64,000 nt of DNA from Nitrospira sp. (GTDB taxonomy: Bacteria; Nitrospirota; Nitrospiria; Nitrospirales; Nitrospiraceae), in contig VGXF01000001.1 in NCBI GenBank assembly GCA_016873435.1, positions 1 through 64,000 on the forward strand. The letters are read 5' to 3'. Position numbers and translations under genes: made by a program. Under the pieces are notes generated by a model. That model saw nothing but the letters and a program-made list of their open reading frames with translations, was not told where the DNA came from and did not search any database. Below, in pieces: positions 1 to 64,000 of the stretch (position 1 is its first letter; each line of letters starts with the position of its first letter).

Positions 1-1206
<1,206 letters not shown>

Positions 1207-1234
1207 GATGTCCCTCGCTCCTCTTCGCTAAATT

Positions 1235-3316
1235 CTACTCGCCGCGGTTCTTGGCGACGATTTCATCCGCAATCTGTCTTGGCACTTGCTCGTACCGGTC
1301 AAATTCCATGCTGTAGGTGGCCCGGCCCTGCGTGCGGGACCGGAGGTCCGTCGCATAGCCAAACATGGTGCTCAGTGGCACCGCCGCATCGATCGCCTGC
1401 GAACCCGCACGCACCTTCATGCCATGAATCTTTCCGCGCCGGCCGTTTAGGTTGCCGATGATGTCCCCCATAAATTCCTGCGGGACCAGCACTTCCACCT
1501 TCATGATCGGCTCCAGCAGCACCGGATCGGCCCGCTTGCAGGCATCCTGGAACGCCATGGAACCAGCGATCTTGAACGCCATTTCGTTCGAGTCCACATC
1601 GTGATATGACCCGTCAGTGAGTGTCACACGCACGTCACGCATTGGATAGCCGGCCAGCACGCCTGTTTCCATTCGTTCCTTGATGCCCTTTTCGATCGCC
1701 GGGATGTATTCCCTCGGAACGGCGCCCCCGACGATCTTATTGACGAACTCGAATCCCTTGCCCGGCTCCGACGGCTCGACCGTGATGCACGCATGGCCGT
1801 ACTGGCCGCGTCCACCGGTCTGCTTGATATATTTACCTTCCGCATCGGCCGGACGCCGGATGGTTTCACGGTACGCCACCTCAGGCTTGCCGACATTAGC
1901 TTCGACCTTGAACTCGCGCAGCATGCGGTCCACGATGATTTCCAAGTGCAATTCGCCCATGCCCGCGATGATCGTCTGGCCAGTCTCCTCGTCGGTCTTG
2001 ACCCGGAACGAGGGATCTTCCTGCGCCAGCTTCTGGAGCGCCACTGCCATCTTCTCCTGATCGGCCTTCGTCTTGGGCTCGATCGCCATCGCGATGACCG
2101 GCTCCGGAAATTTCATCACTTCCAGCAAAATGGCGTTCTTCTCGTCGCTCAGTGTATCGCCCGTCGTCGCGCCCTTGAGCCCGACAGCCGCAGCGATGTC
2201 GCCGGCGTAAACCTCGGTGATTTCCTCGCGTTTGTTCGCGTGCATCTTCAGCAAGCGCCCAATTCGCTCGCGGGAATTCTTGGTCACATTCAGCACCGAC
2301 GTCCCCGTTTTGAGTGTGCCCGAGTAAACACGGAAGAACGTCAACTGACCAGCGAAGGGATCGGTCATGATCTTGAAAGCCAGCGCGGAAAAGGGCTCAC
2401 TGTCGCTAACCGAGCGCTTGATCTCCTTGTCCGCCCCTGGCTCGACCCCGACCACAGGCGGAATGTCCAGCGGCGAGGGCAAATAATCCACGACGGCGTC
2501 CAGCAATTGCTGCACGCCCTTGTTCTTGAACGCCGAGCCGCAGATCACGGGCGTGATCTGCATCTTGATCGTCCCCGCACGAAGCGCCCGCATGACCTCT
2601 TCAACTGAGAGCGCCTGACCGTTCAGATATTTTTCCATCGCCTGATCATCGAACTCGGCCACCGCATCAAGCATCTTCTCGCGATATTCCTTGGCCTGGT
2701 CGGCCAGGTTGGCCGGGATGTCTCGCACTTCGTATTTTGCACCAAGCGTCTCGTCGTCATAGAAGAACGCCTTCATCTGCACAAGATCGATCGAGCCACG
2801 GAATTCCGCTTCACGTCCGATCGGAATCTGGATTGGCACCGGCTTGGCCCCCAAACGCTCCACCATAGACTTCACGCTGGCGTAAAAATCCGCGCCGATG
2901 CGGTCCATCTTGTTCATGAACGCGATGCGCGGCACGCTGTACTTGTCCGCCTGCCGCCAGACCGTCTCGGACTGCGGCTCCACGCCCTGCACAGAATCAA
3001 ACACCGCCACGGCTCCGTCGAGCACCCGCAGGGACCGCTCCACTTCAATCGTAAAATCCACGTGGCCGGGCGTATCGATGATGTTGATGCGCTGGTCCTT
3101 CCAGAAACAGGTGGTTGCGGCCGCCGTGATCGTGATGCCGCGTTCCCGCTCCTGCTCCATCCAGTCCATCGTGGCGGCGCCGTCGTGGACCTCGCCCATA
3201 CGGTGCGACACCCCGGTGTAGTACAGGATGCGCTCCGTGGTCGTGGTCTTCCCGGCATCAATGTGCGCCATGATGCCGATGTTCCGCGTCCGGTCTAATG
3301 GTGCCTGCCGTGCCAT
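1235..3316 (-). CDS. fusA: Elongation factor G
   Basis: EF-G is the GTPase that drives ribosomal translocation and, with RRF, ribosome recycling. The 693-residue length is standard. The N-terminus carries the P-loop [15 protein letters not shown], an intact switch I ERERGITI and [16 protein letters not shown]; the NKMDR motif follows. Domains II-V continue to a normal C-terminus. It is third in the str operon. It lies 125 nt after rpsG; I see no promoter or strong terminator in that gap. Confidence 0.98.
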
Positions 3317-3441
3317 ATGCCTTCCAATTCACACCCTAAAAACAACAATGCTGCAACATCGAGCCACTTCGGTCGCTGCGGCGACTCGGACCCACCGATG
3401 CCTTCGCAGCGTGGCCCAACTGCAGCACGGGCAAAACGACG

Positions 3442-3912
3442 CTACCAGCGATAATGCGCGAAGGCCCTATTCGCCTCCGCCATGCGATGTACGTCTTCCC
3501 GCTTTTTCACCGACGCGCCGGTGTTGTTGGCCGCGTCGAGTAATTCTCCGGCCAGCTTCTCGGACATACTCCTGCCGCCTCTGGCCCTTGAATATTCAGC
3601 GATCCAACGGAACGCCAGCGCCATGCGACGGACCGGACGAATTTCCACCGGAACCTGGTACGACGCCCCACCCACGCGGCGCGACTTGACTTCCACCGCC
3701 GGCTTCACGTTGTCCACCGCAGACCGGAAGACTTTGAGCGGATCTCCGCCTGTCTTTTCCTCTACCAGATCAAAGGCGCCGTAACACACTCGCTCGGCCG
3801 TGCTCTTCTTCCCCTTTGACATTAGGACATTGATAAACTTGGTCACCATCTTGTCGTGATAGCGCGCATCCGGGTTTACGTCACGCTGTCCAAATATTCT
3901 GTGTCTCGGCAT
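3442..3912 (-). CDS. rpsG: Small ribosomal subunit protein uS7
   Basis: uS7 nucleates the 30S head by binding the 3' domain of 16S rRNA. The frame stays open far upstream, but the real start is the ATG opening [20 protein letters not shown]. This gives 156 residues, the usual length; the upstream extension overlaps rpsL and has no S7 character. It starts 23 nt after the rpsL stop. Recognisable blocks are [16 protein letters not shown], the [20 protein letters not shown] segment, and a C-terminal RAFAHYRW. Confidence 0.97.
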
Positions 3913-3935
3913 AGCTCGGTTCCGATTTCGTAATC

Positions 3936-4307
3936 TTACTTGGGCCGCTTGGCGCCGTACTTCGACCGCCCCTGCTTGCGATTGGCCACACCGGCGGCAT
4001 CGAGCGTACCCCGGACAATGTGATACCGAACGCCCGGCAGGTCCTTCACGCGGCCTCCGCGCACGAGCACGATCGAGTGCTCCTGGAGATTGTGCCCCAC
4101 GCCTGGGATGTACGTCGTCACTTCCATCCCGTTCGTAAGCCGTACGCGTGCCACCTTCCGAATAGCCGAGTTCGGCTTCTTCGGCGTCGAGGTATAGACG
4201 CGGACGCACACCCCCCGCCTCTGCGGACACCGCTTCAGCGCAGGGCTCTTGGTCTTGCTCTGCGACAGCACCCGTCCATGACGCACGAGCTGATTAATGG
4301 TCGGCAT
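3936..4307 (-). CDS. rpsL: Small ribosomal subunit protein uS12
   Basis: uS12 sits at the decoding centre and controls accuracy. The 123-residue protein carries the invariant TPKKPNSA segment (41-48), whose lysine is the classic streptomycin-resistance position and is wild type here. It also has GHNLQEHS and [17 protein letters not shown]. It is the first gene of the str operon and lies directly downstream of a perfect consensus promoter at 4366-4394. Confidence 0.98.
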
Positions 4308-4365
4308 TCTCTACCTTAAGGCCCTTCAGTTTTTCCAGAAAATCTAAAAAGCGCAAAGCCGCCGG

Positions 4366-4394
4366 ATTATAAAGAGGAAGTCCGCTTCTGTCAA
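4366..4394 (-). promoter_or_regulatory. Consensus sigma-70 promoter of the str operon
   Basis: Read on the minus strand, TTGACA (4389-4394) and TATAAT (4366-4371) are separated by exactly 17 nt. Both hexamers match the consensus fully. The bases after the -10 box are GC-rich (CCGGCGGC), the discriminator type associated with stringent control of stable-RNA and ribosomal promoters. It lies in the 109-nt rpoC-rpsL gap, about 60 nt before the rpsL start. Confidence 0.85.
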
Positions 4395-4416
4395 GCGACG
4401 GTTTCCGCTTCCAAAC

Positions 4417-7400
4417 TTACTCTCCCGAACCGCTTTCCCCTGTGGCTCCGTCGTGCCCAATGCCGACCGCCTCCTTCTCCAGTGCCAGCGGTTCGTCTTT
4501 TGGGCTGATCACGAAGGTATCCCGGTATTCGGCGAAACCGGTGCCGGCCGGAATCAGCCGCCCGACGATCACGTTCTCCTTCAGGCCCATCAGCATGTCT
4601 TCGCGGCCGTTGATCGCCGCCTCGGTCAATACGCGCGTGGTTTCCTGGAACGAAGCCGCCGAAATGAAACTGTCCGTTGTCAGCGCCGCCTTGGTGATGC
4701 CCAACAACACCGGCTTGCCGACCGCCGGCGTGCCGTCCTTGGTCAGTACCCGCTCGTTCTCATCCTCGAACGCGAACTTATGCACCTGACTGCCGGGCAG
4801 GAATTCCGTATCCCCAGTATCCTCAATGCGGACCTTGCGCAGCATCTGCCGCACGATAATCTCGATATGCTTGTCGTTGATGGACACTCCCTGCAGCCGG
4901 TAGACATCCTGCACCTCGTCCACCAGATACTTCTGCAGCTCCTTCGGTCCAAGCACGTCGAGGATGTCATGCGGATTGGCCGACCCATCCATCAGGGGCT
5001 CGCCCGCACGCACCCAGTCGCCCTCGTGCACGTTGACGTGCTTGCCCTTAGGGATGAAGTACTCCTTCACATCCCCAACCTTGTTGTCCACCATGACCTT
5101 GCGCATACCCTTAACGAACCCGCCATAAGACACTTCTCCGTCGATCTCGCTGATAACCGCCTGCTCCTTCGGCTTGCGTGCCTCGAAAAGTTCGGCCACG
5201 CGCGGCAGACCACCGGTGATATCTTTGGTCTTAGTCGTTTCGCGTGGAATTTTTGCCAGCACGTCGCCCGGATGCAACGTTGCGCCCTTTTCCACGAAAA
5301 TGTGAGCGCCCACCGGCAACAGATATCGCGCCACGGACCCGGTCGACGACACCTTTGCGGTTTTGCCGCCATCATCCTTGATGGAAATGCGCGGTCGCAG
5401 CGTCGTGGCTCCAGTATGCTCAATGACCACTTTACGCGAGAGCCCGGTGACCTCATCAAACTCTTCCTTCATTGTGACGCCCTCGACGATATCGCCGAAC
5501 GCCACTCTGCCACCGACCTCCGTCAGGATTGAGAGCGAGTAGGGATCCCACTCGACCAGTTTTTGACCGAGCGTGACGCTACCGCCGTCTTTCAGCTTGA
5601 TCCTGGCACCATAGACCACGGGATACTTTTCACGCTCCCGGCCGTTCTCGTCGTAGATGGCAATCTTGGCATTGCGATTCATCACGACCCACTCGCCTTC
5701 CTTGTTCTTGACCGCGATGCCGGCGTTGTGCACGTCCGCATTCTTCTTCGCATCGAAGCTCATGTACTTCATGCTCCCGGCATGCTTCGCTTCGAGTACT
5801 GTTTGTTCAACGACCTTGCTGGCCGTACCGCCGATGTGGAAGGTCCGCATCGTGAGCTGCGTGCCCGGCTCGCCAATGGACTGCGCGGCAATCACGCCAA
5901 CTGGCTCTCCGCGCTCGACCAGGCGGCCGCGGGACAGATCGCGCCCATAGCACTTCCTGCACACGCCCCGGCGCGCCACACAAGTCAGCACTGACCGGAT
6001 CTTCACCCGGTCCACGCCGGCCTCGACGATGCTCTTCGTGCGCTCCTCGTCAAGCTCCTCGTTCGCCTTGATGATGATCTCGCCTGTGAGCGGATCGTGC
6101 ACGTCCTCTGCCGCGATGCGTCCGAGAATACGATCTTCGATCGGCTGGATGATCTCGCCGCCCTCAATGAGTGCCGTCACTTCAATGCCATCGGTCGTTC
6201 CGCAATCGTCCTCATTGATGATGACGTCCTGTGCGATGTCGACCAGCCGGCGCGTCAGATAGCCGGAGTTTGCTGTCTTCAACGCGGTGTCGGCCAAACC
6301 CTTCCGGGCGCCGTGCGTCGAGATGAAGTACTGCAGTACGGTCAGCCCTTCGCGAAAATTCGCCGTAATCGGCGTCTCGATGATTTCACCGGAGGGCTTG
6401 GCCATTAATCCGCGCATCCCGCCTAACTGGCGGATCTGCTGCGAACTCCCGCGTGCGCCCGAATCGGCCATCATGAAAATGGGGTTGAATGCTTCGGGTG
6501 CCGTCGCGGCGCCACCTGCGCCCAGTTCCTTCATCATCTCGTTGGCCACCTGCTCCGTGACGTGGGCCCAGATGTCGATCACCTTGTTGTACCGCTCGCC
6601 GTTGGTGATCAGCCCCTCGGCATACTGCTTTTCAATTTCGTTGACCTCTGTCTGGGCCTTTGAGATCAGGCTCTCCTTCTTGGCCGGAATGTGCATATTG
6701 TCGATGCAGATTGACATGCCCGCCTTGGTCGCGTAGGCGAACCCGATGTCTTTGATGCGGTCCAGCAGCATCACGGTGTCCTTGTGGCCAGCCTGCCGGT
6801 ACACCGCGTCAATGAGCTTGGTCATCTCCTTCTTGGTCATCAGCTGATTGGCGCAGGAGAACGGCATGGACGGAGGCAGGATCTCGCTCAGCAGAACCCG
6901 CCCAACCGTGGTCGACACCATCGCGTTATTAATCCGTACCTTGATCCGAGCGTGCTCCTCCGCTTCGCCCAAATCATAGGCCATCCGTACTTCCTTCGGT
7001 GATGCAAAGACCTTGTTTTCACCCTTGGCGCCGGCCCGCTCCTTGGTCAGCCAGTAACAACCAAGCACCATGTCTTGAGACGGTACCGCGATTGGCCGGC
7101 CGTTCGCAGGCGACAGGATGTTATTGATCGACATCATCAGTACGCGCGCCTCGACCTGCGCCTCTGCTGACAGCGGCACGTGGACCGCCATCTGGTCGCC
7201 GTCGAAGTCCGCGTTGAACGCCGCGCAGACCAGCGGATGCAGCCGGATAGCCTTCCCCTCGACCAGAACGGGATCGAAAGCCTGAATGCCCAACCGGTGC
7301 AGCGTTGGCGCCCGGTTCAGGAGGACCGGATGCTCGCGAATGACCTCGTCGAGCACATCCCACACTTCCGGACGTTCCTTCTCGACAAGCCGCTTGGCGC

Positions 7401-8592
7401 TCTTGATCGTTGTGGCCGCGCCGCGCTCTTCCAGCTTGTGGAAGATGAATGGCTTGAAAAGCTCAAGCGCCATCTTCTTCGGCAGACCGCATTGATTGAG
7501 CCGCAGCTCGGGGCCCACCACGATGACAGACCGCCCCGAATAGTCCACGCGCTTGCCAAGCAGGTTCTGACGGAACCGGCCCTGCTTGCCCTTGAGCATG
7601 TCGCTCAGCGACTTGAGCGGACGCTTGTTCGGCCCGCGGATGGCGCGGCCGCGCCGGCCGTTGTCGAATAGCGCGTCCACCGCTTCCTGCAGCATGCGCA
7701 TTTCGTTTCGGATGATCACCCCCGGCGCGCGCAGCTCCATGAGGCGCTTCAGACGGTTGTTCCGATTGATCACACGTCGATAGAGATCGTTCAGATCCGA
7801 GGTCGCAAATCGCCCGCCGTCGAGCGGCACGAGCGGACGCAGTTCCGGCGGCAGCACCGGGACGACATCCATCACCATCCACTCGGGCTTGTTCCCGGAC
7901 CGGCGGAACGCCTCCAGCACTTTCAGCCGCTTCGCGTATTTCTTCTTCAGCGTGGCTGACAGCACTCCCTTGGCCTTGGCCTGCAGATCGGTCCACTCCG
8001 CATCGATATCCACCTTTCGCAGCAGCTCACGGATCGCTTCCGCGCCGATGCCTGCCTTGAAGGCGCTCGAGCCGTGCTCGGCCTGCAACTCCCGGAGCTT
8101 GTCCTCAGCCAGCAGATCTTTTTCCTTGAGCCCCTTGATGCCACCTCCGTCCACAACCACATAGCTTTCGAAGTAGAGCACCTTTTCGAGATGCTTGAGG
8201 CTTATGTCGAGTAGCGTCCCGATGCGCGACGGGACGCCCTTAAGAAACCAGATGTGTGCGACCGGCGCGGCTAATTCAATATGTCCCATGCGCTCGCGGC
8301 GCACTTTCGACTGAACGACTTCAACACCGCACTTGTCGCAGACGATGCCGCGGTGCTTCATCCGCTTATACTTACCGCAATTACACTCCCAATCCTTGGT
8401 CGGCCCGAAAATCTTGGCGCAGAACAGACCATCCTTCTCAGGCTTGAAGGAGCGGTAGTTGATGGTCTCCGGCTTCTTCACTTCGCCGTACGACCACGAC
8501 CGAATCTTATCCGGCGACGCGATGCGGATACGCATGGCGTCAAACGACACGGAGTCGCGCGGTTTTTCGAACAGTGTGTAGATGCCTTCCAA
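4417..8592 (-). CDS. rpoC: DNA-directed RNA polymerase subunit beta'
   Basis: Beta' is the largest core RNA polymerase subunit and holds the catalytic magnesium. The 1391-residue protein has the N-terminal zinc site ([19 protein letters not shown]). The active-site motif [12 protein letters not shown], with its three aspartates, is present. A second cysteine cluster, [15 protein letters not shown], precedes the trigger-loop region. The C-terminus ends in an acidic, Gly-rich tail. It follows rpoB by 25 nt in the usual rpoBC arrangement. The length is close to proteobacterial beta', with no large lineage insertion apparent. Confidence 0.98.
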
Positions 8593-8617
8593 GGTCAGGC
8601 CCTCCTCAATGAGGTCG

Positions 8618-12583
<3,966 letters not shown>

Positions 12584-12620
12584 GATGAAACCCCTCTCCT
12601 GCTTATCGCGACACGGAGGA

Positions 12621-12642
12621 CACCCGTCCGGTCAGACGGGTG
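12621..12642 (-). promoter_or_regulatory. Hairpin between rplL and rpoB
   Basis: CACCCGTC (12621-12628) and GACGGGTG (12635-12642) form an 8-bp perfect stem around a 6-nt loop. No U-rich run follows on the minus strand, so this is not a complete intrinsic terminator. By position it corresponds to the partial terminator or processing site that lowers rpoB expression relative to the L12 genes in other bacteria. That role is inferred. Confidence 0.45.
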
Positions 12643-12673
12643 CCACCCGCACGTCCGCACACTGGGTCCGTTG

Positions 12674-13075
12674 TTACTTGATTTCGACCTTGGCGCCGCT
12701 CTCTTCGAGCTTCTTCTTCATCGTGTCGGCTTCTTCCTTAGCCACGCCGGTCTTAACCGGTTTCGGCGCGCCCTCGACGAGATCCTTTGCCTCTTTGAGG
12801 CCCAGGTTGGTCAGTTCCCGCACGACCTTGATGATCTGGATCTTCTTGTCCGCCGGCGCGCTGGCAAGCACAACATCGAACGACGTCTTCTCCTCAGCTG
12901 CCGCCGCCGCACCGCCGCCAGCCGCAGGCGCCGCCGCCACGGCCACCGGCGCCGCCGCCGTCACGCCAAAGCGGGTCTCCAGCCCCTTGACCAGCTCCGA
13001 AAGCTCGAGCACGCTCATGCTCTCGATCGCCGCGATGAATTCCTCTTTAGACAACTTGCTCTGTGTCGCTGACAT
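12674..13075 (-). CDS. rplL: Large ribosomal subunit protein bL12 from internal start
   Basis: This is the 133-residue L7/L12 product expected from the internal ATG of the L10-L12 frame. It begins [18 protein letters not shown], has the flexible Ala/Gly hinge, and ends [14 protein letters not shown], all typical of bL12. An AAAGGAG ribosome-binding site ends 8 nt before the ATG, which is optimal spacing. Ribosomes need four to six L12 per L10, so separate initiation here would solve a stoichiometry problem that a 1:1 fusion creates. Confidence 0.85.
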
Positions 13076-13609
13076 AGCCCCGTCTCCTTTCTTCGTACCC
13101 TGAATGGCTGCCAATACTCTCACCACCTGTTCTACCACCCCGTTCAACGTATAGACCAACCCGCGCACCGGTCCCTGCATCGTCGACAGCAGCATCGACA
13201 GCAGGACTGTCTTTGCTGGCAGGTTAGCAATCGCCGCGATCTGGGACGGCTGGAGTAGCTTGCCCTCCAGCACGCCCGCGGCGATCTTGATCTTCTCATC
13301 ACGCTTTTCCCCCTTGAGAAAATCGCGCAATACCTTGGTCGGCAGGGCCGGATCGTCATAGCCGATCACCAACGCCATCGGCCCCTTGAAATACGGCTTG
13401 GCGTCGATGAGCGACGTGCCGTCCACCGCCCGCGCGGCCAGCGTGTTTTTGACCACTCGCAGTTCCGCCTTCGCACCGCGGAGCTGCTTACGCAGTTCCG
13501 TGATGTCGTTCGCCGGCAGGCCGGAGCACTCGGCCATCACGGCCAGCCTGGCCCGCGAGAACCTTTCGTGCAGCTCGGCAACTGCCGCGGATTTCTCTTC
13601 TTTTTTCAT
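12674..13609 (-). CDS. rplJ-rplL: Ribosomal stalk proteins L10 and L7/L12 in one open reading frame
   Basis: A single 311-codon frame joins two normally separate stalk proteins. Residues 1-178 are L10 (uL10), with the N-terminal rRNA-binding domain and a C-terminal helix ending [20 protein letters not shown]. Residues 179-311 are a complete L12 (bL12): N-terminal dimerisation domain, Ala-rich hinge, and the C-terminal domain with the [17 protein letters not shown] factor-binding surface. They are joined by GTKKGDGA with no stop codon. The sequence before the L12 ATG keeps a strong ribosome-binding site, so free L12 is probably also made. Either this is a true lineage-specific fusion or a stop was lost through a base change or sequence error. 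Confidence 0.85.
13084..13090 (-). promoter_or_regulatory. Internal ribosome-binding site for rplL
   Basis: AAAGGAG on the minus strand sits 8 nt before the ATG at 13075, inside the coding frame that continues from L10. It is what supports an independent L12 start despite the missing stop codon. Confidence 0.7.
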
Positions 13610-13628
13610 ACCCTCCGCCTCGCTTCCG

Positions 13629-14324
13629 TTATGCTTCCCACTGCTTGGCGATCGCCACCGGATCCAGCTTCACGCCGGGGCCCATCGTGCTCGACAGCGT
13701 CGCGCTCCTGAGATACCGCCCTTTCACTGAGGCCGGCCGCGCCTTCATTACCGACTCCAGAATTGCGCTGGCATTATCGTGGAGCTTCAGCGCATCAAAC
13801 GACACCTTCCCGACCGGCACCTGCACGATCCCGGCCTTCTCCGTCTTGTACTCCACGCGGCCCTTGCGGATTTCTGAGACCGCCTTGCCCACCTCAAACG
13901 TCACAGTGCCGGTCTTGGGATTTGGCATGAGTCCGCGCGGCCCCAAGACCTTACCGAGCTTGCCGACCGCGCCCATCAGATCGGGCGTTGCAATGGCCTG
14001 ATCGAACTCCATCCAGCCATTTTTCACCTTCTCGATAAGATCGTCGCCGCCCACATGGTCGGCGCCCGCTGCCCGGGCTTCCTGCTCCTTCTCACCCTTC
14101 GCGAAGACCACCACGCGGACCTGCTTACCGCTGCCATGCGGCAGCACCGTCGTACCACGCACCATCTGGTCCGACCGCTTAGGATCGATGCCGAGCCGGA
14201 GCGCCAGATCGACTGATTCGTCAAACTTGGCATAGGCCGCCTGCTTCACCAGCGCCGCCGCATCTTTCAGGTTGTAGAATTTGGGCTCGACCTTTTTGCG
14301 AGCCTCGTTCATTTTCTTGCCCAT
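13629..14324 (-). CDS. rplA: Large ribosomal subunit protein uL1
   Basis: uL1 forms the mobile L1 stalk at the E site and in many bacteria represses its own rplK-rplA mRNA. The 231-residue protein has the characteristic [26 protein letters not shown] block and [16 protein letters not shown]. The C-terminus is normal. It begins 23 nt after rplK and ends 19 nt before rplJ, so co-transcription is near certain. Confidence 0.97.
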
Positions 14325-14347
14325 CGTCGTGCTCCCGTTAATCCGTG

Positions 14348-14770
14348 CTACTGAATCGTGATGCCCATGCTGCGCGCCGTCCCGGCCACGATGTTGATCG
14401 CGCCCTCGAGATCGGCGGCGTTAAGATCGGCCATTTTTTTCTGTGCAATCTCCTTCAACTGCGCCTGCGTGATTTTCCCCACCTTATCTTTGTGCGGGAC
14501 GCCCGACCCCTTGATGATCCCGGCAGCCTTTTTCAGGAGATCCGACGCTGGGGGCGTCTTCATGATAAAGGTAAAGCTGCGGTCTTTATAGACCGTGATG
14601 ACAACCGGAATGATGCTGTCGCCTTCCTTCTGGGTCTTGGCATTGAACTGCTTGCAGAACTCCATGATGTTCACGCCGTGCTGACCGAGCGACGGCCCCA
14701 CCGGGGGAGCCGGATTTGCCTTCCCCGCCGGAATCTGCAGCTTGATCTGTGCCTGTACTTCCTTCGCCAT
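14348..14770 (-). CDS. rplK: Large ribosomal subunit protein uL11
   Basis: uL11 binds the GTPase-associated centre of 23S rRNA and is needed for RelA activation. The 140-residue protein starts [26 protein letters not shown], with the conserved proline-rich rRNA/thiopeptide contact segment [19 protein letters not shown], and ends ARSMGI-TIQ. It lies between nusG (34 nt upstream) and rplA. Confidence 0.97.
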
Positions 14771-14804
14771 GCCCTCTCCTTACTCGTCCGAATTCTAAAA
14801 CTGC

Positions 14805-15356
14805 CTAGATACGCTCCACCTGTATGAAGCTGAGCTCAACCGGTGTGGATCGCCCAAAGATGCTCACCAGCACCTTAACCCGATTGTGCACGTCGTCCAC
14901 CTCATCCACGTGCGCATTGAAGCCCATGAACGGGCCATCGATGATGCGCACGTTGTCGCCCTTGATGAACTTGAACTGCTCACGCGGCGCTGCCGTGCCG
15001 ACATCTACTACCTGTTTAAGCATCGACTCCGCTTCTTCTTGCGACAGCGGGACTGGACGCGTGCCACCCCCGACGAATCCCGTCACCTTGGGCGTTTCCT
15101 TGATCATCTGGACAGTTTCGTCGGTCAACGGGGATTCCAGCTCAATCAACACATAGCCAGGGAAAAACTTCCGCCGCGAGGACCGGCGCTTGCCGTCCTT
15201 GATCTCAATCACTTCCTCGGTCGGCACCAGCACCTGCCCCAGACTATCCTGCCGGCCCATCTGGTTCGCGCGCTCGATGAGACTGGCCTTCACCCGGCCT
15301 TCAAACCCGGCGTAGGTGTGGAGCACGTACCACTGCCTAGCGACTGTGTCCGTCAT
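14805..15356 (-). CDS. nusG: Transcription termination/antitermination factor NusG
   Basis: NusG binds RNA polymerase and links it to Rho or to ribosomal protein S10. The 183-residue protein has the N-terminal NGN domain (RQWYVLHTYAGFEGRVKASL, and FFPGYVLIELE around 65-75). The C-terminal KOW domain (FIKGDNVRIIDGPFMGF) follows. It starts 2 nt after the secE stop, the conserved secE-nusG pairing. Confidence 0.97.
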   Translation of the reverse strand: MTDTVARQWYVLHTYAGFEGRVKASLIERANQMGRQDSLGQVLVPTEEVIEIKDGKRRSSRRKFFPGYVLIELESPLTDETVQMIKETPKVTGFVGGGTRPVPLSQEEAESMLKQVVDVGTAAPREQFKFIKGDNVRIIDGPFMGFNAHVDEVDDVHNRVKVLVSIFGRSTPVELSFIQVERI

Positions 15357-15358
15357 GC

Positions 15359-15553
15359 TCAGATCACCTTTCCAACTAGCCAGACGAGAAACGCGTCCAT
15401 CACCGACAGGTAGACAGACATGATGACGCAGAACACGATCACCACCATGGTCGACCCCATCGTCTCGTGACTTGTGGGGAATGAGACCTTCTTGAGTTCG
15501 CTCTTAACGTCGCCGAAAAACTCGACGATCGCCAACCTTAATCGCGTGAACAT
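15359..15553 (-). CDS. secE: Preprotein translocase subunit SecE
   Basis: SecE is the small essential SecYEG subunit in the inner membrane. I place the start at the ATG opening MFTRLRLAIVEFFGDVKSELKKVSFPT, giving 64 residues. The open frame runs further upstream, but that part overlaps the tRNA-Trp gene. The amphipathic segment FFGDVKSELKKVSFPTSHE is the SecE signature, and one transmembrane helix (about 36-61) follows. A purine-rich AGGAAGTAGGGAAG precedes the ATG. Confidence 0.93.
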   Translation of the reverse strand: MFTRLRLAIVEFFGDVKSELKKVSFPTSHETMGSTMVVIVFCVIMSVYLSVMDAFLVWLVGKVI

Positions 15554-15594
15554 GCGCTTCCCTACTTCCTGCTTCGCTCGCTCGATGCCTCGAT

Positions 15595-15669
15595 TGGCAG
15601 GGGCACTAGGATTTGAACCCAGACTTTCGGTTTTGGAGACCGACGTGCTGCCATTAACACTATGCCCCT
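15595..15669 (-). tRNA. tRNA-Trp (CCA)
   Basis: On the minus strand the gene begins AGGGGCA, which pairs with TGCCCCT at the 3' end. It is followed by discriminator G and an encoded CCA. The anticodon loop reads CTCCAAA with anticodon CCA, and the T arm carries GGTTCAAATCC. It lies between rpmG and secE, the common bacterial location for tRNA-Trp. Confidence 0.95.
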
Positions 15670-15710
15670 TCACGCCCGCCCGCCGCCCATCCGCACTGGC
15701 GCACGCTCGC

Positions 15711-15860
15711 TTACTTTACTTCCTTATGGGGCTGGTGCTTTCGGCAAAACCGGCAATACTTATTGCGCTCGATCCGGTCTGGGTCGTTTTTCTTGTTCTT
15801 CATGGTCGAGTAGTTCCGCTGCTTGCAGATCGTACACGCCATGGAAATGATGTCCCGCAT
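15711..15860 (-). CDS. rpmG: Large ribosomal subunit protein bL33
   Basis: This is a 49-residue gene, shorter than most ORF callers list. The product starts [20 protein letters not shown] and ends [10 protein letters not shown]. It has two CxxC pairs (residues 9/12 and 36/39), so it is the zinc-binding form of bL33. It sits between tuf2 and tRNA-Trp, the standard tuf-rpmG-trnW-secE-nusG order. Confidence 0.95.
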
Positions 15861-15893
15861 CGGCTAATGCCTCGCTTCGTTCGAAGGTTCGTC

Positions 15894-17099
<1,206 letters not shown>

Positions 17100-17187
17100 A
17101 ACTCACGCTCCTTCGTGACTCACCCCAAAAAAAATTAGCTGCAATCCAAATTCAGGTTCTTCGCCGGCAGCACCATCTTCCACTCAA

Positions 17188-17206
17188 CCCTCAAAACACT
17201 TGAGGG
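17188..17206 (-). promoter_or_regulatory. Hairpin between tRNA-Thr and tuf2
   Basis: CCCTCAA and TTGAGGG form a perfect 7-bp stem with a 5-nt loop in the 171-nt spacer between tRNA-Thr and tuf2. No T-run follows on the minus strand, so processing of the tRNA-tuf transcript or mild attenuation is more likely than termination. No other gene or clear promoter was seen in this spacer. Confidence 0.35.
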
Positions 17207-17270
17207 CGTCTTCCGCTGGCTTAATCACGATACAGCCCAACTTAGCCAGAGGCTCGAGCGAAGCTTGGCA

Positions 17271-17346
17271 TGGAGCCCACGACGCGGATCGAACGCGTGA
17301 CCTCGTCCTTACCAAGGACGTGCTCTGCCAACTGAGCTACGTGGGC
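17271..17346 (-). tRNA. tRNA-Thr (GGT)
   Basis: The minus strand reads GCCCACGTAGCTCAG with acceptor partner CGTGGGC, discriminator T and encoded CCA. The anticodon stem CGTCC/GGACG encloses TTGGTAA, so the anticodon is GGT. The T arm is GCGTTCGATCCGC. It is the third tRNA of the cluster ahead of tuf2. Confidence 0.95.
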
Positions 17347-17410
17347 CACCGCCTCACACACCGTCATACGCGAACGCGCGCCACTAATTTCCGCTTCGCG
17401 TCTTCCAAGT

Positions 17411-17485
17411 TGGAGCGGGCGATGGGATTTGAACCCACGACAGCCAGCTTGGAAGGCTGGAACTCTACCACTGAGCTACGCCCGC
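17411..17485 (-). tRNA. tRNA-Gly (TCC)
   Basis: The acceptor arm GCGGGCG/CGCCCGC is followed by discriminator T and an encoded CCA. The anticodon stem CCAGC/GCTGG encloses CTTCCAA, giving anticodon TCC. The D arm has AGCTCAGTGGTAGAG and the T arm GGGTTCAAATCCC. It is second in the tRNA-Tyr-Gly-Thr cluster. Confidence 0.95.
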
Positions 17486-17528
17486 CCTTGTGCTTTCCGC
17501 TGCAAACTCTAGGCGTCAAGCTGGGGCG

Positions 17529-17614
17529 TGGTGGGCAGGCAAGGATTCGAACCTTGGAAGACATAAGCCAGCAGATTTACAGTCTGCCCCCGTTGGCCAC
17601 TTGGGTACCTGCCC
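17529..17614 (-). tRNA. tRNA-Tyr (GTA)
   Basis: This is a class II tRNA of 86 nt including the encoded CCA. The acceptor is GGGCAGG/CCTGCCC. The anticodon loop is CTGTAAA with anticodon GTA, and there is a long variable arm. It is first in the cluster, downstream of the promoter at 17768-17796. Confidence 0.95.
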
Positions 17615-17767
17615 GCTGATTCACGCCTCCGCCACATTTCTCAGACGCAACCGCATTGACTCAGAAACAAAAACAGACCACCCCACAGGCAACACACCGA
17701 TCTTCCGCCAACCAGAAAACAGGCGGCTTAGCCAGGATGATCCAAAATTTATTTTTAGAAACGCCGA

Positions 17768-17796
17768 ATTATATGCGGCGAGCCATTTCTTGTCAA
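17768..17796 (-). promoter_or_regulatory. Consensus sigma-70 promoter of the tRNA-tuf operon
   Basis: On the minus strand TTGACA (17791-17796) and TATAAT (17768-17773) are separated by 17 nt, a perfect consensus promoter. The discriminator TCGGCG is GC-rich, as in stringently controlled stable-RNA promoters. Confidence 0.88.
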
Positions 17797-17842
17797 GCTC
17801 ATTATTTTAGCAAAGAACGCCTTCAATGGCGGGAGCATTTTC

Positions 17843-17872
17843 TTGACTTCCGAAGGGCCTTTTCGCTATCGT
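17843..17872 (+). promoter_or_regulatory. Candidate promoter of the DUF4321 gene
   Basis: TTGACT (17843-17848) and TATCGT (17867-17872) are 18 nt apart, about 50 nt before the chosen ATG. The TTG of this -35 box could be misread as an upstream start codon for the next gene. Confidence 0.5.
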
Positions 17873-17923
17873 GTCGCGCGGTTCGGATTGTATTGGCAAC
17901 TGGACAGGCTACGGACAGAGCTC

Positions 17924-18187
17924 ATGAGAAAATCGCCCTGGATGCTGCTGCTCTTTATCCTCATCGGGGGATTGCTGGGAGGCATTCTTGGAGAGATTCT
18001 TCGGGTGATGGCCCCGCAGGAAGGCACAATTCAGCGGATCTTCACAACTGCCCTGACACCTGGTGTTGATCCGCCCCTCGTCATCAATTTTATTTTACTA
18101 AAAATCACCGCCGGCTTTACGCTCAAAATGAACCTGCTGACCTTCCTCGGCATGTTCCTGGGCGTCTACCTCTATAAACAAATCTGA
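17924..18187 (+). CDS. DUF4321 small membrane protein
   Basis: This is an 87-residue protein starting MRKSPWMLLLFILIGGLLGGILGEIL. It has a glycine-rich N-terminal transmembrane helix (about 6-28) and a second hydrophobic helix near the C-terminus (about 62-83). This arrangement matches the DUF4321 family, whose function is unknown. The frame extends upstream to a TTG, but that codon is the -35 box of a good promoter, so I use the internal ATG. It converges on uvrB, with 6 nt between the stops. Confidence 0.75.
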   Translation: MRKSPWMLLLFILIGGLLGGILGEILRVMAPQEGTIQRIFTTALTPGVDPPLVINFILLKITAGFTLKMNLLTFLGMFLGVYLYKQI

Positions 18188-18193
18188 ACGAGA

Positions 18194-20206
<2,013 letters not shown>

Positions 20207-20266
20207 TTTGGCATCTTAGCACAGCGGTTTCGTGACAGTCCCCGTCCGGCCACTTACGACTCAGGT

Positions 20267-20467
20267 ATGATCTTAGCGGCCGCACGACTGCGCGCCCTCT
20301 TTTTCGTAAGCCTTCTGATAATCTGGGCGGGCGGCTCCGCGCAAGCCCAGATCGTGCTCGACGGCGCCCTCACGTCCTCATTACTTGCCACCGCCACGGC
20401 GGTGATCGCCGCGCCATCCACTGAGGGCGGCACGGACGCATCCGCGATCCCCTGGTGGCACCTTTGA
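20267..20467 (+). pseudogene. Possible TPS-adhesin N-terminal fragment
   Basis: This is a 66-codon frame: MILAAARLRALFFVSLLIIWAGG, a plausible Sec signal peptide cut after AQA, then QIVLDGAL. The start of a mature protein at Q-I-V-L-D-G resembles the TPS (filamentous haemagglutinin N-terminal) domain of two-partner secreted proteins, which normally continue for hundreds of residues. Here a stop follows after about 38 residues. I read it as a leftover of a larger gene, or a short unrelated secreted peptide. The 115 nt downstream hold nothing I can identify. Confidence 0.35.
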
Positions 20468-20582
20468 CGGCCAGAAGCAAAACGTCCAGACAGACCGTCC
20501 CCCCGCAGCTAACGGCGAGGATGACACCCGCCTCGAGCAGCAGAGCGCACGCAACCACCAGCAGTCAGTAGCGACTCATGTC

Positions 20583-20837
20583 TTATTTGGAGAAAGGCTT
20601 GTTCGGAGACGTGATCTGCACGATGTCCTGGACACGGCGATCGCGCGCCTCGCGAAGCGCCTGGCGGCGCTTCCACCGATCCAGCGTCCACCAGCGGAGT
20701 TGCTTTGAGAAGGTCATGGGCGGGGGCGGTACGTTGCCGGCCGACTGGTGCTGAAAGTCGTAGCCTTGTGCCCCTTCGCGGTTGCGAAAGAACCGGTCGT
20801 AGAGGTGCTCGTAGAGTCCCTTGGAGGAATCCGCCAT
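20583..20837 (-). CDS. Hypothetical protein, 84 aa
   Basis: I do not recognise this family. The product MADSSKGLYEHLYDRFFRNREG... is charged and basic (WTLDRWKRRQALREARDRR), with no signal peptide or membrane helix. Its internal Pro run is PPPP. Composition looks like a real soluble protein. Only a weak ribosome-binding site (GAGAG) precedes the ATG. Confidence 0.5.
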   Translation of the reverse strand: MADSSKGLYEHLYDRFFRNREGAQGYDFQHQSAGNVPPPPMTFSKQLRWWTLDRWKRRQALREARDRRVQDIVQITSPNKPFSK

Positions 20838-20945
20838 GGTTTAGGCTCTCAGTTGGGCGCGCATCCTACCGTGACCCGCGATGCGATGCAACGGGAGACC
20901 CCTTGGAGGGGTTGACTTGGCCCGTTTCAAGCTTATTTAAGTTGC

Positions 20946-21605
20946 ATGTCGCAAAACAATGCCCCCAAAAACCTTAGTTTTGACGAACACAAAGCGGCCG
21001 AAGCCGCATTTGCTGGCCGCCCCCTTGATCCATCTTGGTCAAATTCCGCCCGAACGGTTTATGAAGGCATTCTAGCGGCCCGAGGCCTTCCCATTCCGGA
21101 GCCTGTTACGCCTGACAGTACATCAGCGGATGTGGCACCCGCGCCGTCACAAGCTAAACAGTCGGCTGCGGAATTGGACTCCACCGATGTAACGGTTTCT
21201 GACGACCCGCCCGCGTTGAAGATCCTCTCGCGTGAAGACGCGTTGCGAGCCGGCGCACTAATTGATGTTACTCCGATCGCGCACAAGCTGGGATTGAAAC
21301 TCCCGGTCGGCTTTTCGCGGCCCCTGTGGGAGCTCGGCATCACGGCCGCCCACAAGGTGCCTGAGGCGGAATTTGAGGGCCGCGTGCGCGACGTCCTCGC
21401 GGCTTTTCGGATTCGTCTGGCGGTCACACCCACGGCTAGTCCACTGATCGAATTTCCGGCGCTACTGGCCTTCCCGCCAGATCCAGTACCGCAAACCTGC
21501 CTCGTGTTCGCCGTCGCCCAGCCGGACATGAACGCGCCCGTGGCGCTCACATTCCTTCTGCCGGGCGAAGTCTCGACCAGCGTCCTTCCGTTGGGCAAAG
21601 AATAA
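20946..21605 (+). CDS. Hypothetical protein with DUF6573-like C-terminal domain
   Basis: This 219-residue protein has a Pro/Ala/Ser-rich linker around 50-85 between an N-terminal segment (SFDEHKAAEAAFAGRPLDPSW) and a C-terminal domain. The block SREDALRAGALIDVTPIAHKLGLKLPVGFSRPLW followed by VRDVLAAFRIRLAV resembles DUF6573 proteins, which are often found on mobile elements. No signal peptide or membrane helix is visible. It ends just before the convergent cca-like gene (1 nt between them). Confidence 0.65.
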   Translation: MSQNNAPKNLSFDEHKAAEAAFAGRPLDPSWSNSARTVYEGILAARGLPIPEPVTPDSTSADVAPAPSQAKQSAAELDSTDVTVSDDPPALKILSREDALRAGALIDVTPIAHKLGLKLPVGFSRPLWELGITAAHKVPEAEFEGRVRDVLAAFRIRLAVTPTASPLIEFPALLAFPPDPVPQTCLVFAVAQPDMNAPVALTFLLPGEVSTSVLPLGKE

Positions 21606-22937
21606 TTACAGCCGGGCGAGTTTCGCTACCAGCTTCAATTCGTCGGCTTTGCTTCGCACGACCCCGTCCAGGCGGGCATCCAGCAAACGAGTCAGAATCT
21701 TTTTATAGGCCGGTCCGGGCGTGAGCCCCAGCGCCTTGAGATCGGCGCCTGTCACGGACAGCTTGACATCACGATACTGGGAGCGATAGTCCAGCAGCCG
21801 CTTCCGAACGGCCTCGGATGACGCCCTGGCGATTAGAAGACACACCGTCTCATCCGCCAGACCATCCAGCGCTCGATAGATTGCGCTCGGTTTGGGCGCA
21901 GGCCGTTTTGCCAACCCGCGCAGAATCGTAGCCGCTCTGCCGTGGCCGGCCATGACCTGTCCCACGTCACGTGCTGGCAGCGCCAGTCGCTGCATCATGT
22001 CCTGCACGGCGTTGGGAGTCAGCCCCTCGACCAGCGCCATGAAATAGACCAGCCAGAGATTGTGCGGCCCGCCCGTCTCCATTTTACGGCACCGGTCGAC
22101 TGCCGCGCGCACCATCTCAAACCGCCGCGCCATGCCCGATGTCCAGATCAATTTTGGATGGACGAACCGCAGCAGCTTCAGCACGCCCAGCCTTGCCAGA
22201 GCCTTCTCCGGCTGCGCCTCCAACAGGATGAGACGCAGTTCGTTGCACAGCCGTTGACCGGACAGGTGCCCGGGCAGGTCCTGCCGCCCGGCTTCCACGC
22301 AGTGGCGCAATGTTTCCCCGTCCATCCGAAAACCCAGCCGCGCTTCCAAACGGACGGCGCGAAAAATCCTCGTCGGATCGTCCAAGAAACTTTTCGCATG
22401 CAGGGTCCGCAACCGTCTGGCTTGCACATCCCGCTGCCCGCCGAAGAGATCGACTAGCTCACCGAATCGACGCGCGTTGAGCCGGATGGCCATGGCATTG
22501 ACCGTGAAGTCGCGTCGAAAGAGATCCTGCATGATCGAACCGGACACGACTTGGGGCAGGGCCGCCGGCTGAGCATAGGTTTCGCTGCGGGCTGTGGCCA
22601 CATCCAGCGTCAGCTCGTCCGGCAACGTGATTGTCGCGGTGCCGAAGGCGTGATGGGCCTGCACGGTGCCATCTAGTTCGCGCCCCACGAGTTTGGCAAA
22701 AGCAATCCCGTCCCCCTCAACAACGACGTCAATGTCCGCCGATGTCTTGCTCATCAAAAGATCGCGCACGAAGCCGCCCACCGCGTAGGCAGGCAGCCCC
22801 ATCTCATCGGCCAGACGGCCGGCCGTTTGCAGCAGGATGAACCCGCGTGCCGACATTTGTGAGATCATCCGATCCCCGAGGGTGGCCGGCATCGGCCAAA
22901 CCGGTGCGCTAGCAGCAGGACGTGTGGTGGTCGGCAT
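21606..22937 (-). CDS. cca: CCA tRNA nucleotidyltransferase / poly(A) polymerase family protein
   Basis: This family adds or repairs the 3' CCA of tRNA. The 443-residue protein has the class II nucleotidyltransferase core: AYAVGGFVRDLLM (51-62) and the catalytic pair D68-I-D70 in ADIDVVVEG. The RRDFTVNAMAIRL motif, the FLDDPTRIFRAVRLEARLGF segment and an alpha-helical C-terminal body follow. The four tRNAs in this window already encode CCA, so a repair role is likely. Poly(A) polymerase members of the same superfamily cannot be excluded. The true start may be an internal ATG (residue 16, 24 or 28). Confidence 0.85.
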   Translation of the reverse strand: MPTTTRPAASAPVWPMPATLGDRMISQMSARGFILLQTAGRLADEMGLPAYAVGGFVRDLLMSKTSADIDVVVEGDGIAFAKLVGRELDGTVQAHHAFGTATITLPDELTLDVATARSETYAQPAALPQVVSGSIMQDLFRRDFTVNAMAIRLNARRFGELVDLFGGQRDVQARRLRTLHAKSFLDDPTRIFRAVRLEARLGFRMDGETLRHCVEAGRQDLPGHLSGQRLCNELRLILLEAQPEKALARLGVLKLLRFVHPKLIWTSGMARRFEMVRAAVDRCRKMETGGPHNLWLVYFMALVEGLTPNAVQDMMQRLALPARDVGQVMAGHGRAATILRGLAKRPAPKPSAIYRALDGLADETVCLLIARASSEAVRKRLLDYRSQYRDVKLSVTGADLKALGLTPGPAYKKILTRLLDARLDGVVRSKADELKLVAKLARL

Positions 22938-23310
22938 GGCCTAATTGTAACAGGAGCACGATCTCAAGGTAATACCAAAGGGCTTGCTGCCCCCCCCCAA
23001 ATGTTAGGCCACTGTCCTAGAGTCATGCGCACACCGGCTGCGGGGTGATCGTCTCCGGGTCTGAGGGCCGATATTCCAGTGAGCTGTGTAGGCGCTACGT
23101 CGCGTAGTGATGGCACCAGCGTTCGATTGTGACCAGCGCGCCTCATGCCATCGCTGGCCTGGTTTAAAAAGGGCCCCCGGTACTTGTTGTGCCACGCCTG
23201 CACGCCCACGCGGACATCGGAGAGGGGACAGGTCAGGGCTAAAGTCAAACATGTTCCAGGTGTGCTCTTTCATGGTGTCCTTCCGAGCCTCAACCTGATC
23301 CTCAACCTTC
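22938..23310. other. Gene-poor gap with transposase remnant
   Basis: This 373-nt interval has no intact gene. It holds a run of nine C (22990-22998), the decayed transposase tail at 23023-23133, and CTCAACCT-type short repeats near 23288-23308. Confidence 0.6.
23023..23133 (-). pseudogene. Transposase C-terminal remnant (IS3/IS481-type integrase fold)
   Basis: The minus-strand translation reads VTIERWCHHYAT, stop, RLHSSLEYRPSDPETITPQP, ending VCA and a stop. This is the C-terminus of DDE integrase-type transposases, which usually read WRxHYNxxRPHSSLGYRPPAPE. An in-frame stop replaces the residue before R-L-H. No start, no catalytic D/E residues and no convincing terminal inverted repeats remain, so it is a dead fragment. 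Confidence 0.7.
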
Positions 23311-24072
23311 TTACTTTGCCTTTAGAAAAATGATATCCCCGTAATAGGCCACCGCCGATTCCTTCGTATTGTCCGTGTCGCTCATGATCGCCACACCATT
23401 GATTAGCAGCGGTTCGCCGTTGAACGCCTTCTTGTAATCCTCATAGATGTTCCGCTCCTCGTCCTTCCACATCCCTACGCCATGCGCCCCGCTCTCCACC
23501 ACGACCATCTGCGCGAAGTCCGTGTAGGCGTTCTCGATGAACAGGCCCTGCGGCGCCGTCGCATCCCAGATGTAATTAATCGCCGCAATCGGAATGTCCC
23601 CAAAGATCAGCTTGCCCACCCGGTACTTGGCCTTTTTAACGAAGCTCACTTTGTCCGGATCGTATTTGAAGGTGATGTACAGCCGCGCCGGGTAGTCGTC
23701 TCCCTGCTTCGTCCTCACGTCGCTTGCCTTCAGGATATTGTCCACCTTCCAGCGCCAGCGAACGATCGGGTATTCCTTTGGGTCGATCCTCACGACCTTT
23801 GTCAGTCCGGAGGCCGATTCCTTACTAGTCGCCTTAACTACAACCGTGTCGCCATCTTTGACGAAGGCATAAGTCGTATGGACGGGGACTTTGGGGAACG
23901 TCAGGGGTTTCCAGCCGTCCGGTAGGTCGGCGCCCACTTTCACGGCCGAAAATTTTCCGACTTCGAGAACGGCATTCGACTGCGCCGCCACGACGGCCGG
24001 CAACAGCACTGTGCTGCCGATGAAGAAAAGAGCCGCCCACACGGCCCCTAGCGCATGATCGAGAAGAGCCAT
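23311..24072 (-). CDS. DUF3047 secreted protein
   Basis: The chosen start (MALLDHALGAVWAALFF) gives 253 residues with a signal peptide ending near AVVAAQS. The longer frame to 24117 adds residues without signal-peptide character. The body has the DUF3047 hallmarks DGWKPLTFPKVPVHTTYAFVKDG, IVRWRWKVDNIL and DDYPARLYITF. The C-terminus contains VVVESGAHGVGMWKDEERNIYEDYKKAFNGEP. The function is unknown. It overlaps the end of the flavoprotein gene by 25 nt, implying translational coupling. Confidence 0.85.
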   Translation of the reverse strand: MALLDHALGAVWAALFFIGSTVLLPAVVAAQSNAVLEVGKFSAVKVGADLPDGWKPLTFPKVPVHTTYAFVKDGDTVVVKATSKESASGLTKVVRIDPKEYPIVRWRWKVDNILKASDVRTKQGDDYPARLYITFKYDPDKVSFVKKAKYRVGKLIFGDIPIAAINYIWDATAPQGLFIENAYTDFAQMVVVESGAHGVGMWKDEERNIYEDYKKAFNGEPLLINGVAIMSDTDNTKESAVAYYGDIIFLKAK

Positions 24073-25595
24073 TTCAGGATCTTCTTCGTGCGGTCTGTAA
24101 AATGAGCCTTGCGCCACAGGTTGATGACGTGCTGGTTGACTTCCGCCTGCGTCGGGTAGGGATGAATGGTCGCCGCGAGCGTCCCGGCGCCAGCGCCTGC
24201 CTTCATCAGCACCGAAAATTCACCGATCATGTCGCCCGCGTGCGCCGCGACGATCGTCGCGCCCAACACCTTGTCCGTGCCTTTCTGGATGTGCACGCGG
24301 GCAAAGCCCTCCTCCTCGCCGTCCAAAATCGCACGGTCAATCGCGTCCAATTTTAACGTATAGGTCTCAACCTGGAGGCCCCGTTCTGTCGCGTCTTTTT
24401 CGTGCATTCCCACGTGCGCGATCTCCGGCTCCGTGAAGGTCGCCCAGGGCATGATCAGATCTTCCACGCTGGCCCTGCCCAGCCCGAAGGGATGGGGAAA
24501 CAGCGCGTTCTGAATCACGATCTGTGCCATCGCGTCCGCTGCATGTGTAAACTTGTACTTCGAGCAGATGTCGCCCGCCGCATAGATGCGCGGATTCGTC
24601 GTCTGGAGATGCGCGTTTACTTTGACGCCCTGCGTGTCGTAGGCCACACCCACGCTTTCCAAATTCAGCCCCTCCACGTTCGGCATCCGACCGACCCCGA
24701 TCAGAATCTCATCTACCATTACGTCATACTGCTTGGCGTGGGAGTTCACCGTCATCCGCTTGCCGGTGGCCGTCTTCTCAATGTTCAATTCCCGTCCACA
24801 GCAAAGCAGCTGCACGCCGTCGCGCTGCATGGACTTCAGGACAATCTCGGCCGCGTCGCGGTCCTCGTTCGGCATGATGCCGTGCGTGGCCTCGACGAGG
24901 TAGACCTCGCTGCCAAACCGCGCGAAGGCCTGCGCCAGTTCGCAGCCGACCGGCCCCGCACCGATCACGCCCACCTTGCGCGGCAGCTCCGTCAGTGTGA
25001 AGATCGTCTCGTTCGTCAGATAACCAGCTTCCTTCAATCCCGGCGTAAGTGGCGTGACAGCGCGGGCGCCCGTACAAATGGCAGCCTTGGTGAATTTCAA
25101 CTTCTGCTGACCCGCGTGGCCTTCCACCGTGATCGTCTCCGCATCGGCAAACCTCGCACTGCCAATATAGACGTCCACCCCGAGGCTCTTGTACCGGTGT
25201 GCCGAATCCATATGACTGATTCGCGCGCGCAGTTTACGCATCCGTTCCATCACCGCCGCAAAGTCGTACTGCACGCCGGCCGGCACGTGCACACCGAACT
25301 CCTCCGCACGCTTGATGTCCGCCCAGGCGCGCGCGGCCCGGATCATGCCCTTGGAAGGCACGCAGCCCACGTTCAAGCAGTCGCCGCCCATCAGGTGTTT
25401 CTCGATCAGCGCGACTTTCGCGCCAAGACTCGCCGATACCACGGCCGTAATCAGTCCCGCCGCCCCCGCGCCAATCACCACCATGTTGTACCGCCCGCTT
25501 GGATCAGGGTTGACCCAGGTCGGCGGATGGACGTTGGCCACCAGCTTCTGGTTATGCTCGTCGTTGGGAAGAACCGTCACCGGCCCAGTCGACAT
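24048..25595 (-). CDS. MerA-like FAD-dependent pyridine nucleotide-disulfide oxidoreductase
   Basis: This 515-residue flavoprotein is of the mercuric reductase/dihydrolipoamide dehydrogenase class. It has an FAD-binding GAGAAG near residue 42 and redox-active cysteines C73 and C78 in GGDCLNVGCVPSK. The NAD(P)-binding GVIGAGPVGCELAQAF and the C-terminal active-site HPYPTQAE are also present. It lacks the N-terminal heavy-metal domain and the C-terminal cysteine pair of true MerA, so mercury reduction should not be assumed. It is flanked by TVP38 (17 nt upstream) and DUF3047 genes; flavoprotein-TVP38 pairs recur in bacteria. Confidence 0.88.
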   Translation of the reverse strand: MSTGPVTVLPNDEHNQKLVANVHPPTWVNPDPSGRYNMVVIGAGAAGLITAVVSASLGAKVALIEKHLMGGDCLNVGCVPSKGMIRAARAWADIKRAEEFGVHVPAGVQYDFAAVMERMRKLRARISHMDSAHRYKSLGVDVYIGSARFADAETITVEGHAGQQKLKFTKAAICTGARAVTPLTPGLKEAGYLTNETIFTLTELPRKVGVIGAGPVGCELAQAFARFGSEVYLVEATHGIMPNEDRDAAEIVLKSMQRDGVQLLCCGRELNIEKTATGKRMTVNSHAKQYDVMVDEILIGVGRMPNVEGLNLESVGVAYDTQGVKVNAHLQTTNPRIYAAGDICSKYKFTHAADAMAQIVIQNALFPHPFGLGRASVEDLIMPWATFTEPEIAHVGMHEKDATERGLQVETYTLKLDAIDRAILDGEEEGFARVHIQKGTDKVLGATIVAAHAGDMIGEFSVLMKAGAGAGTLAATIHPYPTQAEVNQHVINLWRKAHFTDRTKKILKWLFSIMR

Positions 25596-25612
25596 GAACG
25601 CTCCTTACTGTA

Positions 25613-26350
25613 TTACGCCGCTGATTTCTTCGCGGTGTACTTTTTATACGCGATCGGCGCAAGCGCCAACAGGCCCAGTAGCATTAAGGCCATCAACACG
25701 TTCGGCGAGGCAATTTCCTTAAGCGAATTGATCGCCCCCAACTGCTGCCCCGCGTAAGCATAGATGAAGCTGGCGGGGATGATCCCGAGGGCCGTCGCCA
25801 CCACGTAGGTGCCCGGCGACACACGGGTCAGCCCGCAGAGCAGATTGACGATGAATAACGGGAAGATCGGAATCAGTCGGATCGTCAACAGATAGTTGAA
25901 ACCGTTTTTCGCGAAGCCCTCTTGAAACGGTTCCAAACGGCTACCGAACTTCGCCTCCACCCAGTCCCGCAGCAGATAGCGCCCGGCGAGAAACGCCAGC
26001 GTCGAGCCGGAGGTCGCCCCCAGGTTCACGTAGAGCGTGCCGACTACGCTGCCAAACAGAAACCCCCCGGCCAGTGTGAAGAACACCGCGCCCGGAAGCG
26101 AAAAGGCCACGAAGACGCAGTAGCTGACGATAAAGATAATAACGGAAGTGGTGTAATTCGCGTCCGTGAAGCCCCGCAGTGCGTCGCGGTTAGCTTTCAG
26201 CGCATCAAGCGAGAGGTAGGTGCCAAGATCAAAATAAAAGAAGGCCCCGATGGCAGCAATGAAAAGCACCGCGACGATCAGCTTGCCGCGGCCCGCCACA
26301 GGCGGGGCCGGCGCTTGCATTGATGCAGGTGAAGACATGAAAAGCATCAT
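25613..26350 (-). CDS. TVP38/TMEM64 family membrane protein
   Basis: This is a polytopic inner-membrane protein of the SNARE-associated/VTT (DedA-like) superfamily. I start at MMLFMSSPASMQAP (245 residues), which has GCGAGG about 6 nt upstream; the longer frame adds Arg/Pro-rich sequence of little coding character. Hydrophobic helices occur around 25-45 and 70-100. The family core LPGAVFFTLAGGFLFGSVVGTLY and the LTIRLIPIFPLFIVNL segment are clear. VTT proteins are implicated in lipid scrambling or transport. It is upstream of, and probably in one operon with, the MerA-like flavoprotein. Confidence 0.88.
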   Translation of the reverse strand: MMLFMSSPASMQAPAPPVAGRGKLIVAVLFIAAIGAFFYFDLGTYLSLDALKANRDALRGFTDANYTTSVIIFIVSYCVFVAFSLPGAVFFTLAGGFLFGSVVGTLYVNLGATSGSTLAFLAGRYLLRDWVEAKFGSRLEPFQEGFAKNGFNYLLTIRLIPIFPLFIVNLLCGLTRVSPGTYVVATALGIIPASFIYAYAGQQLGAINSLKEIASPNVLMALMLLGLLALAPIAYKKYTAKKSAA

Positions 26351-26565
26351 GGCGGCCTCGCATTGAGGTGTCAACTCTGGCTTGGAAACTCTCCGAGGGA
26401 GTCGTGGGAGGGGCCGGCACCTTGGCATCCAACCGCAAGACTAGTCCGGCAAGATCAGCGCAAAGACTGGGGTGTTGCGCTCTCGGCGGTGAAGGATTCG
26501 TTACATGCCCGGGTTAGTCAGCATGAGGCAGCCGCGTCCTGATGTTCGTGAGGTGCGTGGTTCCC

Positions 26566-28572
26566 TCATTTATTGAGTACCCGCTCGCCATGCGCGGGGA
26601 GCTCCCCACCCGACTGAGATACGGTGAGGTCTTCGATGAGCGCGCGCAGGGGCTCGGCCACCGACCAGGCCTGTGCGAAACAGCCGCGCGGCAAGTGTGG
26701 CGAATCGGCATCGAAAGTCTCCGACACCTGTCCGAGGCCGGCTTCGTTTAGATGCTGCTCGAGCCCGCTCAACAATCCCCGCGCCTGCTGCCTAGCCTCC
26801 GGCGTACCGCCCTGCACCCGGACCCACGCCGTTATGAACACTCCCAACAGAAATGGCCAGACCGTGCCCTGATGGTAGGCCCCGTCGCGGCTGTGCACGG
26901 TGCCCTCGTAGCGAGCACAGTAGCGCGGATCGCTCGGCGCGAGCGTGCGCAAGCCGACCGGCGTAAGCAGATGTTCCTGCACAACCTCCACAACGCGCTT
27001 CGCCTGTTTTGTCTCGAGCAGCTCCCCAGGCAAGCACACGGCGTAGATTTGATTGGGCCGCAGTGAGGCATCATCGCCGCCCTCCCCGTCAACCACATCG
27101 TAGAGATAGCCGCCCGGCTCGTACCAGAACCGCGCGCGGAACGATTTGATAGCCTTGATGCGGTCTTCGTCACACCGCTTGGCAAATAGCGTATCGCCGA
27201 ATTTCTCCGCCAATTCCTTCCCGACCATTAACGCGCGCACCCAGAGGGCCTGAATCTCCACCGGCTTGCCGCAGCGCGGCGTGACCACCCAGTCGCCCAC
27301 CTTAGCGTCCATCCAGGTGAGCTGCACCGTTGGTGCGCCGCCGGTGATCAGCCCGTCTTCATCCATTCGAATGTTATAGCGTGTGCCCTGTCGGTAGCCG
27401 TCGAGAATGGCCCGCACGGCGGGCCAGACGACGTCACGCGCCGTGGCATGATCCGTTGTGGCGTCGAGATACCGGCCGACGGCATGGACAAACCAGAGCG
27501 AGGCGTCAATCGTGTTGTACTCCGGCGTCTCGCCCACATCGGGAAAGCGGTTGGGGATCATCCCCTGCGAGATATGCGCGGCAAAGGCCGTGATAATCTG
27601 CCGCGCGACGTCATAGCGCCTGGTGACGAGGCACAGGCCCGGTAGCGAGATGAATGTGTCCCGCCCCCAATCGGTGAACCAGGGATAGCCGGCGATGACG
27701 GTTTTCTGCCGGCCGCGGTCTGAGAGAAAGGCGTCGGCTGCGGTCCAGAGCGCGCGGGTTAAAGGATCGTGATCCTGCATGGTCTCGGCCCGCTGCCTGC
27801 GGCGGCGACGTTCCTCATGCATGAGGGTTTCCGGCTCGACCGCTTCAAGCAGTTCTGTCGTCAGCACGAGCCCGACCGGATGACCTGGCATCAGTTCCAT
27901 TGTGAACTCACCGGGCGACCACCAGTCTTCCTCACCGTCTAGTCCACGCTCCTGCTCGATCGGCAGTTGGACGCGGCGGTGCCAAGCAGGCGCGTGGCAA
28001 TAGGTTCCGCTGAAGAAGGCCCGGATCGCCGGCACGCCGTCATAGGGCTGCCACAGGATCGGATTGGTGCCACACACCCCCGGCCAGAGGCTTTGATTCT
28101 CGTGGTGCGTGCTGTGGTAGTCGCGACCCGACAGCATGGGACGCACCATGAGCGCGGCGGTGCAGCCGTGCGCCCCCACCAGCTGCCAGCGCACGACGAC
28201 CAGGTCGCGGCCATGCGGGCAAAAGATTTCGCGCACGATTTGTCCAGCGCCGACGTCATAGGTCCAGGTCGGCCAGGGGGCGAGCGAAAAACCGATGCAG
28301 CGCCGGTACCCGCCCGGATGGACCGCGCCGGGATAGCAATTGGTCGAGAGCGCGTGCGTCTCTTTGCCGATTAAGAACTGCTCTTCGAGATGATTGACGA
28401 GGACGACCCGGTCCACCGGCGGGTTGCGCGCGACCAATAAAAGCGCGTGGTAGCGACGGGTGTTGGGGCCGGCCACCGTTCCGGACGCAAACCCGCCTCG
28501 CCCGTTCGTCTCCAGCCATTCAAGACTCAGTGCTTGCTCAAAGTTTTGGCAGGTGCCTTGATCAAGTTTCAT
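26566..28572 (-). CDS. Glycogen debranching enzyme (archaeal/bacterial GDE type)
   Basis: This protein hydrolyses alpha-1,6 branches of glycogen. The 668 residues comprise an N-terminal beta domain (EWLETNGRGGFASGTVAGPNTRRYHALLL) and a C-terminal (alpha/alpha)6 domain. The latter contains PWFTDWGRDTFISLPGL, which carries catalytic acidic residues, plus DASLWFVHAVGRYL and GTVWPFLLG. The length matches the two-domain GDE family rather than the longer eukaryotic enzyme. It stands alone, with non-coding sequence on both sides. Confidence 0.92.
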   Translation of the reverse strand: MKLDQGTCQNFEQALSLEWLETNGRGGFASGTVAGPNTRRYHALLLVARNPPVDRVVLVNHLEEQFLIGKETHALSTNCYPGAVHPGGYRRCIGFSLAPWPTWTYDVGAGQIVREIFCPHGRDLVVVRWQLVGAHGCTAALMVRPMLSGRDYHSTHHENQSLWPGVCGTNPILWQPYDGVPAIRAFFSGTYCHAPAWHRRVQLPIEQERGLDGEEDWWSPGEFTMELMPGHPVGLVLTTELLEAVEPETLMHEERRRRRQRAETMQDHDPLTRALWTAADAFLSDRGRQKTVIAGYPWFTDWGRDTFISLPGLCLVTRRYDVARQIITAFAAHISQGMIPNRFPDVGETPEYNTIDASLWFVHAVGRYLDATTDHATARDVVWPAVRAILDGYRQGTRYNIRMDEDGLITGGAPTVQLTWMDAKVGDWVVTPRCGKPVEIQALWVRALMVGKELAEKFGDTLFAKRCDEDRIKAIKSFRARFWYEPGGYLYDVVDGEGGDDASLRPNQIYAVCLPGELLETKQAKRVVEVVQEHLLTPVGLRTLAPSDPRYCARYEGTVHSRDGAYHQGTVWPFLLGVFITAWVRVQGGTPEARQQARGLLSGLEQHLNEAGLGQVSETFDADSPHLPRGCFAQAWSVAEPLRALIEDLTVSQSGGELPAHGERVLNK

Positions 28573-28797
28573 AATACAACAGCGCTGAATGTTAAATTTT
28601 CAACGCTCAATTCAAAATTCGACATCAGGGCTATTATAGGCCCTGGACCGGCTTAAAGGGGCAGGTCACGATCGGCTGCGTTGCCTTAGGCCCCCTCTCC
28701 CCCCATCAGTTTTTGGATGACCGCTATCCCACTGGGGGGAGCATGCTGGCGGAAAACCTGTAATTGTTCAGCTTTTGTAGCGGAAAAACCCGACGGG

Positions 28798-28983
28798 TCA
28801 GTTCAGGGGGATCTCTTCCCGGTTGAGCAGATATTCGATGATTTCGATCTTGTCGCGCAGAAGGCGTTGCACTTTGGGGGACATGGGCACGACAGCGCCG
28901 ACCGGCTTACCCGCTTCCAAATCCTCGAGCGCGGGCAGCGCTCTCAAAATCGCCCTTTCATTTTCCGATCTAAAGGCAGCCAT
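28798..28983 (-). CDS. Hypothetical protein, 61 aa
   Basis: This small soluble protein, MAAFRSENERAILRALPALEDL..., is rich in charged residues and predicted helical. I do not recognise a family. A GAGAG lies about 10 nt before the ATG. Composition (LRDKIEIIEYLLNREEIPLN) looks like real coding sequence. Confidence 0.55.
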   Translation of the reverse strand: MAAFRSENERAILRALPALEDLEAGKPVGAVVPMSPKVQRLLRDKIEIIEYLLNREEIPLN

Positions 28984-29021
28984 TGATCAACTCTCGGCTA
29001 CCTTCATCATACTACGCGAAT

Positions 29022-30065
29022 TTATTGCGTGCCAGTGAGGGGGGGCAACGCTCCGAGATAGGCGAAAGACCCGATTTTCAGAAGTGGACTGTCAGCGCGA
29101 AGACGGAAATCGCCGTTGCTGGGGTTCACAAAACGAGGATCCTCGCGAAGGTCGGAGGGCGACTTGAGGTCCGGTGCCGGCACAGGCGGCGGACCCGATC
29201 GCAAATAATCGTTCTGGCTGTTGAAAAAGGCATTGTACGAGAGCGTAACGGTGCTGGCCGGCGCTACCGCCACGCCCGTGGCGTTTAATCCAACGATGTT
29301 CCCGGACGCCTCCCCGCTCGATCTGTCCAAAAAAGCCGCCCCGCCCCCGTTTTTGGCGATCGTGTTACCGACCAGCACTGCGCGCGCCTGATCCGTCACC
29401 ACTACGCCTTCAAACAGACTGCCTGTGATGACGTTACGTTCCAACCGTACGTCGGACTTCCCGCCGACCGTCACGCCATGGTCGTTGTCGTGGATCAGAT
29501 TCTCCGTCAATACTGCCTGCGAATCGGCGAACTGCACGCCCGTCGTTTCACTGCCGCCCAGCGTGCAGCGCTCGATGTGCACGCCTGCAACCTGTTGCCC
29601 GAACAGCTTACCGTTGATCACCACTTGGCGCAGCAGAATGCCTTTGCCGTTGAAGATGCCCATGGCCAAACCACCGTGCTCCTGAATGGTGAGGCCGCTG
29701 ATTTCGATGTTGGTCGCGCCGTAAGGCCACTTGCCGATGTGGAGCGAACCAACAAGGTCGCGCCCAAGAATCTGCACCTTGTCCACGCCATCGCCAACGA
29801 TGCGCACGCGATCCTTACTGTGGATGGTCACGTTTTCCGGATAGGCGCCAGCCTTAATGCGTACAATATCGCCTTTTGTCGCTGCATCGATCGCCTCCTG
29901 GATGGAGGTGTATTGTCCACTGCCGTCCAGCGCCACGACGAGCGTACGTGCACCGTCGATGACCAGCGCGGGAGCGTGGGCGAGCGGCGGCACCGACGGC
30001 TTGTCCGCGCAGGCCGTGAGCCAGAAACAGGACACCGCAATAATTACAAGTCGCACGAAGAACAT
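29022..30065 (-). CDS. Right-handed beta-helix repeat lipoprotein
   Basis: The start MFFVRLVIIAVSCFWLTAC gives a 347-residue precursor with a lipobox (LTA/C) and so a probable lipid anchor. A longer frame begins 12 codons upstream. The mature part opens with VALDGSGQYTSIQEAIDAATKGDIVRIKAGAY, the typical entry into NosD/pectin-lyase-like folds. Repeating coils follow with I/V-x-N ladders (NLIHDNDHGVTVGG, RNVITGSLFEGVVV, NTIAKNGGGAAF). Such proteins often bind or cleave polysaccharides. No catalytic residues can be assigned here. Confidence 0.82.
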   Translation of the reverse strand: MFFVRLVIIAVSCFWLTACADKPSVPPLAHAPALVIDGARTLVVALDGSGQYTSIQEAIDAATKGDIVRIKAGAYPENVTIHSKDRVRIVGDGVDKVQILGRDLVGSLHIGKWPYGATNIEISGLTIQEHGGLAMGIFNGKGILLRQVVINGKLFGQQVAGVHIERCTLGGSETTGVQFADSQAVLTENLIHDNDHGVTVGGKSDVRLERNVITGSLFEGVVVTDQARAVLVGNTIAKNGGGAAFLDRSSGEASGNIVGLNATGVAVAPASTVTLSYNAFFNSQNDYLRSGPPPVPAPDLKSPSDLREDPRFVNPSNGDFRLRADSPLLKIGSFAYLGALPPLTGTQ

Positions 30066-30187
30066 GTGAGGGTGATACAGGCGCGCGGCAAAGGAAGTCA
30101 AGCGTGGGAGACGTTATCCATTACACGTAAATCGTTATTTGCAAGGAACGATCCGCGCTCCACGCCAAATCCGTGCTATGCTGCGGC

Positions 30188-30790
30188 ATGATTCTAGTCG
30201 GACTCACCGGCGGAGTCGCCTGCGGTAAGAGCAGCGTCGCGCGCCTCTTCCAGGACTGCGGTGCGATCCTGATTGATGCGGACAGTCTCGCCCGCATGGT
30301 CGTCGAGCCAGGCAAGCCGGCCTTCAAAGCCGTCGTCACGGCTTTTGGAAAGAAAATTCTCTCCCCCGATGGCACATTAAAACGGGAGTCGCTCGGCAAG
30401 ATCGTCTTCGCCAGTCCAGCCAAGCTCAAAAAACTAAGTGCCATCGTTCATCCGCGCGTCGCCCGAGAACAGGCCAGGATGACCCGCGCGGTCGCCGAGC
30501 AGGAACCTCAAGCCGTCGTCATCTATGATGCCCCGGTCCTGATCGAAGCTGGCGCACACAAACGGATGAACAAGATTCTCGTCGTCTCAGCCGATGAACA
30601 GACCCAGATCACGCGTCTCCAGAATCGCAATCACCTCTCCAAAACGGAAGCCCTCCGCCGCATCAAGAGCCAGATGCCGCTCAAAAAGAAAATCGAGCTA
30701 GCCGACTACGTCATTAACGGTACGCTGTCCTATGAGCAGACGAAGCACGAAGTGCAGCGGATCTACGCTGAACTGAAGCGGCTCGCCTAG
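30188..30790 (+). CDS. coaE: Dephospho-CoA kinase
   Basis: CoaE phosphorylates dephospho-CoA in the last step of coenzyme A synthesis. The 200-residue protein begins MILVGLTGGVACGKSSVARLF with the P-loop at residues 7-14. It has the DADSLAR substrate segment, the HPRV motif and VIYDAPVLIEAG. The frame is open five codons further up, but the internal ATG matches the family start. Confidence 0.95.
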   Translation: MILVGLTGGVACGKSSVARLFQDCGAILIDADSLARMVVEPGKPAFKAVVTAFGKKILSPDGTLKRESLGKIVFASPAKLKKLSAIVHPRVAREQARMTRAVAEQEPQAVVIYDAPVLIEAGAHKRMNKILVVSADEQTQITRLQNRNHLSKTEALRRIKSQMPLKKKIELADYVINGTLSYEQTKHEVQRIYAELKRLA

Positions 30791-30969
30791 TCAGGATGCT
30801 GGCAAAAACTGCCGCCTTTAGTCTCGCGTCGCTCGGAACCGCACTGCACTGAATACGTACGCCGCGGGCCCTCGCTGACTGCGGCCGCGCCGGTCAGCCT
30901 TTTTGAACCTCCTACTATCTCCGTACACCTCTCTTTTTCCATATGACAGCCTGTGTTAGAGTTACTCCC

Positions 30970-31893
30970 ATGCGCCACGTCGTCATCATCGGATCGGGGC
31001 CGGCCGGCCTCACCGCCGCCATTTACGCGGCACGGGCCAACCTGTCCCCGCTCGTCATCGAGGGCCTACAAGCTGGCGGACAACTCACAACCACGACCGA
31101 AGTCGAGAACTATCCGGGCTTCTCCCACGCCATCATGGGGCCCGACCTAATGAAGGAGATGCGCGCGCAGGCAGAACGGTTCGGCGCGACGTTTTTCCAG
31201 GGCGATGTGACGAACGTGGACCTCAAGAAACAGCCGTTCACCATTACCCTCGAAGGCGAGGCGCCGATTGAGGCCGCAGCCCTCATCATCGCCACCGGGG
31301 CCTCGGCGCAATATCTCGGCCTTCCCAATGAGCGGCGGCTACTCGGGCACGGCGTTTCGGCCTGCGCTACCTGCGACGGATTTTTCTTTAAAAACAAGGC
31401 CCTGGTCGTAGTCGGCGGCGGCGACAGCGCGATGGAGGAATCCATGTTTCTGACCAAGTTCGCCTCGCGCGTCCACGTCGTGCACCGGCGGGACAAACTG
31501 CGCTCCTCCAAGATCATGCAGGACCGTGCCATGAAGAACGAAAAAATCTCCTTTGTCTGGAATTCATCTGTGGAAGATATCTTAGGCGATCAGGTCGTGA
31601 CCGGCGTGAAGCTGAAGAATCATGTGACAGGGAAAACGTCAGAACTGCCCTGCGCGGGTGTCTTCATGGCCATTGGCCACAAACCGAACACGGATCTTTT
31701 CAAGGGACAGCTCGACCTAGACGCGAAAGGCTATATCCTGACGAACAACGGCACCGCGACGAGCGTGCCGGGTGTCTTTGCCGCGGGCGACGTGCAGGAC
31801 GCGAAATACCGACAGGCTGTGACCGCCGCTGGCTCCGGCTGCATGGCGGCAATTGACGCCGAGCGATATCTTGAAAACCAAGGTTGCGCTTGA
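30970..31893 (+). CDS. trxB: Thioredoxin reductase
   Basis: TrxB transfers electrons from NADPH via FAD to thioredoxin. The 307-residue protein starts [22 protein letters not shown] (FAD site). It has the redox pair C132-A-T-C135 followed by DG, the NADPH motif [11 protein letters not shown] and the C-terminal [23 protein letters not shown]. Nine upstream codons are open but not conserved in type. It is 62 nt ahead of thiI. Confidence 0.96.
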
Positions 31894-31955
31894 GGCTACG
31901 GTTACGCGACCACGCACCTCTCCCACCTCAACCTGAGCCTTCACCTGCGAAGCCC

Positions 31956-33134
31956 ATGCGCTGCGTTCTCGTCCATTATCACGAATTGGCCCTCAAAGGC
32001 CGCAACCGCCCCTTCTTCGTGGGCAAGCTCGTCCGGCACATCCGCACGGTGCTTAAGGGTCTCGGTGTCGTCAGGACAGAGCCGTTGCAGGGCCGGATTC
32101 GCATTGTTCTCAAGGACGACGCGCTCTGGGAGCCCATTAAAGAACGCTTGGCGCGCGTATTCGGCATCGCCAACTTTTCGCTCAACCACGGGACGCCGCT
32201 CGACCTGACGCATCCTGACTTGGACGAATTGAAAAAACTCGCGGGGCAGGCCGTGCAAGGCTTGCCCTTCTCCACCTTCCGCATATCTACTAAACGCGCG
32301 GACAAGCGGTTTCGGCTCACTTCAATGGATGTCGAGCGGGCCATCGGCGCGCATGTCTGCGCCCTCACCGGCAAGAAGGTCAATCTGTCCGAGCCGGACC
32401 TGAGCATTCACATCGAAATGCTGGCGCGGCAGACCTATCTCTCGGTACAAAAGGAACAGGGCTCCGGTGGCATGCCGACCGGCGTGAGCGGCAAGGTGGC
32501 CTGTTTGATTTCAGGCGGCATTGATTCGCCCGTGGCCGCCCATCGCATGCTGCATCGCGGCTGCAAAGCCACCTTCGTCCATTTTCACGGCCGGCCCTTC
32601 GTCAGCCGGGCATCGGAGGAAAAGGTTCGTGAGATTGTCCAGGTTCTTACCCGCTATCAATTGTACTCACGGCTCTATCTTGTACCCTTCGGCGAAATTC
32701 AACAGCAGATCGTGGCCACTGCGCCGGCGCCGCTGCGCGTCGTGCTCTACCGCCGCCTGATGATCCGCATCGCCCAGGAATTTGCTCAGCGCGATAAGTG
32801 CTGGGCGCTCGTCACCGGCGATAGCCTCGGCCAAGTGGCCTCGCAGACGCCGGAGAATCTCAGCGTTGTGGAAGAGGCCGCCCAGTTGCCGATTTTGCGT
32901 CCACTGATCGGCATGGACAAGAGCGAAATCACCGACCAGGCGCAGCGCATCGGCACCTTCGACATTTCCATTGAGCCGGATCAAGACTGCTGCCGGCTGT
33001 TCGTCCCGCCGCATCCCAGCACCCGGTCGAGCCTCGTCTATGTCCGCAAGGCCGAACGCGGGTTCGATCTTGATGCGCTCGTTAAACAGGGCCTCGACAA
33101 GACCGAGCTCGCCGAATTCTCTTTTCCCGAGTAA
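31956..33134 (+). CDS. thiI: tRNA 4-thiouridylation enzyme ThiI
   Basis: ThiI adenylates uridine 8 of tRNA before sulfur insertion and can feed thiazole synthesis. The 392-residue protein has an N-terminal ferredoxin-like and THUMP region (about 60-165) and the PP-loop SGGIDSPVAAHRM. It ends with the short form of the protein. The rhodanese domain seen in E. coli is missing, so the final sulfur carrier must be another protein or the DQDCCRLF cysteines. The start is the internal ATG beginning MRCVLVHYHELALKGRNR. Confidence 0.92.
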   Translation: MRCVLVHYHELALKGRNRPFFVGKLVRHIRTVLKGLGVVRTEPLQGRIRIVLKDDALWEPIKERLARVFGIANFSLNHGTPLDLTHPDLDELKKLAGQAVQGLPFSTFRISTKRADKRFRLTSMDVERAIGAHVCALTGKKVNLSEPDLSIHIEMLARQTYLSVQKEQGSGGMPTGVSGKVACLISGGIDSPVAAHRMLHRGCKATFVHFHGRPFVSRASEEKVREIVQVLTRYQLYSRLYLVPFGEIQQQIVATAPAPLRVVLYRRLMIRIAQEFAQRDKCWALVTGDSLGQVASQTPENLSVVEEAAQLPILRPLIGMDKSEITDQAQRIGTFDISIEPDQDCCRLFVPPHPSTRSSLVYVRKAERGFDLDALVKQGLDKTELAEFSFPE

Positions 33135-33262
33135 ACTGAGTTTCCAAGCGGGTTCCCTTCACAATGTTGCTCCAACTCCACACTCATAACAACGATTCGA
33201 TGGCCACTCGTCATTCGCGCACCTGAAGTTCCTGTGCTAGAATCCCGCGCACAGGAGGCCCC

Positions 33263-33655
33263 ATGCACACTCAGACTGCTCATGCCGCGTTCGCAGTGAC
33301 CACCCTCCTGCTCATGACAATGATCGGGACCCCCGAATCCGCGCAGGCCTCCCCAACCCCTCCGCCCATGTCCGATTCCACGGCGACCACCGAATTGAAC
33401 TGTAGTTTCGGCATGGGAAAGGGCGAGGCAGGGCAAAACTGTCAGGTGCCCATCCCACCCGGCTGTGCCGTGGCCCACTTGCCCGGCACGACCAAGCCCT
33501 GGACGAACATTTCGAAAGGCGGGAATACGATTTGCAAGTTTGACGATAAGGCGACGAACTGGAAGACCCGCATCATCGGCACCTGCGGCAAATGCAAGAC
33601 CGATCATTGTTCGGTGCAGTTCATCGTGAAGTTTGATTGTTCTCAAAGAAAATAG
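33263..33655 (+). CDS. Cys-rich secreted hypothetical protein
   Basis: The 130-residue precursor has a signal peptide ending around ESAQA and a strong ribosome-binding site (AGGAGG, 5 nt before the ATG). The mature part contains eight cysteines, including a CGKCKTDHC cluster, suggesting disulfides or metal binding in the periplasm. No family is recognised. Its stop lies 2 nt before the chosen queG start, so the two are probably co-transcribed. Confidence 0.75.
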   Translation: MHTQTAHAAFAVTTLLLMTMIGTPESAQASPTPPPMSDSTATTELNCSFGMGKGEAGQNCQVPIPPGCAVAHLPGTTKPWTNISKGGNTICKFDDKATNWKTRIIGTCGKCKTDHCSVQFIVKFDCSQRK

Positions 33656-33657
33656 CC

Positions 33658-34608
33658 GTGTCACTTGCTGACGCAATCAAGCAGGAGGCCCATGCGCTCG
33701 GCTTCGATGCCGTCGGGATCGCCCGCGTCGACGCCCTACCCGCTACGCTCTCCTCCCGCCTAACCGACTGGCTGGGCCGCGGCTATCACGGCGCGATGCA
33801 GTGGATGGAGAAGACGCCCGCCCGCCGGGCTGATCCCCGCGACGTGCTCCCTGGCTGTCGCTCGCTGATCGCCCTCGGCATGAACTACTACACCGGCCAT
33901 CAAGCGGACGAACGGCCCGGACACGGCCGTATCGCGCGCTATGCCTGGGGACAGGACTACCACGCGGTGTTGCGCGATCGGCTCGAACAACTGGAGGCAC
34001 GGATCACGGCTTTGGCGCCGGAGGCCGCCACTCGCTTGTATGTGGATACCGGTCCCGTAATGGAAAAAGCCTGGGCGCAACAGGCCGGCCTCGGCTGGAT
34101 TGGCAAACATTCCAATCTGGTTTCCACCCGTTACGGCTCCTGGCTCGTGCTGGGTGAAGTGCTGACAACCCTGGACTTGGATGCTGACGAACCGGCGACC
34201 GATCTCTGCGGCACCTGCACGCTCTGCCTCAAGGCCTGTCCGACCGGCGCCATCACGGAACCGTATCTCGTTGACGCGCGCCGTTGCATTTCCTACCTGA
34301 CGATCGAACTACACAAACCCGGCGATGAAATTCCGTCCGACCTGGCATCCAAGCTCGGCAATCGCATCTTCGGCTGCGACGATTGTCTTGATATCTGTCC
34401 GTACAACGTTCACGCGACGCCCACGGACGAGCCGGCCTTCCAGCCTACACCGGGGACGCTGGCGCCACGCTTGGAGCGGCTGGCTACGATGAAGAAAGAT
34501 GAATTTTCAACGACTTTCCGTTTAAGCCCAATCTCACGATCCAAGCACGCCGGGTTTCTTCGGAATATCCGGCTGGCCATCAAAAACACGTCCGTCCGCA
34601 CAACCTGA
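33658..34608 (+). CDS. queG: Epoxyqueuosine reductase
   Basis: QueG performs the last step of queuosine synthesis in tRNA, using cobalamin and two 4Fe-4S clusters. The protein of about 316 residues has the N-terminal cobalamin-binding part (GFDAVGIARVDALP, GYHGAMQWME). It carries the two ferredoxin-type clusters CGTCTLCLKACPTGA and FGCDDCLDICPYN. I choose the GTG start just after the preceding stop; a TTG 21 nt upstream, inside the previous gene, is the alternative. Confidence 0.93.
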   Translation: MSLADAIKQEAHALGFDAVGIARVDALPATLSSRLTDWLGRGYHGAMQWMEKTPARRADPRDVLPGCRSLIALGMNYYTGHQADERPGHGRIARYAWGQDYHAVLRDRLEQLEARITALAPEAATRLYVDTGPVMEKAWAQQAGLGWIGKHSNLVSTRYGSWLVLGEVLTTLDLDADEPATDLCGTCTLCLKACPTGAITEPYLVDARRCISYLTIELHKPGDEIPSDLASKLGNRIFGCDDCLDICPYNVHATPTDEPAFQPTPGTLAPRLERLATMKKDEFSTTFRLSPISRSKHAGFLRNIRLAIKNTSVRTT

Positions 34609-34760
34609 CCCCCCGCGCCCCCCCTTGTACTCAGTTTTTTCCGGGAGTACGTTTCCGTCCATCACTTTTCGTCTACGGCAAACCTAGCGATCCGATCAGC
34701 CAGCTCAGCAAGAGCACCGCGTTTCGCATGCAACTGCCGCTCGCCGCTTTGTGACCGCTC

Positions 34761-37151
34761 CTATTTCAATTCGACGACCGTCACGCCGTCGCCGCCTTCG
34801 GCCCGCTCGCCGGGGCGGAACGTCGCCACGTAGGGCGAGGATTTCACATACTCGCGGATGACAGCCTTCAGTTTGCCCGTGCCGTGGCCGTGAATGATCC
34901 GCAGCAGGGCCGCGCCGGTCAGCGTGGCCCTGTCGAGCGCCGCCACGGTCATCTCCAGCGCCTCGTCAGCCATGCGACCGCGCAGATCCAGCACTGTCGC
35001 CGTTTCGGATTCGGCCAGCGAAGGCTGATCACGTGGACGACTTGTCACGGCAGGAGCGGCACGCGCGGGCTCATGCGGTCCAGCCAGCCCGACCAAGCCC
35101 GAAATATCCACCGACATCTCCCTATCGCCGACGCACACCTTCACCCGTTTTTTGCCCTGCGGCGCTTCCAGTAGCGTCCCGGTTTTCCCCAGACGGGATA
35201 ATTCAACGCGGTCGCCGGCCGTCAATTGCCCGACCGGAACCGTCCCACCCGATTCGGCTAGACGCGAGCGGGCCTGCGCGCTGATGTCATCCAGTTTCTG
35301 CTTGGCCTCCCTGGCTTTGACCAGGGTCCGTTCGCGCTTGATCTCCTCAACCACACCCTGTACCTGCGCCCGCGTGCGCAGCAGTTCGTCCGTCAGTTTT
35401 TGCCTCGCGCCCTTGCGGTCCTCACGCTCAGAGGCTCGGAGCCGCGCTGCGATCTCGGACGCCTCCCTGGCCGCCTGCTCTGCCTCGGCCCGCAACTCGG
35501 CCGCCCGGGCGGTGTCCTCGCTCAACCGGCGCTGCTTCTCCTGAAGCTCACCCATCACCTGCTCGAGCGACCGGTCCTGCTTGCTCAACAGACCAGCAGC
35601 TTGATCCAGAATCGCCTCCTCCATGCCGAGCCGTCCGGCGATTTCGATGGCCGACGAACCGCCCGGCATGCCCATGATCAATCGGTAGGTCGGCGAGAGC
35701 GTGGCGACATCAAACTCGACGCTGGCATTGGCGCAGCCCGGCACGGTCTGGGCCATGATCTTGAGCTGATTGTAGTGGGTCGTGGCCACCACCTTCATAC
35801 CGCGGTCGGCCAGCTTCAACAACAACGCCTCCGCCAGCGCTGCGCCCTCGGCCGGATCGGTCGAGGTCACCGGCTCGTCCAGCAGCACTAAGGCGCGGGA
35901 GCGCGCACCGGACGCCAGGCGGAGCAACTGGATCATCTGGGTCATGTGGGCAGAAAAACTAGACAAATCCTTGGCCAGGTCCTGCGCATCGCCGATATCG
36001 GCGTAGAGGTCCGGGAACACTGCCATCTCCGATTCTTCGCCGCACGGCAGTGGCAACCCCGCCCGGACCATCAGCGAAAAGAGTCCGATGATTTTCAGGG
36101 TGACTGTCTTGCCGCCTGTATTGGGACCGGAGATCACCAGCACGCGCACCGTCTCGTCAAACAGAATGTCGTTGGCGACGACGCGTTCACGCCCCAGCAC
36201 GAGCAGCGGATGACGGGCCTGCTTGAGGATAACCCGCCCCCGATCATTTAACGTAACGACCCGTCCACCGGTCAGACAGCCGAACGAAGCCCTGGCGGCG
36301 ATGCCGTCGAGCCGCGCAAGCGCGGCCAGCCCCTCCAGGATGATCGCCGCCAGGCCGGCCACCATGGCTGACAATTCCCGGAGAATCCGCCGGACCTCCC
36401 GCTGCACGTCCAGATCGGCAACCTTGATCCCGTTGTTCAACTCGACGAGTTCGCGCGGCTCAATAAATACCGTGGCGCCGCTGGCCGACACGTCATGCAC
36501 GATGCCGGGAATTTTCCCTTGCATCGCGTCCTTCACCGGCACGACGTAACGGCCCTCGCGTTGGGCAAAATATTTCTCCTGCAGGACTTCGGCATAGCGC
36601 CTGGATGCCAGGATGGCGTCGAGGCGGTGGCGCATCTGCTGCTTGAGGCCCGCTGCCAGCTGGGACAGGCGACGCAATTCTGGCGTGGCAGACTCGCGGA
36701 CATTTCCCTCTGCGTCCACCGCCCGGTCGATAGCGGCCTTCAGGCGCTGGAGATCGAAGAAGGACTTGAGCGGCCCGGCCACGGACGACAGGGCCGGACA
36801 GTCCTCGCGATGCGCACCCAGATAACGAATCACGTCCATGCCGAGACCGAGGCTGGTGGAAAGATCGCGCAGTGCGTGCGTCTCCATTGGGGCACCCTTC
36901 ACGGCACGATCGATCGGCTCGCGGACGTCCGGAAACGGAAGGGACGGAAACGGATCGCCTCCCTCCCGCAAGATCATCATCTCGGCAGTTTCACGCAACC
37001 GGTCTCGAGCAGATTCCAGATCATCTTCCAGTAGCACCGTCCGGCACCACTCGACGCCCATCGGAGAGCGGGCCTGTCCGGCCAGCACGTCGAGGATGCG
37101 GTTCCACTCAAGGACCGCCATAGCCTGAAGGAGAAAAGCGTGACTGCTCAT
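34761..37151 (-). CDS. mutS2: Endonuclease MutS2
   Basis: MutS2 is a MutS homologue that limits recombination and, in some bacteria, rescues collided ribosomes. The 796-residue protein has the core and clamp helices. The ATPase has Walker A GPNTGGKT and the motif LVLLDEPVTSTDPAEGAALAE. A long coiled coil (about 510-620) and a C-terminal Smr nuclease domain with LDLRG and HGHGTGKL follow. It lacks the MutS mismatch-recognition domain, as expected. An ATG ten codons inside could be the real start. Confidence 0.96.
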   Translation of the reverse strand: MSSHAFLLQAMAVLEWNRILDVLAGQARSPMGVEWCRTVLLEDDLESARDRLRETAEMMILREGGDPFPSLPFPDVREPIDRAVKGAPMETHALRDLSTSLGLGMDVIRYLGAHREDCPALSSVAGPLKSFFDLQRLKAAIDRAVDAEGNVRESATPELRRLSQLAAGLKQQMRHRLDAILASRRYAEVLQEKYFAQREGRYVVPVKDAMQGKIPGIVHDVSASGATVFIEPRELVELNNGIKVADLDVQREVRRILRELSAMVAGLAAIILEGLAALARLDGIAARASFGCLTGGRVVTLNDRGRVILKQARHPLLVLGRERVVANDILFDETVRVLVISGPNTGGKTVTLKIIGLFSLMVRAGLPLPCGEESEMAVFPDLYADIGDAQDLAKDLSSFSAHMTQMIQLLRLASGARSRALVLLDEPVTSTDPAEGAALAEALLLKLADRGMKVVATTHYNQLKIMAQTVPGCANASVEFDVATLSPTYRLIMGMPGGSSAIEIAGRLGMEEAILDQAAGLLSKQDRSLEQVMGELQEKQRRLSEDTARAAELRAEAEQAAREASEIAARLRASEREDRKGARQKLTDELLRTRAQVQGVVEEIKRERTLVKAREAKQKLDDISAQARSRLAESGGTVPVGQLTAGDRVELSRLGKTGTLLEAPQGKKRVKVCVGDREMSVDISGLVGLAGPHEPARAAPAVTSRPRDQPSLAESETATVLDLRGRMADEALEMTVAALDRATLTGAALLRIIHGHGTGKLKAVIREYVKSSPYVATFRPGERAEGGDGVTVVELK

Positions 37152-37196
37152 GTGCGCGCCATCTTACCCTAGGGGGGCGCGACCTACAAAGGGCGC

Positions 37197-37225
37197 TTGC
37201 CGACGGAGACAGCACGTGCTATGTA
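37197..37225 (+). promoter_or_regulatory. Candidate promoter of the DUF3565 gene
   Basis: TTGCCG (37197-37202) and TATGTA (37220-37225) are separated by 17 nt and lie 21 nt upstream of the ATG. The gap is shared with the divergent mutS2 start. Confidence 0.4.
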
Positions 37226-37246
37226 AACCGTTTATAGGATGGGAAC

Positions 37247-37444
37247 ATGAAACAGAAGATCGTCGGCTTTCATCAGGATGCGCACGGGGATTGGGTAGCC
37301 GATCTGGCCTGCGGCCATGGGCAGCACGTTCGGCACCAGCCGCCGATGAGCGTTCGGCCGTGGGTGCTGACCGAGGAAGGCCGGAGGGCGAGGCTCACCA
37401 GCGAACTCTCCTGCCTGCGCTGCGAAGAGCCTCCATCAGGCTAA
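37247..37444 (+). CDS. DUF3565 family protein
   Basis: This is a 65-residue protein, MKQKIVGFHQDAHGDWVADLACGHGQHVRH, ending ELSCLRCEE. The CGH plus CLRC arrangement of Cys and His matches the DUF3565 family, likely a small metal-binding protein of unknown role. A GGGAAC precedes the ATG. Confidence 0.82.
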   Translation: MKQKIVGFHQDAHGDWVADLACGHGQHVRHQPPMSVRPWVLTEEGRRARLTSELSCLRCEEPPSG

Positions 37445-37558
37445 ACTCCAATGGCCACGACCTCGCCCTACTATGCCCCTGATACAGAAAAAGCCCTGCG
37501 TGTAACGCCGGACCGTGTGCCACTGGACCGGCTGAAGGCGTCACGCTAAGGAAAAGAA

Positions 37559-37592
37559 AACGGGGCTGCCGTTGCAAAACGGCAGCCCCGTT
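37559..37592 (-). terminator. Intrinsic terminator of RRM gene 1
   Basis: Two 15-nt perfect arms (37559-37573 and 37578-37592) enclose a 4-nt loop. Read on the minus strand they are followed by TTTTCTTTTCC. It is 24 nt past the stop of the RRM gene. Confidence 0.92.
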
Positions 37593-37615
37593 CGTTTGTC
37601 GGTTTCGCTCTGGGA

Positions 37616-37963
37616 TTACCAGCGGCCCCGGTTGCCTCCACCGCCACCGCCACCGCGGTTGCCCCCGCCACCACCGAATCCGCCACGGCCGCCGCCGCCA
37701 CCACCGGTACGAGGCTCCTGCGGACGGGCTTCGTTCACCGTCAGAGTGCGGCCGCCCATCGGCTGCCCATTCAGGGCTGCGATGGCCTTCTGAGCCTCAT
37801 CATCTGAGGACATTTCGACGAAGCCGAAGCCCCGCGACTGCCCCGTGAACTTGTCCGTGATCACCCGCGCAGAGGCCACTGTGCCGTGCTGCGCAAAGAG
37901 CTCACTGAGTTGCTGTTCGGTCGCCGAATACGGCAACCCACCGACATAAATTTTCGAACCCAT
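37616..37963 (-). CDS. Glycine-rich RRM RNA-binding protein 1
   Basis: This 115-residue protein is one RRM domain (about 1-82) with a Gly/Arg-rich tail. RNP2 is KIYVGGLPY (4-12) and RNP1 is RGFGFVEM. The tail has GGGG and RGG-type repeats, as in cyanobacterial cold-induced Rbp proteins, which bind mRNA. AGGAGG lies 8 nt before the ATG. Its 5' leader (38021-38101) is duplicated upstream of the paralogue at 38274-38618. Confidence 0.95.
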   Translation of the reverse strand: MGSKIYVGGLPYSATEQQLSELFAQHGTVASARVITDKFTGQSRGFGFVEMSSDDEAQKAIAALNGQPMGGRTLTVNEARPQEPRTGGGGGGRGGFGGGGGNRGGGGGGGNRGRW

Positions 37964-38020
37964 GAGGGGTCCTCCTTTTTGGTATTACGATATTGTTGTT
38001 GACTCGAGGATTTCGTAGGG

Positions 38021-38101
38021 GAAGGAACGGGCCGAAGACGCGAACGCTGCAGCGGCTTAGGTCTGACTTCCGATCAAACTCCCGGGGCAAAACAACATCG
38101 G
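38021..38101 (-). promoter_or_regulatory. Conserved 5' leader of RRM gene 1
   Basis: This untranslated segment begins about 57 nt before the gene and matches 38671-38750 at 55 of the first 60 positions. On the RNA, GUUUG and CAGAC can pair around a 9-nt loop (forward 38061-38079), and GCCG can pair with CGGC (38031-38056). The differences from the other copy keep these pairs. A role in autoregulation or temperature response is inferred. Confidence 0.6.
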
Positions 38102-38218
38102 TGCAGGCCTTGTTATCATGAACCCCACCGACAGGCCCTTACGGTGAGGCAGCTAAAATCTAGCACGGGCCATTATAAAGCGCAACTTCCGGCAGACTTT
38201 CCAGTCGGCACAAATAAA

Positions 38219-38251
38219 GAGGGGCTGCCGTCTTGACGACGGCAGCCCCTC
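38219..38251 (-). terminator. Intrinsic terminator of RRM gene 2
   Basis: Two 14-nt perfect arms (38219-38232 and 38238-38251) enclose 5 nt. On the minus strand TTTATTTG follows. It shares the core GGGGCTGCCGT with the terminator at 37559-37592, consistent with duplication of the whole transcription unit. Confidence 0.92.
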
Positions 38252-38273
38252 ACTCAACAGCTGTCGCTAGGGA

Positions 38274-38618
38274 TTACCAGCGGCCCCGGTTGCCCCCGCC
38301 GCCAGCGCCACCGCTGCTACGGCCGGCGCCACCGCCGAAACCACCACGGCCCCCGCCGCCAGTGCGCGGCTCCATGGGCTTGGCCTCGTTCACGGTCAGG
38401 GTCCGCCCGTCCATCTGCGTCCCATTCAGGGCGCTGATGGCCTTCTGCGCATCCTCGCTCGTGGTCATTTCCACGAAGCCGAAGCCACGGGACTGCCCCG
38501 TGAACTTATCCGTGATCACCCGCGCCGACTCGACTGCGCCGTGCTGCGCAAAGAGATCACTGAGTTGCTGTTCGGTCGCCGCGTACGGCAACCCACCGAC
38601 ATAAATCTTAGAACCCAT
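38274..38618 (-). CDS. Glycine-rich RRM RNA-binding protein 2
   Basis: This is a 114-residue paralogue of the protein at 37616-37963. It shares nearly all of the RRM (KIYVGGLPYAATEQQLSDLF, RGFGFVEM) and a shorter Gly-rich tail. AGGAGG precedes the ATG. The leader, coding region and terminator are all duplicated, so both genes arose from tandem duplication and each retains its own transcription unit. Confidence 0.95.
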   Translation of the reverse strand: MGSKIYVGGLPYAATEQQLSDLFAQHGAVESARVITDKFTGQSRGFGFVEMTTSEDAQKAISALNGTQMDGRTLTVNEAKPMEPRTGGGGRGGFGGGAGRSSGGAGGGGNRGRW

Positions 38619-38670
38619 CTGGGGTCCTCCTTAGTATTGTGACATTGTCTTGGCCGCGAGGGCAGAAGAG

Positions 38671-38750
38671 GAAGGAGCGGGCCGAAGGCGCGAACGCTGC
38701 AGCGACTTAGGTCTGGCTTCCGATCAGACTCCCGAACAACACAACATCGG
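38671..38750 (-). promoter_or_regulatory. Conserved 5' leader of RRM gene 2
   Basis: This is the second copy of the leader, starting 52 nt before the gene. The pairings seen in copy 1 are GUCUG/CAGAC (38711-38729) and GUCG/CGGC (38681-38706) here. One wobble pair has become Watson-Crick and one has gone the other way. Confidence 0.6.
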
Positions 38751-38858
38751 TTATGGGCCTCATGATTTGACTGTCACCGCCAGGCCCATGCGATGAAGTG
38801 AATGTACGGTACCATGCCCCCGGGCGAATAGCAACCTTTCTTTCTTCATGACCGCTTG

Positions 38859-39650
38859 CTACTCTCCAACCCGAACGAGCAGGCCGCGCTCCTTGCACAC
38901 GTTGAACGTGTAATGGAACCAGCCGACCATCATTACCAAATAGAGCCCGTTCAGCCCCGTTGCCCAGGCCAGATGCAGACCGGGAAACACAGACGTCGTC
39001 AACACGCTCCGCATGCCCTCGAACACATGCGTGGCAGGATTGCCCCAGGCAATAGTCTGCAACCACTTTGGAAGAATCTCGACCGGATAGAAGACGCAGG
39101 AGATCGGCTGGAAGAGAAAGACCATGCCCCAGGCAAATACTTCCACCTCCTGCCCGAACCGCATGATGAGCGAGGTCGTTAGCACGCCGATGATCCATCC
39201 TGCGATCATCAAATTCAGCACAAAGGGGACCAGCGCCAGCCCGATCATGAACACGTTGTAGTCGTAGAATAGCAGCGCGCAGGCCGCCATCACGAACGAC
39301 ACGGCCGACACCTTGAAGACGCTCAATGCCATTGTCGAAGCCAGAAACTCGCCTGGCGTCAGCGGGCTGGCGAAGAGATTCATGAGATTCCTCGCCCAGA
39401 CTTCCTCCAGAAACGAGATCGTGATGCCCTGCTGGGCGCGAAACAGCACATCCCACAGAATCAGCGCACCCAGAAAGAACGTAACCACGCCGGGCAACTG
39501 CCCCTGATAGCGCATGAGGTACATCGTGATGAAGCCCCAGATCACCAGGTCAATGAAGGGCCAGTAGAAAATCTCCATCAACCGGGGCAGGCTGCGCCGG
39601 TACAGGAACAGATGCCGTTGAACCAGTGCGTTGATGCGGTGCAGCTTCAC
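38859..39650 (-). CDS. ABC-2 type transporter permease
   Basis: This 263-residue inner-membrane protein has about six hydrophobic helices. It shows the ABC-2 family features WPFIDLVIWGF near the N-terminus, ISFLEEVWARNLMNLFASPLTPGE, and the FQPISCVFYPVEILPKWLQ loop before the last helices. Its start overlaps the ATPase stop by 4 nt, so the two form an exporter. The substrate is unknown. Confidence 0.9.
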   Translation of the reverse strand: MKLHRINALVQRHLFLYRRSLPRLMEIFYWPFIDLVIWGFITMYLMRYQGQLPGVVTFFLGALILWDVLFRAQQGITISFLEEVWARNLMNLFASPLTPGEFLASTMALSVFKVSAVSFVMAACALLFYDYNVFMIGLALVPFVLNLMIAGWIIGVLTTSLIMRFGQEVEVFAWGMVFLFQPISCVFYPVEILPKWLQTIAWGNPATHVFEGMRSVLTTSVFPGLHLAWATGLNGLYLVMMVGWFHYTFNVCKERGLLVRVGE

Positions 39651-40375
39651 GATTCCCTCGCCAGCTTGAGAAACACCTCTTCCAGATCGCGCTGGCCAAA
39701 CTGCCGCATGATGTCCTGCGCCGTCCCCTGCGCGACGATCTTACCCTTCTGAAGAAAGATGATCCGATCGGACATCTCCTCCATCTCTTTCATGTTGTGG
39801 GAGGTATAGAGGACGCTCAATCCGGTCGCCTGCCGCACGTCCCTGAGCAGCGCACGGACCTTGTGCGCGATATCGGGGTCGAGGCTTGCCGTCGGCTCGT
39901 CGAGTAGCAGCACTTTCGGTTCCGTCAGAAAGGCCTTGGCCAGGGCTAGACGCGTCATCTGACCGGACGAGAGCCGCCGTGTCACATGCGTCCGAGCCGC
40001 CTCTAGCTCCATCTTCTTGAGTACATCATCGATCCGCCGCGGAATGTCGGTCATGCCGTAGAGCTTGGCCACAACCCAGAGGTTTTCCTCAACTGTCAGC
40101 GAATAGGGCATGGAAATATACGTGGAGGAAAAGTTGACGTGCTGAAGAATCTCTTCGCGGTGCGTCGCCAGATCCTTGCCGAACATGCGGATCGACCCGG
40201 ACGTGGGCGTGACCAATCCAAGCAACATCTGGATCGTGGTCGTCTTCCCCGCCCCGTTGGGACCGAGCAGGCCGAGAATCTCACCCGGCTCGATGTCGAA
40301 CGAGATTCCGTCCACGGCGGTGAAATCGCCGAAGCGCTTGATGAGATCGCGGACTTCAACGATGGGCGCAGACAT
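39647..40375 (-). CDS. ABC transporter ATP-binding protein
   Basis: This is a 242-residue ATPase with Walker A GPNGAGKTT, signature LSSGQMTRLALAKAF, Walker B VLLLDEPTASLD and the H-loop YTSHNMKEME. It belongs to the ABC-2 exporter class and couples with the permease at 38859-39650. It follows the multihaem cytochrome by 12 nt. Confidence 0.94.
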   Translation of the reverse strand: MSAPIVEVRDLIKRFGDFTAVDGISFDIEPGEILGLLGPNGAGKTTTIQMLLGLVTPTSGSIRMFGKDLATHREEILQHVNFSSTYISMPYSLTVEENLWVVAKLYGMTDIPRRIDDVLKKMELEAARTHVTRRLSSGQMTRLALAKAFLTEPKVLLLDEPTASLDPDIAHKVRALLRDVRQATGLSVLYTSHNMKEMEEMSDRIIFLQKGKIVAQGTAQDIMRQFGQRDLEEVFLKLARES

Positions 40376-40387
40376 AGCCGGCTGTGG

Positions 40388-41092
40388 TCAGAAGAGAAGG
40401 TCCTGGACCTTCTCCGGAAGGTGGCAGGTCTCGCACTTATTGCTGAGCACTTTCCCCTCGTGCTCCGTCTTGCCGTCGTGGCACCGGAAGCAATCGCCGA
40501 GATTTTTCTTCCAGAGCACGCTATCAGGTGGATGGTCAGGATACCAGGGTTTGCTGTCCGCCTTGACGTGCCCACGAGGGATGACGATCGGATAGCCCTT
40601 GATCGGCGCCTGATGCACGACGCCAGCGTGGCAGGTGGTGCAGCCCTCCCCCTGCCCGCGCGTAGCGAAGGCCTCCATGTGCTTCCGATGACTCATGATA
40701 AGCCCGACGTCCTGAACCGGTTTCGGTAGATCGCGCGGCGCGACCTCGGAAATGCGCAGCACTTCGCGATGGCAACTGATGCAGACTTCCGAATAGACCT
40801 TCGCGTTCAGATTGTGCGCGTCCGTGGGCGTTCCGAAAAGCGTGACCAGCACGTCCTTCGTGCCGGCATAGGCCTTGTCGCGCAGGAAGCCTTCCAGCCC
40901 CGGCCGGACGTGGCAGGCCACGCACTCGACGTCCTTGTGGGAAGACTGCACCCATGAGTTGTAGGATGGCGTGATGTTGTGACAACTGGCACAGAACTTC
41001 GGATGGTCAGTCAGCGGAATCGCGACGCTTCCGAGAACCAGCGCCCCGGTGGCGATTACCAGAATGACGGCCGCCTTAGGCGTCCAATGCAT
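40388..41092 (-). CDS. Membrane-anchored hexahaem c-type cytochrome (NapC/NirT-like)
   Basis: This 234-residue protein has an N-terminal transmembrane anchor (about 7-27) and six CxxCH haem sites: CASCH, CVACH, CISCH, CTTCH, CFRCH and CETCH. The first pair with FCASCHNITPSYNSWVQSSHKDVECVACH resembles NapC/NirT quinol dehydrogenases, which usually have four haems. It probably moves electrons between quinols and periplasmic partners. Its start lies 17 nt inside mobB, and an ABC exporter follows. Confidence 0.9.
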   Translation of the reverse strand: MHWTPKAAVILVIATGALVLGSVAIPLTDHPKFCASCHNITPSYNSWVQSSHKDVECVACHVRPGLEGFLRDKAYAGTKDVLVTLFGTPTDAHNLNAKVYSEVCISCHREVLRISEVAPRDLPKPVQDVGLIMSHRKHMEAFATRGQGEGCTTCHAGVVHQAPIKGYPIVIPRGHVKADSKPWYPDHPPDSVLWKKNLGDCFRCHDGKTEHEGKVLSNKCETCHLPEKVQDLLF

Positions 41093-41639
41093 GCTGTGTG
41101 CGCTTCGGGAATTTCTTGACGATCAATGCCGCTACGCCGGCGATATCGTCCGGATCAAGCACAGGCACCGGTACTTCAACCGGTTTATTTGAAACGACTG
41201 CGAGCAGGCCCACCGGCGATACCGGCACCTCGCCTATCTGATCCCGCACGACGACAATCTTCGGAAAGCTATCGCTCTTCCAGCCCTCGGCAAGGATAAG
41301 GTCGATGGACTTGTCGAGAAACCGCTTGCGCAGGTCGGTTAGATGGATGTCGTCATCCACATCAGAAAACATGGCGAGGCTGCCCTTGGATAGCACCAGC
41401 ACCGTACTGGCGCCGGCCCGCTTGTGGCGCCAGCTGTCCTTGCCCTCGGTATCGAGATCGAAGCCGTGACCGGAATGCTTGACGGTCGCGATCTTGTAGC
41501 CCGCCCTCACCAGCTCGGGGATGAGCTGTTCGATAAGCGTGGTCTTCCCGCTGTTGGACCGCCCAACGAAGCAGAGGACCGGCACGGTCCGGCCAGCTGC
41601 TTGCTTCCTCGTCATCTTTTTCTTCGCCGCTTTCTTCAT
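41076..41639 (-). CDS. mobB: Molybdopterin-guanine dinucleotide biosynthesis protein B
   Basis: MobB is a GTP-binding partner of MobA in guanylylation of the molybdenum cofactor. The chosen start MKKAAKKKMTRKQ lies right after the moeA stop and gives 187 residues. It shows the P-loop GRSNSGKTT, the TVKHSGHGFDLDTEGKDSWRH block and LILAEGWK. The longer frame overlaps moeA and adds unlikely sequence. Confidence 0.92.
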   Translation of the reverse strand: MKKAAKKKMTRKQAAGRTVPVLCFVGRSNSGKTTLIEQLIPELVRAGYKIATVKHSGHGFDLDTEGKDSWRHKRAGASTVLVLSKGSLAMFSDVDDDIHLTDLRKRFLDKSIDLILAEGWKSDSFPKIVVVRDQIGEVPVSPVGLLAVVSNKPVEVPVPVLDPDDIAGVAALIVKKFPKRTQHALDA

Positions 41640-41640
41640 C

Positions 41641-42933
41641 TCAGCAACAGGACAGCTTGCCGCTGCGCGTGTGCGACTGGCCACCTTCCCAATCCCAGAG
41701 GTTCGCGCTCAGAATCTGCACCGCGACTGTGTCGCCAAGATTGAGCTTGTCCACTTCTTGCGGAATGTCGATCAGACAATTGGCCTTAACCATCGAGGTC
41801 AGGATGCCGGACCCCTGATCGCCAGTCGTCCGCACCTTGAACACACCGCCCTCCTGCGTCAGGACGCCGCGCAGGAAATGGCGGCGGTCGGTCTTCTTGG
41901 AAAATTTTTCCTGGAAGTGCGCCTGCACAACAGGCCGCCCGTAGCTGCGGTGCCCGCCCATCTTCAGTATGGCCGGCCGCACGAGCTGCTCGAAGGTGAC
42001 CATCGAAGACACGGGATTGCCCGGGAGGCCAAAGGCCAACTTGCCCTGGATTTTTCCGAAGGCCAGCGGCTGGCCAGGGCGGATGGCCAGCTTCCAGAAA
42101 TGCATCTCCGCCCCGAGGTCCTTGAAGACCGCCTTAGTGAAATCATAATCGCCCATCGAGACACCGCCGGAGAGCACAAGAATGTCGGCATTTAGCCCGT
42201 GCATGATCTTTTCCTTGAGCGCCGCGGGATTATCCTTTGCGATGCCGAGCAGATAGGGAATACCACCCGCTTCCTGGACGGCCGCCGCGATACCCCAACT
42301 GTTTGAATTAATGATCTTTTCCTCGCTGAACCGCTCGTCCAGGTCAGCCAGCTCGTCGCCTGTTGAGAGAATCGCCACCCGCGGCCGCTGATAGACGAAC
42401 ACGAACGACTTCGCCAGAATGGCGAGCATCCCCGCCTCCGCAGGACGAATCTGCGTGCCCTTGGCAATGATACACTCGCTCTTCTTCACATCCTCGCCCT
42501 GTGAGCGGATGTTGGAGCCACGCGGCTCCGACTTGAAGACCCTAACGCAATCCGGTGTGTGCTCCGTGTCCTCGACCTTGAGCACCGTGTCCGCGCCTTT
42601 CGGAACTGGTGCCCCCGTCATAATCCGGATTGCCTGGCCGGGGCCGACCGTCTTTACGGCCATCTTGCCGGCTGGCACGTCTTCGATGACTCTGAGCGTA
42701 ACGACCCTGCCGATCGCATGCTCCTGCTTGATGTCGTCGTGGCGGACGGCAAACCCGTCCATGGCCGAGTTGTCCCACGGCGGATTGTCCCGCTGGGCGA
42801 CGATATCTTCGCCCAGCACGCGCCCCAGGACTTCGAGCAGACCGATCTTCTCCAGGCCAAGCGATTGCGCAGCATCGAGCACAATCTTCTGCGCATCTTG
42901 TAACGGCGTGAGTCTCTGTAGTCCTTCCGCCAT
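41641..42933 (-). CDS. moeA: Molybdopterin molybdenumtransferase MoeA
   Basis: MoeA inserts molybdate into adenylylated molybdopterin. The 430-residue protein has the N-terminal DNPPWDNSAMDGFAVR motif, RIMTGAPVPKGADTV and the MPT-binding-like LSGGVSMGDYDFTK. FGLPGNPVSSMVTFEQLV and a short C-terminal domain IV follow. It is between mrp (5 nt) and mobB (1 nt), a Mo-cofactor pair inside a larger operon. Confidence 0.96.
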   Translation of the reverse strand: MAEGLQRLTPLQDAQKIVLDAAQSLGLEKIGLLEVLGRVLGEDIVAQRDNPPWDNSAMDGFAVRHDDIKQEHAIGRVVTLRVIEDVPAGKMAVKTVGPGQAIRIMTGAPVPKGADTVLKVEDTEHTPDCVRVFKSEPRGSNIRSQGEDVKKSECIIAKGTQIRPAEAGMLAILAKSFVFVYQRPRVAILSTGDELADLDERFSEEKIINSNSWGIAAAVQEAGGIPYLLGIAKDNPAALKEKIMHGLNADILVLSGGVSMGDYDFTKAVFKDLGAEMHFWKLAIRPGQPLAFGKIQGKLAFGLPGNPVSSMVTFEQLVRPAILKMGGHRSYGRPVVQAHFQEKFSKKTDRRHFLRGVLTQEGGVFKVRTTGDQGSGILTSMVKANCLIDIPQEVDKLNLGDTVAVQILSANLWDWEGGQSHTRSGKLSCC

Positions 42934-42938
42934 GCGTG

Positions 42939-43892
42939 TCAGCCCTTGTGGGTCGGCCCCATTTTGATCAGCGAGCCACTCTTCTTGCAGAAGGCTTCGA
43001 TCTGGTTGGCGATGTCGTGGTAGGCCTGCGCCGTGGGCGTGTCCGAGTTAAATAGGGCATAGGGCTCACCCGCGTCGCTCTGCATGACCACTTCGGGATC
43101 AAGCGGGATGCGCCCCAGGAATGGCACGCCCATGTCGTGCGCGGAGGCTTCGCCGCCGCCCTTCCGGAAGACATCGATGTGCTGGTGACAATGCGGACAG
43201 TCGAGGCCGCTCATGTTTTCGACGATACCGATGATCGGCACCTCGCTGTCCCGGCAGAACGTCACCGATTTGCGCGAGTCGAGCAGTGCCACTTCCTGTG
43301 GCGTCGTGATGATCACCGCCCCGCTCACGTTACCAATCAGGTCAATCGTCGTCACCGATTCGTTGCCGGTACCCGGCGGCAGATCAACGAAGAGGAAGTT
43401 CAAGTCCTGCCATTCCACGCCGCCAAGCAACTGATTGATAAATTCGTATTTGTAGGCGTCCCGCCAGATGATGGGATCGTCAGGATTCTGCAGCAGGAAT
43501 GACATGGAAGCAATTTTCATATTGTACGCCTGGTACGGGATGATCCCGCCCGAGGTGCTCACCTTGAGCTTGCTGCCTTCGGCGCCGACCATTTTGGGAA
43601 TATTCGGTCCGTGAATGTCCATGTCGCAGATGCCGACATGCCAGCCCTTGAGCGCCAGGCTTACCGCAAGGTTGGTCGTGCAGGTGCTCTTGCCCACGCC
43701 TCCCTTGTTACTCATAACGAGGACTTTATATTCGATGCGCTCCAGGCGCTTGGCCACTAGCCAACGGCTGTGCCCTTCCTTGTCCTTCTGGCAGGTTTCG
43801 TTCTCGTCGCAGATGGCGCAGGCCCACATGTAGGTGCAGACGTCGCCATTGCCGCCGCCCGAAGGTTGCATCATTTTCAATTCTTTCGCCAT
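42939..43892 (-). CDS. Mrp/NBP35-type Fe-S cluster carrier ATPase
   Basis: This is a 317-residue P-loop ATPase with the deviant Walker A KGGVGKST and DMDIHGPNIPKM. A CPHC motif sits in MSGLDCPHCHQHIDVF. The N-terminus has extra cysteines (C19, C25, C28, C34), as in NBP35-like forms that hold a second cluster. It likely delivers Fe-S clusters to target enzymes. It is linked to moeA/mobB and tatC, which suggests maturation of Tat-exported metalloenzymes. Confidence 0.93.
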   Translation of the reverse strand: MAKELKMMQPSGGGNGDVCTYMWACAICDENETCQKDKEGHSRWLVAKRLERIEYKVLVMSNKGGVGKSTCTTNLAVSLALKGWHVGICDMDIHGPNIPKMVGAEGSKLKVSTSGGIIPYQAYNMKIASMSFLLQNPDDPIIWRDAYKYEFINQLLGGVEWQDLNFLFVDLPPGTGNESVTTIDLIGNVSGAVIITTPQEVALLDSRKSVTFCRDSEVPIIGIVENMSGLDCPHCHQHIDVFRKGGGEASAHDMGVPFLGRIPLDPEVVMQSDAGEPYALFNSDTPTAQAYHDIANQIEAFCKKSGSLIKMGPTHKG

Positions 43893-43927
43893 TCCGCTCC
43901 TTGCCTAACTGGTCTCTTTGTACTTTC

Positions 43928-44863
43928 CTAGCGCCGCCCGACTCCGCCCGGCACGGCCACGTAGGGGTCCTCGGCCCTCATCGGCTTGGCCGCCACCGGT
44001 GCCGGTGCACGTCCTGCCGCTGCAGACTCTGCGGTCGGCTCTGAACCTGTCGCAGATTTCTTTTTGAAGAAGCCGGCACTGACGATGCCAACTTCGTAGA
44101 AAATATACATCGGCAGTGCCATCAAACATTGATTGAACGGATCGGGGGTGGGCGTCAGAATCGCCGCGATGATGAAGGCGCCGAGAAAAGCCCATTTGCG
44201 ATAACGCTTCAAAAACGGCACGTCCACCCAGCCCAGCTTGGCCATCAGCGTGATCGCCAGCGGCACCTCAAAGATCAGCCCAAAGACCAGCAGAAACCAG
44301 AGGGCGAACCCGACGTACTGCGCGATGGACAGCTGCGGAATGAAACCGGCGTTGACGCCGTAGGAAATCAGAAAGTTCAAGGCAAAGGGCAACACGAAGA
44401 AAAACGAGAAGGCGATGCCCAGATAAAACGCGATCGTACTGAGTAGCACGAAGGGGCCGACGAAACGTCGCTCCGGTGCGTGCAGGCCCGGCATCACAAA
44501 CTGCCATATCTCCCACAGCACATAGGGCGTCGCCAACACCAACGCGAAGAGCCCAGCCACCTTCACGTTCTGCCACAGGGCCTCGGCCGGTGCAAGAAAG
44601 ACAAAGGGCACGACCGGCAGATCGGTCGGCACCCACTGCATCTTGCCCAGAATGAACGCGTTCTGGAGGGGCACCCGCAACCACTGGACCAGCGCGTCGG
44701 CGTAAAAAAACGTGCCGACGAACACCGCCGCCAGAATCAGAACGGCGCGCGTCAGCCGGGCCTGAAGCTCCACGAGGTGCTCCATGACCGGCATCTTGCG
44801 GTCTTCCAGCGGCGTGAAGACCGAATCCTGGAGCCACTTTTGAAAATCGTTCAAACCGGCCAT
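43928..44863 (-). CDS. tatC: Sec-independent protein translocase TatC
   Basis: TatC recognises twin-arginine signal peptides in the inner membrane. The 311-residue protein has the typical EHLVELQARL start motif and six hydrophobic helices. The conserved FVMPGLHAPERRFVGPFVL loop and FGLIFEVPL are present. The C-terminus is a 55-residue, Ala/Pro-rich cytoplasmic extension not found in most TatC. No tatA/B gene is in this window. Confidence 0.95.
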   Translation of the reverse strand: MAGLNDFQKWLQDSVFTPLEDRKMPVMEHLVELQARLTRAVLILAAVFVGTFFYADALVQWLRVPLQNAFILGKMQWVPTDLPVVPFVFLAPAEALWQNVKVAGLFALVLATPYVLWEIWQFVMPGLHAPERRFVGPFVLLSTIAFYLGIAFSFFFVLPFALNFLISYGVNAGFIPQLSIAQYVGFALWFLLVFGLIFEVPLAITLMAKLGWVDVPFLKRYRKWAFLGAFIIAAILTPTPDPFNQCLMALPMYIFYEVGIVSAGFFKKKSATGSEPTAESAAAGRAPAPVAAKPMRAEDPYVAVPGGVGRR

Positions 44864-44935
44864 GGCAACCGATCGTCAGGCTGAGGTTGAGGGGGAAATT
44901 TCCGCCCCCACCCTCAACCTTGGCTTCACCCTCCC

Positions 44936-46453
44936 CTATTTCGGGCTCACCGCCACAAAGAGCGTATTGCCCTGCCGACTCAGCAACAGCACGGCCGTCT
45001 CGTCCTTTTTGATCTTCGCGACAGCCTTCTTGTATTCCTCGAGGCTCTTGACGGTCTCGCGGTTTACCTCCTGAACGATATCGCCGCGCTGCACGCCAGC
45101 AGCCTCGGCCGCGCTGCCCGCCTCGACGTGCTGCACCGCCACGCCGTTGGTCTTAGCCGGCACGTTTAACTGGCTTCGGAGCGCCGCGTCCAGCATCTGA
45201 GTCTTCAGCGCAGCCAGCACGTTGTCCGGTGGCTTCTCCGTATCGGACTGGCCGGGGGCGGCGGAACCGGACGGCTCGCGCTTGGCTAGCACTTCATCCA
45301 ACGGCCGCTCGCCGATCTTCACGGCGATCACCTGCTCCTTGCCGTCGCGCAGAACCTTTACGCGCGCCGTCGTGCCGACCAACGTGCGCGCGACCATGTT
45401 CCGAAGCTGGCTGACGCTCTGGATGTCCTTGTCGTTGAACCCGATCACCACGTCGCCCCGGTTGATTCCGGCCGCATGCGACGGCCCGCTCTCGTTCACT
45501 TCGCTGATCAAAACGCCGCTCTTCCGGCTGTCCGGCAATTTGAACGACTTGGCCAACTCCTTGGTGACTTCCTGGATCGCAATACCCATCCAGCCCCGCA
45601 CGACCTTGCCTGTCTTAGTCAGCGCCTCAGCGATATCCACGGCGATACTGCTGGGGACCGCAAAACCGATGCCCTCAGAACCGCCGGTGCGCGAGAAGAT
45701 GGCTGTATTGATGCCGATCAGGTCGCCGTTCATGTTGACCAGCGCGCCGCCCGAATTACCCGGATTGATCGCCGCATCGGTCTGGATGAAATCCTCATAG
45801 TCAGCGATTCCGACATTGCCGCGACCCAGCGCGCTGATGATGCCGAGCGTAACGGTCGAACTCAGCCCGAAGGGGCTGCCGACGGCTAGCACCAGATCGC
45901 CGACCTGCAGTTTATCGTACTCCCCCCATTTCAGCGCCGGGAGATTGTCCGCCTCAATTTTCACGATCGCCAGGTCCGTCTTGGGATCGGCGCCCACGAG
46001 TTTCGCTGTAAACTCTCGCTTGTCGCTCAGCGTGACAGTAATCTGCGACGCATTGTCCACCACGTGGTTGTTGGTGATGATATAGCCCTTTGAGTCGATG
46101 ACGACGCCGGACCCCGCGCTCTGTTCCGGACGGCCGGGCGGTCCCGGAGGCGGCGGAATCTGCTGCCCTGGCTCGTCGCCGGGTGGCTCCTCGCCGGGAG
46201 GCCCCCCAAACGGACCGGGCGGCAGCGGGAGCTGGCGGCGGCCACCGCGGCGGCCTTCCTGGCCGCTCACCTGGATGTTCACCACGGCCGGCGTAACTTT
46301 TTTGACGATCTCGGAAAAGCCTTGTGCTAAGGCCGGCGGCACCGCCGCATCGGCCACCGGAGCAGACCACAAAGCCGCTCCGACCATCCATCCAAGCACC
46401 AGAACGGAGACCAGAGTCATGACTGCAAGTCTAACTCGTGTACGGTTACGCAT
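44936..46453 (-). CDS. HtrA/DegP-type serine protease (Do family)
   Basis: This is a periplasmic protease/chaperone. The start MRNRTRVRLAVMTLVSV has AAGGAGG 12 nt upstream; a longer frame begins 12 codons earlier. The protein has an N-terminal hydrophobic segment and a Pro/Gly-rich insertion (about 60-110). The protease domain carries catalytic H (TNNHVVD), D (KTDLAIVKI) and S (NPGNSGGALVN). Two PDZ domains follow, the second ending near the C-terminus. It leads the operon with tatC. Confidence 0.94.
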   Translation of the reverse strand: MRNRTRVRLAVMTLVSVLVLGWMVGAALWSAPVADAAVPPALAQGFSEIVKKVTPAVVNIQVSGQEGRRGGRRQLPLPPGPFGGPPGEEPPGDEPGQQIPPPPGPPGRPEQSAGSGVVIDSKGYIITNNHVVDNASQITVTLSDKREFTAKLVGADPKTDLAIVKIEADNLPALKWGEYDKLQVGDLVLAVGSPFGLSSTVTLGIISALGRGNVGIADYEDFIQTDAAINPGNSGGALVNMNGDLIGINTAIFSRTGGSEGIGFAVPSSIAVDIAEALTKTGKVVRGWMGIAIQEVTKELAKSFKLPDSRKSGVLISEVNESGPSHAAGINRGDVVIGFNDKDIQSVSQLRNMVARTLVGTTARVKVLRDGKEQVIAVKIGERPLDEVLAKREPSGSAAPGQSDTEKPPDNVLAALKTQMLDAALRSQLNVPAKTNGVAVQHVEAGSAAEAAGVQRGDIVQEVNRETVKSLEEYKKAVAKIKKDETAVLLLSRQGNTLFVAVSPK

Positions 46454-46531
46454 GAACAGATCGAACCTCCTTAGAAAAAGGGCCTTCACACCAGCAGGTT
46501 TGGCATATTTACGTCTAAAAAACGACGCTTT

Positions 46532-46561
46532 ATTCTACACCAACCTCTTCCGTTCCTTCAA
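46532..46561 (-). promoter_or_regulatory. Candidate promoter of the htrA-tatC-moeA operon
   Basis: On the minus strand TTGAAG (46556-46561) and TAGAAT (46532-46537) are 18 nt apart, about 80 nt before the htrA start. Confidence 0.4.
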
Positions 46562-46674
46562 AGACAAACTCCCTTCCTGGACCGGCCTGTTCTCTCCCGG
46601 AAGGGAGAGCGATCGGGCATTGAGCGATGGAGCAGCCGTGCCCGGCCGCCTCACCCCGCCGCGCTCATCGCCTG

Positions 46675-47415
46675 TCACTTGTCACCCCAAGCCTTACGCA
46701 GATTCAGGAGCAGCCGCTTGGACGCATCCTCCATAGAAATGACCCGGAGCGTATTCGGCGCCCCTTCAAACGTGGGCGGCCAGTAGCGGCGGTTCGGCTC
46801 CATTGGCCGCAGCCAGACCACTGGGTACCACTGGTTGATCCCCGGTGCCATCGGACGGTCCAGCGTCGCCCAGCCGCGCCCTTCGGCCCGGACCAGCGTC
46901 TGCCCGGCCTTCACGTCCACCAACGCCGCCTCCAAGAGGGAATAGTTGTCGCGGCGTAGCCCCGGCTGCATGTGCGCCGCCCAGCCGAGAAAGAGGGTCT
47001 GCGGATATTCCACTTCCGTAGCCGAGGCCACGACAACAATCAGATACTCCACCCCCTGCTTGCGTCCGAATTCGGCGAACTGATCCGGGTCACCACCGGA
47101 GACCGGACGCAGCCCTTCGGCAGGAACGATTTTCGCAATGGTAATTGGAAGGGTCTGCTTGAGTTCCTCCGACAGACTCTCTGCCAACCGCTGGATGGCT
47201 TCATCCGGAAGGACCGGCGAGGCCTCCGGCGCGGAGGTGTCGGGAATCACGACAAGACCCGCCTGGATGCCCTGCGGTGACAGATCAGCCGTCACAGCCG
47301 TGCCCTTCGGTGTGCCGACATAATCCGCGATACGGTTCGGTGGCATCCCGGTCGTGCACGCGGTCAGCAACAAGACCCCCAGTACGCAACCGGCTTGTGT
47401 CCTGAGATAACGCAT
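46675..47415 (-). CDS. Hypothetical lipoprotein
   Basis: This 246-residue precursor has the lipobox LLTAC after MRYLRTQAGCVLGVLLL. The mature part contains AIQRLAESLSEELKQTLPITIAKIVPAEGL and a YLIVVVASATEVEYPQTLFLGWAAHM segment, with no recognised catalytic motif. It may be an outer-membrane lipoprotein. It precedes htrA by about 220 nt on the same strand. That gap contains the candidate htrA promoter, so it may be transcribed separately. Confidence 0.75.
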   Translation of the reverse strand: MRYLRTQAGCVLGVLLLTACTTGMPPNRIADYVGTPKGTAVTADLSPQGIQAGLVVIPDTSAPEASPVLPDEAIQRLAESLSEELKQTLPITIAKIVPAEGLRPVSGGDPDQFAEFGRKQGVEYLIVVVASATEVEYPQTLFLGWAAHMQPGLRRDNYSLLEAALVDVKAGQTLVRAEGRGWATLDRPMAPGINQWYPVVWLRPMEPNRRYWPPTFEGAPNTLRVISMEDASKRLLLNLRKAWGDK

Positions 47416-47528
47416 GGTTGTTCTCCAGGTTTAAAAGCGCACTGTTGTACGTTCGCTCCTAAACGGCGGATTGTCAAGACCCCCTGCCTTGCAATCCCCG
47501 AAGCGCTCGGCTAGGCTGGCGCGTAGTC

Positions 47529-48293
47529 ATGGCTACTGCCGAACGCCGCGCGTCTGTGGCTCTTTCCGTCGTCATTCCGGCCTACAACGAGGCGAACCGG
47601 CTACCCCCGTATCTGGAGTCCGTCGCCGCCTACCTGACCCGCCGCGGCATAACCCATGAAATCCTTGTCATCGACGACGGCAGCAACGATGACACTGTTC
47701 AGGTTGTCAAACAATGTGCCGCCGCGCATCCATCCGTCCGCCTGATCCGGCTTCCCCGCAACACCGGCAAGGGCGCGGCCGTACGAACCGGTATGCAGGC
47801 GGCTCGGGGCACGCTCCGTCTCTTTACCGACGCTGACGGCGCGACGCCGATTCAAGAACTGGAGCGGCTGGAGGTGGCGATCATGAATGGGGCTGACCTT
47901 GCCATCGGTTCCCGGCCGCTGGCTTCTCGGGACGCCCGCTACACCGTCAAAGCGCGCCCGCACCGTGCGCTGATGGGGAGCCTGTTTAGCCGGATCGTCC
48001 GCTGGCTGGGCATCCGGGACATCTGCGACACGCAATGCGGGTTCAAACTATTCCGGGATACGGCGGCGGCGGCTCTCTTTTCCGTGTGCCGAATTGACGG
48101 TTATGGATTTGATCTTGAGCTCGTCTACATCGCGCAGCGGCGGGGCTACCGGATTGTCGAAGTGCCGATCAACTGGGCCGACCAGCCGGGGTCGAAGGTG
48201 CAGGTGGTGCGCGACGGATTCCGTATGCTGCGCGAGATGCTGGCCGTGCGTTGCAACGAGCGGCGCGGGCTCTACGCGGACTGCCGCACGTAG
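47529..48293 (+). CDS. Family 2 glycosyltransferase
   Basis: This is a 254-residue GT-A enzyme of the dolichyl-phosphate sugar synthase-like type. It shows VVIPAYNEANRLPPYL, the nucleotide-binding IDDGSNDDT and the metal-binding FTDADGATP. DTQCGFKLFRDTAA and the acceptor loop YGFDLELVYIAQ follow. It has no membrane helix. It probably makes a polyprenyl-phosphate-linked sugar. Its 3' end overlaps the convergent membrane-protein gene by 22 nt. Confidence 0.9.
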   Translation: MATAERRASVALSVVIPAYNEANRLPPYLESVAAYLTRRGITHEILVIDDGSNDDTVQVVKQCAAAHPSVRLIRLPRNTGKGAAVRTGMQAARGTLRLFTDADGATPIQELERLEVAIMNGADLAIGSRPLASRDARYTVKARPHRALMGSLFSRIVRWLGIRDICDTQCGFKLFRDTAAAALFSVCRIDGYGFDLELVYIAQRRGYRIVEVPINWADQPGSKVQVVRDGFRMLREMLAVRCNERRGLYADCRT

Positions 48294-49837
48294 ATCGCGA
48301 CCTTCGCGTCCTCGTAGACTTTCGCCCAGCTGCGCGCGTCATCCAAAGCCCGCGCCAGGCCACTTGCGCGCGTCACCAGCACCCAGTCCACGAGATACCG
48401 GTCGAGCACCCCAAGTGCCGGCGGATCTTGATTGGCCAGCGCCAGATAGTCCTTAAAGATTCTTCGCTCACCGATCTGCCAGGCCGGCATGCGCCCATCG
48501 ATGAAGATTTTTTCCTCCGGAAGCCACCAGAGCAAAAATCCGCCGTGGCCGTATTCATTGAAAAGTTTCGTCCCGACCTGATTCCGGTTGGCCTTGATCC
48601 ACTGCACCGCCTCAATTGGATACTGGGTCTGACGAAAAAACTGCGCTGGGGCCAGGCCAGACTGCATCACTCGTTCCAGATGCTCCGTCCCGGATAGACC
48701 CAGCGCAAGCGCCACGCAGGCCGCGGCAGCCAACCGCCAGTGTCCGGGGTTCCGGACCGTCTGCGGCAGCACGGCGGCCGCGCGGACCATCGCTGCCTCC
48801 AGCAATTCTGCACAAAGCGGAAGGCTCACGATCAGAAAGATCGGAATGTTCCGCCAATGCCGGATGGAAAAACCAAGGAACACGATCCAGAGAGCCCACC
48901 GCACCGGTTCGATGCGGCGATAGCCAAAGACAGCCAGCACGCCAAGTCCGACGAGATACGTTACATAGAGTGTGCCGCCCGTCGTAGCCAACGACAGAGA
49001 CTGCCACTCGCGCAGCGTCTCCAGCATGAAGGTGTCGGACAGCGACTCGATAATTTCCCGGTAGAGTCCCCACCCATAGGGAGTGCACAGGGTTGCCGCA
49101 GCCGCGACTGCCGCCGCACCCGTCAGTGTGCCGAGGCGGGACCAGTCCGGAATCGGCTCATCCACCTGCTGGGCGAGGACGGGCCACCCTGCGATCACGC
49201 TGCGCAGCGCGACCGCCGCGCCAAGCAGCACGCCCAATACAAACAGACCGGCCGTGAAGCCTCCGTGCAAGTTGGCCCAAAGGAGAAACAGCGGCAGCAA
49301 CGTCCACACGATAGTGCGGTGCCCCGTCTGCACGTGGTGCCAAATCCATAACAACACGGACAATCCGAGCAGCGTGAGAAACTGCGTGCGTGCACCCAGA
49401 AAGGGTCGTGCGACCCACAGCACAGCGGCGATGGCGACCAACCGAGCGGTCCAGCCGGCGCGCGCCGGCGCCGTAGCTAGCACGCAGGCGCCGACAGTCA
49501 CGGCGGCGAAGAACAGAATCACGCCAAGCGCACCGGCGTCGCCCAGCATTCGATAGATCAGCGCAAGGAGGCCGTCGGTCATCCAGGCATGCTCAACCCA
49601 CGGCCAGCCGGACATCGTGTGTGAATAGGGATCGGTCGCTGGCATCCGCCCAGCATGATCGAGCAGATCGAGTCCCGCGCGCAAATGCCAGCCAAAATCC
49701 GGTTCCGTAAGCGGTTGCAGCGAGAGGTTCAGAATGAAGAGCAGCAGGAGAGCCGTGAGCGCAGAACAGGAACGGGGGACGAGTGACAAGCGACCGATGA
49801 CGAGCGGAGCTGGAGCTTCGCTCTTGTCAGTACTCAT
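48272..49837 (-). CDS. Polytopic membrane protein, GT-C-like
   Basis: The 521-residue protein has about ten hydrophobic helices (from about 28 to 390). It carries an early loop PDFGWHLRAGLDLLDHAGRMPATDPYS and a periplasmic C-terminal domain with FNEYGHGGFLLWWLPEEKIFIDGRMPAW. This layout resembles GT-C membrane glycosyltransferases that use lipid-linked sugars, but no family can be proven. It starts 6 nt after the carbamoyltransferase stop, so the two are co-transcribed. Confidence 0.75.
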   Translation of the reverse strand: MSTDKSEAPAPLVIGRLSLVPRSCSALTALLLLFILNLSLQPLTEPDFGWHLRAGLDLLDHAGRMPATDPYSHTMSGWPWVEHAWMTDGLLALIYRMLGDAGALGVILFFAAVTVGACVLATAPARAGWTARLVAIAAVLWVARPFLGARTQFLTLLGLSVLLWIWHHVQTGHRTIVWTLLPLFLLWANLHGGFTAGLFVLGVLLGAAVALRSVIAGWPVLAQQVDEPIPDWSRLGTLTGAAAVAAAATLCTPYGWGLYREIIESLSDTFMLETLREWQSLSLATTGGTLYVTYLVGLGVLAVFGYRRIEPVRWALWIVFLGFSIRHWRNIPIFLIVSLPLCAELLEAAMVRAAAVLPQTVRNPGHWRLAAAACVALALGLSGTEHLERVMQSGLAPAQFFRQTQYPIEAVQWIKANRNQVGTKLFNEYGHGGFLLWWLPEEKIFIDGRMPAWQIGERRIFKDYLALANQDPPALGVLDRYLVDWVLVTRASGLARALDDARSWAKVYEDAKVAIYVRQSA

Positions 49838-49843
49838 TGGCCA

Positions 49844-51556
49844 TCACGCTTCACGGCCTCTCCCCACTAGCAGATTCCCCAGCACCAGCCAGTCGACTTG
49901 CGTGCGACGGAAACACTGGATCGCCTCTTCAGGTGTGCAGACGATCGGCTCCCGGACATTAAAGGAGGTGTTCAGCAGCACCGGCACGCCGGTTTGCTTC
50001 GCGAAGGCCTCCAGCAGCGCGCGGAACCGGGGGTTTGACTGCTTGTCGACGGTTTGTACGCGCGCCGTCTCGTCCACGTGCGTCACGGCCGGCAACACGC
50101 CCTTGGCCTCCGGCCGCACCCGGTGTGTGAACTGCATAAACGGCGATGGTCTAGCGATGTCGAAATACTCAGCGGCCCGCTCCTCCAGCACCGCTGGCGC
50201 AAACGGCCGAAAGGGCTCGCGGAATTTCACCTTGGCATTGATCAGCTCGCGCATGTCTTCGCGGCGCGGATCAGCCAGCAGGCTCCGGTTGCCCAGCGCG
50301 CGCGGCCCCCACTCCATGCGATCCTGAAACCAAAAGACGAGCCGGCCGTTTGCCAATTCCCCCGCCATCCGTCTGATCAACGCATCATCCGTCAGTCGTT
50401 GCCAGGACAACCCGGCCTCAGCCAGGGCATGGCGGCAATGGTCCTCAGAAAAGGCCGGCCCCCAATAGGCATGAGACATCGGCTCGTGCGTCGTCGACCC
50501 GCCACGCCGCGCCGTCCACCAGAGCGCCGCGCCCAGCGCCGCGCCCGAATCGCCAGCCGCCGGCTGCACGTAGACCTGCGAAAACCCGCTGTCGGACCTC
50601 AGGCGGCTGTTGGCGACGCAATTGAAGGCGACGCCGCCGGCCAGACAGAGCGCCTCCATGCCTGTGAGCTTCTTAAGATGTCGCGCCAAATGCAGCAACG
50701 TTTCTTCCAATACCCGTTGCGCGCTGGCCGCCACGTCGCGGTGTCGCTGCTGAATCTCCTCAGTCACAACGCGATGGGGGCCAACCAAACGTTCGAACGC
50801 CAGCGAAAACAGTCCGGCCCGGGCCAAGTGAAAGTCGAGCAGCCGCGTGTTGAACCAAAACTGTCCGTCGGGCTTCACGCCAAGAACTTGTTCGCGCAGC
50901 ACGTTGGCAAAGCGCGGCTCGCCGGAGGCCGCCAGCCCCATGACGATGTATTCGTCCTGATCCGGCGTGAAGCCGAGAAAGGCCGTGATCGCGGCGTAAA
51001 ACTGTCCGAGCGAATGGGGCAACGCCGTCCGCTGCAACATCCGCATCTGTTGCCCCTCCCCGGCCAGTAGCGTGGTCGTGTGGGCCTCAGAGGCGCCGTC
51101 GACGATCAGAATTGCCGCCCGTTCAAAGGGCGAAACGAGAAAGGCGCTGGCCGCGTGGCAGAGATGATGATCCAGAAAGACCGGGTCGTAGCGACCGGGC
51201 CCGAAGTACCGCTGGAGATGCCGCGGGAGAAACGCCAGCTCTGCCCATTCCTGCCACAAACGCTCCGCGCTGCGACGGCCCTTCACGCTGAAGAGCGCCG
51301 GCGAACGAAGCATCGCGCCCAGCGCCAGCCGCGCTCGCCGGCCGACCTGCCAGTATTTCCACGGCACGGCAATCGCGTCCACGTCTGCCAAATGCACGCC
51401 GGCATGATCCAGACACCACTGCATAGCATGGACTGGCAGTGCGGTAACGTGTTTGATGCGGACAAACCGCTCTTCCTCGGCTGCGGCCACCACACGCCCG
51501 TTCTGCACGAGCGCCGCCGCCGCATCGCGCATGTTGGAAAGACCCAGAACCAGCAT
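49844..51556 (-). CDS. NodU/CmcH family carbamoyltransferase
   Basis: This enzyme family transfers carbamoyl groups to sugars or antibiotics. The 570-residue protein has the N-terminal ASKHA-like part (GLSNMRDAAAALV, AAAEEERFVRIKH, DHHLCHAASAF). CLAGGVAFNCVANSRL follows. The C-terminal catalytic domain has MEWGPRALGNRSLLADPR and FRPFAPAVL. It lies next to a membrane protein and a glycosyltransferase, suggesting modification of a surface glycan. Confidence 0.92.
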   Translation of the reverse strand: MLVLGLSNMRDAAAALVQNGRVVAAAEEERFVRIKHVTALPVHAMQWCLDHAGVHLADVDAIAVPWKYWQVGRRARLALGAMLRSPALFSVKGRRSAERLWQEWAELAFLPRHLQRYFGPGRYDPVFLDHHLCHAASAFLVSPFERAAILIVDGASEAHTTTLLAGEGQQMRMLQRTALPHSLGQFYAAITAFLGFTPDQDEYIVMGLAASGEPRFANVLREQVLGVKPDGQFWFNTRLLDFHLARAGLFSLAFERLVGPHRVVTEEIQQRHRDVAASAQRVLEETLLHLARHLKKLTGMEALCLAGGVAFNCVANSRLRSDSGFSQVYVQPAAGDSGAALGAALWWTARRGGSTTHEPMSHAYWGPAFSEDHCRHALAEAGLSWQRLTDDALIRRMAGELANGRLVFWFQDRMEWGPRALGNRSLLADPRREDMRELINAKVKFREPFRPFAPAVLEERAAEYFDIARPSPFMQFTHRVRPEAKGVLPAVTHVDETARVQTVDKQSNPRFRALLEAFAKQTGVPVLLNTSFNVREPIVCTPEEAIQCFRRTQVDWLVLGNLLVGRGREA

Positions 51557-51699
51557 AGCGGCAGGATAAACGAGGTGCCCTCAAGTGGCAAGCTTGCCTA
51601 TTTTCACCGCATGGGCGTCGGTCGATTCCACCGTGAAAGTTGCAATCCCGAATCGATTTCGGTACGGTGGCGCGTCACAGCATCCTGAAAGAGGTTTGC

Positions 51700-53496
51700 G
51701 TGCATCGTTGGATACTGCGCCCCCTGCCATCTGTTTCGGCCCTGGTCCTCCTGCTAACCCTTTTGACAGCTGGCTGCGCCAAAATTGGGTGGACGCGCGC
51801 GGCCTTGCCGGACATGGGACCGAAACTGCCAATGACGGCCGCCCTGACGTTGGACCCGTCCTTGACATCGACCGAGTTCACCTACACAGACAACTGCGGG
51901 CGTCCAAATATTCCGGTGGCGCTGGGGCAGATACTGGAATCGGCATTGACTGACGCCGCCGATCAAACGTTCAAAACGGTCGAGCTGCCCGGCAAAAAAC
52001 CATCTGGCGTACCCGCCGACGTTTCCATCCACGTGGTCCTGGAACAACAGGGCTTCAAGGTCAACCAGGAGGCCCTGTACGACCGCGTCCCGGCCGAGCT
52101 GGTGCTCGAAGCCGTGGCCCTGTTCCGCGACCCATCCGGCAAGGTCCTAGGGGAAATTCCGCTCAAAGTCACGCACCGCGACCGCGTCTATCTCGAAGTC
52201 ACGCAAAAACGCTGCGATTATCTGATGGAGCCGTTTGCCAGCGGCGCTGCCGTAAGTCTGGCCACGCTCTTTGCTAGGGCCTCGCGGGACGTGATGGATC
52301 CGGCCAGCCGCGCAGCAGCCGCGGGGGCAGGCCCATCGGGAACGGCATCCGCACTGGTATTCAAAGCCACACTGCTTGATGAAAACAGCGACGGTTTTCT
52401 CGAACGCGGCGAACGCGTCAAGGTGCGCGTGGATCTGACTAACTCCGGCACAGTACCTGTGACGGGCGTGAACGTGACATTAAACGGCCTACCTGCCCTG
52501 CTCTCAGGTTTTTCGTCTACCACCCTCTCGGCGGGAGGCCTCCAGCCGGGCGAATCCCGTTCGGTGGAATTTGCCGCCACGATACCGCAGGCGCTGGAAA
52601 GCCAGAAAGCAGAACTGACTGTGGCCGTCAGCGCAGCGACCGGATCAAGTGCGCCGCTCTCGCAGGCTCTGACAGCGTCTGTGCGCAGCGGTGCGGCACG
52701 GTTCGACTCCATCGACCAGATTCCGGCCGGCACAGGCTTGCAGCGTCCGCACACCTACGTTCTGGCTGTCGGCGTCAGCAGTTATCGCGATCCGCAACTG
52801 GCTGCGCGCAAATATTCGTCGCTGGACGCGGAACTGACGGCCGCTTATTTTCAGGCAGTGGGCGGTGTGCCGCTCGCCAACATCAAGCTGCTCCAGGACT
52901 GGAAAGCGCTCCGCCCCGATATCGAAGACACGATTCTGGAATGGCTGCCGAAGCGGCTGTCCTCCGACTCGGTCGTGATCGTGTACTTCTCGGGGCATGC
53001 CGCCGTCTCACCGAGCGGCGAAACTTATCTCGTCCCCTATGACGGCAAGGCCAACTCAACGGCACGACTTTACCCGCTCAAGGATCTGGAGGCGGGACTC
53101 GTCCGGCTCAAAGCCAAACAGACGATCTTCATTTTCGATGGGGGTATCCTACCGATCGGGCCGGCCGGTTCCAAGGCGCGTGGGCCGCAGTGGAGCGGGA
53201 CCAAGAGCCCGGTCCTGCACCTCATCGGCGCGGCCGGCTTACAGAGCGGGCTTGAGCCCCCAAAACTGCGCCACGGCCTCTTCACCTATTATTTGCTGCG
53301 CGGACTCAAAGGCGAGGCGGATACCAACTTGGATGGGGACATCACATTGGGTGAACTGACGGCCTTTGTTGGACGGACGGTCCCCGCCGTGGCCCGGCAA
53401 GAGTTCAATCAGGAGCAGCACCCGTTGTTTGTCCCACCCCTGCCGTTGTCGAGCGCCGCCGCCGGGCTGGTGTTGTCGAAGTCGGCCACACGGTAA
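51700..53496 (+). CDS. Caspase-fold (peptidase C14-like) lipoprotein lacking the catalytic cysteine
   Basis: The start is a GTG with AGAGG 5-6 nt upstream, giving 598 residues. A signal peptide with lipobox LTAG/C26 is followed by a lipoprotein-like domain. A CARDB/Ig-like region with DENSDGFLERGE, a Ca-binding-like motif, comes next. The C-terminal caspase-like domain has TYVLAVGVSSYRD and the catalytic His433 in VYFSGHA. The position that should be D-A-C is D480-G-G482, so the nucleophile is absent. A second Ca-type motif DTNLDGDITLGE sits near the end. It is best read as a non-proteolytic pseudo-caspase. Confidence 0.88.
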   Translation: MHRWILRPLPSVSALVLLLTLLTAGCAKIGWTRAALPDMGPKLPMTAALTLDPSLTSTEFTYTDNCGRPNIPVALGQILESALTDAADQTFKTVELPGKKPSGVPADVSIHVVLEQQGFKVNQEALYDRVPAELVLEAVALFRDPSGKVLGEIPLKVTHRDRVYLEVTQKRCDYLMEPFASGAAVSLATLFARASRDVMDPASRAAAAGAGPSGTASALVFKATLLDENSDGFLERGERVKVRVDLTNSGTVPVTGVNVTLNGLPALLSGFSSTTLSAGGLQPGESRSVEFAATIPQALESQKAELTVAVSAATGSSAPLSQALTASVRSGAARFDSIDQIPAGTGLQRPHTYVLAVGVSSYRDPQLAARKYSSLDAELTAAYFQAVGGVPLANIKLLQDWKALRPDIEDTILEWLPKRLSSDSVVIVYFSGHAAVSPSGETYLVPYDGKANSTARLYPLKDLEAGLVRLKAKQTIFIFDGGILPIGPAGSKARGPQWSGTKSPVLHLIGAAGLQSGLEPPKLRHGLFTYYLLRGLKGEADTNLDGDITLGELTAFVGRTVPAVARQEFNQEQHPLFVPPLPLSSAAAGLVLSKSATR

Positions 53497-53512
53497 CAGG
53501 CTCATGAAAAAC

Positions 53513-53549
53513 AACGAGGCGGGGAGGATGACATCCTCCCCGCCTCGTT
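53513..53549. terminator. Bidirectional intrinsic terminator
   Basis: Near-perfect 17-18 bp arms (53513-53529 and 53533-53549) serve both convergent genes. The minus strand ends in TTGTTTTTC and the plus strand in GTTTAC, so termination is stronger for the cytochrome gene. Confidence 0.9.
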
Positions 53550-53573
53550 TACTGCTCGATGGAAGGGAATCGA

Positions 53574-54029
53574 CTACTCGTCGCCGCCCTTTTTGCAGAA
53601 GCTCCGCTCGTAGTTGATCACCTGCCAGGCTTCCTCTTCGCTGATCGTGCCCGGCGTGAGCGACACCATGCCGGTGCCCGGGCTGCCGTTCTTGATGACC
53701 CAGAACAACTCGCCGTCCTTCCGCTTCTTGTGGAACTTACAGTTCGTGAAGTTCCGCGGGCTCGGGTTGAGGATCGCGCCGGCCGGGCCGTTGCCCTCGC
53801 CAGTCTTTCCGTGGCAGTTATAGCAGGTGCCCTTGCCTTCGAAAATCGCCTTCCCCTTGGCGATGTTCTCCGGAGTCGCGGCAACCGGGTTCTTCATCGC
53901 CTTCGCATCACCGATCGCATCCGCTGGCACGCGCGCCTTGAGAGGATCCCTCTCCTCAGCCACAGCGGCGGTCGCCGTGACAAACATGAGTGCGGTCACC
54001 AGACCGACTGCCTTGAGATAACCCATCAC
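53574..54029 (-). CDS. Monohaem cytochrome c, periplasmic
   Basis: This 151-residue precursor has a signal peptide ending at AVAEE. The class I cytochrome c domain has the single haem site CYNCH and ligand methionine candidates in NGSPGTGMVS. A C-terminal VINYERSFCKK contains an extra cysteine. AAGGAGGAG precedes the start, and a strong promoter lies at 54118-54147. It likely carries electrons in the periplasm. Confidence 0.9.
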   Translation of the reverse strand: MMGYLKAVGLVTALMFVTATAAVAEERDPLKARVPADAIGDAKAMKNPVAATPENIAKGKAIFEGKGTCYNCHGKTGEGNGPAGAILNPSPRNFTNCKFHKKRKDGELFWVIKNGSPGTGMVSLTPGTISEEEAWQVINYERSFCKKGGDE

Positions 54030-54416
54030 AACTCCTCCTTGTTAAGATCTATTTTCCAACGATGCGTGTCCGCAGCCATGATTGGCGCCTGACCGTCCGT
54101 CGGGCAAAAAACGTCGCACTATAGCTACGGCTTTGTGGACTTGTCAATCCTACGACAGACTGCGGACCCCCCCCTGACCGGGAAAAGACCCATGCGCATG
54201 AGTTCAGCAAGAGGCGCAAATTTGCGCGCCACCGGAAGTGCGGCGGTCTGATTCCGCTGTGGCGGGAAGGCCCTCTGGATGGAAACGGAACGCGGGGCCG
54301 GAACGGCGGATGGAACTCAAACCGGCTCGTGAGTTCAAGCGTTGAGGAAAGCCACTTGGAGAGGCCGGGAGCAAAGAGCGCGACGGGCCTGTTCCTAATT
54401 CTTAATCTGGGAAAAG
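54030..54416. other. Intergenic region with promoter and palindromes
   Basis: This 387-nt gap has no credible gene. It contains the cytochrome promoter (54118-54147), a run of eight to nine C near 54170, and the perfect palindromes CATGCGCATG (54191-54200) and GCGCAAATTTGCGC (54214-54227). The remaining 190 nt show nothing I can name. Confidence 0.55.
54118..54147 (-). promoter_or_regulatory. Promoter of the cytochrome c gene
   Basis: On the minus strand TTGACA (54142-54147) is followed after 18 nt by TATAGT (54118-54123). It is a near-consensus promoter about 90 nt before the cytochrome start. Confidence 0.7.
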
Positions 54417-55274
54417 CTAGCGTGTCACCACGATATCCCGAATAGCTTTGCCCTTCGGCCCGAACGGTGCCAACGGCGTCCCGTTCAACTCGCCCCGAAT
54501 ACCTCCGGCATTGCCAACCGTCAGCGAAAACTTCTCGTTCGCCCTCCAGGTCAGGCGATCCCCCGGCCGCATCAGTGCCTCGTGCGGACTCGCATTGTCG
54601 GTCTGCACCAACACCCAGCTCAGCTCCGTGGCTTCCAACGCCAAAATCAACACATTCTCCGACTCCGCGCCGCCATCCAGCGGCAAGCCCGCCAGCGGAT
54701 CGCTTGTCGTGGCTGATGTTGGCGCCGTGACCACTGTCCCCCCGGCCGATGCGGGTATCGCCCCGCTCTTGGTGCTCACTTCCGTCGAAGTTCCCGCCTC
54801 CCTGGCACTTTTTCGCTCGGCTTCCCGTCCGGTTTTGGCCGGCACCAGCGGCCGCATGACCGACACCGCCCCCTGCTCGCGCGTGAGCAGCAGAATCAAT
54901 CCCAGCACGGCCACGCCAACACCAGCGACGACGACCTTGCGGTTGGCTTGGCGCTTACGCTCATCCTCCACCTGCTGCTGCCGCAGGCGTTCCCGCTCCT
55001 CGTGCTTGCTGTAAAAGGTACAGGAGGACGCAGTGAAGCGCCGCATGGCGTCCTCCTCGTCCAACCCGAGCGACCGCGCGTAGGACCGCACAAACCCCTT
55101 GGCGAAGACCTGATCAGGAAGCTTGGTGAAGTTGGACTCTTCCAGCGCCCTGAGATAGTCCAGATGAATGCGGGTCTTGAGAGCCACTTCCTCCAGTGTC
55201 AGGCCCTTGGTCTCTCGGACCTGCCGAAAGAAGTCGCCGACCGATTCCGTGATGTCTGCCGCCGCCTCCGTCAT
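54417..55274 (-). CDS. rodZ: Cytoskeletal helix-turn-helix protein RodZ-like
   Basis: RodZ links MreB to the cell-wall elongation machinery. The 285-residue protein has an N-terminal HTH_25 domain (VGDFFRQVRETKGLTLEEVALKTRIHLDYLRALEE, to about 90) and a basic stretch. A single transmembrane helix (about 113-131), an Ala/Thr/Ser-rich linker and a C-terminal DUF4115-type periplasmic domain (LALEATELSWVLVQTDN) follow. It is the last gene of the tolB-to-rodZ operon; its ATG overlaps the stop of the micro-ORF. Confidence 0.88.
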   Translation of the reverse strand: MTEAAADITESVGDFFRQVRETKGLTLEEVALKTRIHLDYLRALEESNFTKLPDQVFAKGFVRSYARSLGLDEEDAMRRFTASSCTFYSKHEERERLRQQQVEDERKRQANRKVVVAGVGVAVLGLILLLTREQGAVSVMRPLVPAKTGREAERKSAREAGTSTEVSTKSGAIPASAGGTVVTAPTSATTSDPLAGLPLDGGAESENVLILALEATELSWVLVQTDNASPHEALMRPGDRLTWRANEKFSLTVGNAGGIRGELNGTPLAPFGPKGKAIRDIVVTR

Positions 55275-55357
55275 AACTGCACCCGTTTCATCAGTACCTT
55301 GGCTTCCACCGTGCCCCCCTTATCCTTGCCCAGCCTGGTCTCGCGCATCATCAGCAT
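55271..55357 (-). CDS. Micro-ORF between pfkB and rodZ, 28 aa
   Basis: An ATG overlaps the pfkB stop (TGATG) and the frame ends in TTATGA, which overlaps the rodZ start. It fills the gap exactly. The predicted peptide is MLMMRETRLGKDKGGTVEAK followed by VLMKRVQL, basic and hydrophilic. No homologue is known to me. It may encode a peptide or act only as a coupling leader. Confidence 0.45.
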   Translation of the reverse strand: MLMMRETRLGKDKGGTVEAKVLMKRVQL

Positions 55358-56277
55358 CACGCTCCCCTCACATCCTCGAAGTGGGTCAATCGCTTGAATT
55401 CCTTGAACCGCGCTTCGATCTCTTTGTAGTCGAGGACGCGCAGCCGGTCAAGACTAAACGCTTCCACTGTAAAGGATGCCATCACGCTGCCGAAGATCAC
55501 CGCCTGCCGGAACGCCTCTTCGGACAAAGTGCCTGTAGACGCCAGGTAGCCCATGAACCCGCCCGCGAAGGTATCACCCGCCCCGGTCGGATCCCTAGCC
55601 TGCTCCAATGGAAACGCTGGGGCGCCGAACGTCTGCTTGTGGTTGAACATTAAGACGCCGTACTCACCGCGCTTGATGATCAGATGCTTGGGACCGCGCG
55701 ACAGGATGGCCTTCCCCCCTTTGACCAGGCTGGGGTCTCCGCCAAGCGCTCGGGCCTCGCCGTCGTTGATGATCAGCACATCCACCTGTTCGAGCACCTT
55801 CCACAGCGCGTCGCGCTTGCGCTCGATCCAGAAATTCATCGTGTCGCAGGCAACCAGCGACGGCCGCGTCACCTGTTTGAGCACGTCAAGCTGCAGCTCG
55901 GGATCGATGTTGCCTAGAAAGAGCAGCGATGGCGCCCGCAGAGACTCTGGCAGCTTGGGGCGAAACGTCTCAAACACGTTGAGCTTCGTGTCGAGCGTGT
56001 GCGCCTCATTCATTTGATAGGTATATTCGCCCTTCCACCGGAAGGTCTTGCCGGGACGCCGTTCGAGTCCCGTCAGATCGATGCCACGGCTTTTCAAAAA
56101 CGTGACATGCGTATCGGGAAAATCCTCGCCCACCACGGCAAGCAGATCTACCGTCGTGAAATAGCTCGCGGCCGTTGAAAAATACGTGGCGGATCCGCCC
56201 AGTACTTCCTCGGCCTGTCCGAACGGCGTCTGCACCGTATCCAGCGCCACCGACCCGACGACCAGCAGTTTCCCCAT
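55357..56277 (-). CDS. PfkB family carbohydrate/nucleoside kinase
   Basis: This is a 306-residue ribokinase-fold kinase with the N-terminal GGSATYFSTAASYF signature. The C-terminal ATP/anion-hole motif DPTGAGDTFAGGFMGYL carries the catalytic Asp. Substrate cannot be told from sequence. It lies 14 nt after mtnP, so a nucleoside or methylthioribose-type sugar from methionine salvage is attractive, but sugars are equally possible. Confidence 0.88.
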   Translation of the reverse strand: MGKLLVVGSVALDTVQTPFGQAEEVLGGSATYFSTAASYFTTVDLLAVVGEDFPDTHVTFLKSRGIDLTGLERRPGKTFRWKGEYTYQMNEAHTLDTKLNVFETFRPKLPESLRAPSLLFLGNIDPELQLDVLKQVTRPSLVACDTMNFWIERKRDALWKVLEQVDVLIINDGEARALGGDPSLVKGGKAILSRGPKHLIIKRGEYGVLMFNHKQTFGAPAFPLEQARDPTGAGDTFAGGFMGYLASTGTLSEEAFRQAVIFGSVMASFTVEAFSLDRLRVLDYKEIEARFKEFKRLTHFEDVRGA

Positions 56278-56291
56278 GCTATTGTCGCTCC

Positions 56292-57188
56292 TTACCCCTC
56301 ACGCCTGACGCTGCGCGGCTTTTTGAGATATTTACCGATCAGCGGCTGCAACTTTTTCTTTGTGGCCCCCGGAATCTTCTCCGGCGCCGTCACGATCGCA
56401 TACTGCAACGCCGTCGCACAGGCACAGGCACGCGATCCTGCGACAACCGGCACCGCCGCCCGCAAGATGCGCTTGGCCTGCTCCACGTTTTTGTGCAGGG
56501 TGGCCAGGATCATTTCGACCGTCACCGACTCCTCGCTGCTGTGCCAGCAGTCGTAGTCGGTCACCAGCGCCAGCGTGGCATAGCACAACTCCGCCTCGCG
56601 TGCGAGCTTGGCTTCCGGCATATTGGTCATGCCGATCACATCCACGCCCCACTGCCGGTAGAGCAACGACTCCCCCCGCGAGGAAAACTGCGGCCCCTCA
56701 ATGCACAGATAGGTCCCGCCTTGATGAGCCATGACGCCGACCCGGGCCGCCGCTTGATGGAGCGCTTTGCACAAGGCCCCACAGAGCGGATCCGCAAAAG
56801 CTACGTGTGCTACGATGCCCCGTTCGAAAAATGTGCTCGCGCGCCGCTTCGTGTGATCGATGAATTGATCCGGGAGGACGACATGCCCCGGCTTGAGCGC
56901 CTTCTTCATGCTGCCCACGGCGCTCACCGAGATGACCCGCGAGACGCCAATGGTTTTCAACGCGTAGATGTTGGCCCGGTAATTGATGTCCGACGGCGCA
57001 ATCCGGTGCCCACGGCCGTGGCGCGACAGGAAGGCCACGGGCACGCCGTCGAGCGTACCCGTGATTACGGCGTCGGACGGCGCCCCGAACGGCGTGCGAA
57101 CCTTCACTTCGCGAATGCTGGACAGCCCCTCCATATGATAGAGGCCGCTTCCGCCAATGATGCCGATGTCTGCGTGTGGCTTTGCCAT
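56292..57188 (-). CDS. mtnP: S-methyl-5'-thioadenosine phosphorylase
   Basis: MtnP phosphorolyses methylthioadenosine to adenine and methylthioribose-1-phosphate. The 298-residue protein has the phosphate-binding IIGGSGL, FLSRHGRGHRIAPS, SAVGSMKKALKPGHVVLPDQFID and CIEGPQFSSRGES blocks. It lies between miaA (10 nt) and the PfkB kinase. Confidence 0.94.
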   Translation of the reverse strand: MAKPHADIGIIGGSGLYHMEGLSSIREVKVRTPFGAPSDAVITGTLDGVPVAFLSRHGRGHRIAPSDINYRANIYALKTIGVSRVISVSAVGSMKKALKPGHVVLPDQFIDHTKRRASTFFERGIVAHVAFADPLCGALCKALHQAAARVGVMAHQGGTYLCIEGPQFSSRGESLLYRQWGVDVIGMTNMPEAKLAREAELCYATLALVTDYDCWHSSEESVTVEMILATLHKNVEQAKRILRAAVPVVAGSRACACATALQYAIVTAPEKIPGATKKKLQPLIGKYLKKPRSVRREG

Positions 57189-57198
57189 TTCTGCTTCG

Positions 57199-58233
57199 CT
57201 AATTGCTCAGTGCAACATTTGCAGACGATGCCCCGGCCTGCGCCTGCGCGGCAGCGACAAATTTCTGGATGTCCGACACAATGCGCACGGCAGTCTGCGC
57301 CGGCGTTTCAGCTTCCCCGACAGTCAGCCACTGCACCCCGGGTTCTTTGCGAAACCAGGTCATCTGGCGTTTGGCGAAATGCCGCGTGTCCCGTTTGAGC
57401 CGACGGACGGCTTCCTCATAGTTATACTCCCCGCACAGATAGCCGGCCATCTGCTTATACCCTAACCCCTTCATGGAACCCAACTGCCGCCGGTAGCCCC
57501 GGTCCAGCAGTCGCTGCGTTTCCTCCACCAGCCCCTTGGCGATTTCCAGCTCAACCCGGTCGTCCACGCGCCGGTAGAGCGCGGGCCGCTCGCGCGTGAG
57601 CCCAAGTAGCAGCGACGTGAACGGACTGTCCGTGAACGCGTGACGTTGATGCGCCTCCGACAGGGGACGGCCCAGCAGATAATGCACTTCCAGTGCACGC
57701 GTGATCTTCATGCGGTCATTGGGATGCAGCCGGCGCGCGGAGACGGGATCCACCTCACCCAGCTGCCGATACAGCCAATCCGCCTCCTTTGTTTCAGCCT
57801 GTCGCGCCAGATGTGCTCTGAACTCCCAATCAGCTGGCGGGCCTTCCCACAGGCCATGCAACACCGTACGCACGTAAAGCCCGGTCCCCCCGACCAGCAA
57901 CGGAATCTTTCCGTTGCCGTGCAATCGGGCGATTTCGGCCAACGCCTGCCGGCGGAATTCGCCTACGTTGAACGGCTGATCCGGCTCGACCAGGTCGATG
58001 AGGCGATGCGGCACCCCCTGCCGTTCGGCCAGGGTCGGTTTGTCAGTCCCAATGTCCATCCCGCGATAGACCTGCCGGGAATCCGCCGTCAGCACCTCAG
58101 TGCCCAACGCCTTGGCCACCTCAATGGCAATCCCGCTCTTCCCAACGGCCGTGGGACCGACGAGCACGACAAGCGGCCTTGCCGCTTGAGAATTGTGCCT
58201 TATGAATTGCGAATTATGAGGTCCGGCCGCCAT
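57199..58233 (-). CDS. miaA: tRNA dimethylallyltransferase MiaA
   Basis: MiaA adds a dimethylallyl group to A37 of tRNAs reading UNN codons. The 344-residue protein has the P-loop GPTAVGKS and the substrate motifs ADSRQVYRGMDIGT and LLVGGTGLYVRTVL. The MKGLGYKQMAGYL region follows. The first 19 residues (MAAGPHNSQFIRHNSQAAR) come from an AATTC-type repeat and look like an added segment ahead of the conserved start, but there is no later ATG before the P-loop. It lies 37 nt after mutL. Confidence 0.94.
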   Translation of the reverse strand: MAAGPHNSQFIRHNSQAARPLVVLVGPTAVGKSGIAIEVAKALGTEVLTADSRQVYRGMDIGTDKPTLAERQGVPHRLIDLVEPDQPFNVGEFRRQALAEIARLHGNGKIPLLVGGTGLYVRTVLHGLWEGPPADWEFRAHLARQAETKEADWLYRQLGEVDPVSARRLHPNDRMKITRALEVHYLLGRPLSEAHQRHAFTDSPFTSLLLGLTRERPALYRRVDDRVELEIAKGLVEETQRLLDRGYRRQLGSMKGLGYKQMAGYLCGEYNYEEAVRRLKRDTRHFAKRQMTWFRKEPGVQWLTVGEAETPAQTAVRIVSDIQKFVAAAQAQAGASSANVALSN

Positions 58234-58270
58234 GTCAACCTTAACGCTTCAACATTGGCCGTTATCGTGC

Positions 58271-60031
58271 TCATGCGCGCCCGAAGATACGGGCCAGTTT
58301 CTCTTCCGGCAGGCGGAGCGCCACAAGTCGCCCGTGCGGGCAGGTCGGCGGCAGGCCTTCCTGAATCCACTCCTCGACCAGTCGTTTCATTTCTGGCAAT
58401 TCCAGCGCACGGCCGGCGCGCACCGCTCCGTGGCAAGCGAGCGTTGTCATCACCGCGCGCAGTTTCGTGTCGAGGGGCGAGGCCGTACTCCACTGCGACA
58501 GGTCGTCCACCAGATCGAGCACGAGAGCGGCATAGTCCAGCGGCTTGAGCAGCGCTGGCACCGCGCGAATGACAAAGGTGTGCGCGCCAAACGGCTCCAG
58601 TGTCAATCCGGCCTGCTGGAGCTCGGACAGATGGCGATGCAACAAGACGGCACCTGCCGCTGGCACTTCGACCGTTTCCGGGATAAGCAGCGGCTGGGAC
58701 GGCACCGCGGTGCCGAGCCGAGTTCGGCAAAATCGTTCAAACAGCACTCGCTCATGCGCCGTGTGCTGATCGACTACGCAGAGTTCTGATCCGATCTGCA
58801 CCACGATGTAGGTACGGTCGATCTGGCCTAATGGGATCACATCCTGGGCTAATACGGATGTGTGGGCCGCTGCCGATTCCTGTACCATACCCACGCCCGC
58901 TGTCACTTCGGGGCTAATGTCCGCCAAACTTGTCTGCGGCCCCATCTGTGTTATCGCCTGAGGGACCGCCTCATTCCAGATGACGAATGACGGTTGGCGA
59001 TTGACGAAGCCCGGATCCGGCCTCGCCTCCGATCCGATGGCTGCGCCGACCGCCTGTCTGACCATCTGAAAGAGCTGATCCTGATCGGCAAACCGAACCT
59101 CCCGCTTTGTCGGATGCACGTTCACGTCTACGCGGTCGGGATCCACGTCAACGAACAGTACAAACTGCGGGTGCTGCCCCTTAGCCAGATAGGCGCCGTA
59201 GGCCTGATAGACCGCCTGCACCACGGCGGCATGCTTGACCGCTCGTTTATTGACAAACAATTCCTGTGGATTGCGTCCCGATCGCTGATGCGCGGGCTTG
59301 ATCGAGAAGCCAGCCACCGTGAGACCGCCCCGTGCTCCGGATACCACCACCGACTGCTCGACAAACCGCAGACCATAGACTTGGAGGACACGGTCACGGC
59401 AGGAGAGTGCGGCCGGATAGTCACACACCTCCTGCCCATTGTGGGTCAGCCGGAACCGAACGGCGGGCCAGGCTAACGCTGCCTGCTGCACGGTCTGGCA
59501 GATGTGGGAAAATTCGGTGGCCGTGGTCTTGAGAAATTTCTTGCGGGCGGGCGTGTTGAAAAACAGGTCCTCGACTTCGATCTGCGTACCAGGCGCCGCA
59601 GCCGTATCCTCCGATTTCACGAGTGCGCCGCCGGCCAACCGTAGTCTGGTTCCGGCCGGCTCACTTCGCGGCGCGGTCACCAGTTGCACCTTCGACACGG
59701 ACGCGATGGACGGCAGCGCCTCGCCGCGAAACCCGAGGGTCCGGATGGTAAAGAGGTCGTGTTCGGACCGCAACTTACTGGTGGCGTGACGCTGGAAGGC
59801 CAGCGCGGCATCCGCCGGCAACATGCCCTCTCCGTCGTCGCTGATACGGATGAGCTTGCGGCCGCCGTCCTCGATATCGACCGTGATCTTCGTGCTGCCG
59901 GCGTCTAAACTGTTGTCGACAAGTTCCTTGACGACCGCGGCGGGTCGCTCGACCACCTCCCCGGCGGCGATCCGGCTGACCACCTCGTCCGGCAGAACTC
60001 GGATTTTTCCGACGCGGCTGGCCACGCTCAT
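58271..60031 (-). CDS. mutL: DNA mismatch repair protein MutL
   Basis: MutL couples mismatch recognition to downstream repair. The 586-residue protein has the GHKL ATPase motifs: the NSLDAGSTKI segment, DDGEGM, and TLGFRGEALPSIASVS. The C-terminal dimerisation domain has a DQHTAHERVLFERF segment and a final CPHGRLVAL. The DQHTAHERVLFERF endonuclease-type region is partly kept, so nicking activity is possible. Its ATG overlaps the upstream CpoB-like gene stop by 4 nt. mutS is not in this window. Confidence 0.95.
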   Translation of the reverse strand: MSVASRVGKIRVLPDEVVSRIAAGEVVERPAAVVKELVDNSLDAGSTKITVDIEDGGRKLIRISDDGEGMLPADAALAFQRHATSKLRSEHDLFTIRTLGFRGEALPSIASVSKVQLVTAPRSEPAGTRLRLAGGALVKSEDTAAAPGTQIEVEDLFFNTPARKKFLKTTATEFSHICQTVQQAALAWPAVRFRLTHNGQEVCDYPAALSCRDRVLQVYGLRFVEQSVVVSGARGGLTVAGFSIKPAHQRSGRNPQELFVNKRAVKHAAVVQAVYQAYGAYLAKGQHPQFVLFVDVDPDRVDVNVHPTKREVRFADQDQLFQMVRQAVGAAIGSEARPDPGFVNRQPSFVIWNEAVPQAITQMGPQTSLADISPEVTAGVGMVQESAAAHTSVLAQDVIPLGQIDRTYIVVQIGSELCVVDQHTAHERVLFERFCRTRLGTAVPSQPLLIPETVEVPAAGAVLLHRHLSELQQAGLTLEPFGAHTFVIRAVPALLKPLDYAALVLDLVDDLSQWSTASPLDTKLRAVMTTLACHGAVRAGRALELPEMKRLVEEWIQEGLPPTCPHGRLVALRLPEEKLARIFGRA

Positions 60032-60798
60032 CGCAGTTCTGCGAGCTTGCCTTTCGCCAGCTTGGCCTCGTTGGAATCCTTGTAGTCCTGGAGCACGCGC
60101 TTGAGATATTCACGCGCCTTGGCGGTATTGCCTGTTTCCACCGCCGCCAGGCCAAGCTTGTAGAGGGCTGGGGCGACTTTTTCGCTGGTGGGATATTCCG
60201 TAATCACCTTCTCAAACGAGTGCGTGGCCCGCACATGGTCTTTCGACCCATAATAGGACTCGCCGAGCCAATAGTGCACGTTCGGCACGAGCGAGGTAGA
60301 GGGGAAATCCTGGAGAAACCGTTGAAACCCGCTGACGGCCAGATCGTAGCGGCCGTTGAGATAATCATTGTAGGCCAGATTGTACGCCGAGGTCGGTGAA
60401 ATGTCCGGCGTGCCGGGGAGCGCCTCAGGACGGGGCGGCAGCGTCACCGGCTTCGCCTGGCGGGACGGCTCGGCCGGGAGCGGGTCCGTCTTCACCGACA
60501 AACCCGACTGCCCTTCTTCCAACTTCCCGAGCTTCCCCTCCAACGCTTTCAAACGCGCCGTCAACTCATCCAGCTGTTGTTTGAGGCCGGCGCTGACTTT
60601 CACACCGTCGCCGGCGTCCGTTCCCCCTCCTCTGGATTCCAGCGCCTGCAGACGCTTTTGCGTCTGCGCCTGCATCTTGGTCACAGTGCGTAAATCTTCG
60701 CGGACCTCAACAAAATCGGTGTGTGTGGCACACCCGGCCAGCGTTGCAATCAGCACCAGACCGAACAGCCGCGCGGTGATGGACAGGCAATGGGCCAT
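60028..60798 (-). CDS. CpoB/YbgF-like lipoprotein 1 (TPR)
   Basis: CpoB/YbgF works with Tol-Pal in coordinating outer-membrane constriction with cell-wall synthesis. The 256-residue precursor has lipobox LAG/C23, unlike the soluble E. coli protein. A coiled coil (about 30-90) is followed by three TPR-like units (YNLAYNDYLNGRYDLAVSGFQRFLQDFP, NVHYWLGESYYG). It is the second of two tandem copies. Confidence 0.9.
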   Translation of the reverse strand: MAHCLSITARLFGLVLIATLAGCATHTDFVEVREDLRTVTKMQAQTQKRLQALESRGGGTDAGDGVKVSAGLKQQLDELTARLKALEGKLGKLEEGQSGLSVKTDPLPAEPSRQAKPVTLPPRPEALPGTPDISPTSAYNLAYNDYLNGRYDLAVSGFQRFLQDFPSTSLVPNVHYWLGESYYGSKDHVRATHSFEKVITEYPTSEKVAPALYKLGLAAVETGNTAKAREYLKRVLQDYKDSNEAKLAKGKLAELR

Positions 60799-60832
60799 AC
60801 GCTCCTACTGGTGATCGTACTGCGGAAAAAGG

Positions 60833-62074
60833 TTACTGCGGTTGCGCCAATTTCTCCAGCGCCTTGCCGGCCTCGGGCGTTCTCGGATAGGCCTCGACGA
60901 CCTGCTTGAACGCAGAGGAAGCGCGCGCCTTGTCGTTCAGCGCGGCATAGGCAAACCCCTTCTTGAGCAGGGCAGCCGGCGCCTTGGCGCTGTCTGGATA
61001 GGTTCGCTGCACGCGATCGAAGGCCTCTACTGCCTGGGCATAGTCCTTGGCGCCATAGTAACTCTCGCCCATCCAATACTGGGCATTGGCCGCCAGCTTT
61101 GAATTGGGATGATGCTCGATGAACCCCGCAAACTGCTTTCGGGCTGCCTCGTAATCGCCGTCCTTAAAGGCCTGGAGCGACCGTTCGTAGCTCTTCTCTT
61201 CACTAATCCCGGATGGTTCATTCGGTGCAGGAGCCACCCCCGCCGCGGTAGCGGCCCCCTCGTCTCTCGCCTGACGGGTGTCGGCGGCGCCAGTTGCGCG
61301 CGTTGCCCTCTTCCCTTCTTTTCCCTCTTTGCCGGGCTTGGCGCCCTTGCTCGCGCCGGCCTGCCCCATGCCTCGCAATGCCTTGGCCATCTCGTCCAGG
61401 CGGCGGTCCTGCTCGGCTTCCCGCGCCTCGATCGCCTCGCCGACCGTCCGCAGCGCCTTGGCCACTGAATTCACACTCTTGTTGACCTCCGCGACGTGCG
61501 CGGACAAGTCGGCCGTCTGCTGCTCGTCCTGCGTGAGCTTGTCGCTGAACTTGGTCAGTGCCACCTTGAATTCCGTCAGCACCTGTCCGAGCTGTGCCAG
61601 TTGCTTATCCTGGCCGTCCAGCCGCGCATCCACGGTCCTGGCCAGCGTACCAACGGTCTCCGCCAATTTCACCAGTTCCCCATGTGTGCGGTCACGCTCG
61701 GTTTTCAGCAGATTGGCCTGGTCGTGCTGAATCTTTTCCAGGACGTTCAGCCGCGCGGACGTCTTGTTGTCCACATCGTCCAGTCGCCGCTGCATGGCAT
61801 CGAACCGGTTGGCGCCCTTGTCCAAGTTGCCGCGCAGCTGCGGCAAATCTTCCTCGCGAAGCGTCGCGAGCTCCTGCTTAAAGCTCGCCCGGGCTTCCCC
61901 GATCATCTGATCGAGGTCCGCCCGCGCCTTGGCGAGCTTGGCGGACTGGTCCTTATCCTGCTTGACGAGGTCGGATGGCTGCACGCAGCCGGCCATCCCA
62001 GCCAGCAGCACACAGATGCTCACTACCCCTGCGATTTGAATGTGCCCGCGTCTTTGCCGCTCGCCGCTTGCCAC
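60833..62074 (-). CDS. CpoB/YbgF-like lipoprotein 2 (long coiled coil, TPR)
   Basis: The 413-residue precursor has lipobox AGMAG/C30. A much longer coiled-coil region (about 35-230) and a Lys/Glu-rich linker follow. The C-terminal TPR-like YbgF domain (YERSLQAFKDGDYEAARKQFAGFIEHHPNS, AQYWMGESYYGAKDYAQAVEAFDRV) is clear. It sits between pal (20 nt) and the shorter paralogue. The tandem pair suggests one spans further from its membrane. Confidence 0.9.
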   Translation of the reverse strand: MASGERQRRGHIQIAGVVSICVLLAGMAGCVQPSDLVKQDKDQSAKLAKARADLDQMIGEARASFKQELATLREEDLPQLRGNLDKGANRFDAMQRRLDDVDNKTSARLNVLEKIQHDQANLLKTERDRTHGELVKLAETVGTLARTVDARLDGQDKQLAQLGQVLTEFKVALTKFSDKLTQDEQQTADLSAHVAEVNKSVNSVAKALRTVGEAIEAREAEQDRRLDEMAKALRGMGQAGASKGAKPGKEGKEGKRATRATGAADTRQARDEGAATAAGVAPAPNEPSGISEEKSYERSLQAFKDGDYEAARKQFAGFIEHHPNSKLAANAQYWMGESYYGAKDYAQAVEAFDRVQRTYPDSAKAPAALLKKGFAYAALNDKARASSAFKQVVEAYPRTPEAGKALEKLAQPQ

Positions 62075-62094
62075 GCGCCCCTTGCCCTCTTGGT

Positions 62095-62691
62095 TTATTT
62101 CACCTTCACCACGAGATGGCCGCGCCGGTTCTTTTGATAGCAGTCTTCATTTTGTTCGCGGCAGAACGGCCGGTCCTTGCCGAACGATGCCACGGACAAC
62201 CGCTTGGCTTCCACGCCTAGATCCACCAGATAATTGCGTACGGCCTTGGCCCGCTTCTCACCCAACACCAGATTGTAGGCCTGCGTGCCGCGCTCATCGC
62301 AGTGCCCCTCGATCGTAAGCGCCCTGGCCCCATTTGCCTTCAACCACTGGGCATCCGTACCCAACGATTTCTTGGCGTCGTTCGTGATTGCCCAGCTGTC
62401 AAACGTGAAGAACGCGTCCTGGAGGCCGGAGCCGGCCGTCGCCGCCGCCTCCTGCTCCATTTCCTGCATCCGCCGTACGTCCGAGGACGGTTCGGCTTTT
62501 GCCACGGCAACGTTGTCCCTGACTCGCTCCTCCCCCGGAAGCGTCAGCGGCGCCGGGAGCGCCGGTTTCGCCTCGGCTGTGGTTTTCGAGCCCGACGTCC
62601 CCTCGATTGTTTTACTGCACCCCTGCGCAAACAGCACGAGGCATCCCACCATCATCATCGCGCAAATGGATCGACTCATTATAATCACCAT
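62095..62691 (-). CDS. pal: Peptidoglycan-associated lipoprotein Pal
   Basis: Pal anchors the outer membrane to peptidoglycan and pairs with TolB. The chosen start (MVIIMSRSICAMMM) gives 198 residues with a lipobox ending AQG/C. The C-terminal OmpA-like domain (AFFTFDSWAI...) contains the signature GHCDERGTQAYNLVLGEKRA. An eight-G run on the minus strand lies just ahead of the ATG and may serve as the ribosome-binding site; other in-frame ATG codons at 62679 and 62712 are possible. Confidence 0.93.
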   Translation of the reverse strand: MVIIMSRSICAMMMVGCLVLFAQGCSKTIEGTSGSKTTAEAKPALPAPLTLPGEERVRDNVAVAKAEPSSDVRRMQEMEQEAAATAGSGLQDAFFTFDSWAITNDAKKSLGTDAQWLKANGARALTIEGHCDERGTQAYNLVLGEKRAKAVRNYLVDLGVEAKRLSVASFGKDRPFCREQNEDCYQKNRRGHLVVKVK

Positions 62692-62714
62692 TCCCCCCCC
62701 TGAATCGGACATGA

Positions 62715-64000
62715 TTATCGCTTTTCCGCAGCTGGCCCCACCCTGGCGATCTCGACGGGCGACCAGGCGGGCATACTATCGCGGCCGCTAGCGGAGGTCA
62801 ATTGCTCCTGTTCCTTGCCATCACTGTTGATCATGTAGAGATGGGTCTTCCCTCCACCTGTCGAGCTGAACACCAGATGCCGCCCGTCCGGAGACCAGGA
62901 CGGCGAGTCGTCGACTCCCGCACCCGATGTTAATTGCTGCCGTTTCTGCCCATCCGGACTGATCAAGCAGATTTTGTACTGCCGCTGCTCGTTCCGGCAC
63001 ACGTAGGCAATCCAGTTGCCGCGCGGCGACCAGGCCGGTGCCGCATTGTAATCGCCGTCGAAGGTCAGCCGGCGGACATTGGAGCCATCGGCGCTCATCA
63101 AGTAGATCTGGGGCCTGCCGCCCCGATCGGACGTGAAGGCCAGCTCCTGCCCGGTCGGCGCCCACGCGGGCGACAGATCGCCCGCCGAGTGGACCGTGAG
63201 CCTCGTCAGCGCCTTGCTCTGCATGTCCATTGTGTAGAGTTCTGAATTGCCGTCCTGGCTGGTGGCAAATGCCAGCTTCGTACCATCCGGCGAAAGTGCC
63301 GGCGTGATATTCAATCCGGCCAGTGACACCAGCGATGACCGCTTACCGGTCGCCAAATCCAGCATTTCGATAGTCTGCCGCGTCCGGCTCTGATAGGACG
63401 TGAAGACAAGATACTTGCGGTCCGGCGACCACTGCGGCGTGATATTCAGAAATCCGTCGGCCGTCAACTGCCGAGCTCCGTGCCCGTCATATTCCATGAC
63501 AAACAGTTCCTTGGCACCCTTGTGCTCCGATACATAGACGATGCGCGTCTGCGCGATGCCCGGCTCGCCGGTGTAGCGGGCGACCAGCTCGTCTGCCAAC
63601 CGGTGCGTCATCTGCCGCAACAAGGGCCTCGATCCGACATACCGCTTGGCCGCGCCGATCTCTTCGCTGCCGTCGTCATAGACAAACCGATCAAGCAAAT
63701 AATCGGGCTCGCGTACGCCGATCACGCCCCAGACCAGCACCTTGATGCCGGCGCCGACCGCCTGGGTGAGTTTGGATTTATCCGGTTCCCCGGTCGCCGG
63801 GAGCCCCACGCCCAGTCTGCCCGTCTCGGCCACGGCGAAGACCTGCGAGCGGCGCAGATCGGCCGCCAGCACGGCGGCGGCGTCCTGTCCCGGATGCGCG
63901 GGCACCGTGCCATCCTGAAAGCCCAGTACGCCGATCGGGATCTTTTGAAAATCCGGACGCGTGGCTTCAAGATAGACGTCCGCAGCATCGGATTCCAACA
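62715..64000 (-). CDS. tolB: Tol-Pal system protein TolB (partial, 5' end beyond window)
   Basis: TolB is a periplasmic Tol-Pal component that binds Pal. About 428 codons are present and the frame runs off the right end of the window, so the signal peptide and first residues are missing. The N-terminal domain (PIGVLGFQDGT, AAVLAADLRRSQVF) is followed by WD40-like propeller repeats (ITPQWSPDRKYLVFTSYQS, LSPAWAPTGQELAFTSDRGG, DDSPSWSPDGRHLVFSS). It is 23 nt before pal. Confidence 0.95.
   Translation of the reverse strand, partial: LESDAADVYLEATRPDFQKIPIGVLGFQDGTVPAHPGQDAAAVLAADLRRSQVFAVAETGRLGVGLPATGEPDKSKLTQAVGAGIKVLVWGVIGVREPDYLLDRFVYDDGSEEIGAAKRYVGSRPLLRQMTHRLADELVARYTGEPGIAQTRIVYVSEHKGAKELFVMEYDGHGARQLTADGFLNITPQWSPDRKYLVFTSYQSRTRQTIEMLDLATGKRSSLVSLAGLNITPALSPDGTKLAFATSQDGNSELYTMDMQSKALTRLTVHSAGDLSPAWAPTGQELAFTSDRGGRPQIYLMSADGSNVRRLTFDGDYNAAPAWSPRGNWIAYVCRNEQRQYKICLISPDGQKRQQLTSGAGVDDSPSWSPDGRHLVFSSTGGGKTHLYMINSDGKEQEQLTSASGRDSMPAWSPVEIARVGPAAEKR

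Follow-up and report, generated by a model that had tools for sequence, protein, structure and literature searches.

The window, a 64,000-nucleotide stretch of a Nitrospira sp. contig, contains a gene for a predicted lipoprotein composed of an N-terminal domain, an Ig-like domain and a C-terminal domain that resembles a caspase but has no catalytic cysteine (Table 1). A preliminary description had located its open reading frame, lipobox, H433, D480-G481-G482 and both Asp/Asn-rich loops, and these positions are exact in the sequence. Around the gene the locus is conserved, with genes for HtrA, a glycosyltransferase, a RodZ-like protein, PfkB, MTAP, MiaA and MutL. The preliminary description also drew attention to the carbamoyltransferase gene next door. 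The neighbor is indeed present in the window, but only 28 of the 49 syntenic loci have it in the adjacent position. It is divergent and lies on the other strand, and is therefore not an operon partner; we rejected a functional link. Elsewhere in the window, positions 46675-47415 (- strand) encode a 246-aa lipoprotein with a weak rhombotarget lipoprotein match below the cut-off and no Pfam family.

Table 1. Features of the pseudocaspase locus in the window.
Feature	Position	Strand	Remarks
Lipoprotein pseudocaspase gene	51700..53496	+	GTG start, 598 aa; full-length relatives exist
Signal peptide and lipobox LTAG-C26	51700..51777	+	Lipidated Cys codon 51775-51777; read from sequence
N-terminal domain, residues 31-205	51790..52314	+	Outer-membrane lipoprotein fold, DUF330/CsgG/LptE/PelC/TolB-N type
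Ig-like beta-sandwich, NPCBM_assoc/NEW3 type, approx. residues 218-335	52351..52704	+	Pfam and model strands
Calcium-type loop DENSDGFLERGE, residues 227-238	52378..52413	+	D227, N229, E235, G237 and E238 invariant
Pseudocaspase domain, residues 347-594	52738..53481	+	PF00656 and structural alignments
H433 (YFSGHA), catalytic-His position	52996..52998	+	Gln or Leu in most relatives
D480-G481-G482	53137..53145	+	D-S-C in active paralogues
Second calcium-type loop DTNLDGDITLGE, residues 541-552	53320..53355	+	Active paralogues have one too
NodU-type carbamoyltransferase	49844..51556	-	Divergent neighbor
c-type cytochrome	53574..54029	-	Convergent neighbor

The signal peptide ends in a canonical lipobox (LTAGC), and the cysteine predicted to be lipidated, C26, is kept in all 79 relatives that cover the position. 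The residue that follows it varies among relatives (E 40, V 14, D 13, A 7, T 4, Q 1), and because of this mixture sorting to the inner membrane, the outer membrane or the surface cannot be read from it. Of the label "surface lipoprotein" given to this protein previously, the predicted lipid anchor thus stands, and the surface location is no more than a possibility. C66 and C172, both in the N-terminal domain, are invariant among relatives and probably form a disulfide.

Modeled alone with AlphaFold2, the N-terminal domain reached a pLDDT of 89.7 and gave 44 Foldseek matches at E <= 0.001, with LptE, CsgG and similar lipoproteins foremost. VIA Z-scores were 11.9 for the DUF330 protein XCC0632, 10.9 for CsgG, about 9.5 for LptE and 9.1 for both PelC and TolB. 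The modeled domain has the common alpha/beta fold of the outer-membrane lipoprotein superfamily (LptE/CsgG/DUF330/TolB-N); since identities are about 10%, it is a fold held in common with outer-membrane and periplasmic lipoproteins and does not place the domain in any single named family. The same genome encodes a stand-alone lipoprotein (C1:193806-194438; L072:407-1039) with the same N-terminal domain and both of its cysteines; a UbiA-like gene and c-type cytochromes lie nearby. The Ig-like domain that follows in the window protein matches Pfam PF10633 (29.5 bits, residues 235-310), and the motifs of the two Asp/Asn-rich loops suggest that they may bind calcium.

The C-terminal domain has the caspase fold. 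Residues 354-576 match PF00656 at 26.3 bits against a Pfam cut-off of 21.4. In an AlphaFold2 model of the window protein built from 76 sequences (mean pLDDT 86.9), residues 347-594 align by VIA with Arabidopsis metacaspase 4 (6w8r; Z 21.3, 214 residues, rmsd 2.8), MALT1 (3uo8; Z 21.1) and GSU0716 of Geobacter (3bij; Z 20.4). The alignment, over residues 351-597, spans the whole fold, including the p10-like part. A sequence search for the closest solved structure returned no match. Family profile and fold together place the domain among the Peptidase C14/caspase-fold proteins, and the comparison with metacaspases that the preliminary description had proposed yields a confident assignment.

A profile-guided scan of named genomes gathered at least 80 relatives, where a single-sequence scan had given none. 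All come from Nitrospira or Nitrospirae/Nitrospiraceae records (one labeled Nitrosospira), N. defluvii and N. moscoviensis among them, and the three-domain architecture is common to the 80 Nitrospira/Nitrospiraceae relatives. A search for viral relatives found none. A copy of clade A is present in about 32 of the 37 family genomes searched, mostly as one copy per genome; some species have a second paralogue, which could share the pseudocaspase role.

Across this family the catalytic site is gone. In 80 aligned domains, the window's included, the cysteine column holds I 20, T 19, M 17, A 9, S 5, G 3, V 3, N 2, K 1 and L 1, and never C, in agreement with the earlier reading that the window protein, with G482, lacks a catalytic cysteine. 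That reading would have to give way to a cysteine placed elsewhere in the active site, and there is none: the window's caspase domain has no cysteine, and among the 80 aligned domains the relatives are likewise devoid of it apart from one interrupted sequence (L143). We rejected a displaced catalytic cysteine on these grounds, and a displaced nucleophile is impossible because the only cysteines of the mature protein are C26, C66 and C172. The histidine has fared little better. Described initially as a dyad partner that had been kept, it occurs in 3 of the 80 domains, the remainder having Q (48), L (26) or V (3), and so is not a conserved trait. By parsimony on the relatives' tree, rooted at its midpoint, H433 sits inside a Gln clade, which makes regain likelier than retention; H433 of the window protein was thus probably regained.

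These columns bear on whether the protein could still be an enzyme in which Ser or Thr at position 482, or the invariant Asp480 and His525, performs the chemistry. D480 and H525 are nearly invariant and some relatives do have S or T at 482, but both residues are also invariant in active paralogues and are therefore probably structural. Moreover, many relatives have I, M, A, G, V or L at position 482, and with Q or L in place of the histidine no consistent nucleophile-base pair is left; we consider residual catalysis highly improbable. Active Nitrospirota paralogues have 69 invariant columns, of which the pseudocaspases keep 34, mostly in the core; they have lost the catalytic pair and the loop that follows the cysteine (SCFSGxGGRS in the active paralogues). 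The pseudocaspase head has invariant residues of its own, W498, H525, E552 and Q573.

The head is under purifying selection. By the rough NG86 method, dN/dS in 24 close pairs was 0.07-0.24 for the pseudocaspase domain and mostly 0.05-0.35 for the N-terminal and Ig-like domains. With dN/dS low and the relatives intact, we rejected a recent pseudogene. The caspase fold might instead be structural filler, a stalk end kept for stability while the N-terminal domain does the work, as the lone N-domain lipoprotein encoded in the same genome and the sequence drift of the former active-site loop would allow. However, conservation of the head equals or exceeds that of the N-terminal domain, its dN/dS is similar and it possesses its own set of invariant residues, and we regard a filler role as unlikely.

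Inactive caspase homologues can also act through active ones. The faces through which caspases dimerize are known to serve in regulation, and the protein could, like c-FLIP, hold or trigger an active caspase by pairing with it in the same cell. Many relatives do encode active His-Cys paralogues, and a single genome can have as many as about 18 caspase-fold matches. The preliminary description raised such a role and called for a genome search, which went against it. Profile searches of the window's genome (G000, 98.5% complete) detected two caspase folds, both Cys-less, and found no active caspase partner and no CHAT-type protease partner. The second protein (C8:76922-78268; L053:923-2272) has a signal peptide, a caspase-like domain and then TPR repeats; its histidine is kept (GHTG) and Asp-Gly-Gly stands in place of the cysteine motif. 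Orthologues of this TPR pseudocaspase, found in most family genomes, have the histidine in 21 of 21 cases and lack the cysteine in 21 of 21. In four related genomes that are 99-100% complete (G002, G005, G017 and G024), a search for active caspases likewise found only Cys-less ones; the gene persists there without a partner. A c-FLIP-like role is therefore not general, and for the window protein we judge it improbable. In a Baikal Nitrospiraceae genome (G023), no more than about 1.3 kb separates an active paralogue from the pseudocaspase (C13:129898-130743 and C13:132003-133745; L004, L069, L094).

Where did the dead caspase come from? The same three-domain arrangement extends through most of the length of the pseudocaspases in clades B (Arg-Ser/Thr), F2 and F3 of the same order, and a lipobox is present in most of those from clades B and F3. 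All 48 Cys-less sequences (A, B, F2 and F3) are separated from 36 His-Cys sequences by one branch with an SH-aLRT of 99, in an unrooted tree built by a quick method that is open to long-branch effects and that, like the second tree, was made without the TPR clade. Taking out the active-site columns leaves the split unchanged. The simplest reading is that the dyad was lost once, long ago, in Nitrospirales, though a quick, unrooted tree falls short of proving it. Lipoproteins of other Nitrospirota families that have one or two Ig-like domains retain an intact GHG and DSC (L272-L276), and because of these intact Ig-caspase lipoproteins the window protein seems to descend, in inactivated form, from a live architecture of this kind. 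We tentatively envision a scenario, which we hold to be somewhat less probable than its opposite, in which a lipid-anchored Ig-caspase protease gave rise, through one ancient loss of the dyad, to envelope receptors with a dead caspase (clade A, clade B and two other groups) whose function is unrelated to proteolysis or photosynthesis. L272-L276 and further intact-dyad loci appear to be membrane-anchored live orthocaspases.

We favor a model in which the window protein is a true pseudoenzyme: an envelope lipoprotein whose non-cleaving caspase-fold head is kept by purifying selection as a binding module (probability about 0.72). Its most likely function is that of an envelope-tethered binding or scaffold protein; binding rather than cutting is probable because the protein has been retained although it lost its site for cleavage long ago. 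By this model, the N-terminal domain, whose fold occurs in lipoproteins that dock into outer-membrane or periplasmic complexes, would tether the protein to a partner in the envelope. The Ig-like domain could serve as a calcium-stiffened spacer, and the caspase fold may bind a protein or peptide at its dimer face or in what was once its substrate groove.

Bacterial caspase homologues with substituted dyads are documented, and in 2012 Nitrospirae stood out, with only 57% of dyads intact (Asplund-Samuelsson 2012, PMC3501461). The preliminary description called the protein unusual, which holds in part only, as dyad-less homologues were already on record in that study. Pseudo-orthocaspases, His-Gly dyads included, have been described mainly for phototrophs and tied mainly to photosynthesis (Klemencic 2019, PMC6426788); Nitrospira is absent from the main text of that paper. 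The window protein, a prokaryotic p20-like domain with a substituted dyad, falls within the definition given there. Like other bacterial pseudo-orthocaspases it can occur in a genome that has no other kind of caspase homologue, and its His-Gly dyad is also reported in those of Synechococcus PCC 7502/7335. In contrast to them, it is a lipoprotein with an N-terminal domain of the outer-membrane lipoprotein fold and an Ig-like domain ahead of the caspase fold, and its family belongs to nitrite oxidizers, with a dyad that is mostly Gln or Leu plus a variable residue. A knock-out of the Synechocystis pseudo-orthocaspase SyOC (Tyr-Gly) has an oxidative-stress phenotype (PMC7889975), which by analogy may be a precedent for a working dead caspase.

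Other proteins resemble it in part. The L272-L276 lipoproteins have a lipobox, Ig-like domain(s) with a motif of the D-x-N-x-N..E-x-G-E type and a C-terminal caspase, but retain the dyad, have a different N-terminal domain and sometimes have two Ig domains. The active orthocaspase paralogues of Nitrospira (L054-L071) are about 33-39% identical in the caspase domain and have the same second calcium-type loop, whereas their catalytic His and Cys are intact and the N-terminal domain is unaligned in most. The MALT1 paracaspase and type II metacaspases (3uo8, 6w8r) share the fold (Z 21), and MALT1 also combines Ig and caspase domains, but these are active eukaryotic enzymes with 14-18% identity and a different domain order. 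c-FLIP is likewise an inactive caspase homologue, but acts on a partner caspase of a kind not found in the window's genome. We found no description of the Nitrospira lipoprotein family in the openly licensed literature. Because pseudo-orthocaspases are already known, it is a new non-photosynthetic lipoprotein variant of them and not a new kind.

Near-complete genomes carry the pseudocaspase without a detectable active caspase, and since intact-dyad sister proteins occur in the same phylum, the loss of catalysis can be studied by direct comparison. That nitrite oxidizers have such a lipid-anchored family, conserved and syntenic, suggests a non-proteolytic job for the caspase fold in the bacterial envelope.
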